From Desulfatitalea alkaliphila (GTDB taxonomy: Bacteria > Desulfobacterota > Desulfobacteria > Desulfobacterales > Desulfosarcinaceae), in assembly GCF_022968795.1 (NCBI RefSeq), contig NZ_JALJRB010000006.1, forward strand, positions 124,001 through 188,000: DNA of 64,000 nucleotides, given 5' to 3'. The position numbers were made by a program, and so were the translations under genes. Under the pieces are notes generated by a model. It had not been told where the DNA came from. It searched no databases and was given only the letters and a program-made list of their open reading frames with translations. Shown piece by piece: positions 1 through 64,000 of the stretch (positions are counted from its first letter, which is position 1; each line of letters begins with the position of its first letter).

Positions 1-618
1 CAGAAAAGCGATCAGGTCGTCGTAATCGGCATCCAGCACGAGCAACGGCAAGGACAAAAAATCGGCGATCCACTGTGCCCGCGCCGTTAGATCGGGGTCC
101 CGGGGCTGGCGAATGTAGACGGTTTGTCGGTAGTGTTCGAAGGTCCAGGCGCGAATTTGTGGATCGTCAAGCTCCAGCGGCGTGCGGCACAAAACATCGA
201 AATTGAGGATCACCTCCTTTTCCAGAAAAAAGGTGCCGGGCTGTCGATCCATTAAACGGCGGTAGGCCGTCCGGCCGAGCAAGATTTCGTAGCAGTGGCC
301 GCAGGCAATGCGGTCGATGCCGCGCGGTTGCAGCAGTTGGTCGATATCCGGACAGCACTGCCCGAAAAGACAGCCGGCGGGTTGACGATCCGTGCTGCGG
401 CAGGCGATGCACTGTTGGAGTTGGTCACGCAGTTTGTGCGGCCGCAGGTGCAGATGGGCGGGCAGGTAGATGATGTTGCCGCTTTCATCCGGCCGGTCCA
501 CCCCCAAATGCTGCAAGGCGCTGCGAAATACGTCGCAGGCGATCAGGGGATGGTCCGCATCGATGGTGACCGCAAGCGGCCCACGCCGCTCATGTCCGTT
601 GGTTTTCTTCAATTTCAA
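1..618 (-). CDS. DUF1638 family protein, C-terminus beyond the left edge
   Basis: The minus-strand frame is open from about 618 to the left edge, so the C-terminus lies outside the window. The translation shows DUF1638 hallmarks: an LPAHLHLRPHKL segment, a cysteine-rich stretch with CIACRS and GCLFGQCC, then CGHCYEI, PGTFFLEKE and VYIRQPRDP. DUF1638 genes are commonly found beside MttB-type methyltransferases in anaerobes. Their biochemical role is unknown, and the many Cys/His residues suggest metal or corrinoid handling (inference). The gene overlaps the 3' end of the MttB gene. No ATG fits this frame; the earliest reasonable start is a TTG near 618 without a clear ribosome-binding site. 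An ATG overlapping the upstream stop (ATGA at 590-593) is in a different frame that closes after 16 codons, so a frameshift or an unusual start is possible. Confidence 0.75.
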   Translation of the reverse strand, partial: MKLKKTNGHERRGPLAVTIDADHPLIACDVFRSALQHLGVDRPDESGNIIYLPAHLHLRPHKLRDQLQQCIACRSTDRQPAGCLFGQCCPDIDQLLQPRGIDRIACGHCYEILLGRTAYRRLMDRQPGTFFLEKEVILNFDVLCRTPLELDDPQIRAWTFEHYRQTVYIRQPRDPDLTARAQWIADFLSLPLLVLDADYDDLIAFL

Positions 619-2059
619 TGTGCCTGATTTCGGGAAATTGCTTATCGATTTGGTTGCGGCAAACAGCGTCCAATCGGTCTCGACGGTTGGCCAGCATGGT
701 CCGGACCTGGTCGCGGCTGCGGGAGACGAGGGTCGGCTCTCCTTCACGGGTCCACAGGTCGTAGGGCATGCGGACGCTGTGCTGCGGGTAGAAGTGTTGC
801 GTCATCATGTGGTTGACGGTGTGGTCCGCCAGCACATAGTTGCCCCCCGGCCCCGTCGCCACGATCTCCTCCACCGCCAGGGTGGCCGGGGTCACATCGA
901 TGCCCTGGCGCAGGCGTTGGATCATGCCGATCATTTCGTGATCGATGAGAAACTGTTCGAAGGCGATGGCATTGCCGGAGTCCAGCATGCCGGCCGCCAG
1001 ATGGATGTAATCGGCCCCGGCTCGGGCCACCAACAGGTAGGAGAGCATCTTTTCGCCGCCGGCTTGGGCGTCGGGCACCTTGGCGTCGGTGAGTCCGGCC
1101 GAAGCATAAATGGGCAGCTGATGCCGATGGGCCAGGGCAACGGCCGCACCGTTGAGCATGGCCGTTTCCACCGAGCCGATGGCCAGGTTCATGCGGCGCA
1201 GATCCATGGTGGAGGGAACCGCACCATAGAGCACCGGTGCGCCGGGGTGCAGCGCCTGGATGACCGCCACGGCGCCCAATGCTTCGGCGTGCAGTTGGAC
1301 CAACGTGCCGGCCAGGGTCACCGGGGCGGTGGCGCCGGCCATGGGGGCCGGCGCGCAGGTCAGGGGGACGCCCCGGCCGGCGCAGAAATCGATGATCGCC
1401 AGGGTGCCCGCGTCCAGGGTCAATGGACTGATGGGGTTGGTGATCACCGAGACAAAAGGCCGCTGCCGCAGTTTCTCCGCGTCGCCGGCGATGGCGGCCG
1501 CCAGGGCGTGCATCTGACGGGCGCCGGATACGGTATCGCAACCGCCCATGACATGCTTGGCCGTGTTGTTGAAAGCCTGGAAAAAATCGTTCAGGTGATA
1601 GTGGGCCGCCGGCAGATCGTGGGCCTGGCAGGGGATGATGAAAAATTGCAGGTGCGGCAGCTGGTCCACCAGGCAGGCGGCGCGGGCGATGTCCGCCAGC
1701 ACGGTGGGTCGCATGCGGCGGGTGGCGGTCTCCAGAATTTGAAACACGCGTCCACCGTTGCCGAAATGCACCCGGCCGCCGCCCAGCACCAAGTCTTTAT
1801 CCGGGTCACGGCCGCAGAGGGTGATTTGCCGTGGCGCATCGGCCAGTCGCGTTTTCAACCAGTCGTGCGGCATGCGCACCGTTTCGCCGGTGCTGTCCAC
1901 GGTGGCCCCGCTGTCGGCCAGGCGCCGCCGTACCATCGGGTCGCTGATGCGCAGACCGGTACGCTCGAGGATCTCGCGCCCGGCGGCATCGATGGCCGCG
2001 AGCTGTTCCATTGTCAGCAACGGATCGGATATCGGCATGTCTGGGGCGGGAAGCGGCAT
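590..2059 (-). CDS. MttB-superfamily corrinoid methyltransferase (non-pyrrolysine), paralog 1
   Basis: A 489-residue member of the trimethylamine methyltransferase (MttB/COG5598) superfamily. Such enzymes move a methyl group from a quaternary amine, such as glycine betaine or a related compound, to the Co(I) centre of a partner corrinoid protein. The frame has no in-frame TAG, so this is a pyrrolysine-independent member; the substrate cannot be read from sequence. It contains an ERTGLRISDP segment near the N-terminus and a PGGNYVLADHTVNHM region near the C-terminus. The ATG at 2059 is chosen because GGAGG lies 12 nt upstream and the ORF then begins just after the stop of the upstream paralog (2061). 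It is the fourth gene of a methyl-transfer operon running leftward from 5063. Confidence 0.9.
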   Translation of the reverse strand: MPLPAPDMPISDPLLTMEQLAAIDAAGREILERTGLRISDPMVRRRLADSGATVDSTGETVRMPHDWLKTRLADAPRQITLCGRDPDKDLVLGGGRVHFGNGGRVFQILETATRRMRPTVLADIARAACLVDQLPHLQFFIIPCQAHDLPAAHYHLNDFFQAFNNTAKHVMGGCDTVSGARQMHALAAAIAGDAEKLRQRPFVSVITNPISPLTLDAGTLAIIDFCAGRGVPLTCAPAPMAGATAPVTLAGTLVQLHAEALGAVAVIQALHPGAPVLYGAVPSTMDLRRMNLAIGSVETAMLNGAAVALAHRHQLPIYASAGLTDAKVPDAQAGGEKMLSYLLVARAGADYIHLAAGMLDSGNAIAFEQFLIDHEMIGMIQRLRQGIDVTPATLAVEEIVATGPGGNYVLADHTVNHMMTQHFYPQHSVRMPYDLWTREGEPTLVSRSRDQVRTMLANRRDRLDAVCRNQIDKQFPEIRHIEIEENQRT

Positions 2060-2060
2060 T

Positions 2061-3518
2061 TTATCGGGCGGCCTCCAACAGTTGGTTGATTTGTTGCAGC
2101 AGTGCGGCCTCCTTTTCCGGTGCCGGGTTGTGCTCGGCAAGGATGCGGCGCACCTTGTCGTTGCTGCGGCGGTAAAGATCGGGGCCACCTGCGGCCTGCC
2201 AGGTGTCGTAGCGCGAGCGGTCCAACAGATCCGGCAGGAACAGCGCCGATTCGAAATGGTCGAAGGTGTGGTCGTCGGTTAGAAAGATGCCCTTGGCACC
2301 GGCATCCTTGACCCTTTCCAGGGCGTCCAGCGCCAGAGTGGCGGGGTTGACCGGAATGCCGGCGGTAAAGTGGCGTGCCATGCCGATCAGCTCGTCGGCC
2401 AGGGTGACCATTTCCAACGAGGAGGTGCTGCCGTACTCCAGATAGCCCACATCGTGGATCAGGTTGCAGCGCGACAACATGGCGGTGGTGATGGAGAACA
2501 TCGCTTCGGCGCCGGCCTGGGCATCCACGGTTTTGGCATCGGTGGCGCCGGCAAAGGACCAGATGGGCAAACCGTACAGCTCGTCGCGCATGTCCGCCAG
2601 GGCCGCCTGGGTCAGGCTCCATTCGGGGCAGCCGTAGGAGACCACCGCCGACTTCATGTCGAGGGCGCTCACATTGGGACCGAACAGAAAGGGGGCGCCG
2701 GGTTGCGTAAGCTGATGGATCACCAGGCCGGCCAGGTTTTCGGCAATACCCAGGGCCATGGCGCCGGCCAGGGTGATGGGGGCGCCACCGCCGGCGTTGG
2801 AGCCGGAGGGCAGGCAGATGGGGACCTCCTTGCGGGCGCAGAAGATCAGTTTGTCGACCACGTTTTCGGGAAAGCGCAGCGGGCTGATGGCTTCCGAGTA
2901 GTTGAGCAGGAACGGCTTGCGGCGCAGGGCTTCCTCGCCACCGGCCACGGCACATGCGATCTGGTGGATCAGTGCCATGTCCTCGAGGCGGTCGGCGATG
3001 AAGACCATCGGTTTGTTGGTGTTGCGCACCATTTCGGCAAAGGCCTGCACATAAATGAAGTCCATATTGGGCACATCCCGGGGGTTGCTCATGGACATGG
3101 CGAAGCTGAGATTGGGCAAGGCATCCACCAGACGGGCGAAGCGTCCGGTGTCCGCCAGCACGCAGGGGCGGCGCTGGCCGCTTTCCAGGTCGAGGGTGAA
3201 GGTGGTGTCCGAACCGGTGCCGAAGTAGAAATGATCGTCCCGCAGGGCCATGGCCCGTTCGCCCATTTGGTTGTAAAGCAGGATCTGGCGCGGTGCGCTG
3301 CGCAGGGCCGCTTCTGCCATGTGGGCCGGTATGCGCACCCAGTATTCGTCATAGAGCCGGGCGCCGTTGGCCAGCAGCAAATCGCGGGCGCCGGCGTGGG
3401 CCATTTGGACGCCGAATTTTTCCAATATTTCCAAGGCCGCACTGTGGACGGCCAGGGCTTGCCGGCGATCGAAAACCTTGAGCCGGGGCTGGTGCGTGGG
3501 CACCGTGGGCAGTTGCAT
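2061..3518 (-). CDS. MttB-superfamily corrinoid methyltransferase (non-pyrrolysine), paralog 2
   Basis: A 485-residue MttB-superfamily protein, clearly paralogous to the next gene downstream: both carry an N-terminal EILE(K/R)-G segment, a LTLAG/ITLAGA region and a GGxD/GxTDAK-DAQAG motif (here GATDAKTVDAQAGAE). It lacks an amber codon, so it is not the pyrrolysine-containing trimethylamine enzyme. Start ATG 3518 has an AGGAGG sequence 7 nt upstream. The next gene starts one base after its stop, indicating translational coupling. Two divergent MttB paralogs sharing one corrinoid protein suggest either two substrates or a heteromeric enzyme (inference). Confidence 0.92.
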   Translation of the reverse strand: MQLPTVPTHQPRLKVFDRRQALAVHSAALEILEKFGVQMAHAGARDLLLANGARLYDEYWVRIPAHMAEAALRSAPRQILLYNQMGERAMALRDDHFYFGTGSDTTFTLDLESGQRRPCVLADTGRFARLVDALPNLSFAMSMSNPRDVPNMDFIYVQAFAEMVRNTNKPMVFIADRLEDMALIHQIACAVAGGEEALRRKPFLLNYSEAISPLRFPENVVDKLIFCARKEVPICLPSGSNAGGGAPITLAGAMALGIAENLAGLVIHQLTQPGAPFLFGPNVSALDMKSAVVSYGCPEWSLTQAALADMRDELYGLPIWSFAGATDAKTVDAQAGAEAMFSITTAMLSRCNLIHDVGYLEYGSTSSLEMVTLADELIGMARHFTAGIPVNPATLALDALERVKDAGAKGIFLTDDHTFDHFESALFLPDLLDRSRYDTWQAAGGPDLYRRSNDKVRRILAEHNPAPEKEAALLQQINQLLEAAR

Positions 3519-3583
3519 GGGGTCCTCCTGTGGGGGTTTCCGGGTTACGGTTGGATAGAGGCGCCGACGGGTGTCGCAAGATG

Positions 3584-4216
3584 CTACACATCGAGCAGCC
3601 GCTTGGCTTCCGTGACCGCGCTGCCCGCATCGGGGGCGTAGCAATCGGCACCGACACTGGTGGCGTAGTCGGCGGTCACCGGTGCACCACCGATCATGAT
3701 CTTGACCGTCTCGCGATGACCGGCCGTGGTCAAGGCGGTGATCGTTTCGGCCATGGCCGGCATGGTGGTGGACAGCAGGGCCGACATGCCCACAATCTGT
3801 CCGTTTTCCTTGGCCACGGCCTCCACGAAGGCGGCGGGGGATACATCCACACCCAGATCGACGATCCGGAAGCCGGCCCCTTCGAGCATCATGGCCACCA
3901 GGTTTTTCCCGATGTCATGCAGGTCCCCCTTGACCGTACCGAGGATGATGGTGCCTTTGGTGGTCATGCCCGCGCCCTGAAAATGGGGTTTGAGCACCTC
4001 CACGCACTGCTGCATGGTTTTGGCCGAACGCAACATCTGGGGAACGAACATGGCGCCTTCGGCAAACTTCCGGCCCACCACGTCCATGGCGGCGATCAGA
4101 CCCTGATCCAGAATCTGCTGGGCATCGGCACCGTCGTCCAATGCTTTTCGGGTCAGCTCGGCCGCTGCCTGCATATCGCCCTTGATCACTGTTTGCGACA
4201 ATGTTTCGAATGACAT
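3584..4216 (-). CDS. B12-binding corrinoid protein (methyltransferase corrinoid subunit)
   Basis: A 210-residue corrinoid protein of the MtbC/MtgC type. The N-terminal half (about 1-90) is the four-helix B12-binding cap domain. The C-terminal half has the base-off cobalamin Rossmann signature: DLHDIGKN around residue 105, supplying the histidine cobalt ligand, followed by an SALLSTT loop and an IGGAPV stretch. It accepts methyl groups from the MttB-like enzymes and passes them to the pterin methyltransferase. Start ATG 4216 follows GGAGG. It lies between the MtrH-like gene and the two methyltransferases, the usual composition of such three-component systems. The protein that reductively reactivates the cobalt (RamA-like) is not in the window. 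Confidence 0.95.
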   Translation of the reverse strand: MSFETLSQTVIKGDMQAAAELTRKALDDGADAQQILDQGLIAAMDVVGRKFAEGAMFVPQMLRSAKTMQQCVEVLKPHFQGAGMTTKGTIILGTVKGDLHDIGKNLVAMMLEGAGFRIVDLGVDVSPAAFVEAVAKENGQIVGMSALLSTTMPAMAETITALTTAGHRETVKIMIGGAPVTADYATSVGADCYAPDAGSAVTEAKRLLDV

Positions 4217-4268
4217 GAAACCTCCGTTGCAAGATGGTTTTGAAGGTTGAGCGACGCGTTGCACACCT

Positions 4269-5063
4269 TTACGCCAGCCATCCCTGTTCATAGGCCTCGA
4301 TGAACGCCTCGCAGTAGGGGTCTTCGCCCAGCACCATCGCGGTGGTGAGACGGGAGGCCCGCAGTTGTGGGTCGGTGGGGTCGAGAATGGCGGCATCGAG
4401 ACCGGCGTGCATGGCCAGGGCCAGGAAGCTGCGATTGATCCGTTTGCGTTCCGGCAGGCCGAAAGAAATGTTGGACAGGCCGCAGATGGTGTTCACCGAC
4501 GGGTGGTTGCCCTTGATGCCGGCGATGGCCTCCAGGGCGGCGCGCCCCATTTGGGTATCCACGGATACCGGCTGAATCAGAGGGTCTACGAAAATATCCC
4601 CGACCGGTTTGCCGGCGGCGGTCAGACGGCCGATCAGCTCGTCGGCCGCCGCCATGCGCTCGGCGGCGGTTGTCGGCATGGCGGTTTGTCCCATGCACAG
4701 CGCCACCACTTTACAGGGCCGGTCGAGCACCAGGGGCAGCATGGCCTCATAGCGTTCGGGCTCCAGGGAGATGGAGTTGATCATGGGCACTCCCTGGTGA
4801 ACGGCCATGGCTTTGTCCAGGGCGGCCGGATTGGGGCTGTCGAGGCACAAAGGCTGCCGGGTGACCGCCTGGACCGTTTCCACCAGCCACAACAGATAAT
4901 CGGTTTCCTTTTCGACGAAAGTGCCGGCATTGACATCGATAAAGGCGGCGCCGGCCTCGGCCTGGGCGCGGGCGACGGCCTGGATGCGCTCCCGATCGCC
5001 CGAGCGGACGGCTTCAGCAATGGAGCGACGGCTGGTGTTGATCAGTTCACCCACGACAATCAT
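4269..5063 (-). CDS. methyltetrahydrofolate:corrinoid methyltransferase (MtgA/AcsE/MtrH-like)
   Basis: A 264-residue pterin-binding TIM-barrel protein starting MIVVGELINTSRRS, typical of methyltetrahydrofolate:corrinoid methyltransferases. Conserved pieces include AAFIDVNAG, CLDSPNP, NSISLEPE and the C-terminal NRSFLALAMHAGLDAAILDP stretch. It would transfer the methyl group from the methylated corrinoid protein to tetrahydrofolate, feeding the Wood-Ljungdahl methyl branch in a sulfate reducer. It is the promoter-proximal gene of the operon. Start ATG 5063 follows GGGAGGTGG. It should not be confused with dihydropteroate synthase, which shares the fold; a true folP lies at the other end of the window. 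Confidence 0.92.
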   Translation of the reverse strand: MIVVGELINTSRRSIAEAVRSGDRERIQAVARAQAEAGAAFIDVNAGTFVEKETDYLLWLVETVQAVTRQPLCLDSPNPAALDKAMAVHQGVPMINSISLEPERYEAMLPLVLDRPCKVVALCMGQTAMPTTAAERMAAADELIGRLTAAGKPVGDIFVDPLIQPVSVDTQMGRAALEAIAGIKGNHPSVNTICGLSNISFGLPERKRINRSFLALAMHAGLDAAILDPTDPQLRASRLTTAMVLGEDPYCEAFIEAYEQGWLA

Positions 5064-5441
5064 GACCACCTCCCTTGGTTGCGGGGTTTGGATCGAAGAA
5101 GGGTTGCAGCGACACTTAACAGCACGTCGATCGGCGAAAGCCATGGGGCAGCCGGTTGGGAACAAGCGCGGCGGCAGTTGCAAGAGGTCGAGGAAGACCG
5201 GCGGCTAAGGAGACACGAACCGTTAAGCCGTCATGATGTTTGTTGTCATCAGCTTACTACACACCTTTGGGGGGCTGTCAACCGGTAGCGGGACAAAAGG
5301 GGGACGGACGGGGATGGCGTTGATCCGTGTCCAAGGGGTTGGAAACGGCGAAGGGGGTTGGATTGTCGCACTGACCGATCAGCTGGGTGGCGACCCGGGC
5401 GTCGGCCATCACGGCGTCCGCCCGGATCTGATATCAAGGGG
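5064..5441. other. intergenic region upstream of the methyl-transfer operon
   Basis: No convincing gene. A candidate leftward promoter is described separately at 5243-5281. The remaining sequence, downstream of the lipoprotein gene, holds no obvious hairpin terminator with a T-run. Confidence 0.6.
5254..5281 (-). promoter_or_regulatory. candidate sigma-70 promoter for the methyl-transfer operon
   Basis: On the minus strand a perfect TTGACA (5281-5276) is followed after 16 nt by the weak -10 candidate TAGTAA, about 190 bp upstream of the MtrH-like gene. Only the -35 is strong. Confidence 0.3.
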
Positions 5442-6209
5442 CTAATTGCAGCCGCCATCACCGTTGCCGGGATTGAAACCGTCGCAGGAGACACCCTGCT
5501 CGATGTCGTTGCGCACCATGGCTTCCCACAACACATCGGCCAGGGTTTCACTGGTGGCCTTGGTGGGATGAATGCCGTCCCAGGTGGTGTAACGGCGGGC
5601 ATTGTTTTTGTCGAAGTAGGGTCTTACGTCCACATAGATCGCCTTGATCTGCGGGTGCTCCGCCTGAAACCGTTGCATATCGGCGATGGCCCTTTCGGTG
5701 GAAACCTCCAGCACCTGCCACAATTGGTCGTTGTCCGTGTAATAGTAGCCCTGCCACACGATGTTTTCGACCCCGTCGGCCACCATCTTGTCTAACATCG
5801 TGCGGGTCACCGCCGCCACGTTGTCGATCACTTGATGGCAGGCCCTGCTCAGATTGGTGCCGTAAGAGGTGCTGCAGTCGCGTTGTGCGCCGATCAGCAC
5901 ATCGTTGCCCCCGCCATCGAGAATCACGGTGCGGATGGGGCCTTCGGCGATGGCCTTGTTATACTGTTTGGGGATGGTGTCGACAAGCAAACCACCGGTC
6001 ATCTGGGCGCCGCTGATGTAGTATTGCCGATAAGTTTCGCCGGACAGTGCTTCCAGGGCCTTGGTTTCTTCTCCCGACAGGGCGAAAATGGAATCGCCCA
6101 GCATGACCACGCAATCCTTGGTTTCTTGCTGGGGTTCGCAGCCCGTGGTCAGCGTCAAGGCCAGTACGATCAGGGCCATTGCGGTTAGCAATACATGTTT
6201 TCTGCGCAT
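5442..6209 (-). CDS. SGNH/GDSL-type hydrolase lipoprotein
   Basis: A 255-residue predicted lipoprotein. A positively charged N-terminus and a hydrophobic stretch end in a lipobox (LTTGC, Cys24), so the mature protein should be lipid-anchored. The SGNH hydrolase blocks are visible: block I GDS in VVMLGDSIF with the catalytic serine, block III GGND in ILDGGGNDV, and block V DGIHPT with the catalytic Asp/His. Substrate is unknown; family members deacylate or de-esterify lipids and acetylated glycans. The ATG at 6209 follows AGGAGGTGA. It appears monocistronic and is divergent from the PilZ gene. Confidence 0.85.
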   Translation of the reverse strand: MRRKHVLLTAMALIVLALTLTTGCEPQQETKDCVVMLGDSIFALSGEETKALEALSGETYRQYYISGAQMTGGLLVDTIPKQYNKAIAEGPIRTVILDGGGNDVLIGAQRDCSTSYGTNLSRACHQVIDNVAAVTRTMLDKMVADGVENIVWQGYYYTDNDQLWQVLEVSTERAIADMQRFQAEHPQIKAIYVDVRPYFDKNNARRYTTWDGIHPTKATSETLADVLWEAMVRNDIEQGVSCDGFNPGNGDGGCN

Positions 6210-6595
6210 CGATGTCACCTCCTGGTGGCTTTTGAAAATGGGTTGTGAAACAGATGAATGCCCACCCCGCCGGGACCGTGACGGAGGCCCGGGGCGGCAG
6301 GATTTTACAGCCGGGTCGAACCTACGCCACAACGGTCGAAACCGGCAAGCAGGGAAGCCCTACATTCCACCTTCGAAAAACCTGAACCGATATCGGAAAA
6401 ATCGACCGGTGATGCAGTGACGGCGGCCGGTTCCTTTGCGCTTTGTGTTGAAAATATCGATAAAACAGTGGGTTGATCGGATGCTGCGGTGCTGCTCGAA
6501 CACCTGTGACCATCGCGCGAAGACGGTTGCATTCCGGTCGTTCTTCTGGCACTGTGATCAATAGATGAAAAAGAGGCAAAATCGGGAGGAAGGTG
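6210..6595. other. divergent intergenic region, no gene seen
   Basis: This lies between the lipoprotein gene (minus) and the PilZ gene (plus). No RNA gene or convincing operator was recognised. A weak plus-strand promoter-like pair (TTGCGC, 17 nt, GATAAA near 6437-6466) is the best candidate. Confidence 0.4.
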
Positions 6596-6913
6596 ATGGC
6601 TATGATCCAGGCGGAGGCGGCCGAGGCCGCCAATCCTTTGGTATTCGGGGAGAGAAGGCTTCACGAAAGAAAACGGTGTGCCTTCACAGTGGGTGTTGCA
6701 GGACGCAACATCCATTTTCGGGGCATGTTGCGCGATTTGAGCTTGGGTGGGGCGCTGGTGGAATTGCCGCCGGAAAAGATGCCCAAGGCGGGCCAGGAAG
6801 TGGTGTTGACCATTCCGTTCAGGAAAAAAGGAGGGCAGGTGGCATTGCGGGGCACGGTGGCGCGGGTCCGCTACCATGCCGTGGCGATCACCTTTTCCAA
6901 GTCGAGCAATTGA
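6596..6913 (+). CDS. PilZ domain protein (candidate c-di-GMP receptor)
   Basis: A 105-residue single-domain PilZ protein. The c-di-GMP-binding signature is present as an RxxxR-type ERRLHERKR element around residues 19-27 followed by DLSLGGALVEL (D/NxSxxG). This suggests a soluble second-messenger adaptor, though its target is unknown. Start choices are GTG 6593, ATG 6596 and ATG 6602; ATG 6596 is best spaced behind GGGAGGA (6584-6590). It ends convergently with rel, whose stop is 10 bases further on. Confidence 0.88.
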   Translation: MAMIQAEAAEAANPLVFGERRLHERKRCAFTVGVAGRNIHFRGMLRDLSLGGALVELPPEKMPKAGQEVVLTIPFRKKGGQVALRGTVARVRYHAVAITFSKSSN

Positions 6914-6923
6914 ATTTCCGGCC

Positions 6924-9068
6924 TTAACTCACCCGCTCGACATCCAGAACGTTCTTGATCTTGCGTAGACCGGCCAGCACTTGGTCCAACTGCTCGGTGT
7001 CCGCCACCGACAGGGTGAAGTAGCTGGACACCATTTTGCTTTCGCCCGTCTGGGTGTTGGCGCTGATGATGTTGGCCCCGGCCTTGTTGATGGTGGCCGC
7101 CACATCGGCAAGCAACCCCATGCGGTCCATGGAGCGAATCTTGATTTTGACGGGGAACGATTCCCGGGCGGACAGGTCCCACTCGACTTCGATGAGCCGT
7201 TCGGGATTGGTTTTGCGGGCGTTTACGCATCCGGCGCGGTGCACGGTGACCCCGAAGCCCCTTGTGATGTAGCCGACGATGTTGTCGCCGGGTACCGGCT
7301 GGCAGCACTTGCCGAAACGCACCATGATGTCGTCCACCCCTTTGACCACCACGCCGCTGCCGAGCTTCTTTTTGCGCACCCGGCCCATCAGTTTGTTGAG
7401 CAGGGACTGGTGTTCGCTCTCTTCGTCCGCCTTGGGCATCAATTTGCGCACCAGCTGCAAAGGCGTGATCTTGCCGTAGCCGATGGCGATGATCAGGTCC
7501 TCCACCGTTTTGAGGCCGAAGGAGGTCACCGCCTTTTCCATCTCCGGCGATTTGGCGAGGGTGTTGAAATTGAGACGTACCTTGCGGAACGCCTTTTCGC
7601 ACATCTCCTGACCCAGTGCCAGACTGCGCTCTTTTTCCTGTGTCTTGATCCATTGCCGGATCTTGGAGCGCGCCTTGACCGTTTTGGCAAAGCTGAGCCA
7701 GTCCTTGCTGGGGTGGTGGCCTTTCTGCGTGATGACGGCCACGCTTTCGCCGGTCTGCAGCTCGTACTTGAGGGGCACCATGCGGCCGTTGACCTTGGCG
7801 CCCACGCACTGGTCCCCCACCTCCGAATGGATGGCATAGGCGAAATCCACCGGCGTGGCGCCTTTGGGCAGGGACTTGATTTCCCCTTTGGGGGTGAAGA
7901 CATAGACATCATCGGGAAACAGGTCGATGCGGACATTTTCCAGAAATTCGTCCGGATCCTTGATGTTGGCCTGGTTTTCGACAATGTTTTGCACCCAGGC
8001 GAACGCCTGGGCGGTTTTGGGATCTTCGGTGCGTCCTTCTTTGTAGCTCCAGTGGGCGGCGATGCCCGATTTGGCCACCTGGTCCATATCCCGGGTGCGG
8101 ATCTGGATTTCGATGCGTTCGCCATAGGGCCCGATCACCGTGGTGTGCAGTGATTGGTACATGTTGGGCTTGGGCATGGCGATGTAGTCTTTAAACTTCT
8201 TGGCGATGGGTTTCCACAGGGCGTGGACAAGACCCAATGCTTCATAGCATTGGGGGATGGTGTCCAGGATGATGCGGAAAGCGATGATGTCGTAGACTTC
8301 TTCGAATTCCAGGTGCTGCTGCTCCATTTTCTGGTGAATGCTGTAGAAATTCTTGTAGCGGCCCATCACCTCGCAGGGCAGGTCGTTTTCGTCCATCTTG
8401 CGTTGGATGTAAGTCTTGACCGTTTCGATGTACTTTTCCCGCTCTTCCCTGCCTTTGGCCACCATGCTTTCGATATATTGATACTGTTCAGGCAGGATGT
8501 ATTTGAAAGCGATGTTCTCCAATTCGTTCTTGATCCAAAAGATACCCAGCCGCGCGGCGATGGCGGCATAGATATCCAGCGTCTCGCGGGCGATTTTACG
8601 CTGTTTGGCCGGGTTGCTGTGGTACTGCAGGGTGCGCATGTTGTGCATCCGGTCGGCCAGTTTGATCAACACCACCCGGATGTCGTCGGCCATGGCCAGC
8701 AGCATCTTGCGGATGTTCTCCGCTTCCCGGGCCTGGTCGCTGCCAAAGGGCAGGGTGCTCAACTTGGTGACGCCCGAGACGATGTGGCGCACCTCGGGAC
8801 CGAACATGGCTTCGATCTCTTCGGCGGTGGCATGGGTGTCCTCGATCACATCGTGCAACAGGCCCGCCGCTACGCTGACCACATCCAACTTCATGTCGGC
8901 CAGGATGCCGGCCACTTCCAACGGGTGGGACAGATAGGGTTCTCCCGAAAGCCGCACCTGCCCGTCGTGCACCTTGGCTGAAAAGACATAGGCGCGGTCG
9001 ATCAGATCCAGATCGGCATCGGGATTGTAATCGGTGATCTTGTCGATGATATCGTTGATTCGGATCAT
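6924..9068 (-). CDS. rel: bifunctional (p)ppGpp synthetase/hydrolase (RelA/SpoT)
   Basis: A 714-residue stringent-response enzyme. Domain order: HD hydrolase with LLHDVIEDT (about residues 45-150), the RelA_SpoT synthetase domain with FKDYIAMPKPNMYQSLHTT (about 235-345), a TGS domain beginning DVYVFTPKGEI (about 390-450), and a C-terminal ACT domain ending VLDVERVS. Intact HD residues and a synthetase region of the bifunctional type suggest it both makes and degrades (p)ppGpp. The start ATG 9068 has no clear Shine-Dalgarno sequence. It lies downstream of ispG-proS in the same orientation, separated from proS by 116 bp of AC-rich sequence, so it may have its own promoter. Confidence 0.97.
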   Translation of the reverse strand: MIRINDIIDKITDYNPDADLDLIDRAYVFSAKVHDGQVRLSGEPYLSHPLEVAGILADMKLDVVSVAAGLLHDVIEDTHATAEEIEAMFGPEVRHIVSGVTKLSTLPFGSDQAREAENIRKMLLAMADDIRVVLIKLADRMHNMRTLQYHSNPAKQRKIARETLDIYAAIAARLGIFWIKNELENIAFKYILPEQYQYIESMVAKGREEREKYIETVKTYIQRKMDENDLPCEVMGRYKNFYSIHQKMEQQHLEFEEVYDIIAFRIILDTIPQCYEALGLVHALWKPIAKKFKDYIAMPKPNMYQSLHTTVIGPYGERIEIQIRTRDMDQVAKSGIAAHWSYKEGRTEDPKTAQAFAWVQNIVENQANIKDPDEFLENVRIDLFPDDVYVFTPKGEIKSLPKGATPVDFAYAIHSEVGDQCVGAKVNGRMVPLKYELQTGESVAVITQKGHHPSKDWLSFAKTVKARSKIRQWIKTQEKERSLALGQEMCEKAFRKVRLNFNTLAKSPEMEKAVTSFGLKTVEDLIIAIGYGKITPLQLVRKLMPKADEESEHQSLLNKLMGRVRKKKLGSGVVVKGVDDIMVRFGKCCQPVPGDNIVGYITRGFGVTVHRAGCVNARKTNPERLIEVEWDLSARESFPVKIKIRSMDRMGLLADVAATINKAGANIISANTQTGESKMVSSYFTLSVADTEQLDQVLAGLRKIKNVLDVERVS

Positions 9069-9184
9069 ATCATATCAATGCCGCCGCTTCGTTCATCCAT
9101 CATAACTGCCATCTCGCTCAGACATAATATAAATCCGAAAACCCAACCCTATCAACTCAACAAACCCAAAAAACCCAATAAACG
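9069..9184. repeat. AC-rich low-complexity intergenic element
   Basis: Between proS and rel the plus strand contains a run of AACCC/CCCAA units (about 9138-9180), which on the minus strand reads as repeated TTTGGGTT. A related ACCCAACCC-YATC sequence occurs at about 11901-11915 in the other intergenic gap of this gene block. The similarity suggests a dispersed intergenic repeat family. Confidence 0.35.
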
Positions 9185-10705
9185 CTAATAGGCTTTGGCG
9201 AACACCACCCGGCGAGGGCTCGGTTGTCCGCAGCAGATGCAGCGGCCATTTTCTTCCTCGGCATCGAAGGGGATGCAGCGGATGGTGACGGTCAAATCTT
9301 CCTTGATGCGTGCTTCGCAGTCGCTGCCGCCGCACCAGTGGGCCAGGGCGAAACCGCCGTGAATTTCCGGCTTCTCCTGGTTGCGGGGGGTGAAAAAGGC
9401 GTAAAAATCCGCCTTGCTGTCGACAGCGAGGGTGTTGGCCTCCCGAAAGGCCACGGCGCGCGCCAGCATCTGATCCTGCACGGCATCCAACAGTTGTCCC
9501 ACCTCGGCAATGAATTGGGCCCGGGGCAGGGCGCTTTTCTGTTTGTGGGGCAGATCGCGCCGGCCTACGAAGACCGCATCGTTGGCGATGTCCCGCGGGC
9601 CGATCTCCACCCGCAGCGGTACCCCGCGTTTGATCCACTCCCAGTTACGCGCGCCGCCGATTTCCCGGCTGTCCGTTTCCACCCGCAAGGGGCGTCCGCC
9701 GTAGGTCACGCGGCGCAACTCGCCGGCCAATGCCTCAGTGTAATCCATCACCTGCTGCCGGTCTTCCGGCTTGTGGGCGATGGGCAGCAACACCACTTGG
9801 GCCGGCGCGACGCGGGGGGGCAGCACCAAACCGTCATCATCGCCGTGGGTCATGATGACACCGCCGATCAATCGGGTGGATGCGCCCCAGGAGGTGGTCC
9901 AGGCAAAGGCTTCCGCCTCTTCGGCGGTCTGGAAACGGATGTTGGAGGCCTTGGCGAAGTTCTGGCCCAGGAAATGGGAGGTGCCCGCCTGCAATGCTTT
10001 GCGATCTTGCATCATGGCTTCGATGCACTGGGTGTCCACGGCGCCCGGGAAGCGTTCGGCGGCGCTTTTGCTGCCTTTGATCACAGGGATGGCCAAGAAG
10101 GATTCGGCCAGGCGGGCATAGATGTCGAGCATCAGGGCGGTGCGCGCTTCGGCCTCCTCGGCCGTGGCGTGGGCGGTGTGCCCCTCCTGCCATAGAAATT
10201 CGCTGGTGCGCAGGAAGATCCGGGTACGCATCTCCCAGCGCACCACGTTGGCCCATTGATTGATCAGCAGGGGCAGGTCCCGGTAGCTGGCGATCCACTT
10301 GGAAAAGGCGTCGCCGATGATGGTTTCCGAGGTGGGACGCACCACCAGCGGTTCGGCCAACGGTCCGCCGGGTACCAAGCGACCATCGGGACCCTTTTCC
10401 AGTCGGTGGTGGGTCACCACGGCGCACTCCTTGGCGAACCCCTCCACGTGCTCGGCCTCTTTTTCCAGAAAGCTCAAAGGAATGAACAGCGGAAAGTAGG
10501 CGTTCTTGACGCCGGTGGCCTTGAACATGTCGTCCAGCTCGCGCTGGATGTTCTCCCACAGGGCGTATCCCCAGGGTTTGATCACCATGCAGCCGCGCAC
10601 CGGGGAGCGCTCGGCCATGTCCGAGGCCTTGACCACCTGTTGATACCATTCGGGATAATCCGCCTCCCGGGTGGGGGTGATGGCGGTCTTTATTTTGGAA
10701 GCCAT
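9185..10705 (-). CDS. proS: proline--tRNA ligase, ProS type 3 (archaeal/eukaryotic-like)
   Basis: A 506-residue class II aminoacyl-tRNA synthetase that charges tRNA-Pro. It is the shorter archaeal/eukaryotic-type enzyme, lacking the long editing insertion of the E. coli type. Motif 2 and flanks are visible as VVRPTSETI and RWEMRTRIFLRTSEF-LWQEGHTAH. The anticodon-binding domain follows (about 290-400). The C-terminal zinc-binding domain has paired cysteines (CGGSDCEA and CICCGQ), and the chain ends in the characteristic tyrosine (AKAY). The Shine-Dalgarno AAAGGAG sits inside the last codons of ispG, six bases upstream, so the two genes are translationally coupled. Confidence 0.96.
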   Translation of the reverse strand: MASKIKTAITPTREADYPEWYQQVVKASDMAERSPVRGCMVIKPWGYALWENIQRELDDMFKATGVKNAYFPLFIPLSFLEKEAEHVEGFAKECAVVTHHRLEKGPDGRLVPGGPLAEPLVVRPTSETIIGDAFSKWIASYRDLPLLINQWANVVRWEMRTRIFLRTSEFLWQEGHTAHATAEEAEARTALMLDIYARLAESFLAIPVIKGSKSAAERFPGAVDTQCIEAMMQDRKALQAGTSHFLGQNFAKASNIRFQTAEEAEAFAWTTSWGASTRLIGGVIMTHGDDDGLVLPPRVAPAQVVLLPIAHKPEDRQQVMDYTEALAGELRRVTYGGRPLRVETDSREIGGARNWEWIKRGVPLRVEIGPRDIANDAVFVGRRDLPHKQKSALPRAQFIAEVGQLLDAVQDQMLARAVAFREANTLAVDSKADFYAFFTPRNQEKPEIHGGFALAHWCGGSDCEARIKEDLTVTIRCIPFDAEEENGRCICCGQPSPRRVVFAKAY

Positions 10706-10711
10706 TGCCGT

Positions 10712-11812
10712 TCAGCTCCTTTCATCGGTTGTTGCCGCGCCGTTTTCCTTTTCCCACTGGTCCACTTCCGCCAGCAGCACCGCCACCAGTTGGTCGCGGG
10801 GCACTTTGCGGATCACCTTGCCTTTTTTGAATAGAATGCCCACGCCTTCGCCGCCGGCGATGCCGATGTCCGCCTCGCGCGCTTCTCCCGGTCCGTTGAC
10901 CACGCAGCCCATGATGGCCAGCTTGATGGGAACGGTGCGGGGCAACAGTGCTTTTTCCACCTGGTCCACCACCTCGATCAGGTCGATACCGCAGCGGCCG
11001 CAGGTGGGACAGGAGATGATTTCCGGGCCGCGGCGACGGATGTCCAGGGCCTTGAGAATCTCAAAGCCGACGCGCACCTCTTCCACGCAGTCGCGGGTCA
11101 AGGAGACCCGCAGGGTGTCACCGATGCCCTCGGCCAGCAGCATGCCGATGCCCATGGCCGATTTGACCACACCGGCATAGAGGGAGCCGGCTTCGGTGAT
11201 GCCCAGGTGCAGCGGGTGGTCGGTCTGTTGCGCCAGCAGTCGGTAGGCGGCCACCGTTCGCGGCACGTCCGAGGCTTTGATGGATATCTTGATCCGCTCG
11301 AAGCCCGCGTCCTCCAGCAGCCGCACATGGCCCATGGCGCTCTCCACCATCGCCGCCGGGGTGGCGCCGCCATGGGTCGCCAGCAGATCCTTTTCCAGGG
11401 AACCGCTGTTGACGCCGATGCGGATGGGCAGTTGCCGGTCGCGGGCGCAGGCCACCACCTCATCCACCTTTTTGCGACCACCGATGTTGCCCGGGTTGAT
11501 GCGCAGTGCGTCGGCGCCGTGCTGTGCGGCGGCGATGGCCAAACGATGGTCGAAGTGGATGTCGGCGATCAAAGGAATGGTGATCCGGGCCTTGATGGCG
11601 CCGATGGCCGCCGCCGCGTCCATGTCCGGCACCGCCACCCGCACCAGTTCGCATCCGGACGCCTCCAGGCGGTGGATCTGCGCCACCGTGGCGTCCACGT
11701 CCGCCGTGGGCGTGTTGGTCATGGACTGCACCGTGATGGGCGCACCATCCCCCACGGGCACATTGCCCACCTGAATGCGTCGGGTCGCACGGCGTGTGAT
11801 CTCAATCGGCAT
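10712..11812 (-). CDS. ispG: 4-hydroxy-3-methylbut-2-enyl-diphosphate synthase
   Basis: A 366-residue IspG/GcpE, the 4Fe-4S enzyme that reduces methylerythritol cyclodiphosphate to HMBPP in the non-mevalonate isoprenoid pathway. The N-terminal TIM barrel begins RRATRRIQVGNVPVGD. The C-terminal cluster domain carries SCPTCGRCGID and GCVVNGPGEA, giving the three cysteine ligands and the conserved glutamate. The start is ATG 11812, which has no Shine-Dalgarno sequence; a promoter-like pair ends only 8 nt upstream, so the message may be leaderless. First gene of the ispG-proS(-rel) set. Confidence 0.97.
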   Translation of the reverse strand: MPIEITRRATRRIQVGNVPVGDGAPITVQSMTNTPTADVDATVAQIHRLEASGCELVRVAVPDMDAAAAIGAIKARITIPLIADIHFDHRLAIAAAQHGADALRINPGNIGGRKKVDEVVACARDRQLPIRIGVNSGSLEKDLLATHGGATPAAMVESAMGHVRLLEDAGFERIKISIKASDVPRTVAAYRLLAQQTDHPLHLGITEAGSLYAGVVKSAMGIGMLLAEGIGDTLRVSLTRDCVEEVRVGFEILKALDIRRRGPEIISCPTCGRCGIDLIEVVDQVEKALLPRTVPIKLAIMGCVVNGPGEAREADIGIAGGEGVGILFKKGKVIRKVPRDQLVAVLLAEVDQWEKENGAATTDERS

Positions 11813-11820
11813 GGGGGTGA

Positions 11821-11849
11821 TCTATACTGGAAACCGCCTGTAAATACAA
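11821..11849 (-). promoter_or_regulatory. candidate ispG promoter giving a leaderless or near-leaderless mRNA
   Basis: On the minus strand TTGTAT (11849-11844), a 17-nt spacer and TATAGA (11826-11821) are followed by 8 nt and the ispG ATG. Transcription would begin at or just before the start codon, which agrees with the absence of a ribosome-binding site. Confidence 0.4.
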
Positions 11850-11933
11850 ACCCGTTCCACCCGACCGGGCCACCTGAACAACAATGCGACTAGGCAACAG
11901 ACCCAACCCCATCTAACCGACAGAATTCCTTCA

Positions 11934-11961
11934 CTTAAAACTTTAAACTTAAAACTTTAAA
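11934..11961. repeat. perfect tandem repeat, two 14-bp AT-rich copies
   Basis: CTTAAAACTTTAAA is present twice in direct succession (11934-11947 and 11948-11961) just beyond the nrdJ stop codon. Its base composition contrasts with the GC-rich surroundings. It may be a bent or A/T-rich terminator-associated element. Confidence 0.7.
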
Positions 11962-11979
11962 CTCCTTATCTATCCTCCA

Positions 11980-14469
11980 TCACCCACACTTAGTGAAACC
12001 ACAAAAATGGCAGGTCTGGCATCCCTCCTGATATGTGGCGGTCTGGCCGCATTCGGGGCAGGTGTCGCCCAGCAGGCTTTTGCCCGGGTTGCGGGCGGCG
12101 GCCCGGTCGCCCTTGAGGTAGCGTCGTTCCAGGACCCGTGCGATGGCGTCGGGGATGGAGAGCACCAGGCCGTCCTCCTGAAAGATGGGGTACTCACCGC
12201 CGATGCCCTTGAGCTGCTCCACGATCTGGTGGACTTCCACCCCCGAGCGCAGGGCCAGGGAGACCAGGCGGCCGATGGCTTCGGTCTTGGCGGTGGTGGA
12301 GCGGCCCGATTTGCCGATGGTGGCGAACACCTCGAAGGGGCGCTCGTCCAGCTCGGTGACGGTGACGTAGAGGTGGCCGTAGCCGGTGCGGATCTTGGTG
12401 GTGAAACCCTCGAGGGTTTCAGGCCGCTGGCGTACGGGAGTCAAGTGGGCGGGCGCCGGACGGTCGGCGGTGGCGCCGGTGGAGAGCACCTGGTGTTCCT
12501 TGCTGCCGTCGCGATAGATGGTGACCCCTTTGCAGCCGAGCTGATAGGCCAGGTCGTAGATGCTGCGCACCTCCTCCACTGTTGCCTCCCGGGGCAGGTT
12601 GACGGTCTTGGATACGGCGTTGTCGGTGAATTTCTGGAAGGCGGCCTGCATGCGCACATGCCATTCGGGCGATATGTCGTGGGCCGTGACGAACACCTGC
12701 TTGACATCGTCGGGGATGCCTTCCACATGCTGGATGGACCCCCGGCGGGCAATGGTTTCCATCAGTTCCCGGGAGTAGAAGCCCCGCTGCCGGGCAACCG
12801 CCTCGAACACCGGGTTTACTTCCAGCAGCCGGTCATCATCCATTACGTTGCGCACAAAGCTCAGCGCGAAAAGGGGCTCGATGCCGCTGGAGCAGTTGGC
12901 GATGATGCTCAGGGTGCCGGTGGGCGCGATGGTGGTCAGCGTGGCGTTGCGCTGGGCCGGTTGCTCCATATCGGCATATATGCTGCGGTGGTGGTTGGCG
13001 AACGGACCGCGTTGGGACGCCAACGCGCGGGAAGCGGCCACCGCTTCGGTCTGGATGAAGCTCATCACCGCTGCCGCCGTTTCCAGCGCCGCTTCGGAGT
13101 TGTAGGGGATACCCAGCTTGAACAGCAGGTCGGCGAACCCCATCACCCCCAGCCCCACCTTGCGGTTGCCCTTGACCATGGCGTCGATTTCAGCCAGGGG
13201 ATAACGGGACATGTCGATGGTGTTGTCGAGAAAGTGGACCGCGTCGTGGACGATGCGCCCCAGCTTGTCGTAGTCGACGGTCGCCTTCTCCGCAGTGACG
13301 GTCACGCAGCGCGCCAGGTTGATGGATCCCAGGTTGCACGCCTCCATGGGCAGCAGCGGCTGTTCGCCGCAAGGATTGGTGCTTTCCACTTCGCCCAGGG
13401 CGGGTGTGGGGTTGTCCCGATTGATGCGGTCGAGGAACAGGATGCCCGGATCGCCGTTTTTCCAGGCCTGGCGCACCAGGGCGTTGTAAACTTCGGTCGC
13501 GTTGAGCGTGGCGGTTCTTGTACCGGTGGCCGGGTCGATCAGATCGTACATCTCCCCCCGGGCGGCGGCCGCCATGAAGGCGTCGGTCACCCCCACCGAG
13601 ATGTTGAAGTTGTTCAGGTCGCCGTTGTTCTGTTTGCAGAAGATGAACTCGAGAATATCGGGGTGATCGACCCGCAAAACGGCCATGTTGGCGCCGCGAC
13701 GGGTGCCGCCCTGCTTGACCTGTTCGGTGGCGGTGTTGAAGATTTTCATGAACGACACCGGTCCCGAAGCGACGCCGCCGGTGGTGCCCACCATGGCGTT
13801 TTTGGGCCGCAGGCGCGAGAACGAGAAACCGGTGCCCCCGCCCGATTTGTGGATGATGGCGGCGTTTTTCAAGGTTTCGAAAATGGCGTCCATGCTGTCT
13901 TCCACGGGCAGCACGAAACAGGCTGCCAATTGCCCCAGGCGCCGGCCGGCATTCATCAGGGTGGGTGAGTTGGGCAGAAACACCAGGTCGGTCATCAGCT
14001 TGAGGAAGGTTTCGGCCGTGGCCTGCACATTGGCCCGGGGGTCGTAGTTGCGCTCGGCGTCGGCGATGTGGCGGGCCACCCGCTCAAACATCTGCAACGG
14101 TCTTTCCAGCAAACGGCCTTCGGTGTCTTTGCGCAGGTAGCGCCGTTCCAGCACCGTGCGGGCGTTGGGTGTCAGGTCCAACCCGTTGGGCACGAACAGG
14201 GATTTGTCCAGGGCCAGCCGGATCGGCCGGGTCACGCCGCGCTCTTCCAGGACGGCCTTGAGCACGGTGTCCAGGACGGCGGGCGTGATGCAGTTCACTT
14301 TCAGTGCATCAACGGCCTCGCGCACCAGGCGGCTGATCACCAGGGCCTGCTCCGGTGTCATGGGGTGTTGTTGCATCAGCAACGCGGCAAAGCGCTGGTC
14401 ATCCAATTGGTAAACGGCCAGATCGACCGCTCCTTCCTTGGTCTCTATGATTTTGGCTTTCTGTTCCAC
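11980..14469 (-). CDS. nrdJ: adenosylcobalamin-dependent class II ribonucleotide reductase
   Basis: An 829-residue B12-dependent ribonucleotide reductase that makes deoxynucleotides without oxygen and without a separate radical subunit. Hallmarks are FLPNSPTLMNAGRRLGQLAACF, the HKSGGGTGFSFSRLRP loop, NPCGEQPLLPMEACNLGSINL in the active site, and APTGTLSIIANCSSGIEP. The C-terminal tail has a zinc-ribbon/redox cysteine module (CPECG then CQTCHFCGFTKC). The GTG at 14469 is preferred because AAGGAG lies 9 nt upstream; the in-frame extension further upstream is not conserved-looking. It diverges from nrdD-nrdG across a region with NrdR-like boxes, so both reductases are probably controlled together. 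Confidence 0.96.
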   Translation of the reverse strand: MEQKAKIIETKEGAVDLAVYQLDDQRFAALLMQQHPMTPEQALVISRLVREAVDALKVNCITPAVLDTVLKAVLEERGVTRPIRLALDKSLFVPNGLDLTPNARTVLERRYLRKDTEGRLLERPLQMFERVARHIADAERNYDPRANVQATAETFLKLMTDLVFLPNSPTLMNAGRRLGQLAACFVLPVEDSMDAIFETLKNAAIIHKSGGGTGFSFSRLRPKNAMVGTTGGVASGPVSFMKIFNTATEQVKQGGTRRGANMAVLRVDHPDILEFIFCKQNNGDLNNFNISVGVTDAFMAAAARGEMYDLIDPATGTRTATLNATEVYNALVRQAWKNGDPGILFLDRINRDNPTPALGEVESTNPCGEQPLLPMEACNLGSINLARCVTVTAEKATVDYDKLGRIVHDAVHFLDNTIDMSRYPLAEIDAMVKGNRKVGLGVMGFADLLFKLGIPYNSEAALETAAAVMSFIQTEAVAASRALASQRGPFANHHRSIYADMEQPAQRNATLTTIAPTGTLSIIANCSSGIEPLFALSFVRNVMDDDRLLEVNPVFEAVARQRGFYSRELMETIARRGSIQHVEGIPDDVKQVFVTAHDISPEWHVRMQAAFQKFTDNAVSKTVNLPREATVEEVRSIYDLAYQLGCKGVTIYRDGSKEHQVLSTGATADRPAPAHLTPVRQRPETLEGFTTKIRTGYGHLYVTVTELDERPFEVFATIGKSGRSTTAKTEAIGRLVSLALRSGVEVHQIVEQLKGIGGEYPIFQEDGLVLSIPDAIARVLERRYLKGDRAAARNPGKSLLGDTCPECGQTATYQEGCQTCHFCGFTKCG

Positions 14470-14579
14470 CGGCAACGCTCCTTGTCGGCCATCGAAAGAA
14501 TAGAACAAACACCGCACCGTGGGGGCTCGCAAGGGCCCCGGCCCGGCAATCGATGAACAATTAACGACGCAATGCTCAC

Positions 14580-14608
14580 TCTATCGCCCACAATATATGG
14601 TATGTCAA
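14580..14608 (-). promoter_or_regulatory. candidate nrdJ promoter
   Basis: On the minus strand TTGACA (14608-14603) is followed after about 17 nt by the weak -10 candidate GATAGA (14585-14580). The spacer is occupied by the first NrdR-like box, which fits repression by occlusion. Confidence 0.45.
14588..14603. promoter_or_regulatory. NrdR-like box 1
   Basis: CCACAATATATGGTAT matches the NrdR operator consensus ACACwATATATwGTGT at 13 of 16 positions. It overlaps the candidate nrdJ promoter. Confidence 0.65.
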
Positions 14609-14618
14609 GACCTGTTTT

Positions 14619-14634
14619 GATCAACATCTTGCAA
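14619..14634. promoter_or_regulatory. NrdR-like box 2 (weaker)
   Basis: The core CAACATCTTG (14622-14631) keeps 8 of 10 positions of the NrdR core CwATATATwG. It lies exactly 31 nt from the core of box 1, the known spacing of paired NrdR boxes. It sits just upstream of the nrdD -35 element. Confidence 0.45.
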
Positions 14635-14641
14635 TTTTTCA

Positions 14642-14671
14642 TTGACAGTTCCGCGGCCGCTGATGTAACAA
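14642..14671 (+). promoter_or_regulatory. candidate nrdD promoter
   Basis: TTGACA (14642-14647) is followed after 18 nt by TAACAA (14666-14671), a moderate -10. Transcription would include the downstream 17-bp inverted repeat in the nrdD leader. Confidence 0.4.
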
Positions 14672-14695
14672 ACAGGTCAATGATCGCCGCCCCGA

Positions 14696-14736
14696 AATGG
14701 CTTCGGACCGGGGCCCGAACCCGGTCCGAAGCCATT
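14696..14736. repeat. perfect 17-bp inverted repeat with 7-nt loop in the nrdD leader
   Basis: AATGGCTTCGGACCGGG (14696-14712) pairs perfectly with its reverse complement at 14720-14736 across the loop GCCCGAA. The stem is very stable. It lacks a following T-run, so it is not a standard intrinsic terminator; it lies about 100 bp upstream of the nrdD start. Confidence 0.9.
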
Positions 14737-14837
14737 GCCGCTTTGTCGCACCCCGCCGTTCACAGGCCTTTGGCACAGCGGTCCGAAGCTGCAGTTGTTC
14801 CATTCCACGGTTGACCCCTTACCCCGCAAAGGAGTGC

Positions 14838-17063
14838 ATGGTGTTCGAGGAAATCAAAAAGCGCGATGGCCGTATTGTTGAGTTCGATTCCACCAAAATC
14901 ACCACCGCTCTGGTCAAGGCCGGCCAGGCCACCCGGGAGTTCGGCGAACGCGAGGCGCGCAAGCTCACCCTGCGGGTGCTGACCCTGGCCCATGAAATGC
15001 GCCTGGGGCCCATGCCCGAGGTGGAGGAGATCCAGGATATCGTGGAACATGTACTGATCGACTCCCCCTATCATGCCACCGCCAAGGCCTACATCCTCTA
15101 CCGCGAGCAGCATGCCCAGATCCGCAGCATCGCCACCAAGGCCAACGTGGATCTGGTGGACCACTACATCCAGCGCCTCGATTGGAAGATCAAAGAGAAC
15201 AGCAACATGTGTTACTCTTTGCAGGGGCTCAACAACTACATCTCTTCGGATGTGACGTCCGAATATTGGCTCAACAAGATCTACCCACCGGCCATCCGCC
15301 GGGCCCACAAGGCGGGGGATCTGCATATCCATGACCTGAGCCTGCTGTCGGTCTATTGCGTGGGATGGGACCTGCGGGATTTGCTCAAGAACGGCTTCAA
15401 GGGGGTCGAGGGCAAGGTGGAGAGCGCACCGCCGAAACACCTGCGTTCGGCCCTCGGGCAGATCGTCAATTTTTTCTACACCCTGCAGGGGGAGGCGGCC
15501 GGCGCCCAGGCGCTGTCCAATTTCGACACCCTGCTGGCTCCCTTCGTGCGCTATGACAACTTGACCTATGACAAAATCAAGCAGGCCATGCAGGAGTTCA
15601 TCTTCAACATCAACATCCCCACGCGGGTCGGTTTTCAGACGCCGTTCACCAATATCACCATGGATTTGTGCGTGCCGTCCATTCTCAAAGACCACCCGGT
15701 GATCGTGGGCGGCGTCGAGCAGGAGGCCACTTATGCCGAATTCCAACCGGAGATGGATCTGCTCAACAGGGCCTTCGCCGAGGTGATGATGGCCGGGGAC
15801 GCCAAGGGGCGGGTGTTCACCTTTCCCATCCCCACCTATAACATCACCCCCGATTTCGACTGGGACAACCCCAACCTCGACCTGGTTTGGCAGATGACCG
15901 CCAAGTACGGCATTCCCTACTTCTCCAATTTCGTCAACTCCGACATGTCCCCCGAGGACGCTCGCTCCATGTGCTGCCGCTTGCGTCTGGACAATCGGGA
16001 ACTGCTCAAACGCGGCGGCGGGCTGTTCGGTGCCAATCCCCTGACCGGCTCCATCGGCGTGGTGACCCTCAACCTGCCGCGCATCGGTTTCGAGGCCGAG
16101 GGCGAGAAGGATTTCTTCCGGATCCTGGAGAACCGTGTTCAGCTGGCGGTGGAGAGTCTGGTGATCAAACGCAAGGTCTTGGAGAAGTTCACCGAGCGCA
16201 ACCTCTATCCCTACTCCCGTTTCTACCTGCGGGAGATCAAACAGGGCAGCGACCTGTACTGGAAAAACCACTTTTCCACCATCGGCATCATCGGCATGAA
16301 CGAAGCGTGTCTCAATTTCATCGGCAAGGACATCGGCACCATGGAGGGGCAAGCCTTCGCCCTTAAAGTGATGGACGCCCTGCGCGACATGCTTTCGCGT
16401 CATCAGGACGCCACCGGCGACATTTTCAATCTGGAGGCCACGCCGGCCGAAGGGACTTCCTACCGCTTGGCCATGCTGGACAAACGCAACCATCCGGAGC
16501 TCATCTGTTCCAATGAGGCGGAGTTCCAAAAAGGGGCGGCGCCTTACTACACCAACTCCACCCAGCTGCCGGTGAACTATACGGACGATCTTTTCCAGAC
16601 GTTGCAACTGCAAGACCGCCTGCAGGCCAAATACACCGGGGGAACGGTGCTGCATGTGTTTCTGGGTGAACAGTTGAGCGACATCGAGGCCGTCAAGGCC
16701 CTGGTGCGCAAAATCGCAGGCAACTACCGGCTGCCTTACTTCACCCTCACCCCGACCTTCAGTATCTGCCCGTCCCACGGCTACCTGCGCGGTGAGCAGC
16801 CGCGTTGCGCCCACTGCAACCAGGAGACCGAGGTGTATTCCCGGGTGGTCGGCTATCTGCGACCCGTCAAACAGTGGAACGACGGAAAACAGGCCGAGTA
16901 CGCCCTGCGCAAAACCTTTCGTGTGGGCTCCATCGATCCGGACTGGTCGGCCGTTCCGGCGGCACGCAGCCAAAAGCAGGGACGGCGCACGACGGCCGGT
17001 GCGGTCGACGCAACCGCCACGCCGGTGCCCATGGCGGCCCGGGCCGATTCGGCCGGCCGCTGA
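14838..17063 (+). CDS. nrdD: anaerobic (class III) ribonucleoside-triphosphate reductase
   Basis: A 741-residue glycyl-radical reductase. The N-terminal ATP-cone (EEIKKRDGRIVEFDSTKI, about residues 3-95) gives allosteric overall-activity control. The catalytic barrel follows. The C-terminal region carries the zinc-site segment (FSICPSHGYL then RCAHC) and the glycyl-radical loop SRVVGYLRPVKQWNDGKQ. After that loop a roughly 50-residue Ala/Arg-rich tail extends beyond the usual end of the family. AAAGGAG precedes ATG 14838 by only 3 nt; GTG 14841 is an alternative with better spacing. nrdG follows 29 bp downstream. Confidence 0.96.
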   Translation: MVFEEIKKRDGRIVEFDSTKITTALVKAGQATREFGEREARKLTLRVLTLAHEMRLGPMPEVEEIQDIVEHVLIDSPYHATAKAYILYREQHAQIRSIATKANVDLVDHYIQRLDWKIKENSNMCYSLQGLNNYISSDVTSEYWLNKIYPPAIRRAHKAGDLHIHDLSLLSVYCVGWDLRDLLKNGFKGVEGKVESAPPKHLRSALGQIVNFFYTLQGEAAGAQALSNFDTLLAPFVRYDNLTYDKIKQAMQEFIFNINIPTRVGFQTPFTNITMDLCVPSILKDHPVIVGGVEQEATYAEFQPEMDLLNRAFAEVMMAGDAKGRVFTFPIPTYNITPDFDWDNPNLDLVWQMTAKYGIPYFSNFVNSDMSPEDARSMCCRLRLDNRELLKRGGGLFGANPLTGSIGVVTLNLPRIGFEAEGEKDFFRILENRVQLAVESLVIKRKVLEKFTERNLYPYSRFYLREIKQGSDLYWKNHFSTIGIIGMNEACLNFIGKDIGTMEGQAFALKVMDALRDMLSRHQDATGDIFNLEATPAEGTSYRLAMLDKRNHPELICSNEAEFQKGAAPYYTNSTQLPVNYTDDLFQTLQLQDRLQAKYTGGTVLHVFLGEQLSDIEAVKALVRKIAGNYRLPYFTLTPTFSICPSHGYLRGEQPRCAHCNQETEVYSRVVGYLRPVKQWNDGKQAEYALRKTFRVGSIDPDWSAVPAARSQKQGRRTTAGAVDATATPVPMAARADSAGR

Positions 17064-17092
17064 GCAGCGGCAAGGAAAGGTGCCGGGATCCC

Positions 17093-17812
17093 ATGTGTGT
17101 TCAAGTGCGGGATGGGCAGCCGCTGCTGGCGGGATTGCAGAAAAATACGCTGATCGATTTTCCGGGTCGGGTCGGTTGCGTGGTCTTTTTCACCGGCTGC
17201 AATTTTGCCTGCCCCTATTGCCACAATCCGGAATTGGCGCGGGGCGCATGGCCCCAACGGATTACGCTCCGTGAACTGATCGATTTTCTGCAACCCCGCC
17301 GGCATTTGATCGACGGTGTGGTCATATCCGGCGGTGAACCCACTTTGCACCCAGCTTTGCCTGAGCTGTGTCGGGCCATTCGTCGGATCGGTCAGGCCGT
17401 CAAGCTGGACACCAACGGCAGTCGTCCGGCCGTAGTGGAAAAGTTGCTGCAAGACCGACTGGTCGATTATGTGGCCATGGATATCAAGACCGCGCCGGAT
17501 CATTATGCGTCACCTTGGGCGGCGCCGGGCGCCGGCGCGGCGGTGGTCGAGAGTATGCGCCTGTTGATGCGCGGCACCATCCCCTATGAGTTTCGCACCA
17601 CATGTGTGCGCCCCTTCGTGGATACCCCCACGGTGGCCGCTATTGCCGGCGCCGTCAAAGGCGCGCGCCGCTACACCCTCCAAACCTTTCGCACCGTCGA
17701 TCTGTTGCACCCCGGCTTCTTCGACGGCGCCGATCCCGGTTTCAGCCCGTCGGAAATGGCCGAACTGCAGCGTGTCGTCGCCCCCTTCGTGGGTGAGTGC
17801 CTGGTGCGCTGA
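17093..17812 (+). CDS. nrdG: anaerobic ribonucleotide reductase activating protein (radical SAM)
   Basis: A 239-residue radical-SAM activase. GCNFACPYCHN supplies the CxxxCxxC 4Fe-4S cluster ligands at about residues 37-44, followed by VVISGGEPTLHP, the SAM-binding GGE motif. It would generate the glycyl radical on NrdD, encoded immediately upstream. The start ATG 17093 has a purine-rich AAGGAAAGG about 12 nt upstream. Beginning TLIDFPGRVGCVVFFTGC places it in the YfkA/PflA-like NrdG group that serves ATP-cone NrdDs. Confidence 0.94.
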   Translation: MCVQVRDGQPLLAGLQKNTLIDFPGRVGCVVFFTGCNFACPYCHNPELARGAWPQRITLRELIDFLQPRRHLIDGVVISGGEPTLHPALPELCRAIRRIGQAVKLDTNGSRPAVVEKLLQDRLVDYVAMDIKTAPDHYASPWAAPGAGAAVVESMRLLMRGTIPYEFRTTCVRPFVDTPTVAAIAGAVKGARRYTLQTFRTVDLLHPGFFDGADPGFSPSEMAELQRVVAPFVGECLVR

Positions 17813-17854
17813 TCCGGACCGTTTCGGTAGCTCGGCCCAGCCAGCAACCCATTC

Positions 17855-17884
17855 TTGACAGATGGGGAAACCAGGGATTATGAT
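17855..17884 (+). promoter_or_regulatory. strong sigma-70 promoter candidate for prpE
   Basis: A consensus -35 TTGACA (17855-17860), an 18-nt spacer and the 5/6 -10 TATGAT (17879-17884) lie about 230 bp upstream of the acyl-CoA synthetase. The long 5' leader (about 17891-18111) shows no recognised riboswitch. Confidence 0.6.
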
Positions 17885-18111
17885 CTGAAGTGTTCATCAG
17901 ATAATAAATCCTGTTCTCTTCGCTGTCGCTCGCACGGACCGACCTATCCTCTGTTTCGCTTTGCACGGGCCGACCGGCCGTTTTCCGGAACCTTGGCCGA
18001 GGCGCCGCCGATTTGGATCGACACAGGACCGACCGGGTTGCAATGGCGGGCGCGCCGCGATCCTTGCATACCAATTGCACCTGCCCGACAACCGTTTGAA
18101 AGGAGGTCCAC

Positions 18112-20028
18112 ATGACCAACCCGCACGAAGCCGCCTTTATTCAGTCGATCAAGGATCCGGCCGGATTCTGGGCGGAAGCCGCTCAAGAGATCGAGTGGGT
18201 TCGCCCATGGGATACGGTGCTGGACGACAGCCGCCCGCCTTTTTACCGCTGGTTCGCGGGAGGGCGCTTGAACACATGCTACAATGCGCTGGATCGTCAT
18301 GTGGCGGCGGGTCGCGGGGATCAACCGGCCTTGATTTACGACAGTCCGGTGACCGATACGGTCAAAACCTACACATATCGTCAGTTGCGCGACGAGGTGG
18401 CGCTTTTTGCCGGCGTTCTGCAATCCCGGGGTGTGGTCAAGGGCGATCGGGTCATTGTTTATATGCCCATGATTCCCGAGGCGGCGATCGCCATGCTGGC
18501 ATGTGCCCGGATCGGAGCGGTGCACTCGGTGGTCTTCGGCGGTTTCGCCGCCAAGGAGTTGGCCACGCGCATCGATGATGCCAAACCCAAGGTGATCGTG
18601 TCGGCCTCCTGCGGCATCGAAGTGCAGCGGGTGATTCCTTATAAGCCGCTGTTGGACGGTGCCATCGAAATGGCCGCAGCGAAACCGGAGTGCTGTATCG
18701 TCCTGCAGCGTTCAATGCAGCCGTGCGACCTGAGCGCCGGACGTGATTTCGATTGGAACGAAGTCATGGCCCGGGCCCGGCCGGTCGACTGCGTACCGGT
18801 GGCGGCCACCGATCCGCTCTACATTCTGTACACTTCAGGAACCACGGGGCAACCCAAGGGGGTCGTACGGGACAACGGCGGCCATGCCGTGGCGCTCCAT
18901 TGGTCCATGAAAGCCGTTTACAATCTGGATGCCGGGGAAGTGTTCTGGGCCGCTTCGGACGTGGGGTGGGTGGTGGGCCACTCCTATATCGTTTATGGCC
19001 CCCTGCTCAAGGGCTGCACGACGATCCTGTTCGAAGGCAAGCCGGTGGGGACGCCCGATGCCGGTGTTTTCTGGCGGGTCATCGCCCAGCACAAAGTGTG
19101 CACCATGTTCACCGCACCGACCGCCTTCCGGGCCATCAAACGGGAGGACCCGGAAGGCGTATTGATCCGCCAATACGATCTCTCCCATTTCCGGGCGCTG
19201 TTTTTGGCCGGTGAGCGCCTGGATCCCGACACTCTCAAGTGGGCGCGCCAAAAGTTGCAAGTGCCGGTGATCGATCACTGGTGGCAAACCGAAACCGGCT
19301 GGGCCATTTGCGCCAATTGCCTTGGGCTGCACCACTATCCGGTCAAAGAAGGGTCGCCCACGAAAGCGGTGCCCGGATGGCATTTACAGGTGCTGGATCC
19401 CATCGCAAAAACCCCTGTGCCGGCGGGTGAGATCGGTGCCTTGGTGGTTCAGTTGCCGTTGCCGCCCGGCAGCTTGCCGACCTTGTGGAACAACGACCAG
19501 CGCTACATAGATGCTTACCTGGAGGAGTTTCCCGGGTACTATAAAACCGCCGATGCCGGTTTTATCGACGACGAAGGCTATGTGTTCGTCATGTCCCGTA
19601 CCGACGACATCATCAACGTTGCCGGTCATCGGCTCTCCACGGGCGCCATGGAGGAGGTGCTGTCCGATCATCCCTCCGTGGCCGAATGTGCGGTACTGGG
19701 GGTCGACGACCCCCTCAAAGGGCAAGTGCCGGTTGGGTTTTTGGTGCTCAAGGCCGGTGTGCGCCAATCCGAGGAGCAGATCGTGGCGGAGGTGATTCAG
19801 ATGGTGCGGGAGCGGATCGGTCCGGTGGCGGCCTTCAAGGTGGCCACGGTGGTCAAACGGCTGCCCAAAACCCGCTCGGGCAAAATCCTGCGCGGCACCA
19901 TCCAGAAAATTGCAGACAATCAGGCGTACAACGTGCCGCCCACCATCGATGACCCCATGATTTTGGAAGAGATCGAAACGGCCCTGAAGACCATCGGCCT
20001 GGCCGGCGCCCGGTCCGGTCGGAAATGA
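18112..20028 (+). CDS. prpE: propionyl-CoA synthetase (acetyl-CoA synthetase-like)
   Basis: A 638-residue AMP-forming acyl-CoA synthetase. The P-loop adenylation motif YTSGTTGQPKGVV, the DNGGHAV segment, SDVGWVVGHSYIVYGPLL and the catalytic C-terminal lysine in KTRSGKILRGTI are present. The RDNGGHAVAL and GHSYIVYGPL stretches resemble PrpE/ACSS3 propionyl-CoA synthetases more than acetyl-CoA synthetase, so propionate is the likely substrate, with acetate possible. GAAAGGAGGTCC precedes the ATG. It stands alone behind a strong promoter, with no methylcitrate or methylmalonyl genes beside it. Confidence 0.9.
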   Translation: MTNPHEAAFIQSIKDPAGFWAEAAQEIEWVRPWDTVLDDSRPPFYRWFAGGRLNTCYNALDRHVAAGRGDQPALIYDSPVTDTVKTYTYRQLRDEVALFAGVLQSRGVVKGDRVIVYMPMIPEAAIAMLACARIGAVHSVVFGGFAAKELATRIDDAKPKVIVSASCGIEVQRVIPYKPLLDGAIEMAAAKPECCIVLQRSMQPCDLSAGRDFDWNEVMARARPVDCVPVAATDPLYILYTSGTTGQPKGVVRDNGGHAVALHWSMKAVYNLDAGEVFWAASDVGWVVGHSYIVYGPLLKGCTTILFEGKPVGTPDAGVFWRVIAQHKVCTMFTAPTAFRAIKREDPEGVLIRQYDLSHFRALFLAGERLDPDTLKWARQKLQVPVIDHWWQTETGWAICANCLGLHHYPVKEGSPTKAVPGWHLQVLDPIAKTPVPAGEIGALVVQLPLPPGSLPTLWNNDQRYIDAYLEEFPGYYKTADAGFIDDEGYVFVMSRTDDIINVAGHRLSTGAMEEVLSDHPSVAECAVLGVDDPLKGQVPVGFLVLKAGVRQSEEQIVAEVIQMVRERIGPVAAFKVATVVKRLPKTRSGKILRGTIQKIADNQAYNVPPTIDDPMILEEIETALKTIGLAGARSGRK

Positions 20029-20265
20029 GTCCGGTGCTTTACAGTATGTAAACAAACCCTACACGTTTTGGGTTTGCCGCCCCGGATCCGCGGGATGCGG
20101 GACAAAGGGCCGCCGCCACGGAATCGATGACGAACAAAGGGATGCGCGACCGATATTCATCTGATGCGGCATGGCATGCTTTCTGCTGAATGTATTGGAT
20201 GAAGGGTCGGGACCGGTCTTCGTCAGGTTGGGCGACGGAACAATTCAGACAAAGGAAGGGGCTTT

Positions 20266-21198
20266 ATGAACAGACGATTGCTGATTGCCGTGGACGGTTC
20301 CCTGCATGCCAATCAAGGGCTGATGTATGCAGCGGATTTGTTGGCAGGCCGGGAAGACATCAGTTGTACGCTGATTCACATTCAACCGGTGGTTTCGCAA
20401 TATTTCATCGACGAGGCCAAAAGCGATCCGCAAATTCAAGAGACCCTCAAGCGGGTCCAGGAGCACAACCGGCGCCAGTCGGAAGAGATTCTGCAAAAGA
20501 GCAAGCAGATCCTGGTGGATCGCGGCGTCGCGCCGGCGGTGATCGAGACGGTGGGCAAGGCCCGTTCCATGGGGCTGGCCAAGGACATTTTGGAATACGC
20601 CCACACCCACTTGTACGATGCCATCGTCGCCGGTCGACGGGGCTTGGCCCGGGTGCAGAAGATTTTCATGGGCAGCGTCAGTTCAAAATTGGCGGAATAC
20701 AGCGGCGGCATTCCGTTGTGGGTGGTGGACGGCGATATCCGTCCCGCCAAGTTTCTGGTGGCCGTCGACATCACCGCCCCGTGGCGCCATATTCTCGACC
20801 ATTTGGCGGTGATGTGCGCGGGCTTGCCGGAGCTGAAGCTGACCTTTTTCCACGTGATGCAGAACGGCGCCGTCGAGACCGATGAAACCTTTGCCATTCC
20901 GGGCGTAAAGGAGATCGGCGAGTTGATGGCGCGTAACGAAAAGCAGGTGCTGGACCGTTTTTGGGAAGAGGCCACCCGGGAGTTGACGGCCGCCGGCTTC
21001 AAGCGCCACCAGCTGGAAATGCTGGCCCCGGGCCGCAGTGGAAAAATCGGCCGCATGATCAGCGACTACGCCACCGCCAACAATTACGATACGGTGGTCA
21101 TCGGGCGTCGCGGCGGGGATCAGGCCTACTATTTCGGCAGCGTGTCGCGCTACGTGGTGGAACGCCTTTCCGGCTGCGCGGTCTGGGTGCTGGGATAG
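20266..21198 (+). CDS. tandem universal stress protein (UspA repeats)
   Basis: A 310-residue protein with two UspA domains (about 1-153 and 155-310). Each ends with an ATP-binding G-x2-G-x9-G(S) pattern: GRRGLARVQKIFMGSVSS in the first domain and GRRGGDQAYYFGSVSRYV in the second. Two-domain Usps act as nucleotide-responsive stress or energy sensors; the partner is unknown. ATG 20266 follows AAAGGAAGGGG. It converges with the histidine kinase gene, leaving a 7-bp gap. Confidence 0.93.
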   Translation: MNRRLLIAVDGSLHANQGLMYAADLLAGREDISCTLIHIQPVVSQYFIDEAKSDPQIQETLKRVQEHNRRQSEEILQKSKQILVDRGVAPAVIETVGKARSMGLAKDILEYAHTHLYDAIVAGRRGLARVQKIFMGSVSSKLAEYSGGIPLWVVDGDIRPAKFLVAVDITAPWRHILDHLAVMCAGLPELKLTFFHVMQNGAVETDETFAIPGVKEIGELMARNEKQVLDRFWEEATRELTAAGFKRHQLEMLAPGRSGKIGRMISDYATANNYDTVVIGRRGGDQAYYFGSVSRYVVERLSGCAVWVLG

Positions 21199-21205
21199 GT
21201 GGCCC

Positions 21206-23623
21206 CTATTTCAGGCGCCGCTGGATCGCGTTGAAGAGTTGATCAGGTTGGATCGGCTTGGCCAGATAGTCGTCCATGCCGGCAGCGAGGCACATTTCCC
21301 GATCCCCCTTCATGGCGTGGGCCGTCATGGCGATGATGGGAACGGCGGGGTTCTTCACACCCGTCGTCGCATCCCGAATGGCGCGGGTGGCCTCCAGGCC
21401 GTCCATTTCCGGCATTTGAACGTCCATCAGCACCAGGTCGTAGGGGGCCTTTTTCAGAGCGGCCACCGCTTCCAGGCCATTGGCCGCCGCATCGGCTTGA
21501 AAACCGAACTTTTCCAGCAAGTGCAGGGCCAATTTGCGGTTGATGGTGTTGTCTTCTGCCAACAGGATGCGGGCCCGTTTGCGCTTGGCATCCGCCAGGC
21601 TGTGACGGGTCACCAACAACCGCTTTTCCCCGTCCGTCCGCCCCTTCTTGCCGCTTAGCACCATCACCAGCGTATCGAACAGCTGGGAGCGCCGGATCGG
21701 TTTGGTCAGGTAGGCGGAAAAGCCGATGGCGCGCATTGCGGCGGCTTCGCCGCGCATGCCTTGGGAGGTGAGCATGACGATGGGCGTGCGGGACAAGGCG
21801 CTGTCGGCTTTGATGCGGCGCCCCAGTTCGGCGCCATTGATCTCCGGCATGCGCATGTCGATCAGGACAAGGTCGAAGGGAGCGCCCACCCGGGCCACCG
21901 CCTGCAAGAGCGAATAGGCCATCTCCGCATCCCGGGCACTGTCGCAAACACATCCCCAGGCCTGCAAATAACCCGTCAGCACATCCCGATTGGTGCGGTT
22001 GTCATCCACCACCAGAATCCGCTTGCGGCGCAACGGCTCGGGCAACAGGTCGGCGGCTTCCTGCACATTGGGCTGCTTTTCGAAGCGGGTCGTGAACCAG
22101 AAGGTGGAGCCCGCGCCGAGTTGGCTTTGCACCCCGATTTCGCCTCCCATCATTTCGGCCAATTGCTTGGATATGGCCAACCCCAAGCCGGTGCCCCCAT
22201 ATTTGCGGGTGGTCGAGGCATCCACCTGATGAAACGACTGAAAAAGCCGCTGTTGATCCTCCACGGCGATGCCGATGCCGGTATCGGAGATGGCGAACCG
22301 GATCTTGACGTGGGTGTCGCCTTCCTCCTCGAGGGTCGCCCGCAACACCACCTCGCCGGTCTTGGTGAATTTGATGGCGTTGGCGGTCAAGTTGGTGATG
22401 ATTTGGCGCAAGCGGCCCGGATCGCCCCGGAGCAGGGAGGGGATGTCGGGTTGGACGTGATAGACGAACTCCAGCGCTTTCTGGTGCGCTTGCATGGCCG
22501 GCAGTTCGATCACCTCCTCGATGGCCTGCCGCAGATCGAAGTCGAGGATTTCCAGGTCCATTTTACCGGCTTCGATCTTGGAAAAATCCAGGATGTCGTT
22601 GATCAGGGTCAGCAGGCTGTCGGCGCTGCGCTTGCCCGTTTCTACATAGTCCGCTTGTTCCGCGTCCAGGTCGGTGGACAACAGAAGGTTGTACATGCCG
22701 ATGACGCCGTTGAGGGGTGTGCGGATTTCATGGCTCATGTTGGCGAGAAATTCGCTTTTAGAGTGGGTGGCCGTTTCGGCCTCCTCCTTGGCGAGCTGCA
22801 GGTCCAGTTCCACCTGTTTCATGGCGGTGATGTCCCGTACAATACCGCGAAAACCGATGGCTTCACCGGCATGATTTTTCATCAAGCTTACGGAAGAGTC
22901 GAGGTAGCGGATGCTGCCGTCCTTGGCAACGCTTTCATATTGTACGTTTTTGACTGGCTTGCCGGTTAGAAAAACCTTTTTGTAAACCTCCTTGAGTTGC
23001 CGGCCGACCTCCTCGTTGACATAGCGTTGATAGGGTAGCAGGTGCAGTTCGGCAGGACTGTAGCCATGGATGGTGGAAACGGCATCGTTGAAAAAGGTGA
23101 GCCGGCCCTTTAAATCCACCTCGTAAAACCCGTCTTCAATGGTATCGAGCAGGTTGCGATAGCGTTCTTTGCCATGCCATTCCGAGGGTTCGGCCGAAGG
23201 TACCGAACGCGCCTTTTCAAGTGTGGCGGCAGCGGCAAAGACAATGGCGCGCCACAAAGAACGGCCATTCAGCGTTTCCTCCGATAGGTGGTTGTGTACC
23301 CCCGAACGGGCCAGTTGCAGCAACCCCTCGGCCGCGACGGGCGGCGAAATGACAATCAGCGTGCCGGGTCGCGGGTCGGACAACAGGACTTCGATGGCTT
23401 TTTCACCGTGAGGGGGGGGCGATGCCAGCACCAACAGGACGACGTCCGCCGCGTCCTCGGGCAGGTCGCCAAGATGGTTGGGCAGACCCTGCGCCATTTC
23501 CAAAACATACGGCAAGCCTGGAGGGGCGGCCAGCAATTCCGCCGCACGTTGGGCATTGGCGGCCGTCTCGCCGAAGACTTGGATGCGGATCGTTGCCTGG
23601 GAGGGTGGTGTGTGCATCGCCAT
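21206..23623 (-). CDS. hybrid sensor histidine kinase with two receiver domains
   Basis: About 805 residues from the ATG at 23623. Order: an N-terminal receiver-like fold without clear acidic pocket residues (about 10-140), a PAS/PAC sensor domain starting [17 protein letters not shown] (about 160-280), HisKA with the phospho-acceptor in [15 protein letters not shown], HATPase with NAIKFT, DTGIGI and GGTGLGLAI, receiver 1 ([11 protein letters not shown] and [11 protein letters not shown]) and receiver 2 ([10 protein letters not shown] and [14 protein letters not shown]). It is soluble, with no membrane span. The start is uncertain: ATGs at 23656, 23623 and 23617 all lack good ribosome-binding sites, and the frame stays open to 23878. 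No output response regulator is adjacent. Confidence 0.9.
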
Positions 23624-23714
23624 TTCCGATTGGTGTTGTTGGCCCACCTGATACATCGGCCGTTGACCGGCGAACTTTAATCGTCGTTGCACCACCCGGC
23701 GGCCGATGATCGCT

Positions 23715-23894
23715 TCACTGCCAGCTGATGGCCGCTGGATTGCGCAATGCAAGCCGGTGGTAACGAAATCGAGGATAACCCACCATGAAAGGCAACTGCT
23801 GCTGCGTCGGGGCGGCGATGATGCCGGCCGGGCAGACGGCGGCGCAAATGCCGTCGTGACGGCACCTTTGCGGATCAATGGTCAGCAGGGTCAT
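23715..23894 (-). pseudogene. truncated 4Fe-4S N-terminus of a nitroreductase-type protein (59 aa)
   Basis: A 59-residue frame with a good start (AAGGAG 7 nt before ATG 23894) encodes MTLLTIDPQRCRHDGICAAV followed by CPAGII. That is the usual N-terminus of 4Fe-4S/nitroreductase fusion proteins, where C-x5-C-x3-CP forms part of the first cluster. After about 30 residues the similarity stops, and the frame ends at a TGA without a second cluster or flavin domain. It therefore looks like a decayed or truncated gene. Its promoter still looks intact, and transcription would read on into the hybrid kinase gene 92 bp downstream. Confidence 0.65.
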
Positions 23895-23929
23895 GGATGG
23901 CTCCTTGAATGATGTAGCGTTAGAACACC

Positions 23930-23958
23930 ATTATGAGGGGTGACGGCGGCTGCGTCAA
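23930..23958 (-). promoter_or_regulatory. sigma-70 promoter candidate for the 4Fe-4S remnant and kinase
   Basis: On the minus strand TTGACG (23958-23953), a 17-nt spacer and CATAAT (23935-23930) precede the remnant's ATG by about 35 bp. Both hexamers match consensus at 5 of 6 positions. Confidence 0.55.
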
Positions 23959-23983
23959 TCCCGGAAGGGTTTGGCCGTGGCTG

Positions 23984-24000
23984 TGAATGAATATCATTCA
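23984..24000. promoter_or_regulatory. Fur-box-like palindrome
   Basis: TGAATGA-ATA-TCATTCA is a perfect 7-bp inverted repeat. Its core AATGAATATCATT differs from the Fur core AATGATAATCATT at two of 13 positions. It lies about 26 bp upstream of the minus-strand -35 and about 60 bp upstream of the plus-strand -35. Confidence 0.4.
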
Positions 24001-24057
24001 TTTTCGAAAAGAAAAGCTTTCTTCCCTATCCGCCATTGGCAGTATGATCAATTGATA

Positions 24058-24087
24058 TTGACAAGGCGGCCGATTCTGACGTACAAA
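24058..24087 (+). promoter_or_regulatory. candidate promoter of the liv/acyl-CoA ligase operon
   Basis: TTGACA (24058-24063), an 18-nt spacer and TACAAA (24082-24087). It would give a leader of about 355 nt before livK. Confidence 0.45.
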
Positions 24088-24447
24088 AAATCATCTACTG
24101 AATGCAGTCCATAATTTTATCAGGCCAAAACAGTTTTTCTTTACGCGCAGGAAATATCGAAGCCTTTGTCTCTTATCCAAAGGAGTCGAATTGTTGGCCC
24201 CATCGCTGGCGTGTGCAAGACATTGCAGGTATTCGAAGGAATCGTCCCCGATGGTCGGTGCCCGGCACCGAACCGCCAATGTCCAGGCCGACCGGTGGTC
24301 TTCCGGATTCTTCCGGTACGTTCACCCCATCTTCCCAGCCGAATCCCTCCGGTTTCAGCGCCGGAGATCCATTGCAATTGTGGCCGACGGTGTCCATCCG
24401 CCAGGCGGATTGCGTGACGTGTCAACCAATCAGGGAAAGGAGCAGTT

Positions 24448-25764
24448 ATGAAAACGGTTAGGTCTTTGATCATCATATCGCTTGTTTGTGTATTGGCGCT
24501 GGCGGTCGGCGTGCCTGCCTGGGGCAAGGACACGATCAAAATCGGGGTCATCGGGCCGATGCAGTTCGTCCAGGGCAAGGGGCACTGGAACGGCGCGGTC
24601 ATGGCCATGGAGGAGATCAACGCCGCCGGCGGTGTGAATGTGGGCGGCAAAAAAATGAAAATCGAGCTGGTGCAGGCCGACTCCAATGAGTTTCTCAATG
24701 TGACCGACGCCACCAACGCCATGGAACTGCTGATGACGCGCCATCGGGTGGATTTCGTGGTGGGCGGTTTCCGCACCGAGGCGGTGCTGGCCATGCAGGA
24801 CATCGCCATGGAGTACGAGAAGATCTTCTTCGGTGCCGGCGCGGCACATCCGGAGCTTTGTTTGCGCGTGGCACAGGATTACGATACCTATAAGTACTTC
24901 TTCCGGGCGGCGCCTTTCAACTCCAACTTCCTGGTGCGTACCAGTTTCCTGCACCTGCAGTTCGTGGCCGGTATTCTCAAATCCCAGCTTGACCTTCCGA
25001 ACATAAAGGTGGCCATCGTGGCGGAAAAGGCCATGTGGGCCGACCCCATGGTCACCGCCTCCGAAGGCGTGATTCCCAAATTCGGCATGGAAGTGGCCGG
25101 GGTGTGGCGTCCATCACCGGTTGCCACCGATGTGACGGCCGAATTGTCGGCCATCCAGCGCTCCGGCGCGCACGTCATCTTCACCATCTTCTCCTCTTCC
25201 GTCGGCATTCCCTTCGCCCGTCAAGCAGGCGAGCTGAAGATCCCGGCCGTGCAGGTGGGGATCAATGTCGAAGCCCAGAAAGACGGCTTCTGGGAGGCGA
25301 CCCAGGGACAGGGCAACTACATCTTCACCTTGAACACCTATGCCCGCGGGGTGGAGCAGACCGAGCTGACACTGCCATTTGTCAATAAATATGTGGAGCG
25401 GTTCGGCGAAACCCCGACCTACACCGCCGACACCTATTCCGCCATCCGCTACAGCCTGGTGCCCGCCATAGAGAATGCCGGCACCCTGGATTCGGACAAG
25501 CTGGTGGAGGTGATTCGCGACCAGGTGGTAAAAACCCCCACCGGAACGATCAAGTATATGAAAGACGAACAGGGCCGTTATTTGCATGAGCTGACCTGGG
25601 GCCCCGGCTACCTGCTCGGGTTGGGTGTTCAGTGGCAGGACGGCAAGATGGCCGGCGTTTGGCCCAACAAATGGAAGGCCGCACCGGAAGCACCGGAGAT
25701 CACCTATAAAGGCATTGTGGATTACAAGATCCCGCCTTGGGTTGTCGAGGCCTACAAAAAGTAG
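24448..25764 (+). CDS. livK: ABC transporter periplasmic substrate-binding protein (LivK/LivJ family)
   Basis: A 438-residue type I periplasmic binding protein. A Sec signal peptide (basic MKTVR, hydrophobic core to about residue 24, cleavage near PAWG-KD) exports it. The mature chain begins TIKIGVIGPMQFVQGKGHWN, the usual ligand-binding start of branched-chain amino-acid/HAAT receptors, and is somewhat longer than typical LivJ. The ligand cannot be read from sequence; an acyl-CoA ligase embedded in the operon points to an organic acid instead of leucine (inference). GGGAAAGGAG precedes the ATG. First gene of the operon livK-livH-livM-ligase-livG-livF. Confidence 0.9.
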   Translation: MKTVRSLIIISLVCVLALAVGVPAWGKDTIKIGVIGPMQFVQGKGHWNGAVMAMEEINAAGGVNVGGKKMKIELVQADSNEFLNVTDATNAMELLMTRHRVDFVVGGFRTEAVLAMQDIAMEYEKIFFGAGAAHPELCLRVAQDYDTYKYFFRAAPFNSNFLVRTSFLHLQFVAGILKSQLDLPNIKVAIVAEKAMWADPMVTASEGVIPKFGMEVAGVWRPSPVATDVTAELSAIQRSGAHVIFTIFSSSVGIPFARQAGELKIPAVQVGINVEAQKDGFWEATQGQGNYIFTLNTYARGVEQTELTLPFVNKYVERFGETPTYTADTYSAIRYSLVPAIENAGTLDSDKLVEVIRDQVVKTPTGTIKYMKDEQGRYLHELTWGPGYLLGLGVQWQDGKMAGVWPNKWKAAPEAPEITYKGIVDYKIPPWVVEAYKK

Positions 25765-25860
25765 TCTTCATTCCTCCTTTTCACCATTCAACGGAACCGC
25801 GCAGCCGCTCTCGCGGGAAACGCCGCAAGGCGGCTGCGCCGGTTTGTGCGATGAGGCGCT

Positions 25861-26730
25861 ATGATATTCGACATTGTGATCACCAGCTTGATCAAAGGCA
25901 GCACCTATGCCATGCTGGCCATCGGCTTTTCCCTCATCTTCGGCGTGGCCCGCATCGTCAATATCGCCCACACGGCGTTCTACATGGTGGCCGCCTACTG
26001 CATTTTCTACACGACGACCCAACTGGGCTTCAATCCGATCCTTGCCATCTTTGTCGCGGTGATACTGGTTTCTTTGCTGGGGCTGATCACCTTCAAGCTG
26101 CTGATCGCACCGATCCGCGAACATGAAGCCGCGGTGTTGATCGCTACCATTGCCCTGGCCATCGCCCTGCAGGAAGTGATGATGATTCTGTTCACGGGCG
26201 ATTACCGCAGCGTGCCGCCCCTGGTGCCGGGTTTTGCCACCATCATGGGGGTCAAGGTGTTCTATCAGCAACTGCTGACATTCGTGTCGGTGCTGGTGGT
26301 GCTGGGGCTCATGTACCTGTTTCTGCAATACACCCGCCTGGGGTTGGCCATTCGCGCCACCGCCCAGGACCGGGAGGTGGCCAACTTGATGGGGATGAAC
26401 GAAAGTCAGGTGGCCATGCTGGCCATGGGCATCTCCGTGGGTTTGGCCGGCGTGACCGGGGCCGTGTTGGCGCCACTGTCCATCGTTGAGCCCCACATGT
26501 GGAACCACCCCCTGGCCATGATGCTGGCGGTGGTCGTGCTGGGGGGGTTGGGCAGCATCAAGGGCAGTCTCTATGCCGCTTTCATCCTGGGCACCGCCGA
26601 AGCCTTGGTGGTGTTCATGATTCCCGCGGGCGCCTACCTCAAGGGTGCGGTGGCGCTTTCGATTATGGTGTTTGTACTGCTGGTCCGGCCGGCCGGCCTC
26701 TTTGGCGTTCAATTCGAAGAAGAGAGATGA
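25861..26730 (+). CDS. livH: branched-chain-type ABC transporter permease LivH
   Basis: A 289-residue inner-membrane permease with about eight hydrophobic segments. MLAIGFSLIFGVARIVNIAHTAFYMVA near the N-terminus and the GLGSIKGSLYAAFILG loop near the C-terminus (contact with the ATPases) are family features. Its stop overlaps the livM start (ATGA). A GAGG sequence precedes the ATG. Confidence 0.93.
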   Translation: MIFDIVITSLIKGSTYAMLAIGFSLIFGVARIVNIAHTAFYMVAAYCIFYTTTQLGFNPILAIFVAVILVSLLGLITFKLLIAPIREHEAAVLIATIALAIALQEVMMILFTGDYRSVPPLVPGFATIMGVKVFYQQLLTFVSVLVVLGLMYLFLQYTRLGLAIRATAQDREVANLMGMNESQVAMLAMGISVGLAGVTGAVLAPLSIVEPHMWNHPLAMMLAVVVLGGLGSIKGSLYAAFILGTAEALVVFMIPAGAYLKGAVALSIMVFVLLVRPAGLFGVQFEEER

Positions 26731-27770
26731 CCATGAATTTGTTGCGCTACTACTTGCGAAAAGTGTTCACGGTGTTACGAAACGAAGTGCTCGTGCTGCC
26801 CAGCCGGATCGTGGTGTTGCTTTTCTTCTTGTCGATGCTGCTGATTCCCTTGGTGGTCGACGATCCCTATTTCATCCGCATTCTGGTGTTGACCAGCATT
26901 TTCGCGATCTTCGCCGCCAGTTGGGACCTGCTTTCCGGTTTCACCGGCCAGATCAACTTCGGCCATGCCCTCTTTTTCGGGGTCGGGGCCTATGGCAGCG
27001 CCATCATGAACCAGCATGGGTTGCCCCACTGGGCCACCATTCCTTTGGGTGCCTTGGTGGCCGTTGCCGCCGGACTGGTGGTCGGCGTCCCCTGCCTGCG
27101 GTTGCGCGGCACCTACCTGGCGTTGACCACCTTGGCCTTTCCCATCATTCTGTTGGGCATCGTCTTCGCCTTTCCGGGCCTGACGGGCGGCGAGCTGGGG
27201 ATATCGGGCCTGACGCGCCTGTCCACATCCCGAACGGTCACCTATTACATCGTGGTCGTCATCATGCTGCTCTCCTGCGCCGCGATGTGGAAGATCACCG
27301 ACTCCAAGATCGGAATCATTTTTCACGCCATTCGTGAGGATGAACTGGCGGTGAAGGCCGCCGGCATCAATACCACCCTCTACAAATTGCTGGCCTTTTG
27401 CCTCAGCGGCTTTTTCGCCGGCATCGCCGGTGGCCTTTATGCCCACTTCATGCGCATTGCAGGGCCTTCGACCCTGGAAGTGCAGATGTCCTTTCAAGTG
27501 GTCATCTACAGCGTGTTCGGCGGTATCGCGACCATCTGGGGTCCGGTGGGGGCGGTGTTCATTCTGGTGCCCCTGATGGAGTTTTTCCGCTTGTGGCCGG
27601 AGTTCAGGACCCTGATGTTCGCCTTCGTGGTGATTCTGATTCTGCTTTACATGCCCGGCGGCTTGCTGCCATGGATTCGCAACAAGGTGGAAGAGGAGTG
27701 CCCGCGGTGCAAAATCCGCAACCTTGTCACGCGACGGGTTTGCCGCGTTTGCGCGGCCGACATGCGATAA
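26727..27770 (+). CDS. livM: branched-chain-type ABC transporter permease LivM with C-terminal zinc ribbon
   Basis: A 347-residue permease; SWDLLSGFTGQINFGHALFFG is the LivM signature and VFGGIATIWGPVGAVF the ATPase-contact loop. The C-terminus is unusual: after the last membrane segment it carries CPRC-x10-CRVC within about 25 residues, a small cytoplasmic zinc ribbon not normally part of LivM. ATG 26727 overlaps the livH stop; ATG 26733 is a nearby alternative. Confidence 0.92.
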   Translation: MTMNLLRYYLRKVFTVLRNEVLVLPSRIVVLLFFLSMLLIPLVVDDPYFIRILVLTSIFAIFAASWDLLSGFTGQINFGHALFFGVGAYGSAIMNQHGLPHWATIPLGALVAVAAGLVVGVPCLRLRGTYLALTTLAFPIILLGIVFAFPGLTGGELGISGLTRLSTSRTVTYYIVVVIMLLSCAAMWKITDSKIGIIFHAIREDELAVKAAGINTTLYKLLAFCLSGFFAGIAGGLYAHFMRIAGPSTLEVQMSFQVVIYSVFGGIATIWGPVGAVFILVPLMEFFRLWPEFRTLMFAFVVILILLYMPGGLLPWIRNKVEEECPRCKIRNLVTRRVCRVCAADMR

Positions 27771-27828
27771 TTGTCGCCGCCGGCGTACCGATTGCCTCAT
27801 ATCAACCGTGCCAGGAAGGATATCAACG

Positions 27829-29550
27829 ATGCGTTCGAAAGATCCCTACACCAGCAAGCCCTGGTTGAAATTCTACCCCGAAGATGTTCCAGCGACCATC
27901 GAAGAGAGCGAGATCCCAGCGGTTTCCGTGCCGGAGTTGCTGGACCAGACGGCCCGCAAGTATCCGCGCAAGGCGGCCCTGATATTTTACGGCAAGAAAC
28001 TCACTTACAACGATTTGGTCGATCAGGTCGACCGCTTCGCCACGGCGCTGGCCGGCTTGGGTGTCAAAAAGAACGACACCGTGGCGATTTACCTGCTCAA
28101 CTCGCCCCAGTTCGTGATCAGCTATTTCGGCGCGCTCAAGGCGGGCGCCAAGGTGACGCCGGTCAGCCCGGTTTACACCAGCAAGGAGGTCAAGCATCAG
28201 TTGCTGGACAGCGAGGCGCACACGGTGGTTTGCGAGGACATGCTCTACGCCAATGTGGAGCGCACCGGTGTGCCGTTGGACAACATCATTCTGTCCAATC
28301 TGGGCGACTACCTGCCCTTTTGGAAGCGCAGCTTCGCCAAGAAGATGATCAGCAAGGCCTATGAGGGGTTGCAGCCGCCCAGCGCCGAAGAGATCAAGCG
28401 CCTTGGGTTGCATGTCTTCAAGGAGCTGTTGAAGAGCAATCCGCCCAAACCGCCCGAGGTCACCATCGATCCCAAAACCGATATCGCCGCCTTGCCCTAT
28501 ACCGGCGGCACCACGGGGTTGCCCAAGGCGGCCATGCTGACCCACTTCAACATGGTGGCCACACAGCATCTGGGCAAGGCGTGGTGGCCTTTCATCGAGG
28601 AGGGCAAGGAGACCGTCATCGCCTTTCTGCCGCTGTTTCACATCTACGGGCAAGCGGTGCTGATGCTCACCGGACTGACCCAGGGCCAGACCCTGGTGTT
28701 GTTCACCACCCCCGATCTGGACGAGATCCTGACCGCCGTGGAGCGCTACCAGGCCTCTTCGTTCTACGGCGTGCCGACGCTCTATGAATATCTGAAGGAG
28801 TACGACAAAACATCACGGGTCAACTGGAAACGGCTCAAGGTGATCGTCTGCGGCGCCGACAGCCTGCACGACACCACCTGCGAAGGGTGGGAGCGGCGTA
28901 CCGGCACCAAGATCCTGGAGGGTTTCGGCATGACCGAGTGCACCTCCCTGAGCCACAGCAATCCCTACACCCGGCCCAAGAAGGGCTCCTTCGGCGTACC
29001 CATCCCCGGGGTGGACGCGGCGGTGATCGACATGGAGGATCATCAATTCAAGCCGGTCAACGAGGAGGGGGAGATGGTGCTGGCCGGTCCCAACGTCATG
29101 CTGGGCTACTGGAAGCGGCCCGACGCGGATGCCGAGACCTTCGTGGAAATCGACGGCAAGCGCTGGATGCGCACCGGCGACATGGTACGCATGGACGACG
29201 AGGGCTATTTTCACTTCTTCGACCGAAAGCGCGACCTGATCAAGCACAAGGGTTACTCGGTGTTCGCCCGTCACGTGGAAGAGGTGCTCTACACCCATCC
29301 GCAGGTCAAGGCGGCCGGCGTGGTGGGGGTGCCCGATCCCAAGGTGGGGCAGATCATCAAAGCCTACGTGGTGCTGCAGGGCGAAGCGCGCGGCAAGCTT
29401 TCCGAGGAAGAGATCATCGAATTCTGCCGCAACAACCTGGCCCACTACAAGGTGCCGGGTATTGTGGAGTTCAGGGGTGAATTGCCCAAGACCGATGTGG
29501 GTAAGGTGTCGCGCCGCGAACTGCGCGACGAGGCGGAGGGCAGGATATGA
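27829..29550 (+). CDS. long-chain-type acyl-CoA synthetase embedded in the ABC transporter operon
   Basis: A 573-residue AMP-forming acyl-CoA ligase. The P-loop YTGGTTGLPKAAMLTH, LPLFHIYGQ, EGFGMTECT, the hinge DRKRDLIKHKG and the catalytic lysine in KTDVGKVSRREL are all present. It would convert an imported carboxylic acid to its CoA thioester; closeness to FadD suggests a medium/long-chain or aryl-alkanoic acid. ATG 27829 follows AGGAAGGA. Its stop overlaps livG (ATGA), so ligase and transporter ATPases should be made together, linking uptake to activation. Confidence 0.9.
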   Translation: MRSKDPYTSKPWLKFYPEDVPATIEESEIPAVSVPELLDQTARKYPRKAALIFYGKKLTYNDLVDQVDRFATALAGLGVKKNDTVAIYLLNSPQFVISYFGALKAGAKVTPVSPVYTSKEVKHQLLDSEAHTVVCEDMLYANVERTGVPLDNIILSNLGDYLPFWKRSFAKKMISKAYEGLQPPSAEEIKRLGLHVFKELLKSNPPKPPEVTIDPKTDIAALPYTGGTTGLPKAAMLTHFNMVATQHLGKAWWPFIEEGKETVIAFLPLFHIYGQAVLMLTGLTQGQTLVLFTTPDLDEILTAVERYQASSFYGVPTLYEYLKEYDKTSRVNWKRLKVIVCGADSLHDTTCEGWERRTGTKILEGFGMTECTSLSHSNPYTRPKKGSFGVPIPGVDAAVIDMEDHQFKPVNEEGEMVLAGPNVMLGYWKRPDADAETFVEIDGKRWMRTGDMVRMDDEGYFHFFDRKRDLIKHKGYSVFARHVEEVLYTHPQVKAAGVVGVPDPKVGQIIKAYVVLQGEARGKLSEEEIIEFCRNNLAHYKVPGIVEFRGELPKTDVGKVSRRELRDEAEGRI

Positions 29551-30314
29551 CCGAGCCGTTTTTGCAGGTGACCGATCTGAGCAAGCGTTTCGGTGGGTTG
29601 AAAGCCACCAACAATGTCAGCTTCAATATCGCGCGGGACGAGATCGTCGGGTTGATCGGCCCCAACGGCGCGGGCAAGACGACGCTGTTGCGCCTGATCA
29701 CCGGCATTCTCAAACCCGATGCCGGCACCATCCGTTTCAAAGGAAAAAACATCACCGGCATGAAGGTGTGGGACATTGTCAATCTGGGCATCGCGGGCAC
29801 CTTTCAGAACATGCGGCCCTTCCGCCGGTTGCCGATCATCGCCAATGTGATGGTCTCCTGCCTGAGCCCGCGGGCCATGAAGACCGGTGAGTGGGTCAAG
29901 CGCATCGAGGCCAAGGCCATGGACGCCCTGGAGTTCGCCGGCATTTCCGACATGGCCCTGGAAAAGGCGTCCACCCTTTCCCAGGGGGACCTCAAGCGCT
30001 TGGAAGTGGCCCGCGCCATCGCCACCGAACCGGAACTGCTGCTTTTGGACGAACCCTTCGGCGGGTTGAGCCCGGCCGAGGCCGACCTGATGGCCCAATC
30101 GGTCAAACGATTGCACAAGGGGGGACGTTTCGGCCGTCTGCACAGCGAGGGACCGGCCATGATCATCATCGAGCACAAATTGCAACAGTTGATGCGCATC
30201 GTGGATCGCGTCATCGTGCTCAACTACGGGGAGGTGCTGTTGGAAAGCTCTCCGGAGGAGGTGGTCAAACATCCGGCGGTCATCGAGAGCTACCTGGGCA
30301 AAGGAGATGAATAA
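29547..30314 (+). CDS. livG: branched-chain-type ABC transporter ATP-binding protein LivG
   Basis: A 255-residue ABC ATPase. Walker A is GPNGAGKTT, Walker B LLLLDEPFGGLSP and the switch histidine is in IIIEHKL. The signature is LSQGDLKR where LSGGQ/LSYGxQR is usual. A short insert (KGGRFGRLHSEGPA) precedes the last core strand. It overlaps the ligase gene by 4 bp and is followed 2 bp later by livF. Confidence 0.93.
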   Translation: MTEPFLQVTDLSKRFGGLKATNNVSFNIARDEIVGLIGPNGAGKTTLLRLITGILKPDAGTIRFKGKNITGMKVWDIVNLGIAGTFQNMRPFRRLPIIANVMVSCLSPRAMKTGEWVKRIEAKAMDALEFAGISDMALEKASTLSQGDLKRLEVARAIATEPELLLLDEPFGGLSPAEADLMAQSVKRLHKGGRFGRLHSEGPAMIIIEHKLQQLMRIVDRVIVLNYGEVLLESSPEEVVKHPAVIESYLGKGDE

Positions 30315-30316
30315 CG

Positions 30317-31060
30317 GTGCTGGAAATCAATGATTTGACAGTATGCTACGACAAGGCGATGATCCTCAACGGCATCAGCCTGCGGGTCGATGAAGGGGAG
30401 CTGGTGAGCCTCGTGGGGCCCAACGGCGCCGGCAAATCCACCACCATGCGCGCGGTCAGCGGCTTGGTGCAGTGGGAGAAGGCGCAGCATCGGGGCAATG
30501 AGGGGGACATCACCATCAAGGGCACCATCGAATTCATGGGGCACCCCATTCACCGCAAACCGGCGCACAAGATCGCCGAAATGGGGTTGATTCTCTGCCC
30601 CGAACGCCGGCGGCCGTTCAAAGAGATGACGGTGTTCGAAAACCTGCGCGCCGGGGCCTATATGATCAAGGACAAGAAGGAGGCCGAGCACAATCTGCAG
30701 AATGTCTACAAGCTGTTTCCCATCCTCCAGGAGCGTTCCCACCAGTTGTCGGGCACCCTTTCCGGTGGGGAGCAGCAGATGCTGGCCATCGGCCGGTCGC
30801 TGATGTGCAATCCCAAACTGCTGTGCATCGACGAACCCTCCACCGGGTTGTCCCCCATCATGCGGGCCGAGGTGTTCCGTAAGATCATGGAGATCAAGGC
30901 GATGGGCATCACCGTGCTGCTGGTGGAGCAGGAGGTGAGCATGGTGTTCAAAATGACCCAGCGCAACTATGTGCTCTCTTCGGGCAAGATCATCGCCGAG
31001 GGCTCGGGGGAGGAGCTGCTCAAAGACGAAGTGCTGCGCAAAACCTATCTTGGCATGTAA
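30317..31060 (+). CDS. livF: branched-chain-type ABC transporter ATP-binding protein LivF
   Basis: A 247-residue ABC ATPase with Walker A GPNGAGKST, signature LSGGEQQMLAIGRSL and Walker B LLCIDEPSTGLSP. The Q-loop region is extended by a KAQHRGNEGDITIKG stretch compared with compact LivF proteins. The start is GTG 30317 with AAGGAG about 10 nt upstream, in the end of livG. Last gene of the transporter operon; it converges with the receiver gene, 1 bp between stops. Confidence 0.94.
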   Translation: MLEINDLTVCYDKAMILNGISLRVDEGELVSLVGPNGAGKSTTMRAVSGLVQWEKAQHRGNEGDITIKGTIEFMGHPIHRKPAHKIAEMGLILCPERRRPFKEMTVFENLRAGAYMIKDKKEAEHNLQNVYKLFPILQERSHQLSGTLSGGEQQMLAIGRSLMCNPKLLCIDEPSTGLSPIMRAEVFRKIMEIKAMGITVLLVEQEVSMVFKMTQRNYVLSSGKIIAEGSGEELLKDEVLRKTYLGM

Positions 31061-31061
31061 A

Positions 31062-31412
31062 TCAACCGATCGTCCGTTTGACGATACCCAACACCTTGTC
31101 CGGATCGAAGGGCTTGGCGACAAAGGCCACGGCGTCCTTGATGGCGTGGTCGCCGTCGATGCCGCTGATGACCAGCACGGGGGTGTCCCGCAGCGCCTTG
31201 TCCTGGCGTAGCTTGCGATAGAAGCGCGGGCCCCACTCCCCCGGCATTTCCAGGTCCAGGGTGATCAGGTCCGGCTTCTCGGCCTTGACCAGGTCCAACC
31301 CCTCGGCGCTGTTCGCGGCGGTGAAGACGGTGTAGCCGTTGTCTTCGAACAGGGCCTGCAGATATTTCAAGATCACCGGGTCATCGTCGATTATCAAGAT
31401 CTTCTTGGACAT
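31062..31412 (-). CDS. single-domain response regulator (CheY-like) after the tmc operon
   Basis: A 116-residue receiver: ILIIDDDP acidic pair, LITLDLEMPGE with the phospho-acceptor Asp, VLVISG and the conserved lysine in VAKPFD. There is no output domain, so it acts by protein contact or phosphorelay. It starts 16 bp after tmcA with AGGAGCATAGGA ahead of its ATG and is most likely the last gene of tmcDCBA. Two-component genes near tmc operons are also known in Desulfovibrio. Confidence 0.9.
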   Translation of the reverse strand: MSKKILIIDDDPVILKYLQALFEDNGYTVFTAANSAEGLDLVKAEKPDLITLDLEMPGEWGPRFYRKLRQDKALRDTPVLVISGIDGDHAIKDAVAFVAKPFDPDKVLGIVKRTIG

Positions 31413-31428
31413 TCCTATGCTCCTGTTC

Positions 31429-31812
31429 TCAAGGCTTGACGTGGCATTCGGCGCAGGTGACGGGACCCTTGCGCTCCGTCAAATGACACCCTTTACAGCT
31501 TTGGTGAAACGCCTTGCGCAATCCCGGCATGCCACCCTGGTCTTCGAGGCCGTGGCAATCGGCACACGCCTGGTCCTCGGACGACTCCCAGTCCGACTGA
31601 ACGCCCTGTTCGTCGTACACATGATGGCAGATCATGCAGTCCCACAATTCGGCCGTTTCGTTATGGCGGTCATGTTCGAACACGGCCGGCGGCCGCTGGG
31701 GATTGGGGAAATAGTAGTTCTCCACCACCTGCATTTCATACTGGCCGAAGGCCAACACCACCAGCACAGATCCCAGCAAAACGGCCAGCAATATGCCGAT
31801 CTTGATCTTCAT
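31429..31812 (-). CDS. tmcA: type II tetraheme cytochrome c3 of the Tmc complex
   Basis: A 127-residue periplasmic cytochrome with an N-terminal signal/anchor (MKIKIGILLAVLLGSVLVVL). Four CxxCH sites are visible (CMICH, CADCH, CKGCH, CAECH), and an FEHDRHNE segment offers distal histidines, the arrangement of class III tetraheme cytochromes. Next to tmcB, tmcC and tmcD it is identified as TmcA, which receives electrons from periplasmic hydrogenase/cytochrome c3 and hands them to the membrane complex. ATG 31812 follows GGGAG. It is 135 bp downstream of tmcB. Confidence 0.93.
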   Translation of the reverse strand: MKIKIGILLAVLLGSVLVVLAFGQYEMQVVENYYFPNPQRPPAVFEHDRHNETAELWDCMICHHVYDEQGVQSDWESSEDQACADCHGLEDQGGMPGLRKAFHQSCKGCHLTERKGPVTCAECHVKP

Positions 31813-31947
31813 CCCGACTCCCTTCCAATGAACCGATATCCCGATGGCCTTGAGATCCGATGACCTATTCCCGCCATCGGTTTGCCATTTCCGCAGGCCC
31901 TTGTGCCCAATGAATGGGGCCCTGTCCGCCAAGGCTCAGGGGCCGCA

Positions 31948-33276
31948 TCACTCTTTTTCCATGCACTCGTAGATGATGTCACCGAAGAACTTGATCTCCA
32001 AACCCACCTCGTAATGGTGCACGATGTCGTGCAAACCGCTGTGGCAGTTGTGACACGGGGCGATCATGGTCTGTGCGCCGCGGCTTTTGGCATCGAACAG
32101 CTGTTCGGCCTTGATCTTGTTGCCCAGCACCCGGGTGTTCTTGAAGGGCGGGCCGCAGTTGATCACGCCGCCGCCGGCGGCACAGCAGTAGTTGTATTCG
32201 CGGTTGGGGTGCATCTCCACCACCTGTTCGCAGATCTGATCGGCCACGTAGCGCGCCATCTCGTGCAGACCGGCGCCCCGCGAAACATTGCAGGGGTCGT
32301 GCAGGGTGACCGGTTTTTCATATTTGCGGGCGATACGCAGACGGCCCGACTTGAGCAGTTCGTAGTAAAACTCGATGGCGTGCACGATGGGTATCGGCGG
32401 CCGGGCCCAACCCAGCCATCGGTTGCCCATGTCGTAGACCGATCGGAAAGCGTGGCCGCACTCCCCCATGACGATCCGCTTGACCCGCAGCCGGGCGGCG
32501 GTGTCGAAGTGGGCCCGCTTGATGCGCCCCATGATCTCGTTGTCACCGCTGAACATGGCCATGTCGCTGTTGTCCCAGCCCATGGTGGCCGGCATGGTCC
32601 AGCGTACGCCGGCGGTGTGCATGATGGCGGCCATCTGGTAAATCAACTGGGCTTGGAATTTGGGCTCGGGGGCGATCACCGAATACATGATATCGGCGCC
32701 TTCCACCTCCAGCGGGATGCGCAGGGACGGGAATTCGGCACGGGCCTCCTCCTCCTGCCACTGCAAAGTGTCGATCCACTCGTCCCCCTTGACCCACATC
32801 TGGTTCATGGTGGCTGCGTGGCTGTGAGCCGTGTCCTGCAAATAAAGGGGCGTTGCGCCCAGTTTGTGAATTACGCGCCGCACCATGCTCATCAGATAGG
32901 CGATGTCGATGCCGAAGGGGCAGTAGATGGCGCAGCGCTTGCACAGGTTGCACTCCGTGTGGGCGATCCGTGCCGCCTGCCGAATCATTTCGGCATCCAC
33001 TTTGCCCTTGGCCTTGAGCATGGGCCAGACGGTCTGCTTGACCTTGCCGGCCGGGGAAAAGCGCGGATCCTTGTCCCGCGAGAGGTAGAAGTGGCAAGCG
33101 TCCGCGCACAAGCCGCAATGAATGCAGGTCTCCACATAAGCCCGAAAGCGCGCGCCGGTTTCGCGATTGAATACCGCGTTGATGGCGGCTTCGATTTTTT
33201 CAGGGGTCAGACGGGAGACACCGAAGTCGATGCCCTCGTCCAGTTTTTCGTGGTTCGGTTTTTGGTTTTCTTCCAT
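31948..33276 (-). CDS. tmcB: TmcB, HdrD-like iron-sulfur CCG-domain protein
   Basis: A 442-residue cytoplasmic iron-sulfur protein. Two 4Fe-4S motifs lie near the N-terminus: CIHCGLCADAC and CNLCKRCAIYCP. Two CCG-type cysteine-rich regions follow (LHDPCNVSRG with NYCCAAGGG, and APCHNCHSG), related to the catalytic subunit HdrD/DsrK that handles disulfides. In the Tmc complex it would receive electrons from TmcC on the cytoplasmic side, probably passing them toward the sulfite-reduction pathway. ATG 33276 follows AAAGGTG; GTG 33285 is an alternative. Confidence 0.93.
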   Translation of the reverse strand: MEENQKPNHEKLDEGIDFGVSRLTPEKIEAAINAVFNRETGARFRAYVETCIHCGLCADACHFYLSRDKDPRFSPAGKVKQTVWPMLKAKGKVDAEMIRQAARIAHTECNLCKRCAIYCPFGIDIAYLMSMVRRVIHKLGATPLYLQDTAHSHAATMNQMWVKGDEWIDTLQWQEEEARAEFPSLRIPLEVEGADIMYSVIAPEPKFQAQLIYQMAAIMHTAGVRWTMPATMGWDNSDMAMFSGDNEIMGRIKRAHFDTAARLRVKRIVMGECGHAFRSVYDMGNRWLGWARPPIPIVHAIEFYYELLKSGRLRIARKYEKPVTLHDPCNVSRGAGLHEMARYVADQICEQVVEMHPNREYNYCCAAGGGVINCGPPFKNTRVLGNKIKAEQLFDAKSRGAQTMIAPCHNCHSGLHDIVHHYEVGLEIKFFGDIIYECMEKE

Positions 33277-33339
33277 GATCTGCACCTTTATATGTGTTCC
33301 GCCCGCTGCCGGCGCGGTGCGGTCATTTTCAATGGGTTC

Positions 33340-33999
33340 TCAATAGTCCCGCGCCCGCCGTACGCCGCCGAACTCCGATCCCATGTAGGCCCGGGTAAGC
33401 CATCCGAGGAGCATGTGGCGCAAACGGGTGAAGGGGATGGCCGCCAGCAGCACTTGGCCGCTGATCATGTGGGCGATGGTCATCCCTGCGCCCTGGGTCA
33501 CCTGGTGATAGGCCAGAAAGCCGGTGACAAATGGCGCCGCGGTCAGCGCCAGAAGGAAATAGTCCGAAGCGTCCGTCAAGAAGCGCACTTCCCGGCGCAC
33601 GATGCGCCGGCCGGCGAAGAACAGGCAGCCGGCGATGACCACCACGGTCATGACGTCGGCCACTGCATCGGGCAGGGCCCACCACTGCACGCCCCAGGCC
33701 TCGTCCCACAACACGATGTGGGACAATACAAACACGGGTGTCACCAGAAGACAGAGGTGAAAGGCGAAGGTCGCCACCGTCATCACCGGGCTGGTGCGCC
33801 AGCGCAAGGTGGCGAACGGCACCAGCCAGCGGCCGATGGAACGCAGGCTGAATTTCCAGCTCATGTAAGTGAAGATGAACGGTTCGGTTTTGCGAACCAT
33901 CACCAGCACCTGCACCAATCGGAAAACAAGGCCGATCACGAAGACCGCGAAGGCCACCCACGTCAGCGGTCCGGCCACCCATTCATACAATGCATGCAT
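33340..33999 (-). CDS. tmcC: TmcC, NarI-like membrane cytochrome b subunit
   Basis: A 219-residue integral membrane protein with about five hydrophobic segments and histidines positioned for b-type hemes (FHLCLL, LSHIVLW, AYHQ, IAHM, RLRHML). It resembles NarI/HmeC/DsrM-type cytochrome b. As TmcC it would carry electrons across the membrane between periplasmic TmcA and cytoplasmic TmcB. ATG 33999 with GAGG upstream; 31 bp after tmcD and 63 bp before tmcB. Confidence 0.92.
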   Translation of the reverse strand: MHALYEWVAGPLTWVAFAVFVIGLVFRLVQVLVMVRKTEPFIFTYMSWKFSLRSIGRWLVPFATLRWRTSPVMTVATFAFHLCLLVTPVFVLSHIVLWDEAWGVQWWALPDAVADVMTVVVIAGCLFFAGRRIVRREVRFLTDASDYFLLALTAAPFVTGFLAYHQVTQGAGMTIAHMISGQVLLAAIPFTRLRHMLLGWLTRAYMGSEFGGVRRARDY

Positions 34000-34030
34000 C
34001 TGTTCGTTATCCTCGCTGGTATGGCGGTTC

Positions 34031-35287
34031 CTAAATATCCGTGAGCGGTACGATCCGCCGGTGGTACACCCCGTCCTGCACGTAGCGCAGCAGCAGTGCG
34101 TCACCATCGTCGCTGAAGCACGGATCCCAGGCCATGTCGCACGGCTGCCCCCGGAAGCGGTCGTTGACGACAAAGGTGTAGCGGCCTTCCCGTTCCACCT
34201 TGGCGGCCACGTTGGCGCCATCGCTGGAGAACACCGGGGGCCAGGCCATGTCGAAAACGTTGCGCCACACTTGATCATCCACGACAACATGCCAATGGGC
34301 ATCCTGTTTGGCCAGGGCGGCGATGCGTCGGCCATCCGGACTGAATGTCAGATCGGTGACCATGGCGTTGAAGGTGTTGCGCCAGGGTTCGCCGTCCACC
34401 GCCACGGTCCATCGACCGAAGCGGGGCGCGCAGATGGCGGCCAGCCGGTCGCCGTCCGTACTGAACTGTTGCTGCCAAAGCTGCACAAAGGGCTTTTGCC
34501 AGATGATCTCGCCGTCTTGGACCATGTACCATTTACCGGCCTGTCGCACCGGGGCGACCACATGGGCGGTGTGGGGATGGAAGCAGGGCGCCCAAATACC
34601 GCCATACGTTTTTCCCCACGGTCGGCCGTCGACGGCAATGGTGTAACGGTAAAGGTCTAAACGCACTTCGGCGGCCACCTGTCGCTCGTCCGGGCTGAAA
34701 GCCGGTTGCCACACATTGACGAAAACGTTGTCCCACGCTTGCCCGTCGACGGCGATGGTGTAGGTGCCTTCCTGAAAGCGATGGACTTGCCCGGAGTCTG
34801 CGGCCCGGACTTGCACGACGGCGGCACTGCGTGTTCCGGAGGCGCTCGACACCCAATGGCCGATATCGGCAAAATCGTTTTCCCATTTGGCACCGTCGAT
34901 GGCGATGGCATAGCGCCCGCCTTGCTGCACGGATACGGCGATGTGATCGCCCCGCGCGCTGACCACGGGTTGCCAGGCATAATCGAAGGCCTCCGCCCAA
35001 GGGGTGCCCGCGACGGCCACGGTCCACTGGTCCATGTCGGCCACCAGGGCGTATGGACGGCCTTCCGGGGTGAACCGCAAGTGCCAGATCTTGTCGAAAT
35101 CCTTTTCCCAGGTTTGGCCGTTGACACACACATTGAAGGTCTCTTCGCCGGTGTTGACGATGGCGGCGACCGTTTCGCCGTCGGGACTTGCCTGAAGCTC
35201 CTCCACCCACTCGAACCGTTCCTTCCAGGTGCCGATATCAACGGTTTTCTCTTCGGTGGTCCAGTCCCGGGATTTACCTTCAACCAT
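34031..35287 (-). CDS. tmcD: TmcD, tryptophan-rich repeat protein
   Basis: A 418-residue cytoplasmic protein built from about nine repeats of roughly 45 residues, each with an aromatic-x-(I/V)AVDG-x-x-W-x-x-x-F-x-x-x-W core (for example YTIAVDGQAWDNVF and WTVAVDGEPWRNTF) followed by an FSPDGR-like turn. This looks like a beta-propeller. No signal peptide is present. It matches TmcD, the Trp-rich fourth subunit of Desulfovibrio Tmc complexes, whose role is unknown. ATG 35287 follows AAGGAG. It is the promoter-proximal gene of tmcDCBA. Confidence 0.9.
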   Translation of the reverse strand: MVEGKSRDWTTEEKTVDIGTWKERFEWVEELQASPDGETVAAIVNTGEETFNVCVNGQTWEKDFDKIWHLRFTPEGRPYALVADMDQWTVAVAGTPWAEAFDYAWQPVVSARGDHIAVSVQQGGRYAIAIDGAKWENDFADIGHWVSSASGTRSAAVVQVRAADSGQVHRFQEGTYTIAVDGQAWDNVFVNVWQPAFSPDERQVAAEVRLDLYRYTIAVDGRPWGKTYGGIWAPCFHPHTAHVVAPVRQAGKWYMVQDGEIIWQKPFVQLWQQQFSTDGDRLAAICAPRFGRWTVAVDGEPWRNTFNAMVTDLTFSPDGRRIAALAKQDAHWHVVVDDQVWRNVFDMAWPPVFSSDGANVAAKVEREGRYTFVVNDRFRGQPCDMAWDPCFSDDGDALLLRYVQDGVYHRRIVPLTDI

Positions 35288-35676
35288 GAGCTCTCCTTGC
35301 TGTTGGCCCGTGTCGCCGCTTTTGATGTCCCCGCTCTCGATGCGTGGTAAGCGTCGCCGGGCAAGGGTGCCGGGCAGCGAACCCCTTGCCGATGCGGTAT
35401 AGGAGCGGTGGTTCATAAATTAATTGCGCATCACCAAATCTGGTATGAAACCGGTTCCATGTCAAGGAAAACCGAATCGCATCAGGAGTCAGTCGACCAA
35501 GGCGCGTCCGCCACTTCGCCGGCCCGCGCCGCCCGCTTCGGTTTTGCTTGTCATACCCACCCCGGTCGTGCTAAGGAAAACATCTTGTCAAAGCCAGCCA
35601 AGACCAGATTCAATATCCGGACCGCGGTCGGCCGCGCCGCCGCGGATCGGGTCAAAGCCATCAGGAGGTTGTCGTC
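35288..35676. other. divergent region between tmcD and a membrane-anchored unknown gene
   Basis: No gene seen. A perfect minus-strand TTGACA (35465-35460) about 175 bp upstream of tmcD has only a poor -10 (CAGATT after 17 nt), so the tmc promoter is unresolved. An AT-rich stretch at 35413-35430 may mark the promoter area. Confidence 0.4.
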
Positions 35677-36174
35677 ATGGGCCAGGTGAATCGCTTTGCG
35701 CCGTTCATTCTTTTGATTGTTCTCTTCGTCGTGCTGCAACCCCTCTTGATCATCGTGGATGGCAAGAAAACGCCTGAAACCACCGCCAAATCGTTCCTCA
35801 AGGATTACTATTATCTCGATGCCGCCATGGAAAAGTGGCTTTGTGCGGATCTGGCCGCCGGCGGCGAGGCGGTGGAAAACTTCTTGTACGCCAAAAACAC
35901 AGAGGCCCGCGAACGGGGTTTTGAAATCTCCTTTTTGCGCCACATGTTCACCCACATGGAGTTGGCCACCATCGATCGGGAAGACGACAGGGCCCGTGTC
36001 CATGCGACGGGTACCACCCGCGTGGCGATCAACCCGGTTTTCATGGTCATCGGGCGCTGGTTCGGCCTTGGACAAAACCATCCGGTGGACATCACCCTGG
36101 ACCTGGTCCGGCAGGACGGTCGCTGGCAGGTGTGCGGCGGCGTGCCGGGGTTGGATGATGGAGTCCTGAGGTAA
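35677..36174 (+). CDS. membrane-anchored protein of unknown function
   Basis: A 165-residue protein with one N-terminal membrane segment (FAPFILLIVLFVVLQPLLII, about residues 7-26), so most of it should face the periplasm. The soluble part (TAKSFLKDYYYLDAAMEKWL followed later by VHATGTTRVAINPVF) resembles a small NTF2-like or DUF4878-type fold by eye, at low confidence. AGGAGG precedes ATG 35677. It diverges from tmcD; a link with the Tmc complex is only positional. Confidence 0.75.
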   Translation: MGQVNRFAPFILLIVLFVVLQPLLIIVDGKKTPETTAKSFLKDYYYLDAAMEKWLCADLAAGGEAVENFLYAKNTEARERGFEISFLRHMFTHMELATIDREDDRARVHATGTTRVAINPVFMVIGRWFGLGQNHPVDITLDLVRQDGRWQVCGGVPGLDDGVLR

Positions 36175-36198
36175 GGTACCAATGACGAATGCATAGTG

Positions 36199-36240
36199 AA
36201 GCGTGCCATGGGTTCCTGGATCATGATCGATGGCACGCTT
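36199..36240 (+). terminator. hairpin terminator candidate after the membrane-anchored protein
   Basis: AAGCGTGCCAT (36199-36209) pairs perfectly with ATGGCACGCTT (36230-36240) across a 20-nt loop containing the palindrome GATCATGATC. The stem starts 25 bp after the stop codon. The following T-run is short (TTTC). Confidence 0.5.
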
Positions 36241-36336
36241 TCATTGGACACAGGACTCACCCGCCGCCTTCCCCGCGATCCCTTTCACTGTTAAAAATCG
36301 CAGCCCCTTTTTCCCCATACCCATGAAGGATCGATA

Positions 36337-36357
36337 GCGCTGAATGACCTTCAGCGC
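36337..36357. repeat. 8-bp perfect inverted repeat upstream of the PHP gene promoter
   Basis: GCGCTGAA (36337-36344) and TTCAGCGC (36350-36357) flank a 5-nt loop. It ends 36 bp before the -35 element, so it could be an operator or part of a terminator. Confidence 0.6.
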
Positions 36358-36393
36358 AAAACGCCTGCCTGCCTGTGATTTCCGGCAATTTCA

Positions 36394-36422
36394 TTGACGC
36401 TGCGGGCGGTGGTGCGTATAAT
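36394..36422 (+). promoter_or_regulatory. near-consensus sigma-70 promoter for the PHP gene
   Basis: TTGACG (36394-36399), a 17-nt spacer and a perfect TATAAT (36417-36422). This is the strongest promoter match seen in the window; it gives a leader of about 118 nt. Confidence 0.75.
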
Positions 36423-36546
36423 CGATCAAACGTTCGCTTTTTAGAGCTGCGCCTGCGAGGTTTTCGATCCCTGCCGTCAACCGTTGATCGGCCGTGACCA
36501 ATACGTTTTGTCATCTTGCTTCAATTCCGGGAGCCATCGAAACATC

Positions 36547-37200
36547 GTGTTCAAAATCGATCTGCATGTGCATACAGTGTTGGGCGGCGATGCCGACATT
36601 CTCCCCGATGCGGTTGTCGCCCAAGCCCGTCGCGTGGGTCTGGACGGGGTGTGCATCACCGAGCACCACTCCTACGATCTGAGTCGCCCCTTCGAGCGTA
36701 TCGCCGCGCAGACCGGCTTTCCGATTTTCCGCGGTTTCGAGTATCGCGCCGCCGAAGGCCATTTGTTGATCTACGGCGTTCGGGCGGGCCGGGGGGATTT
36801 TCTGCCCGGGTTGCCCATGCAACAGGTCGTGGAGTGGATTCAAGGGCGGGGCGGTGTGGCCGTCGCCGCTCACCCCTATCAAAACCCCATGATCGGTGCC
36901 CCTTTGGGGGACCGGGTGTTGCAACTGAGCGGCCTGGCGGCCATCGAGACCCTCAACGGCAGTGTAGGACCGGAGGAGAACCGGCTCGCCCAAGCGGCGG
37001 CCGCGAAAATGGGTTTGCCGGGCGTCGGCGGCTCCGATGCCCATGGGCTGCAAACCCTGGGCAAAGCATTCACCCTGTTCGACGAACCGATCACCAGTGA
37101 AGCGCATCTGGTGCAAAAATTGCGTGAAGGATGCTTCCGCCCCGGGATGGCCGGCGATACGCTTGACACCGCAAGGGGCGTTCATAGTTTGCATCATTGA
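36547..37200 (+). CDS. PHP-domain metal-dependent phosphoesterase
   Basis: A 217-residue PHP-domain protein with the full metal-binding set: DLHVHT at the N-terminus, CITEHHS, FRGFEYR, VAAHPY and GSDAH. Relatives are trinuclear-metal phosphoesterases acting on nucleotides or small phosphorylated compounds (RNase AM/YciV type); the substrate here is not known. The start is taken as GTG 36547, just ahead of the first metal-ligand motif; GGGAG lies 14 nt upstream, and TTG 36484 is an alternative. It has a near-consensus promoter and an intrinsic terminator, so it is monocistronic. Confidence 0.88.
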   Translation: MFKIDLHVHTVLGGDADILPDAVVAQARRVGLDGVCITEHHSYDLSRPFERIAAQTGFPIFRGFEYRAAEGHLLIYGVRAGRGDFLPGLPMQQVVEWIQGRGGVAVAAHPYQNPMIGAPLGDRVLQLSGLAAIETLNGSVGPEENRLAQAAAAKMGLPGVGGSDAHGLQTLGKAFTLFDEPITSEAHLVQKLREGCFRPGMAGDTLDTARGVHSLHH

Positions 37201-37243
37201 TTCGACACCACCCTTTCACGGGACATGTTTGTGCGGCAGCATG

Positions 37244-37277
37244 ACGCGGCGCCGTCATCATCGGGCGCCGCGTTTTT
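37244..37277 (+). terminator. intrinsic terminator after the PHP gene
   Basis: ACGCGGCGCC (37244-37253) pairs perfectly with GGCGCCGCGT (37264-37273) across a 10-nt loop and ends in TTTTT. Confidence 0.85.
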
Positions 37278-37325
37278 CCTGACGGACCGATTTACCATCC
37301 ACCCACCAACCACAAGGGAGGCGTT

Positions 37326-38780
37326 ATGGGCATTCGCACAGTGCAAGAGTACAAAGAGAGTTTACGTGATGGCCGGAAGGTTTACATCAGCGGCGAGAAA
37401 GTGGACGATGTCACCCAGCATCGCGTATTGGGTTTGACGGTGGACACCATCGGCGCGGGATATGAAATGGCGGCCACCGACGATCCGGCCATCCGCGACT
37501 TGCTGGTGGCATCCCATCCGGAGACCGGTGAGCCGATCAACCGCTTTTTCGTCACCCCCCGCACCGCCGAGGACCTGCGCAATCGGACCCGCTTGATCCA
37601 TACGCTGATGCGCACCACCGGCGGGCTTCCTTTCGGCAAGGACATCGGCACCGACTGCCTCAACGCCGCCATGGCCGTGGCGCGGCAGATGGGCAATCCA
37701 CAATACGAGGAGAATGCCAGGAACTTCCTGGAGCATTTGCGCAAAAACGATCTGCACACCTGCGGCGCCATCACCTGCGTCAAGGGTGATCGCTCCAAGG
37801 AGCCCTCCCAGCAAAAGCATCCCGATTACTATTTGCACGTGGTGGACAAGAACAAGGACGGAATCGTGGTCAAGGGCGCCAAGATTCATATCACCAGCGC
37901 GCCGGCGGCCAACGAGATTTTGGTGGTGCCCACGCGCCAGATGCGCGAGAACGAAGCGGACTACGCGGTCAGCTTCGCCATCCCCGCCAACACCGAGGGC
38001 ATCACTTTCATCTGCCGCAACGGCCGCGGGCCCTGGTCGGACAAGGAGTTTCATCCGGATCGCCCGGTGCGCGAGCTGACCGAGGCCATGATCGTCTTCG
38101 ACAATGTGTTCGTGCCCTGGGAGCGGGTTTTCATGTGCGGTGAGTGGCAGTTCTCCATGTACCTGGCCTACACCTTCGCCACTTTCCACCGCTTTACGGC
38201 CATCAGTTACAAGGTGCCCAGCGTGGAGGTCATGGCCGGTTGCGCGGTGGCCATGGCCAAATACAACGGTTTGTTCAAAGTGGGCCACATCCGGGAGAAA
38301 CTGGCCGACATCGCCGCCTACGTGGAGACCCTGCGCGCCTTGGCCAACGCGGCGGCCAATGATCCGGTGATGTACGGCGACATCGCCGTGCCCAATCCGC
38401 TGATCGCCAATATGGCCAAGTTGCACTTCGCCGGCAAATATCATGATTTCGTCAAACTGATTCAGGATATCGGCGGCGGTATCCTGGCCACCTCGCCGGA
38501 CAAGCGGGATTGGGAAAACCCGGATATCCACGACTATTTGGATCACTACCTGGGCGGCGCGCAGGAGTTCAGCACCATGGAGCGGCTGCAGATGATCCAT
38601 GAAACCATGCGCCACGTCTGCTCGCACGAGTCGGCGTTCCACGAGGTGACCACGGTGCATGCCGAGGGTTCCATGGCGGCGCAGAAGATGATGATTCTGC
38701 ACGAATCGCCCCTCAAGCAATACGAGGAACGGGCCAAGGTGGCCGCGGGCATTCTGCCTTGGGGAAGCGTGAAGTTCTAA
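37326..38780 (+). CDS. 4-hydroxybutyryl-CoA dehydratase/HpaB-family flavoprotein lacking the usual cluster ligands
   Basis: A 484-residue protein similar along its length to 4-hydroxybutyryl-CoA dehydratase (AbfD) and the HpaB flavoprotein superfamily: KVYISGEKV, INRFF, KGDRSKEPSQQKHPDYYL, YAVSFAIPANTEG, VFDNVFVPWERVF and the FHRF histidine segment. From memory of the clostridial enzyme, its 4Fe-4S cluster needs two cysteines in TASCFQRCVG, a histidine in GYHRQS and a cysteine seven residues later. Here the first region reads TTGGLPFGKDIG with neither cysteine, the histidine is kept, and the last position aligns with Tyr. The cluster is therefore probably absent and the reaction may differ. 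AAGGGAGG precedes the ATG. No partner gene is adjacent. Confidence 0.85.
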   Translation: MGIRTVQEYKESLRDGRKVYISGEKVDDVTQHRVLGLTVDTIGAGYEMAATDDPAIRDLLVASHPETGEPINRFFVTPRTAEDLRNRTRLIHTLMRTTGGLPFGKDIGTDCLNAAMAVARQMGNPQYEENARNFLEHLRKNDLHTCGAITCVKGDRSKEPSQQKHPDYYLHVVDKNKDGIVVKGAKIHITSAPAANEILVVPTRQMRENEADYAVSFAIPANTEGITFICRNGRGPWSDKEFHPDRPVRELTEAMIVFDNVFVPWERVFMCGEWQFSMYLAYTFATFHRFTAISYKVPSVEVMAGCAVAMAKYNGLFKVGHIREKLADIAAYVETLRALANAAANDPVMYGDIAVPNPLIANMAKLHFAGKYHDFVKLIQDIGGGILATSPDKRDWENPDIHDYLDHYLGGAQEFSTMERLQMIHETMRHVCSHESAFHEVTTVHAEGSMAAQKMMILHESPLKQYEERAKVAAGILPWGSVKF

Positions 38781-38791
38781 GGCCGCAGCGA

Positions 38792-38879
38792 TTTTGAAAT
38801 CGACAGCGTAGCTGTCCTGCGCAGCAGGCGAAGGGGCACGGCTTGCCGTGCCCTTGCGGCTACGTCGAGGATTTCAAAA
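38792..38879. repeat. nested inverted repeat between convergent genes (bidirectional terminator-like)
   Basis: An outer arm TTTTGAAATC (38792-38801) pairs with GATTTCAAAA (38870-38879), an inner CGTAGC/GCTACG pair continues the stem with an internal loop, and a central GGGCACGG-CTTG-CCGTGCCC hairpin (38834-38853) caps it. It lies between the ends of the plus-strand flavoprotein gene and the minus-strand ubiA gene. Confidence 0.7.
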
Positions 38880-38937
38880 GAGCGAGAACCCAGAGATGGA
38901 CCGCCGGATGCCGTTTCCGGATGGGTTTCGCGAACCC

Positions 38938-39870
38938 TTAGCTTTGCAACAGGCGCACCAGAACCAGAACAAAGAAGGCCAGGGGGTAGTAGCTGGCCTT
39001 GTTGAACAGTGCCATGGCATCGTCCCGCTGCCGGTTGCGGTTCAGTCGCATGACCGGGCGCAATAAAAGCAGCAGGTTGACGGCCACGGCGATGAGCAGG
39101 TAGACCCCGCCGAACCGCAGGGGGGAGAGCCCCAGCAGGGCCACGTTCAGGAACATGGCCGCCGTCAGGCATGCCAGGGCGAGGATCCCGGCCCGTGCCG
39201 GCCCCAGCCGCAGGGGAATGGTGCGTGCGCCGAAGCGGCGGTCTTCCTCCACATCGGTCCAGTCGTTGGGGATGTTCTGCCCCCCGATTTCCCAGACAAA
39301 AATCCAGGCGAACAACACCGCCACAAAGACGGGGGAAGGGGCGGGGTTGACGGCGTATACCGCCGCTAAAGGGCCAAGGGTTTTGACGATGCCGTTGATG
39401 ACGGTGCGCCAGGGGGTGACGCGCCAAAGGGTGCAGTAGAGCGCTTCCAGCAGGCAACCGGCCGCGAAGATGTAAAGGCAAACCGGATTGAGCCAGTAGG
39501 CGCCGAACAGCGCCACCACGCCCCAGGCCGCTGTCCAGGCCGCGCCGGCGCCGAAGGACAACGCCCCCCGGGCCATGGGGTGGCGCATCATCACCCCGTC
39601 CAGGTCGTGTCCCGCCACTTGGTGCCCCCCGTTGGCGGCCTTGCGGCGGTCGGCGCGCAGGTCCACCAGGTCGTTGACCGCATAAACGGCCGTATAGCCG
39701 GCGAACACCGTGATGAGTCCCACCAAAACCACCGTCGGCGGCGGAAAGGATCCCAGGCACAACAGGGCCGCCAGGGCGGGCGCGGCCATGTCGATCAGGG
39801 CGTGGGGGGTGCGGGAAAGGGCCAGAAACGGTTGCAGCCGCTCAAACAGCCGCGTGGCGGAAAGGTTCAA
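38938..39870 (-). CDS. UbiA-family prenyltransferase
   Basis: A 310-residue integral membrane protein with about eight or nine hydrophobic segments. Both Asp-rich prenyl-diphosphate-binding motifs are visible: NDLVDLRADRR (about residue 60) and NDWTDVEEDRR (about residue 190). It should attach an isoprenoid chain to an acceptor such as a quinone precursor, heme or another lipid head; the exact substrate is not clear and no quinone genes are adjacent. The start is taken as TTG 39870, 7 nt after AGGAG; no ATG is suitably placed, and the longer frame overlaps the rubredoxin gene. It follows that gene by 46 bp. Confidence 0.82.
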   Translation of the reverse strand: MNLSATRLFERLQPFLALSRTPHALIDMAAPALAALLCLGSFPPPTVVLVGLITVFAGYTAVYAVNDLVDLRADRRKAANGGHQVAGHDLDGVMMRHPMARGALSFGAGAAWTAAWGVVALFGAYWLNPVCLYIFAAGCLLEALYCTLWRVTPWRTVINGIVKTLGPLAAVYAVNPAPSPVFVAVLFAWIFVWEIGGQNIPNDWTDVEEDRRFGARTIPLRLGPARAGILALACLTAAMFLNVALLGLSPLRFGGVYLLIAVAVNLLLLLRPVMRLNRNRQRDDAMALFNKASYYPLAFFVLVLVRLLQS

Positions 39871-39916
39871 CGAATGACTCCTGGATCCTTGTGCGGTTGT
39901 TCTTTTCCGGGCGCGC

Positions 39917-40078
39917 TTAATCGTCCAGTTTTTCGAAGTACTCTTTTTCGGCGCCGCATTTGGGGCAAACCCAATCATCGGGCAGATCTTCGAACGGCGT
40001 GCCGATGGCAATGTTGTGCTCGGCATCGCCTTCCGCAGGGTCGTACACATAGCCGCAGGGACATTCATATCGATGCAT
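39917..40078 (-). CDS. rubredoxin (53 aa) with a CxC first knuckle
   Basis: A 53-residue rubredoxin: [18 protein letters not shown] at the start, [16 protein letters not shown] in the middle, and KEYFEKLDD at the end. It carries one Fe(S-Cys)4 centre and transfers single electrons in the cytoplasm, often in oxygen or peroxide detoxification in sulfate reducers. The second knuckle is normal (CPKCG), but the first is C-P-C-G, one residue shorter than the usual CxxCG. AAGGAGGTG precedes ATG 40078, a very good ribosome-binding site. The gene lies upstream of ubiA in the same direction. Confidence 0.93.
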
Positions 40079-40164
40079 GGACACCTCCTTGTGGTTTTTG
40101 TTGCAATTGTATACAAGAGTTTGGCGCGTCTGGCTACGGAATATTAAAGGAGTTCGGATTCACA

Positions 40165-40857
40165 ATGATGGTTTTGTCGCTCAAGGAGGTGGCCCGGCAG
40201 TTGCGAATGCCCGTTGAAACGGTGCGCCGCTGGGTGCTGCAGGGAAAGATTCCCATGCAGATGAACCGGGGGGAGTATACCATACGGCAGGAGATGTTGC
40301 GCCGCTGGGCCGGCGAGCACCATTTGAAAATCTACGGGGCGCCGGCGGATGAAACAGTGCCTTTCGACCAGGTGGAGCCGGTCTTTGACGGCATTCTGCC
40401 CGCCATGCAGCGCGGGGGTGTTTTCCATGATTTGAAAGGCGACACCAAGGTCGATGCATTGCGGGCCGCCGTGGAGCGGATTCCCAACATCCCGCCGGCG
40501 GTCCGCGATCAGCTGTGTGCCAAACTGATGGAGCGGGAGCAGTTGGCCTCCACCGGCATCGGGCACGGCATCGCCATGCCCCACCCACGGTCCAATCCCG
40601 ATTGGCCGCTGGCCGTACCGCAAATCAGTACCTGCTTCTTGGCCCGGCCCGTGGCCTTCGACGCCATCGACGGCCGACCGGTATCGGTGCTGATGGTGCT
40701 GCTCAGCGGTTCCACCCGACTGCACCTGACGATGATGTCCAAGTTGGCATTCCACTTGCGGGACAAAGCCTTCCGGGATTTCCTGCTGGCAATGCCTTCG
40801 GCCGAGGCGCTTTGGGCGCAAGTGGCCGCCGTGGAAACGGCCGGGGGGCAGGAGTGA
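40165..40857 (+). CDS. HTH/excisionase-like domain fused to a PTS EIIA (PtsN-type) domain
   Basis: A 230-residue fusion. The N-terminus (SLKEVARQLRMPVETVRRWV, about residues 4-50) is a MerR/excisionase-type DNA-binding helix-turn-helix. The C-terminal part (about 80-225) is a PtsN-like EIIA domain, with the phospho-acceptor histidine in GIGHGIAMPHPRSNP. Phosphorylation by PTS-Ntr components could modulate DNA or protein binding (inference). AAAGGAG lies 12 nt before ATG 40165. The stop codon overlaps the start of the ClC gene (GTGA), which suggests EIIA-dependent control of ion transport, as known for PtsN and potassium uptake in E. coli. Confidence 0.88.
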   Translation: MMVLSLKEVARQLRMPVETVRRWVLQGKIPMQMNRGEYTIRQEMLRRWAGEHHLKIYGAPADETVPFDQVEPVFDGILPAMQRGGVFHDLKGDTKVDALRAAVERIPNIPPAVRDQLCAKLMEREQLASTGIGHGIAMPHPRSNPDWPLAVPQISTCFLARPVAFDAIDGRPVSVLMVLLSGSTRLHLTMMSKLAFHLRDKAFRDFLLAMPSAEALWAQVAAVETAGGQE

Positions 40858-42593
40858 CCGTTTCTCAAGGGAAAGGCGGCATTTTTGCCGCCGTCAGGGA
40901 AAAGTGGGCCATCGTCCGTTCGGATGACCGTTTGATGGTCATCGCCCTGGCGGCCTGCGTGGGGCTGTTCAGTGGATTGGCCGCCGTGGCCCTGACCCGC
41001 GCCTTGCATTTCATGGCCCATCACTTGGCCGGCGCCCACCACCAATGGTGGGGGTTTTTATTGCCGGCTCTCGGGGCCACCCTCGCGGCACTGTTCATCA
41101 ATGTCATCCTGCGGGAGCGACCGGGGCACGGCGTGCCCGAAGTGGTGCTGGCGGTGTTGCGGCACGGGGGGCGGTTGCGCTTTCGCTCCAGCTTCTCCCG
41201 TTTGGTGGCCAGTAGCCTGACCATCGGCAGTGGTGGTTCGGCGGGCCCCGAAGCGCCGGTCGTGGTCAGCGGGGCGGCCCTGGGGTCCAACTTCGGTCAA
41301 TTGTTCGGCCTGAACGAGCGCCAGCGCACCACCCTGGTGGGCTGCGGCGCGGCCGGCGCCATCGGCGCCATCTTCAATGCCCCCATTGCCGGGCTGGTGT
41401 TCACGGTGGAGGTGATCCTGGGCGAGTGGCGCGCCTTCAATGTCGTGCCCATCGCCATCGCGGCGGTGGCCGGCACCCAGATCAGCCGGGTGCTGCAGGG
41501 CAACCAGATCGCCTTCGCCCACCAACAGTTTCACATCGGCCTGGCCGACATCGGCGCCAGCTTCGGGGTGGCGGTCATGGCCACCATCGGCGCCGTGGCC
41601 TTGGCGCGCATGATCAACGGCATGCAACATGTGGCCGCCCGAACACCGCTGCCGCGCTGGTTGCGCCCGGCCGTGGGCGGCGCGGCCGTGGGACTGATCG
41701 GCATCTTCCTGCCCTTCGTCATGGGCGAGGGGTACCAGTCGGTGCAACAGGCCATCGACGGCGTTTTCGCCCAAGGGGTGGCCTGGGCGGCCCTGGCGGT
41801 GGCGGCCAAGATCTTGGCCACCACGTTGACCATCGGCTGGGGCGGGGCCGGTGGCATTTTCGCGCCCAGCTTGATGGTGGGCAGTTTGATCGGGGTGCTT
41901 TACTATCGTTTGCTGATCTGGGCCTTGCCGATGGCCGACTGGACCAATGAGGGCTTTTTCGCCCTGCTGGGCATGGCGGGCATGATCAGCGGCATTTTGC
42001 AGGCGCCGTTGACCGGGATTTTTCTGGTGGTGGAGATCACCGGTGGCTACGACGTGATCGTGCCTTTGATCATTGTGTCGGTGCTGACCGCCACTTTCTG
42101 CCACTATCTGGAGCCGGGATCCTTCTACCTGCGGGAGTTGATCGAAAGGGGCGATTACATGCGCCCCGGAACCGACGCGCGGGTGCTGGCCGACCTGAAG
42201 GTCCAGGAAGTGATGACCGCCGAACCGGTCAACGTGCCCAACGATATGCTGCTGGGGGATTTCGTCAATTTGCTGGAACAGACGCCGGGCTTGGTATATC
42301 CGGTGTACGATTGCGGTTCCGGCGACTATCTGGGGATGGTGTTCGCGGATCGTATCCGTCCCTACTTGTTCGATCCCCGGATGCACACCATGCTCATCGT
42401 AGAGCAACTGATGGCCGACGACATTCCCGCCGTTCAGGCCGGTGACGACCTGGCCGGTGCACTGGAGCTGATGGACGCCCACGGCTTGCAGCATCTGCCG
42501 GTGGTGGCGGGCCACCGCTGCATCGGTGTGCTTTCCAAGGAGAAACTGCTCGACCACTATCGCAAAGAGCTGATCGTGCAGACCGGCGGTTGA
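40854..42593 (+). CDS. ClC-family chloride channel/antiporter with CBS domains
   Basis: A 579-residue ClC protein. The membrane domain shows GSGGSAGPEAPVV (equivalent to the GSGIP and GxEGP ion-pathway motifs, gating glutamate kept) and GGAGGIFAPSLMVGS (GGxFxP motif). The C-terminal 130 residues form a CBS pair (starting VQEVMTAEPVNVP and ending PVVAGHRCIGVLSKE) that could sense adenine nucleotides. It starts at GTG 40854, overlapping the EIIA gene's stop. It converges with the selenoprotein gene. Confidence 0.93.
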   Translation: MTVSQGKGGIFAAVREKWAIVRSDDRLMVIALAACVGLFSGLAAVALTRALHFMAHHLAGAHHQWWGFLLPALGATLAALFINVILRERPGHGVPEVVLAVLRHGGRLRFRSSFSRLVASSLTIGSGGSAGPEAPVVVSGAALGSNFGQLFGLNERQRTTLVGCGAAGAIGAIFNAPIAGLVFTVEVILGEWRAFNVVPIAIAAVAGTQISRVLQGNQIAFAHQQFHIGLADIGASFGVAVMATIGAVALARMINGMQHVAARTPLPRWLRPAVGGAAVGLIGIFLPFVMGEGYQSVQQAIDGVFAQGVAWAALAVAAKILATTLTIGWGGAGGIFAPSLMVGSLIGVLYYRLLIWALPMADWTNEGFFALLGMAGMISGILQAPLTGIFLVVEITGGYDVIVPLIIVSVLTATFCHYLEPGSFYLRELIERGDYMRPGTDARVLADLKVQEVMTAEPVNVPNDMLLGDFVNLLEQTPGLVYPVYDCGSGDYLGMVFADRIRPYLFDPRMHTMLIVEQLMADDIPAVQAGDDLAGALELMDAHGLQHLPVVAGHRCIGVLSKEKLLDHYRKELIVQTGG

Positions 42594-42614
42594 GCGCCCG
42601 GTTGGTGATTGCCG

Positions 42615-43094
42615 CTACTGCCCCTTGGCCTCGAAAGCATAGAGCCGGTCAATGAGGAACGTCACGTAGCGCTGGCATTTGTCCTTCCAAATCTCCGATT
42701 GCCGAAATCGTTTGTATTCCCCGTCTTGGGAAAAATCGATGCCCAGCAGCTCGCCGCAGGCGATGGCACCGAATTCATTTTCGAATTCGACGGCCAGTCG
42801 GCCGGCCAGACCGCGGATGGTGTTGCGCGCCTGTTTTGCGGCCGGTTTGTCCGCAAGCGGCTTGCGGTGATGCAGCCCGAGGGCGACGGCGGCCGCCGAA
42901 AGGGCGCCGCAGGGCGCCTTCTGATGGCCGCTGATACCCGACAAGAACGGGATGCCGGCCCATAGAAAATCTTCGTTGTCCATGCCATAGCTTTCCCACA
43001 TAACTTGCAGGAGGGCCGGACCTCAGTGGTAACCTTTGTGCATCAGCGCCAAGGCCCGTTCCCGGGCCTCGGTCAGGGGCAAGGTCATCGTCAT
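42615..43094 (-). CDS. predicted selenoprotein: C_GCAxxG_C_C family redox protein with in-frame TGA
   Basis: A 159-residue protein if the TGA at 43025-43023 is read as selenocysteine (residue 24). The reading MTMTLPLTEARERALALMHK, then GYH-U-GPALLQVMWESYGMD, continues without a frame change into PCGALSAAAVALGLHH, ACGELLGIDF and DKCQRYV. This is the C_GCAxxG_C_C pattern (TIGR01909/PF09719), in which the first invariant residue after a GY-x pair is normally cysteine; Sec replaces exactly that residue. AAGGA lies 9 nt before ATG 43094. A SECIS-like hairpin follows the TGA. The ATG at 43001 used by an ordinary caller would delete the N-terminal helix and the redox residue. It sits 55 bp downstream of rfbD. 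Sec machinery is not in the window, so recoding remains a prediction; a nonsense mutation is the alternative. Confidence 0.8.
42994..43012 (-). promoter_or_regulatory. bacterial SECIS-like hairpin after the in-frame TGA
   Basis: Ten nt after the TGA, UCCUGCA (43012-43006) pairs with UGUGGGA (43000-42994) in a 7-bp stem with two G-U wobbles around the loop AGUUA. The TGA-to-loop distance is 17 nt and the loop has G at its second position. Both are within the published bacterial SECIS rules as I recall them. Confidence 0.6.
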
Positions 43095-43149
43095 CGGTGT
43101 CATTCCTTTTCGTGGTTAACTGCAAAGCCCAAGTCGGGGCTTGCCCTGT

Positions 43150-44034
43150 TTAGTGTGGTACGTTCATGTCCCGCAGCATCTCTGCGAGTCCCGCTTCCCA
43201 CGAACGCCGGGTGATGCCGAAGCGTTCTTCCAGGCTGCCGCAGTCCAAAACCGAGTAGGCCGGCCGGGCGGCGGGGGTGGGATAGTCGGCGGTCGAAATG
43301 GGCACGACTTGCCGCACCGCCAACGGCTCCCGGTCCCGGGCCATGTCGATGATACGGCAGGCGAAGGCCCACCAGGTGACCGCCGGCGGATTGCAGAAAT
43401 GGTATGTGCCCCATCCCGAACGGCGGTCCAATGCATGGCCGGCGATGGTCAGCAGGGCGTCGGCCAGGTCGCCGGCGTAGGTGGGGCAGCCCACCTGATC
43501 GTCCACCACGCGCAGGGTGTCCCGTTCGCCTGCCAGGCGCAGCATGGTACGCACGAAGTTGGCCCCGTGGCGGCCGAACAGCCAGGAGGTGCGCACGATG
43601 ATGTGCTGCTGCCAACGGCGACGCAGTTGCGTTTCTCCTTCCGCCTTGCTGTGTCCGTATACACCCACCGGTTGAATCGGATCGTCGGGTCGGTAGGGCC
43701 TGGCCTGACGGCCGTCGAACACATAGTCGGTGGAAACATGGATCAGCGGCAGTTGTCGCCCGCGGCAGAGGTCGGCCAGTGCCGCCACGCCGTCCCGATT
43801 GACGGCGAAGGCGGTTGCGGCATCGCTTTCGGCGGCGTCGACGGCCGTATAGGCGGCGGCGTTGATCACCACCTGCAAATCGCCGGCGCCCTCCACCAGC
43901 GCCTGCAAGCTTGCCGGGTCGCTGATATCGCATCGGGGCAGGTCGCCGCCGACCGCTGCCCAACCGCGCGCGGCCGCCATGGTCATGAGATCGCGGCCCA
44001 GTTGGCCGTTGCTGCCGATGATCAAGGTGCGCAT
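43150..44034 (-). CDS. rfbD: dTDP-4-dehydrorhamnose reductase
   Basis: A 294-residue SDR enzyme for the last step of dTDP-L-rhamnose synthesis, using NAD(P)H. The nucleotide-binding loop is IIGSNGQLGRDL; VINAAAYTAVDAAE, STDYVFDG and the catalytic YGHSK (YxxxK) follow. ATG 44034 overlaps the end of rfbC. Last of the contiguous manC-rfbBACD set. Confidence 0.95.
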   Translation of the reverse strand: MRTLIIGSNGQLGRDLMTMAAARGWAAVGGDLPRCDISDPASLQALVEGAGDLQVVINAAAYTAVDAAESDAATAFAVNRDGVAALADLCRGRQLPLIHVSTDYVFDGRQARPYRPDDPIQPVGVYGHSKAEGETQLRRRWQQHIIVRTSWLFGRHGANFVRTMLRLAGERDTLRVVDDQVGCPTYAGDLADALLTIAGHALDRRSGWGTYHFCNPPAVTWWAFACRIIDMARDREPLAVRQVVPISTADYPTPAARPAYSVLDCGSLEERFGITRRSWEAGLAEMLRDMNVPH

Positions 44035-44041
44035 GGCGGAA

Positions 44042-44599
44042 TCACGCTCCGTAAACCGGCAGCCGGTCGGCCGCGACTTGCGCCAGCGGCGGGAAGTCGC
44101 GGTCGCGGTCGGAGAGCAGTGGATCGTCGACGGGCCACCGGATGTCCAGGGCGGGATCGTTCCAGACCACGCCCCCTTCGTTTTGCGGCGCGTAATAAGT
44201 GCTGCATTTGTAGAGAAAAAGGGCGGTGTCGCTGAGGACACAGAAGCCGTGGGCGAACCCCGCCGGGATGAAAAGCTGTTGCGGCCTGTCCGCGTTGAGG
44301 GTCACCCCCACCCATTGTCCGAAGGTGGGGGCGCCGCGGCGCACATCCACCGCCACATCGAAGATTTCGCCCGCCAACACCTGCACCAGCTTGGCTTGGC
44401 CGCCGGGATGCTGGTAGTGAAGGCCGCGCAGGGTGTTGCGGCGCGAAAAGGAAATATTGTCCTGTACGAAGGTGGCACCGATGCCGGCCTCGGCATAGCG
44501 CCGCTGTTGATAGGTTTCCATGAAATAGCCGCGTTGATCCCCGAAGCGTTGCGGTTCCACGAGCAACACCTCCGGCAGTCGGGTGGGGGTTACCTTCAT
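44042..44599 (-). CDS. rfbC: dTDP-4-dehydrorhamnose 3,5-epimerase
   Basis: A 185-residue cupin epimerase. [28 protein letters not shown] with the catalytic histidine, [17 protein letters not shown] and [14 protein letters not shown] are diagnostic. It converts dTDP-4-keto-6-deoxyglucose to the L-lyxo isomer. Its start overlaps the rfbA stop by 4 bp. Confidence 0.96.
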
Positions 44600-45477
44600 G
44601 GCGCCATCTCCTTGCGGGCGATCAAGTCCATCAGGTATTGGCCGTAGCCGTTGTTGCGCAACGGGTGGGCCAGTTCAAGTACCTGCTCGCTGTCGATGTA
44701 GCCCATGCGGTAAGCGATCTCCTCGACGCAGGCCACTTTCAATCCTTGGCGCTGTTCGATCACTTCGATGAAGCTGGAGGCCTGCATCATGCTTTCGTGG
44801 GTGCCGGTGTCCAGCCAGGCGATGCCGCGCCCCAGCTTTTCCACGAACAGTTGCCCTCTTTCCAGATAGGTGCGGTTCACATCGGTGATCTCCAACTCCC
44901 CCCGGGGCGAGGGACGCAAATCGGCGGCGATTTGCGTCACCTGCTGGTCGTAAAAGTAAAGGCCGGTAACAGCCCATTGGGAGGGCGGTACCTGCGGTTT
45001 TTCCTGGATATCGATGGCCCGGCCTTGCCCATCGAAGGCCACCACGCCGTACCGTTGGGGGTTTTTGACCCAGTAGCCGAAGACCGAAGCGCCGGCTTCG
45101 CGGTGCATCGCATGGGCCAGGGTGGCGGGCAGTCCGTGACCGTAAAAGATGTTGTCGCCCAGCACCAGGCACACCGGCCGGCCGTCGATGAAGCGGCGGG
45201 CGATGAGGAACGCCTGGGCGATGCCTTCCGGCCGCGGCTGTTCGGCGTAGCTGAAGGAGAGGCCCCACTGGCTGCCGTCGCCCAGCAGCTCCTCGAAACG
45301 GGGCAGGTCCTGGGGGGTGGAGATGAGGCAGATGTCCCGGATGCCGGCCAACATCAAAACGGACAAGGGATAGTAGACCATGGGCTTGTCGTAGATGGGC
45401 AGCAACTGCTTGCTCACCACCCGGGTGATGGGGTAGAGGCGCGTGCCGCTGCCCCCGGCCAGAATGATGCCTTTCAT
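44596..45477 (-). CDS. rfbA: glucose-1-phosphate thymidylyltransferase
   Basis: A 293-residue nucleotidyltransferase starting [19 protein letters not shown], with the catalytic/binding segments [19 protein letters not shown] and [10 protein letters not shown]. It makes dTDP-glucose, the first committed step of dTDP-rhamnose synthesis. Its start overlaps the rfbB stop by 4 bp and its stop overlaps rfbC. Confidence 0.97.
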
Positions 45478-46598
45478 CGGTGTGCGTGCTCCTTGGTGGG
45501 TGTCGCCGGACCCCGCGTGCCGTCGGGGCCGTATTGGGTTTCCATCCAGCGGCGGTAATCGCCGCTGCGGATGAAGTCGATCCAGGGGCCGTTGGCCAGG
45601 TACCAGTCCACCGTTTCGGCCAGGGCCGTTTCGAAGCGGTAGCGGGGCCGCCAGCCCAGTTCCCGTTGGATCTTGCCGGCATCGATGGCGTAGCGCCGGT
45701 CATGTCCCGGCCGATCGGTGACGAAGCGGATCAGTCGGCGGCTGCAACCGTCGCCGCTGCGGCCCAGGCGCTGGTCGAGCAGGGCGCACAATTGTTCCAC
45801 CACATCGATGTTGCGCCGTTCGGCACCGCCGCCGATGTTGTAGGTCTGCCCCGGCACGCCCCTTTCCAGCACGGTGGCCAGCGCTTCGCAATGGTCCACC
45901 ACATAGAGCCAGTCGCGCACGTTGGCACCGTCGCCGTAGACCGGCAGCGGCTTTTCTTCCAGGATGTTGAGGATCATCAAGGGAATCAGCTTTTCGGGAA
46001 ACTGATAGGGACCGTAGTTGTTGGAGCAATTGGTCACCATGGCCGGAAAATCGTAGGTCCGATGCCAGGCGCGCACCAGGTGATCGGCGGCCGCCTTGGA
46101 CGCGGAGTAGGGGCTGGAGGGGTCGTAGGGCGTGGTTTCGCTGAAATAGTCCTCCGGGCCCAGACTGCCGTATACTTCGTCGGTGGAGACATGCAGAAAG
46201 CGAAAGGCGGCCGGTCGTCCCATCTGTTCCCAATAGGCCCGGCAGGCCATCAGCAACCGTGCGGTGCCGGTCACATTGGTCTCCACGAAGGCCAGGGGTC
46301 CCGCGATGGAGCGGTCCACGTGGGACTCGGCGGCGAAGTGGATCACGGCGGCGGGGGATTCCTCATGCAACAGACGTTGCAGCAGGTCGCTGTCGTTGAT
46401 ATCGCCGTGCACAAAGCGGTAGCGTTCCGGCGCGTCGCGGGCCACATCGTCCAGGTTGGCGGCATTGCCCGCATAGGTGAGGGCATCCAGGTTGACGATG
46501 CGGCATTCGGACATTTGGACCAGTGTGTGCCGAATGAAATTGGTGCCGATGAAACCGGCGCCGCCGGTGACCAGGAGGGTTGACGCGGATCGGTTCAT
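45474..46598 (-). CDS. rfbB: dTDP-glucose 4,6-dehydratase
   Basis: A 374-residue extended SDR enzyme: NAD loop [36 protein letters not shown] and the catalytic YSASK. ATG 46598 follows GGAGG and overlaps the manC stop by 4 bp. Confidence 0.96.
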
Positions 46599-48061
46599 GA
46601 GGCGGCCTCCGTTTTGCCGGATGGGTTCCCCGCCGCGCCGTTGTGACGCCCGTACACATCGTCCAGGCGGATCACATCGTCCTCGGCCAGGTAGCTGCCC
46701 GACTGGATCTCCACCAGTTCCAGGGGGATTTTGCCCGGGTTTTCCAGGCGGTGCACGGTGCCCAGGGGGATGTAGGTGGATTGGTCCTCCTTGAGCAGAA
46801 ACTGCTCCTCGCCCCGGGTGACCAGGGCCGTTCCCTTGACCACTACCCAATGCTCGGCCCGGTGCATGTGGCGCTGCATGGAGAGTTGGGCGCCCGGTTT
46901 GACGGTGATGCGCTTGACCAGAAAGCGCTCCGACACATCGATGTCCTCGTAGCCGCCCCATGGGCGGTAGACATTGCGGTGATCCACGGTCTCCGGACGG
47001 TCGTCCGTCTTGAGCCGGTCCACCAGGGCCTTGACCTGCTGCACGCAGTGGCGCGGCGCTACGAAAACCGCATCCTTGGTCTCCACCACCACATGGTTGT
47101 CCAGGCCCACGGCGGTCACCAGTCGGCTGGAAGCGTGCACGAAGGAGCGGTGGACATCCTGCAAGTAGACATCGCCGTGAATCACATTGTCTTGCCCATC
47201 CTTAGTGCCGGCCTGCCACAGCGCTTCCCAGGAGCCCAAGTCGCTCCAGTCACTGGCCAGGGCCACCATCACCCCGTCGTCGGTTTTTTCCATCACGGCG
47301 TAATCGATGGAATCCGAAGGGCTTTGTGCAAAGGCCGCCTTGTCCAAGCGAAAGAAATCCAGGTCTGTGCGGCCCCGGGCGACGGCCAGGCGGCAGGCGG
47401 CCGCAATTTCGGGGGCATGCCGCTCCATCTGTTCGATCAGTTTGCCGGCGCGGAACATGAACATGCCACTGTTCCAGCAATAGTCGCCGGAATTGACGTA
47501 TTGCTGCGCCGTTTGCCGGTCCGGCTTCTCCACGAACCGGTCGATGGCCCAGGCCGGCGGGCTGTCCCCATTCAAAGCGCTTCCTTTGCGGATGTAGCCG
47601 TAGCCGGTTTCCGGCGCGTCCGGGGTAATGCCGAAGGTCACCATGCGCCCCTCGGCGGCCAGGGCGGCGCCCTTGCGCACCGTGGCGACGAAGCCGTCCA
47701 CATCGCGTATGTGGTGGTCGGCGGGCAACACCAGCAGGATCGGGTCGGTTTCGTCAGTGCCGGCGAGCAGCGCCGCCACCGTCAGGGCCGGGGCTGTGTT
47801 GCGCGCCGCCGGTTCCAGCACGATGGCCGCCGGAGTGAGGCCCATGCGCCGGATCTGCTCAGCCACCACGAAGCGGTGCGCTTCGTTGCACAACAGGATG
47901 GGCGCTGCGATCCCATCCAAGGCCTGGAGGCGCAACAGGGTGCTCTGGAGCAGGGTCGGTGTGTCCACCAAGGACATGAACTGTTTTGGATAGAGGCTGC
48001 GGGACAGGGGCCACAAACGTGTTCCCGATCCGCCGGCCAACACGACGGGCGTAATGGTCAT
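46595..48061 (-). CDS. manC: mannose-1-phosphate guanylyltransferase/mannose-6-phosphate isomerase
   Basis: A 488-residue type II PMI-GMP. The N-terminal nucleotidyltransferase ([20 protein letters not shown]) makes GDP-mannose. The C-terminal cupin begins around [11 protein letters not shown] and contains [16 protein letters not shown] with metal-binding histidines, the isomerase part. As the first gene of the manC-rfbBACD run it couples GDP-mannose and dTDP-rhamnose supply for LPS, capsule or exopolysaccharide; no glycosyltransferases or export genes are in the window. Confidence 0.96.
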
Positions 48062-48272
48062 GGGGATACCGTCATTGTCGCTTTTCGGTTAAGGAGCCGT
48101 TCGGCGGACCCGGCGGAGGGGCACCGGGGGCACCGTCTCTTTTTTGCATTACCAACAGATTCATTTAACACATCCGGTGCCCGATGATCAATTGCCGGCA
48201 TGGATGGCCGTCGGGGCGCCGCGCCGACCGACTGCCGCCGGCAGTTGAGAAGCCCGGCTTTCAACAGATCGC

Positions 48273-51539
<3,267 letters not shown>

Positions 51540-51772
51540 TGTTGCCTCGTTGCCGGCGCATCGACCGCAGCATTTGGATGGCACTTGTTTTAATAAAAGG
51601 GATGCGTGGATGGTGTTCTGATTACACAGGATTCGCCCGGCTGTCAATCAGCGGTGGGTGATGCCCGGCGGATGGGTGCCGGAGCGATTGTTCGATTGCT
51701 TGCCGGTGGCGGTGTCCCATGATATGCAACAGGCATTTGCCGACGGTCCATGGTCGGTCGGGAGACGCCAAG

Positions 51773-52042
51773 ATGCGTTTGGATCCGCAACCGCTTTTCC
51801 GCAGGGTGATCACGCCCTGGTATGATGGCCCGGTGGCCTGCTGGGTGGTGATCGTGATGATGGCGGGGGTGCTGCTCTTCAGCATCGCCGGTATCGTTGT
51901 GGCCCGCCGCAATCCCGACTTTCACGGCCACACGTGGGTACCGGCGCTGCTGCTGCTGGCCGGTCTGTTCGTGCTCCTGTCCACGGTCGTGCGATTGCTG
52001 CGCCGTCGTTTGGGGCGCCGTGTCCGTTCCAACGGTGAATAG
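51773..52042 (+). CDS. small inner-membrane protein with two transmembrane segments
   Basis: An 89-residue protein with two hydrophobic helices (ACWVVIVMMAGVLLFSIAGI and ALLLLAGLFVLLSTVVRLL) separated by a short loop and ending in an Arg-rich tail. GGGAG lies about 8 nt upstream of ATG 51773. No known family was recognised. It stands between two minus-strand genes. Confidence 0.65.
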   Translation: MRLDPQPLFRRVITPWYDGPVACWVVIVMMAGVLLFSIAGIVVARRNPDFHGHTWVPALLLLAGLFVLLSTVVRLLRRRLGRRVRSNGE

Positions 52043-52121
52043 CGCGCACTTCGACCGCTTGTCCTTCACTTTCGGGTGGGCGGGCAGGTGAGCATTCGGG
52101 CCGAATCATCCTATCAAGAGG

Positions 52122-52577
52122 TTATTGCCCCTTTAGAAAATCGTTGTAACTCATGCTCAAGTAGCTGTCGGTGTGGATGTATTGCAGCAGGGGCAAGAGG
52201 CGATCAACCCCAATGAAGCCGGGCCAGTTGGCGATGGCATCGCCCCCGGCCGTGAGAAAGTGGATGTCCGGCACACCCCGGATGCCATGACGGGCGGCGA
52301 TGCGCGGGGTTTTATCGGTATCGACGCGCACCGGAATATAGTTGGTGTTGATATAGGCCGCCAAAGCCTTGTCGGTGAAGGTTTCCGACTCCAGTTTGCG
52401 GCAGTACCCGCAACGGTCACTGCGAAAATAGAGCAGATATTTACGCTCCTGCCCCTGGTTTTGCCGTTCGGCCTGATCGTAGCTCAGCCATTGGATGGTT
52501 TCGGCGCCGGCCGGCGCGGCGGAAAAGGCCAGCCAACCGATCAGGGCCAGACAGATGGTCATCATTCTTATGTTCAT
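52122..52577 (-). CDS. exported thioredoxin-fold protein
   Basis: A 151-residue protein with a cleavable signal peptide (cleavage near PAGA-ET), then a thioredoxin-like domain. The active site is DRCGYCRKLE (CxxC), with the cis-Pro segment GVPDIHFL. It resembles the SoxW/thioredoxin-related group used for periplasmic thiol reduction or cytochrome c maturation. The CcdA-like gene 13 bp upstream is its probable electron supplier. Confidence 0.9.
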   Translation of the reverse strand: MNIRMMTICLALIGWLAFSAAPAGAETIQWLSYDQAERQNQGQERKYLLYFRSDRCGYCRKLESETFTDKALAAYINTNYIPVRVDTDKTPRIAARHGIRGVPDIHFLTAGGDAIANWPGFIGVDRLLPLLQYIHTDSYLSMSYNDFLKGQ

Positions 52578-52590
52578 GGTAGACAGCCTC

Positions 52591-53292
52591 TTAGTATCCT
52601 ATCATGCTCAATTGGTTTGTCAGCAGCAGCAGGCCGGTCACGATCAGCAGCCCGCCCGCAACGATGTTGATGTAGCGCAGAACTTTGTTGGCCCGGCCGA
52701 TGAATCGGATGAGAAAGTGGATTCCGACGGACAACAGCATGAACGGGATGGCAACGCCGGCAGAGTATAGGGTCAACAACCCGATGCCGCGACCTACGGT
52801 ATCCTGGTTGGCGGCCAAAATCAACACGGAACCGAGCAGGGGGCCGATGCAGGGGCTCCATCCCGCCGCGAAGGCCATGCCGATGATCAGAGCCCCCAGC
52901 AGATGGACCGGTTTGCGTTGCAGATGGATCCGCTTGTCCGCTTGCAACAGGCCGATGCGCCGGATGCCCGTCAAATGCAATCCCAGTACGATGATCAGAA
53001 GGCCGCCGACGATGCGAATGGGAGTTCGCGCCTCCTGAATAAGGGTGCTGAAAAAGGCCGCTGAGGCTCCCAGGGCAATGAAAACAATGGAGAAGCCGAT
53101 GACGAAAGCCAAGGTGCTGAAAAAAATGCGCCGGCGTATGGCGGCGGTTGGATCTTGGGTCAATTGCTCGATGGAGATGCCGGTGATGAAGGAAAAGTAG
53201 GAGGGCACCAACGGCAAAATGCAGGGTGAAAAGAAGGAGAGAAGGCCCGCGGTGAAGGCGGCGCTCCAGGCAATATCCTCGAGCAGGAACAT
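52591..53292 (-). CDS. ccdA: CcdA-type thiol:disulfide interchange membrane protein
   Basis: A 233-residue six-helix membrane protein of the CcdA/DsbD family. The two redox cysteines are in SFFSPCILPLVP and GWSPCIGPLLG. It carries reducing equivalents from cytoplasmic thioredoxin to the exported thioredoxin-like protein encoded next, used for cytochrome c biogenesis; that fits the multiheme TmcA in this genome. It starts 2 bp after the proC stop. Confidence 0.93.
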   Translation of the reverse strand: MFLLEDIAWSAAFTAGLLSFFSPCILPLVPSYFSFITGISIEQLTQDPTAAIRRRIFFSTLAFVIGFSIVFIALGASAAFFSTLIQEARTPIRIVGGLLIIVLGLHLTGIRRIGLLQADKRIHLQRKPVHLLGALIIGMAFAAGWSPCIGPLLGSVLILAANQDTVGRGIGLLTLYSAGVAIPFMLLSVGIHFLIRFIGRANKVLRYINIVAGGLLIVTGLLLLTNQLSMIGY

Positions 53293-53294
53293 GA

Positions 53295-54131
53295 TCAGTC
53301 CTTGGTCGGGCTCGGGGTCACCCCCAGCGCTTGAGCCCGTTGGGTGGCCATTTCCACGGCATCCATCAGGATGGCCCGCAGACCCCCTTTTTCCAGGGCG
53401 TGCAGCCCGGCGATAGTGGTGCCGCCAGGTGAGGTGACACGATCTTTGAGCACGGCGGGGTGAACATTGGTCTCCAGTTGCATGCGTGCCGCGCCGGCAA
53501 CGGTTTGGGCCGCCAGGCGCAACGCTTCGGCCCGCGCCAGCCCCATCTTAACGCCCGCATCGGCCAGGGCTTCGAGAATCAAGAACACGTAAGCCGGCCC
53601 GCTGCCGCTGAGGCCGGTGACCGCATCCAACAAGTGTTCGGCCGGCACTGTGACGCATTCGCCCACCGATGCGAAGATGGTCGACGCTGTTTGGCGGTCC
53701 GCCGTCGTTGCATGGGGCCCGGCCACGATGGCGGTGGCCGCCGCTTTGACGGCGGCGCAAACGTTTGGCATGGCGCGCACCAGGTGCAGTGGCTGCGCTG
53801 TGTGGACCGCGATGGCGGCCATCGGGATTCCCGCGGCGATGGAGATCACCAATTGGGTCGGACGCAGACCGGCGGCGGTTTGCCGCAACACACTATCCAT
53901 GATTTGGGGTTTGACGGCGTAGATCACCACATCGGCGCGGGCAATAAGCGCTGTGTTGTCTCCCTCCGGCACCACGCCGTAGCGCTGGGCCATCTCATTG
54001 CGCCGCTCCGCGTTGATGTCCGCGCAGAGAATATTTTCCGGGTGGGTCCGACCGGTTGCCAGCAAACCGCTGATCAGGGCCTCGGCCATGTTGCCGGATC
54101 CGACGAAACCGATGATTTTTCCCTCGAGCAT
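53295..54131 (-). CDS. proC: pyrroline-5-carboxylate reductase
   Basis: A 278-residue ProC catalysing the last step of proline synthesis. The NAD(P)H-binding loop IIGFVGSGNMAEALI is at the N-terminus; LVRAMPNVCAAV, LSGSGPAYVFLILEAL and VTSPGGTTIAGLHALE are the other signatures. ATG 54131 follows AGAGGCG. First gene of a proC-ccdA-thioredoxin transcription unit. In many Desulfobacterota proC instead precedes yggT-divIVA; here those genes lie nearby but on the opposite strand. Confidence 0.96.
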   Translation of the reverse strand: MLEGKIIGFVGSGNMAEALISGLLATGRTHPENILCADINAERRNEMAQRYGVVPEGDNTALIARADVVIYAVKPQIMDSVLRQTAAGLRPTQLVISIAAGIPMAAIAVHTAQPLHLVRAMPNVCAAVKAAATAIVAGPHATTADRQTASTIFASVGECVTVPAEHLLDAVTGLSGSGPAYVFLILEALADAGVKMGLARAEALRLAAQTVAGAARMQLETNVHPAVLKDRVTSPGGTTIAGLHALEKGGLRAILMDAVEMATQRAQALGVTPSPTKD

Positions 54132-54495
54132 GATCGCCTCTGTATTGTTGTGGGGATTCAAGGACGCCCAGAGGGCTTGCCGCCCTCGTCCGCTGCAAGG
54201 CCGCTGCAGGGCACCGATGTATTTCACCCGCCGCGGCCGGTGGCGCGATGCCGGGTTGCCGCCCGGGCGAAGGGTCAATTTTAAGGGTTGGGGCGTGGTT
54301 GTCAATAAAAAATGCCTTTCGCCCCTTGACCCTGGTCGAAAGTTGCCGATAATACCTCCACAGAGGGTGCTGCCCGCTGGGACGTGTATGCCTCGTAATG
54401 TGCGTGCAATGTCTCTAATTTTCTGTAATAGTGTAAAAATTTATCGAGAATAAGGATAAGAAGATGGGCTGCATCCCACCCGCCAAGGAGATCTA

Positions 54496-55746
54496 GTGAA
54501 TAGCAAATATAATGGCCGCAAGGTCGCAAATGGAAGCCGCATACCCTCCTCCAATAGGAGGCGCGGGCTGTTTGTTTTGATCGCATTGGTACTGTTGCTG
54601 GCCTGGCAACCCTTTGCCTTCGCCGGTAAGGCCACTTCGACCGATGATCTGGAAAAGGGCCTGGATCACCTGCTCGGTTTCGTCGCATCGGAACAAAGCG
54701 CGGAAGGCCTGGACCGTTCGGTGGTCGACGATGTGCTGCAATATGTCGAGCAATCGCCGGAAATGGCGCAGTACACGCCCCGGGAGCGGGATGGTGTGCG
54801 GGGCGCCTTTTTGTCTTATGCCGTCGAACGGCCTCTGGACGAGGTGGTGCGCTACGCTTACAACCGCCGCATTCCGGAGGGGGCCTCCAATCCATCCTCC
54901 ATTCATTTCGCCCGTTGGACGTCGATCAATGGCGCATCCGACGACGCACTGCCGGACATCTGGCCGTTGCTTACGTCATTGGAACAACCGACGGTGATTC
55001 GCGGGGTGTCGCGGGAGACCATCGCCCCTGATTTACACACCGGCGCCTACTATGCTTACGATTTGCAGCGGGCCATCGTGCTGCTGCAGGACGGTTCCCG
55101 GCGGGCGGTCATCTCCCTTTCCAACCAGATCGGTCATTCGGATGTGGGGCGCAAGGGTGTCATCGTCGGCGACGATAAAGATTGGAACTACCTGTACACC
55201 GAGGCGCAGGGAGTTAATAAGGCCGGCCTCGGTTGGGTCAAATCCAGAATCTACCAATTTTTATCGGTTTGCATCTACATCGAGGACCAGGCCAGCCCGG
55301 GCATCGTCAAAATGGGGGTTTTCCAATGGCTGGGTGCGGGCTGGGCCGGCTTCAACATGGTCGACACCCACCACATCCAAAAGGGATTGGAGCGCTATGC
55401 CGTTCAGTTCAAAGCGATGATGACGGCCGATGAGATGCCCGAGCCCCAAGCCCTCGAAGCGCTCTACGATGTCCTGCACCAGTCGGACGAAGGGCTGTTG
55501 CGGAAGACGGCCTATGATGTGACCCGTCACATCCACGGTTTGGCGAAAAAGGGTGATTCGGCGCGGGAACGGCGCACCGCCGATGATGTGGACCCCCGCA
55601 CCTATGTGGACGGTCTCGACCGGGAGGAGCTGGTGACGGTGATCATGCGGGAGTATGTGAAGCACCGGCTTGGTAAGGGCTCCCCCCTGGCCTCCGCTTT
55701 CTGGGTGGCGATCAAGGCCAACGGTGAGCGGCCCAAACCACTCTGA
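54496..55746 (+). CDS. secreted protein of unknown function
   Basis: A 416-residue protein. After a basic N-terminus, a hydrophobic stretch (LFVLIALVLLLAWQPFAFAG, about residues 25-44) with a plausible AFA-G cleavage site suggests export. The mature chain is mostly hydrophilic with no motif I recognise; it contains HTGAYYAYDLQRAIVLLQDG, GVIVGDDKDWNYLYT and QWLGAGWAGFNMVD. GTG 54496 has AAGGAG six nt upstream. No functional assignment is justified. Confidence 0.8.
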   Translation: MNSKYNGRKVANGSRIPSSNRRRGLFVLIALVLLLAWQPFAFAGKATSTDDLEKGLDHLLGFVASEQSAEGLDRSVVDDVLQYVEQSPEMAQYTPRERDGVRGAFLSYAVERPLDEVVRYAYNRRIPEGASNPSSIHFARWTSINGASDDALPDIWPLLTSLEQPTVIRGVSRETIAPDLHTGAYYAYDLQRAIVLLQDGSRRAVISLSNQIGHSDVGRKGVIVGDDKDWNYLYTEAQGVNKAGLGWVKSRIYQFLSVCIYIEDQASPGIVKMGVFQWLGAGWAGFNMVDTHHIQKGLERYAVQFKAMMTADEMPEPQALEALYDVLHQSDEGLLRKTAYDVTRHIHGLAKKGDSARERRTADDVDPRTYVDGLDREELVTVIMREYVKHRLGKGSPLASAFWVAIKANGERPKPL

Positions 55747-55778
55747 TTGCGGACGGATCTCACAACCCACGAAAAACC

Positions 55779-55808
55779 TTGACATAATTGGTGTTTTGAC
55801 ACTATCTT
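55779..55808 (+). promoter_or_regulatory. candidate promoter of yggT-divIVA
   Basis: TTGACA (55779-55784), an 18-nt spacer and TATCTT (55803-55808) lie about 115 bp upstream of yggT. The -10 is moderate. Confidence 0.4.
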
Positions 55809-55921
55809 TCCGCAGTGTTGCGCGGCGGGCCCGATTCCCGGTGTGCAAAGAGCCGCGGTGACGGGCGCAATCGCCCATCTGCCGCATACGGACCACTCAC
55901 CCTCAGGAAGCCGTTGAACCC

Positions 55922-56227
55922 ATGTTTCTTGGTCACTTTATCATCGCTCTGGCCAACATATTGAATTTGGTTCTGACCATCTATCTTTGGATCATCATCG
56001 CGAGGGCCGTCCTTTCATGGGTCAATCCCGACCCCTTCAATCCCATCGTGCGTTTCATTCACAATGTGACCGAACCGGTGCTCTACCGTGTGCGTTCAAA
56101 AGTGCCGTTGCTTTTCGGTGGTATCGATTTCTCTCCCATGATCGTTTTGTTGGCCATCATGTTCTTGAGGGGTTTTCTGGTTCAGAGTCTATACGCCTTC
56201 GGCAGTTCCATGCTGGTGGTCCATTAA
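55922..56227 (+). CDS. yggT: YggT family membrane protein
   Basis: A 101-residue protein with two long hydrophobic regions: N-terminal (LANILNLVLTIYLWIIIARAV) and C-terminal (SPMIVLLAIMFLRGFLV). The central SWVNPDPFNPIVRFIHNVTEPVLYRVR is the YggT signature. Its role is poorly defined, linked to osmotic tolerance and cell division/morphology. The DivIVA-like gene follows 27 bp downstream, a common pairing. Confidence 0.93.
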   Translation: MFLGHFIIALANILNLVLTIYLWIIIARAVLSWVNPDPFNPIVRFIHNVTEPVLYRVRSKVPLLFGGIDFSPMIVLLAIMFLRGFLVQSLYAFGSSMLVVH

Positions 56228-56254
56228 CCCAGATCCCATGGCAGGAGGACAATC

Positions 56255-56770
56255 ATGCCGCTGACGCCGTTGGATATACAGCAACAACAATTCCGGGTAC
56301 GATTTCGCGGGTTCGACATTCGCGAGGTGGACCGTTTTCTCGAGCAGCTGGCCGAGCACCAGTCCCGGCTGCAGGCGGAAAACAAGTCCCTGAAGGAAGA
56401 GTTGCGCCGTCTGAAGATGGAAAACCAGGGATACAAGGAGCGCGAGGAGACCTTCAAGCGAGCCATGCTCAACTCCCAGAAGGTGTTGGAGCAGATGAAG
56501 GACAATGCGCGCAAATCGGCCGAAATCATCATTGCCGACGCCGAGGTCAAAGCCGAGAAGATTCTCAATCGCGCCCACAGCCGACTTTCCCAACTGCACG
56601 AGGATATCGCGGAGCTCAAACGCCAACGCATGCAGATCGAAGTACAAATCCGCTCGGTCATCGAGTCCCACGCCAAATTGCTCGAAATCGGCAAAGAGAG
56701 CATGGACGCCCTGGACGCCTCGGACGAGAAGGTGACCGTCTTCAAACAGCCGCCGAGCACGTTGAGTTGA
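56255..56770 (+). CDS. DivIVA-domain coiled-coil protein
   Basis: A 171-residue protein. The N-terminal MPLTPLDIQQQQFRVRFRGF followed by DIREVDRFLEQL is the DivIVA membrane-curvature-sensing module. Most of the rest is heptad coiled coil (about residues 30-150). It would mark poles or division sites and recruit partners. AGGAGG precedes the ATG. Confidence 0.92.
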   Translation: MPLTPLDIQQQQFRVRFRGFDIREVDRFLEQLAEHQSRLQAENKSLKEELRRLKMENQGYKEREETFKRAMLNSQKVLEQMKDNARKSAEIIIADAEVKAEKILNRAHSRLSQLHEDIAELKRQRMQIEVQIRSVIESHAKLLEIGKESMDALDASDEKVTVFKQPPSTLS

Positions 56771-56925
56771 CCAAAATCCTAAACTCCGACCCCCCCCCGG
56801 CCGATATGAGTATACGGAAAACGGAAAGCGGGTAGCTATGGGGACCAAGTGGCGGCCTTCCCGGGCGTACCATACCCGCGTTTGTCATCAATGACCGGCC
56901 GACCGAACCCACCAGGGAGTGGCGC

Positions 56926-58008
56926 ATGGCGAAGATTGATGCCTTTTTCAAACTGATGCACGAACAGAATGCCTCGGACCTGCATTTGATGGCCGGGCAA
57001 CCGCCGGCACTGCGGGTGCATGGCGACATCGAGCGGGTCAAGTACAAGGTGTTGGACAACGATGACCTGCGGGCCATGTTGTATGAAATCGCTGCCGAAG
57101 ACAAAATCAAGACCTTCGAAGAGACCGGGGATGTGGATTTCGGCTATGAGATTCCCGGGCTGGCCCGCTACCGCGCCAATTTTTTCATGCAGAAAAACGG
57201 CGTCGGCGCGGTTTTCAGGGAGATCCCCAGCGCCATCATGAATTGCCAGCAGTTGGGGCTGCCGACGGTGGTCTCCAAACTGGCAACCCTGCCCCGTGGC
57301 CTGGTGATTGTCACCGGCCCCACCGGCAGCGGCAAATCCACCACCCTGGCGGCCATCATCGACGAGGCCAACCGGCAGCGGGCCGATCACATCATCACCA
57401 TCGAGGACCCGATCGAGTTTGTGCACAAGAGCCAGGGCTGCTTGGTCAACCAGCGGGAGGTCGGGTTGCACACCAAGACCTTCGCGGCGGCGTTGCGCGG
57501 GGCGTTGCGCGAAGACCCGGACGTCATTCTGGTGGGCGAAATGCGCGATCTGACCACCATGAGCCTGGCCATCGAAGCGGCCTCCACCGGTCACCTTGTC
57601 TTTTCCACCCTGCACACCACCAGCGCCGCCAAAACGGTGGACCGCATCGTGGAGGTGTTCCCGGCGGAGGAACAGGGACAGATTCGTTCCACCCTGTCCG
57701 ACGGCATTCGGGCCATCATATCCCAGACCCTGTTCAAGCGGATCGATAAAAAGGGCCGCATCCCGGCCTTGGAAATTCTGATTGCCACCCCGGCGGTGCG
57801 CAACCTGATCCGGGAAGCCAAATCCCATCAGATCCCTTCCATGATCCAGACCGGCAAGAAGTACGGGATGCAACTGCTCGACGACGCCATCATGGACCTG
57901 TTCAACAAGGGGCGCATCAGCGCCGATGATGCCTACACCAAGTCCAACGACAAGGGCCGTTTCCGGCCGCTGCTCAAGTCGCCGCCGACGGATTTCACCG
58001 AGGCCTAG
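56926..58008 (+). CDS. pilT: type IV pilus retraction ATPase PilT
   Basis: A 360-residue secretion-type hexameric ATPase. Walker A GPTGSGKSTTLAAII, the Asp box ITIEDPIEFVH, Walker B VILVGEMRD and the His box GHLVFSTLHTTSA are present. It powers pilus retraction and twitching. GGGAG precedes the ATG, in a leader that also has a run of nine C (56790-56798). pilU follows 28 bp after its stop. Confidence 0.96.
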   Translation: MAKIDAFFKLMHEQNASDLHLMAGQPPALRVHGDIERVKYKVLDNDDLRAMLYEIAAEDKIKTFEETGDVDFGYEIPGLARYRANFFMQKNGVGAVFREIPSAIMNCQQLGLPTVVSKLATLPRGLVIVTGPTGSGKSTTLAAIIDEANRQRADHIITIEDPIEFVHKSQGCLVNQREVGLHTKTFAAALRGALREDPDVILVGEMRDLTTMSLAIEAASTGHLVFSTLHTTSAAKTVDRIVEVFPAEEQGQIRSTLSDGIRAIISQTLFKRIDKKGRIPALEILIATPAVRNLIREAKSHQIPSMIQTGKKYGMQLLDDAIMDLFNKGRISADDAYTKSNDKGRFRPLLKSPPTDFTEA

Positions 58009-58036
58009 CCCGATCCCGCCGGCACAGGGAGATGAC

Positions 58037-59203
58037 ATGAAGAAGCAGGAAATCGACCACATTCTGACCCGCATGCTGGATTCCCACAGCAGTGTATCGG
58101 ACCTGAATTTTACCGTGGGCCGGCCGCTGCAGGTGGAAAGCGCCGGCGAGTTACTGCCGGTGGAGATGAAACCGCCGATTCAGAGCTTGACGCCGTTTCA
58201 GACCGAGACCGTGGCGATGAACTTGATCGACGGTAACCGCCGCCTGACCGAAACGTTGTTGCGCACCGGCTCGTGCGATCTCTCCTACAGCCTGCCCGGC
58301 AAGGCCCGGTTCCGCGTCAACATCTTCATGCAATCGGGGCACCTGTCCATCGTCCTGCGGCAATTGGAATCCAAGGTGCCCACCATCCGGGACATGCAAC
58401 TGCCCGGCAGCTTCAGGGAGATGGCCCGGGAACTCAACGGCATCGTGATTTTTACCGGCGCCACGGGCACCGGTAAAACCACCTCCCTGGCCGCTATTCT
58501 GGAAGAGATCAACGAGCGGCGCCCCGTTCACGTGGTGACCCTGGAAGATCCCATCGAATACCAGCATCCCCACAAGAAGGCCACCTTCAACCAGCGGGAG
58601 CTTGGACGGGATTTCGACAGCTTCGCCAACGGCTTGCGGGCGGCGCTGCGCCAAGCACCCAAGGTGATTCTGGTGGGCGAAATGCGCGACCGGGAAACGG
58701 TGGAGATCGGCCTGACGGCCGCTGAAACCGGTCACCTGGTGCTGACTACGCTGCACACCGTGGATGCCGGCCAGACCATCAACCGTATTCTGGGTATGTT
58801 CACCAACGAGGAGGAGAAACAGGTGCGCATCCGTTTGGCCGATACGGTGCGCTGGGTGGTTAGTCAGCGGCTGCTGCCAAAGGTCGGCGGCGGCCGGGTG
58901 GCGGCCTTCGAGGTGCTGCGCGCCAACCTGCGGGTCAAGGAGGCCATTTTGCACGGTGAGTCGGAGGGCAAGACCTACTATGAGATGATGCAGGCCGGTC
59001 GTCCCTTCGGCATGGTCACCTTCGACGACTACATTGTGGATCTCTACGAGCAGGGATTGATCAACGAGGAGATCGCGCAGGCCTATGCCTCCCACAAGGC
59101 GGTCACCAGTCGGGGGATCGACCGGGTGAAAAGCGCCCGTGGCGAGGCCACCACCGACATCAAGGATCTGGAGATCGATCGCGCCTATCATCAAAAGGCT
59201 TAA
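58037..59203 (+). CDS. pilU: PilU-like type IV pilus ATPase (PilT paralog)
   Basis: A 388-residue PilT/PilU-family ATPase: Walker A GATGTGKTTSLAAIL, Asp box VTLEDPIEYQH, Walker B VILVGEMRDRE and His box GHLVLTTLHTVDAG. It is longer than PilT at the C-terminus and follows pilT directly, hence PilU is likely; it would act as a PilT-dependent retraction accessory. GGGAG precedes ATG 58037. Confidence 0.92.
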   Translation: MKKQEIDHILTRMLDSHSSVSDLNFTVGRPLQVESAGELLPVEMKPPIQSLTPFQTETVAMNLIDGNRRLTETLLRTGSCDLSYSLPGKARFRVNIFMQSGHLSIVLRQLESKVPTIRDMQLPGSFREMARELNGIVIFTGATGTGKTTSLAAILEEINERRPVHVVTLEDPIEYQHPHKKATFNQRELGRDFDSFANGLRAALRQAPKVILVGEMRDRETVEIGLTAAETGHLVLTTLHTVDAGQTINRILGMFTNEEEKQVRIRLADTVRWVVSQRLLPKVGGGRVAAFEVLRANLRVKEAILHGESEGKTYYEMMQAGRPFGMVTFDDYIVDLYEQGLINEEIAQAYASHKAVTSRGIDRVKSARGEATTDIKDLEIDRAYHQKA

Positions 59204-59226
59204 CCGCCGGGAAGTGGATATTTGCC

Positions 59227-59892
59227 ATGGAAGTGGTTTGTGACAATTGCCAGGGAAAATTGAGAATCGCCGACGACAAGGTGCCGGCCGGCAAAACCGC
59301 CTTCGTCAAATGCCCTCGATGCCAGTCCCGCGTGAGCGTGAGCGGTGCGGTACCGGCACCGGAACCGGAACCGGAGGAGGCGCCCGCCTCCCTGGACGAT
59401 TTGTTCGATTTTACCGAAGAGGACGGGGAGGCCTATGACGCCGCGGAGAAGCCCTTCGATTTCATCGAGGAGGAGGGCAAGACGGCCATGGTCTGCGAGG
59501 CCGATGCGCTGATCCGGGAAAAGTTGCGGCCCACCCTCGATTTGCTGGAGTACCATATCACCGAGGTGCCCAACAGTCGCGAAGCCCTCAAGAAGATGCG
59601 CTACCACACCTACGACCTGATTCTGCTCAATGAGTATTTCGATACCCGCGATCCGGATGCCAACGCGATTCTGATCTATTTGGAGCGCCAGCCCATGGAG
59701 ACCCGGCGCAATATTTTCGTCACCTTGTTGACCACCCGCTATCGCACCATGGATCACATGACCGCCTTTCAGAAAAGCGTCAACATGATTCTCAATTTGC
59801 GCAATATCGATGATATCGACAAGATCCTGCAACGGGGGATGGCCGATTACGGCCTGTTCTACAAGGTGTTCAAGGAGTCCGTCGAATTGTGA
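59227..59892 (+). CDS. zinc-ribbon protein with degenerate receiver domain
   Basis: A 221-residue protein. The N-terminus (about 1-35) is an MJ0042-type zinc ribbon with CDNC and CPRC knuckles. A Pro/Glu/Asp-rich linker (about 45-85) leads to a receiver-like domain (about 90-220). The usual phospho-acceptor position reads LILLNEYFD, where an Asp after LILL would be expected, so it is probably a pseudo-receiver. It follows pilU by 23 bp and overlaps the MBL gene, suggesting a role linked to pilus motility (inference only). Confidence 0.85.
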   Translation: MEVVCDNCQGKLRIADDKVPAGKTAFVKCPRCQSRVSVSGAVPAPEPEPEEAPASLDDLFDFTEEDGEAYDAAEKPFDFIEEEGKTAMVCEADALIREKLRPTLDLLEYHITEVPNSREALKKMRYHTYDLILLNEYFDTRDPDANAILIYLERQPMETRRNIFVTLLTTRYRTMDHMTAFQKSVNMILNLRNIDDIDKILQRGMADYGLFYKVFKESVEL

Positions 59893-60806
59893 TCCCGGAT
59901 GCAATAGAAGTTGCGCCGGGGCTTCACCGCATTCCGCTGCCGGTGGCGCTGCCGGGCTTTGCCGGGTTCATCTCCGCCTGGGCCTATACTGCGGGGCCAG
60001 TGCTGCTGGTGGACCCGGGGCCGTCGGCCACGGCCGACCACCTGCTGACGGTGTTGTCCCGCCTGGGCATCCGAAAACCCGATCTGATCTTGTTGACCCA
60101 TATCCACATCGACCATGCCGGCGGCATCGGTGAACTGGCGCGGGCTTTTCCCCGCACCCCGGTGGTGTGTCATCCCAAGGCGGTCCGCCACTTGATCGAA
60201 CCGGACCGCTTGTGGGAGGGATCCCTGGCCACCCTTGGAGATGTGGCGCGCCGTTATGGTCCCATTGCACCCGTCCCCGCCGCCCAAATTTTGGCGGCCG
60301 ACACCCTGGCCGAGGCCCCTGTGCGGGCGGTGCCCACCCCGGGGCATGCGGCGCACCAATACAGCTACCTTGTCGATGACCTGCTGTTTGCCGGCGAAGC
60401 CGGAGGGGTGTCCATCGCACTGGCCGAGGGCGGCCACTATCTGCGGCCGGCGACGCCGCCGCCGTTTCGCTTGGAGATTTGTCTGGAAAGTATCGATCGC
60501 CTCGTCGCTCTTCAACCGCAACGCATCTGCTACGGGCATGTGGGCATGCGGGCGCAGGCCGTGCATTGGCTCAACGCCCACCGCGAGCAGCTACAGCGGT
60601 GGCACCGGTTGATCGCTGAAGGGTGCGGTCCCGGGCGCCCGGACGACGCCCGGGCGCTGGAAGCGTGCGTGGACCACCTGCTGGCCCACGATCCGTTGCT
60701 CGCTTCATGGCCCCGATTGAATGCCGATGATCGCGAACGGGAGCGATTTTTCCTGCGCAACAGTGTGAAAGGCTATTGGGACTACCAGGCGCCCAAGGCA
60801 CATTGA
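59889..60806 (+). CDS. metallo-beta-lactamase-fold hydrolase
   Basis: A 305-residue MBL-fold protein. The metal site LTHIHIDHAGGI (HxHxDH) is complete, with a downstream PTPGHAAHQ histidine. It is related to glyoxalase II-like hydrolases; the substrate is unknown. The start is GTG 59889 overlapping the stop of the zinc-ribbon gene, so it is translationally coupled. It converges with coaX. Confidence 0.9.
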   Translation: MIPDAIEVAPGLHRIPLPVALPGFAGFISAWAYTAGPVLLVDPGPSATADHLLTVLSRLGIRKPDLILLTHIHIDHAGGIGELARAFPRTPVVCHPKAVRHLIEPDRLWEGSLATLGDVARRYGPIAPVPAAQILAADTLAEAPVRAVPTPGHAAHQYSYLVDDLLFAGEAGGVSIALAEGGHYLRPATPPPFRLEICLESIDRLVALQPQRICYGHVGMRAQAVHWLNAHREQLQRWHRLIAEGCGPGRPDDARALEACVDHLLAHDPLLASWPRLNADDRERERFFLRNSVKGYWDYQAPKAH

Positions 60807-60887
60807 CACACCCGATCCCCATTGATCCAATGCCATTTCAGGCCATGGCGCCGCACCGCCCGTGGTTGTTTTTTACGCGAGCCCGAA

Positions 60888-61655
60888 TTACGCCATGCTG
60901 TCGGCGATGATCTTCAAACCTTCCAATGTTAAATCGGGTGCCACCGCCTCGATGGTGGTGGCCACATCCTGCATCAGGGGGGCCAGCCCGCCTGTGGCGA
61001 TCACTTTGGCCGGTTCCTGCAGTTCGGCGCGGATGCGGGTCACCATGCCGTCCACCATGCCGGCATAACCGAAGATGATGCCCGACTGCAGGCTGCCGAT
61101 GGTGTCCTTGCCGATGACCCTGGCGGGTCGCTTGAAGATCTCCACCCGTGGCAGCTTGGACGCCTTGGCGAAGAGGGCTTCGGCGGCGATGCCGATGCCG
61201 GGGCTGATGGCGCCGCCGAGGTATTCCCCCTTGGCGGAGATCACATCGAAGGTGGTGGCGGTGCCGAAGTCGATGACGATCAGGCTGCTGCGATGGCGCT
61301 GATAGGCCGCCACGCCGTTGACGATGCGGTCGGCCCCCACCTCGTTGGGGTTGCTGTAGAGAATGGGCATGCCGGGATAGGATTTGGCGTCGATCCAGTG
61401 GGGCGCGTGTCCCAAATACTTGCGGCTGAAACCATCCAGGATGGTGACCATGGGCGGCACCACCGAAGAGATGATGGTTTTGTGGATCTGGTTGAACCGA
61501 ATGCCGCTATGGGCAAACAGGCCGGCCGCCAGCACGTTGAATTCGTCCTCGGTGGTGTTGTACTCGGTGCGCACCCGCCAGCTGGCCACCAGCCGATCGC
61601 TTTGAAACACGCCCATCACAATGTTGGTGTTGCCCACGTCGATAACCAGCAACAT
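60888..61655 (-). CDS. coaX: type III pantothenate kinase
   Basis: A 255-residue CoaX, the first enzyme of CoA synthesis. MLLVIDVGNTNIVMGVF gives the phosphate-1 motif, with GADRIVNGVAAYQ, VIDFGTATTFDVI and GGAISPGIGIAAEAL also diagnostic. GAGGAACC precedes the ATG. It is 41 bp downstream of folP in the ftsH-folP-coaX run. Confidence 0.97.
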   Translation of the reverse strand: MLLVIDVGNTNIVMGVFQSDRLVASWRVRTEYNTTEDEFNVLAAGLFAHSGIRFNQIHKTIISSVVPPMVTILDGFSRKYLGHAPHWIDAKSYPGMPILYSNPNEVGADRIVNGVAAYQRHRSSLIVIDFGTATTFDVISAKGEYLGGAISPGIGIAAEALFAKASKLPRVEIFKRPARVIGKDTIGSLQSGIIFGYAGMVDGMVTRIRAELQEPAKVIATGGLAPLMQDVATTIEAVAPDLTLEGLKIIADSMA

Positions 61656-61696
61656 AATTCAGGTTCCTCGTTGTTTCGGGTTCGGGGAAGGGGCGC

Positions 61697-62569
61697 TCAA
61701 GCCGCCGCCCGGCGCAATGCGTCCAGCATTCGCACATTGGCCCGCGTGTTGGCCACGTTGTGCACCCTGACGATGTGGGCCCCTTGCATCACGGCCATCG
61801 CAATGGCCGCTTGGGTGCCCGTCTCCACCTCCGGCCGGTCCGCCGCCGGCTCTTGACCCAGTGCGGCGGCCAGGGTTTTGCGGATGAACGCCTTGCGGGA
61901 AGGCCCCACCAGAAGGGGCGCCTTCAGATCGGCGAGCGATGCCAACCGTCCGATCAGTTCCAGGTTGTGCGCCGCGGTCTTGCCGAATCCAATGCCCGGA
62001 TCGATGATGATGTGTTGCGGATCGATACCGGCGGCGACGGCCCGGTCGATGGCGTCTTGCAAAAACCGGCGCACCTCGCCGATCAGATCGGTGTAGGTGG
62101 GATTGTTTTGCATGGTGCGGGGGGTCCCCTGCATGTGCATCACGATAACAGGCACCTTGTGGCGCACGGCCACCGCGGCCATCTCCGGATCCATGGCCAA
62201 GGCGCCGATGTCGTTGATCATGGACGCGCCGGCGGCCAGAGCGGCATCGGCCACTTCCGCTTTGGTGGTGTCGATGGAGATGGGCACGGGGACGCGCTCG
62301 GTCAAACGGCGGATGACCGGCACGACGCGCGCCGCTTCTTGGATCGCCGGCACATCTTCGGCATAGGGGCGGGTCGATTCGCCCCCGATGTCGAGGATGT
62401 CCGCGCCGTCTTTGACGAGCCGCAGGGCTTGGTTGACGGCTGCATCCTCGTTGTAGAAGGCGCCGCCGTCGGAAAAGGAGTCGGGCGTCACATTGACAAT
62501 GCCCATGATCGCCGTGCGATCACCGAGGGCCAGTTCGCGATGGTGCCAGCGCAGGGTGTGGTGGTGCAT
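61697..62569 (-). CDS. folP: dihydropteroate synthase
   Basis: A 290-residue FolP of folate synthesis. Signatures are IMGIVNVTPDSFSDGG, DILDIGGESTRP, SIDTTKAEVA, MINDIGAL, VIMHMQGTPRTMQ and IDPGIGFGKT. ATG 62569 is chosen; a TTG at 62587 overlapping the ftsH stop is in frame, but neither has a strong ribosome-binding site. It follows ftsH directly, a common gene order. Confidence 0.96.
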   Translation of the reverse strand: MHHHTLRWHHRELALGDRTAIMGIVNVTPDSFSDGGAFYNEDAAVNQALRLVKDGADILDIGGESTRPYAEDVPAIQEAARVVPVIRRLTERVPVPISIDTTKAEVADAALAAGASMINDIGALAMDPEMAAVAVRHKVPVIVMHMQGTPRTMQNNPTYTDLIGEVRRFLQDAIDRAVAAGIDPQHIIIDPGIGFGKTAAHNLELIGRLASLADLKAPLLVGPSRKAFIRKTLAAALGQEPAADRPEVETGTQAAIAMAVMQGAHIVRVHNVANTRANVRMLDALRRAAA

Positions 62570-62583
62570 CGAACCTGTCTCTG

Positions 62584-64000
62584 TCAAGAAGTTTCGGGGG
62601 GGCGCTCCTGCGGACGCTCCTTGGCGTCTTCCGAATCCCGCTCCCGGTCCTCCACCGGTTCTGTTTCCTCTGAGGGCGGTGGCGGCGGTGCGGCGGATGC
62701 ACTTGCCGTTTTCGCACCATCGGCCGGGGTCTCATCACCCCTATCGCTTTCATCCTCCGGTGGATCCGGTAGATCCACATCCGGGTTGATGGAGCGGATC
62801 AGGTCGTCCAACTCCTTGCCCTGAACGGTTTCCTTTTCGAGGAGCAGGTCCGCCAGGGCGTGCAGGGTCTCCATGTGCGATTCAAGGATGGATTTGGCCT
62901 TGCGGTAGGCCTCCTTGATCAGCCGGGACACCTCGTTGTCGATGCGCTGGGCCGTGGCTTCGGAGTAGTCCCGATGCTGGGCGATTTCGCGGCCCAGGAA
63001 AACATGCTCTTCGCCCTTGGCGTAGGAGAGGGGGCCCAACTCATCGCTCATACCCCAACTGCGAACCATTTTCTGAGCCAGTTCGGTCGCCATCTTGATG
63101 TCGTTGGAAGCGCCGGTGCTCAACCGGCCGAACACCAGTTGCTCGGCCACGCGACCGCCGAAGGCCACGGCCAACTCACTCTCCAGTTGATCCTTGTATT
63201 TGAAATCACGCTCCTCGGGCAGAAACCAGGTCACCCCGGCCGCCCGGCCGCGGGGAATGATGGTGATCTTGTTCACCGCGTCGGTTTCCGGCAGCAACCG
63301 CGCAACCAGTGCGTGGCCCGCTTCGTGGTAGGCGGTGGTTTTGCGGTCCTCCTCCTTGATCACCTTGGACTTGCGCTCGAGGCCCATGTAGACCTTGTCC
63401 TTGGCGTCCTCGAAGTCCACCATCTCCACCTTCTCCTTGGAACGCTTGGCCGCCAGCAAGGCCGCCTCGTTGACCAGGTTCTCCAGGTCGGCACCCGAGA
63501 AGCCGGGGGTGCCCTTGGCCAGGGTCAGGGGCCGCACATCCGCGGCCACGGGTGTTTTTTTCATGTGGACGCTGAGGATTTTTTCCCGGCCGCGGATATC
63601 GGGCAGGCTGACCACCACCTGGCGGTCGAAGCGTCCCGGGCGCAACAGCGCGGGGTCGAGCACATCGGGGCGGTTGGTGGCCGAGATGAGGATGACCCCT
63701 TCGTTGGATTCGAAGCCGTCCATTTCCACCAGCAGTTGATTCAGGGTTTGTTCCCGTTCGTCGTGCCCGCCGCCGAGGCCGGCGCCCCGATGGCGGCCCA
63801 CCGCGTCGATTTCATCGATAAAGATGATGCAAGGCGCATTCTTTTTGCCTTGCAGGAAAAGATCGCGTACCCGTGAAGCGCCGACGCCGACGAACATTTC
63901 GACGAAATCCGAGCCGCTGATGCTGAAAAAGGGCACGCCCGCCTCACCGGCAATGGCGCGGGCCAGAAGGGTCTTGCCCGTTCCCGGCGGTCCCATGAGC
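62584..64000 (-). CDS. ftsH: ATP-dependent zinc metalloprotease FtsH, N-terminus beyond the right edge
   Basis: The visible part begins at the Walker A motif ([20 protein letters not shown]) and covers the AAA module with Walker [13 protein letters not shown], the SRH region [19 protein letters not shown], and the zinc-protease domain with HEAGH. The membrane-anchored N-terminus, roughly 190 residues, lies outside the window. The C-terminus is extended by a low-complexity Pro/Glu/Asp/Arg-rich tail (about 60 residues) after [11 protein letters not shown]. It degrades misfolded membrane proteins and short-lived regulators. It heads the ftsH-folP-coaX run. Confidence 0.97.

Follow-up and report, generated by a model that had tools for sequence, protein, structure and literature searches.

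A predicted stand-alone HUGP-type selenoprotein gene in Desulfatitalea alkaliphila

Limits and surroundings of the gene

The window, that is, the whole 64,000-nucleotide stretch of D. alkaliphila DNA analysed here, contains on its minus strand a 159-residue frame (43094–42615) that begins with an ATG, has a TGA as its single internal stop, and is closed by a TAG at 42617–42615 (Table 1). The first-pass annotation had read this frame through the TGA with no change of frame, and translation confirmed that reading. The motifs it had named, GYH-TGA-GPALL, PCGALSA, ACGELLGID, and DKC, are all present, and the ribosome-binding site it had placed ahead of the longer start is an AAGGA, which a second in-frame ATG at 43103 abuts directly. 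A mechanically made list of open reading frames starts the gene at ATG 43001, and, as had been anticipated, this start removes residues 1–31, codon 24 among them. The ATG at 43001 sits at the edge of the loop of a predicted SECIS hairpin (described below).

Table 1. Features of the predicted HUGP gene; positions are those of the window.
Feature	Position	Strand	Basis
Predicted HUGP-type selenoprotein CDS, stand-alone, 159 residues	42615..43094	-	Translation; NF045501, 232.7 bits; PF09719, 54.4 bits
TGA codon 24, predicted selenocysteine in His-Sec-Gly-Pro	43023..43025	-	22 TGA and 3 TGC among 25 distinct full-length orthologues
Shine-Dalgarno-like AAGGA, 9 nt 5' of ATG 43094	43104..43108	-	Sequence
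Internal ATG, Met32; start chosen by mechanical ORF list	42999..43001	-	Listed ORF 42615..43001
Predicted upper stem-loop of a bacterial SECIS (7-bp stem, 5-nt loop at 43005–43001), 17 nt past TGA	42994..43012	-	Pairing in 22/22 TGA rows

A convergent open reading frame, presumably encoding a ClC channel, ends at 42593, only 22 bp past the TAG, and thus leaves little space for a second domain. Directly upstream (43150–48061, minus strand) lie rmlD-, rmlC-, rmlA-, and rmlB-like frames together with a mannose-1-phosphate guanylyltransferase-like frame, which we take to be a rhamnose-type cluster. Of 19 loci compared, 7 have the ClC-like frame beyond the HUGP gene; these 7 all belong to the genus of D. 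alkaliphila, outside which the gene neighbourhood is not kept. In L073, L075, and L082, a CCG/4Fe-4S gene lies directly upstream on the same strand and ends 32–84 nt from the HUGP gene; in L073 it is itself preceded by an FAD-linked oxidase gene. At L074, the HUGP gene is flanked by DUF169 genes.

Family membership and domain architecture

The first-pass annotation had assigned the protein to TIGR01909/PF09719. The PF09719 (C_GCAxxG_C_C) half of this assignment stands, with 54.4 bits for the read-through protein against a gathering cut-off of 27; TIGR01909 is matched only below its cut-off, with 31.8 bits against 47.4. NF045669 is likewise matched below its cut-off (50 bits against 103). So is NF045501, the "HUGP/GUXX-star fusion selenoprotein", which is matched with 232.7 bits over positions 1–157 of 236, below its cut-off of 325. 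Because the match covers these positions and the translation contains the His-TGA-Gly-Pro (HUGP) motif, the D. alkaliphila gene is, as judged from its translation, the HUGP domain alone, the first domain of NF045501.

Comparison with known systems revealed that (i) the D. alkaliphila protein shares the whole first domain of the NF045501 fusion, including His-Sec-Gly-Pro, but lacks the C-terminal GUXX-star glutaredoxin-like domain and has one TGA rather than two; (ii) it shares the 4 conserved Cys/Sec positions of the C_GCAxxG_C_C family (PF09719; TIGR01909, "(seleno)protein"); and (iii) the UXX-star selenoproteins (NF041114 and NF041212) represent a distinct domain, which is a candidate partner and not a homologue, and which is fused to HUGP in 3 relatives. 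These full HUGP/GUXX-star fusions were found in 2 Chloroflexi MAGs (L079 and L080) and in HGW-Deltaproteobacteria-12 (L082). In them, the HUGP domain continues into a glutaredoxin-like domain ending in Gly-TGA-Thr-Val-stop, and the L079 fusion scores 438.1 bits in NF045501. A plasmid search with the fusion gene gave no match.

The 3 stand-alone orthologues tested (D. alkaliphila, L074, and L067) fall below every NCBIfam cut-off among their matches. Automatic naming therefore probably overlooks the stand-alone HUGP form, so that this selenoprotein type would be misannotated and its copies given a false start at the SECIS. A whole-model NF045501 tally (46 of 60) was discarded as a count of HUGP, since the GUXX-star part of the model draws in ordinary glutaredoxins and also matched 11 of 14 control genomes.

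The novelty of the gene is lower than the first-pass annotation implied, because NCBIfam already has the subgroup as a selenoprotein, in NF045501. The subgroup also appears in the review PMC13188914, whose table and reference list attribute NF045501 to Haft and Tolstoy 2025. The C_GCAxxG_C_C family is listed there with Sec forms 1 and 2, either of which may correspond to the HUGP subgroup. The kind itself is thus known, and what is added here is the stand-alone form, a Sec/Cys pair within one genus, and a link to split-Soret cytochrome c.

A second PF09719 subgroup, with the motif GYN-TGA-AQS, was also observed to carry a TGA at the same first cysteine (L021:1501–1926, L022:1501–1902, and L024:1501–1914).

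Codon 24 and the hairpin that follows it

Across 25 distinct orthologues of full length, codon 24 is either TGA (22 rows) or TGC (3 rows) and never anything else, in line with the earlier proposal that the TGA falls on the first conserved redox cysteine of the family. Excluded from this set were duplicates of kept rows (L009–L013, L015, L084–L087, L089, L092, L094, and L097), L014 and L088, which repeat the D. alkaliphila locus itself, and the C-terminal remnants L016/L099 (G006) and L019 (G054). The TGA-bearing orthologues span Desulfobacterota and Chloroflexota MAGs, and one row (L083) has one codon missing ahead of the TGA. In a search of the contig collection, 15 of 18 relatives had TGA and 3 had Cys at this codon. 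In a class-wide search, 18 of 389 genomes were matched at E ≤ 1e-20, with one TGA in 14, none in 3, and a truncated copy in 1. Within the 11 genomes of the genus, an intact copy was found in 7 (TGA in 4 and TGC in 3), G006 holds a remnant, and a close HUGP match is absent from G002, G003, and G007.

The protein sequence is kept on either side of the TGA (alignments A1 and A3), including the residues upstream of it, whose lack of conservation had been named as a possible refutation. Without residues 1–31, the NF045501 match falls from 232.7 bits to 174.3, and the Sec/Cys positions 24, 62, 113, and 140 are invariant in alignments A3 (19 rows) and A6 (17 rows). A column of TGA and TGC only in 25 orthologues, together with a conserved protein upstream, places the TGA frame beyond chance. 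These data bear on the reading in which the TGA is a true stop and the gene is either a shorter one that begins at Met32 (43001) or a pseudogene in decay. A standard 128-codon frame does run from 43001 and still scores 47.3 bits in PF09719, and in 2 other genomes just a C-terminal remnant is present (L016 and L019), which lacks the N-terminal (Sec) half in any frame examined and may reflect either decay or rearrangement there. However, the part upstream of Met32 is worth 58 bits of the NF045501 match, the short form is missing the first of the Cys positions that are invariant across the wider family, and the TGA is retained in the 22 orthologues from 2 phyla and replaced by TGC in the other 3, so that we consider a true stop very improbable.

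The genome has the means to decode UGA as selenocysteine. The absence of selB or selC would have spoken against recoding, and selA (605.2 bits), selB (379.6 bits), selC (tRNA-Sec, 73.5 bits), and selD (367.2 bits) were all found above cut-off in this draft assembly (98 contigs, 99.68% complete); only above-cut-off matches were counted, as weak matches to selB, selC, and selD turn up in control genomes too. The selD gene (L061, G000:C16:32576–33502) has an in-frame TGA of its own, in the context Gly-Ser-Gly-TGA-Ala, and is likely to encode a selenoprotein itself. Decoding of the TGA as another residue such as Trp, through an altered code or plain readthrough, would account for the open frame and for nothing more, and is hardly credible given that all 3 replacements are TGC (Cys) and that the full Sec pathway is present.

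The predicted hairpin after the TGA agrees with the bacterial SECIS geometry described in PMC13188914 (a loop of 3–9 nt, a stem of 4–16 bp, a G within the first 2 loop positions, and a distance of 16–37 nt from the TGA), having a loop of 5, a stem of 7, a spacing of 17 nt, and G followed by U from loop position 2. A hairpin from one sequence alone is no proof: the single-sequence fold has a z of -1.43, and 19 of 200 shuffles fold equally well. The consensus fold of the TGA rows is a 7-bp stem with the loop A-G-U-U-A or G-G-U-C-A (the last loop base is U in L072). All 7 stem pairs form in 22 of 22 TGA rows, and the 3 Cys rows form 6, 5, and 6 of the 7, so that none has the full stem. The stem pairs are invariant across the TGA rows and hence show no covariation (RNAalifold covariation term 0). 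Loop columns 21 and 24 are A-U in 18 and G-C in 4 of the TGA rows, a pair that was picked post hoc from the alignment, encloses 2 bases only, and is not exactly the published N1-N2 pair.

The energies of the region vary among the 22 TGA rows. Over nt 4–48, the folding energy is -15.0 for D. alkaliphila, within a span of -8.0 to -18.6; for the core hairpin (nt 11–36), it is -7.2 for D. alkaliphila and reaches -7.5 kcal/mol or lower in just 7 of 22 rows, the source of the -7.5 value naming no stretch to which it applies.

Codon usage in the hairpin region is nearly uniform. In the TGA rows, codon 28 ends in C (22/22), Leu29 is CTG (22/22), and codons 30 and 31 are CAA GTT (18) or CAG GTC (4) and nothing else. 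Rows differ synonymously by 0.23 in codons 28–34 and by 0.55 in codons 25–27 and 35–60, where only codons with more than 20 same-residue pairs were counted; codon 43 (TTT), outside the hairpin region, is equally uniform. When codons were recoded synonymously, all 7 pairs formed in 336 of 2000 recodings for D. alkaliphila, 560 of 2000 for L074, and 544 of 2000 for L082. For 2 of the Cys rows, 0 of 2000 recodings each formed the full stem, because their protein sequence no longer permits it.

A sequencing error (TGC to TGA) in the GCF_022968795.1 assembly, for which the draft state of the 98 contigs might speak, is the least credible of the alternatives, as 21 further distinct orthologues have the identical TGA and SECIS-type conservation lies downstream. 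The orthologue and SECIS data accordingly led us to reject a pseudogene, a changed code, and a sequencing error. Recoding, which the first-pass annotation had offered as an interpretation, is thus backed by the orthologue column, the machinery, and the upstream conservation, and the reading of TGA-24 as selenocysteine by the D. alkaliphila HUGP gene is a strongly supported prediction.

The cysteine clade within the genus

The 3 Cys rows (L067, L068, and L069) form one clade (support 100/99), which is nested in a set of 7 rows with D. alkaliphila and 3 other Sec rows (support 96/91) in a tree rooted by midpoint only. Above-cut-off selB was found in all 6 of the other genus genomes with an intact HUGP gene, the Cys genomes included. 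Since the Cys rows are a single clade inside the genus and their genomes retain selB, the data suggest that Cys replaced Sec in this clade and that the RNA constraint was then relaxed, a direction that would depend on a root that is not fixed. The 2026 review PMC13188914 regards such replacement as rare, with FdhA and SelD as the main documented cases.

Two residues changed along with codon 24. In 3 of 3 Cys rows, codon 29 is ATG in place of CTG (Leu29 to Met) and codon 34 is CAG (Glu34 to Gln), whereas all 22 Sec rows have Leu29 and Glu34. The coupling of columns 21 and 24 is lost in the Cys rows too, as is the full stem. A change of Leu29 and Glu34 in the Cys clade only is a hint that the hairpin RNA had been fixing the protein sequence at these positions. 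The genus thus supplies a Sec/Cys pair of one protein, which is a useful test case.

Predicted fold and candidate redox function

The AlphaFold2 model of the protein, built with 19 sequences, has a mean pLDDT of 88.9 and is all helical except for isolated bridges. When it was aligned with VIA-align to 245 PDB chains chosen by Foldseek, the best match was the split-Soret cytochrome c 1h21 (143 aligned residues, RMSD 3.7, identity 17%), at a Z of 10.9, a value to be read with the caution that helical models may reach a Z of about 13 through a common arrangement; the runner-up had a Z of 3.9. In the Foldseek search against the PDB, 1h21 is missing from the 49 chains at E ≤ 10, the best of which has an E of 2.2.

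Sequence comparisons gave a graded picture. PDB searches with the single protein and with the HUGP profile A3 returned nothing at E ≤ 10, and the wider profile A6 placed 1h21 first at an E of 0.19, near an unrelated chain at 0.21. Compared locally with split-Soret, the HUGP profile alone gave a probability of 14.9 (E 0.0018, one template), and the wider A6 profile gave 85.2 (E 6.1e-06) against the split-Soret profile A7; a forced end-to-end alignment of the HUGP and split-Soret profiles was rejected as meaningless. In the profile alignments, a split-Soret Cys faces Sec24, and the split-Soret CGA motif faces the HUGP CGA at Cys62. A survey of the phylum turned up split-Soret homologues in 17 of 395 genomes. 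All 3 of those tested match PF09719 (46.7–56.5 bits), and the one tested against NCBIfam scores 430.2 bits in NF047622, a model absent from the NCBIfam matches of the HUGP protein at E ≤ 0.1.

The HUGP protein and split-Soret cytochrome c thus have the PF09719 core in common, with a possible likeness in fold coming from the AlphaFold2 model. The HUGP translation differs in that it contains no CxxCH heme-binding motif and, by eye, has no leader-like N-terminus. Split-Soret cytochrome c, whose 1h21 entry bears the title "a novel iron centre", reportedly has an Fe-S centre in addition to its hemes. Literature searches found no paper linking either split-Soret or Desulfatitalea to a selenoprotein.

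Taking these results together, we propose, with a probability of roughly 85%, that the stand-alone HUGP protein is a selenoprotein with a redox role. SelB would bind the SECIS hairpin just past UGA-24, and selenocysteine would be inserted at the first of the 4 invariant Cys positions. The resulting site of Sec24, Cys62, Cys113, and Cys140, held in a split-Soret-like core fold, may carry out heme-less redox work, most likely through an Fe-S or other metal centre or else through selenol-thiol chemistry. The Fe-S step is modelled on the split-Soret comparison and is put forward tentatively, at slightly less than even odds. The fuller idea, in which HUGP would be a heme-less relative of the split-Soret core with Sec as a natural Fe-S ligand, and in which the genus would supply, through its Cys clade, a matched natural experiment (one protein with Cys in place of Sec, the hairpin constraint lifted, and selB retained), seems to us doubtful. 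The split-Soret link gives a testable biochemical idea for the HUGP domain.

The site could also be described without a metal centre, Sec24 and the cysteines acting as a peroxidase- or reductase-like selenol/thiol catalyst that is recharged by a UXX-star glutaredoxin. This reading, which we place somewhat below an even chance, is compatible with Sec insertion and competes with the Fe-S step alone. In its favour are the fusion of a glutaredoxin-like UXX-star domain to HUGP in L079, L080, and L082 and the presence in the D. alkaliphila genome of a separate UXX-star selenoprotein with 2 TGAs. In addition, a TGA-bearing UXX-star match occurs in 3 of the 4 Sec-HUGP genomes of the genus (all except G004) and in 0 of the 3 Cys-HUGP genomes, which count as a single event and of which one is 64% complete. 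However, the Sec and Cys residues are scattered along the chain (24, 62, 113, and 140) with no CxxC pair, and TGA-bearing UXX-star matches are likewise found in G002, G003, G006, and G007, members of the genus without an intact HUGP gene.

For the proposed HUGP selenoprotein as a whole, whichever chemistry its site performs, a UXX-star glutaredoxin-like selenoprotein, with which it is fused in 3 relatives, would be a likely partner. The UXX-star gene of D. alkaliphila (L048, G000:C27:42095–42310) lies on a different contig of the same genome and scores 101.4 bits in NF041114; the second of its 2 in-frame TGAs stands 2 residues ahead of the stop.
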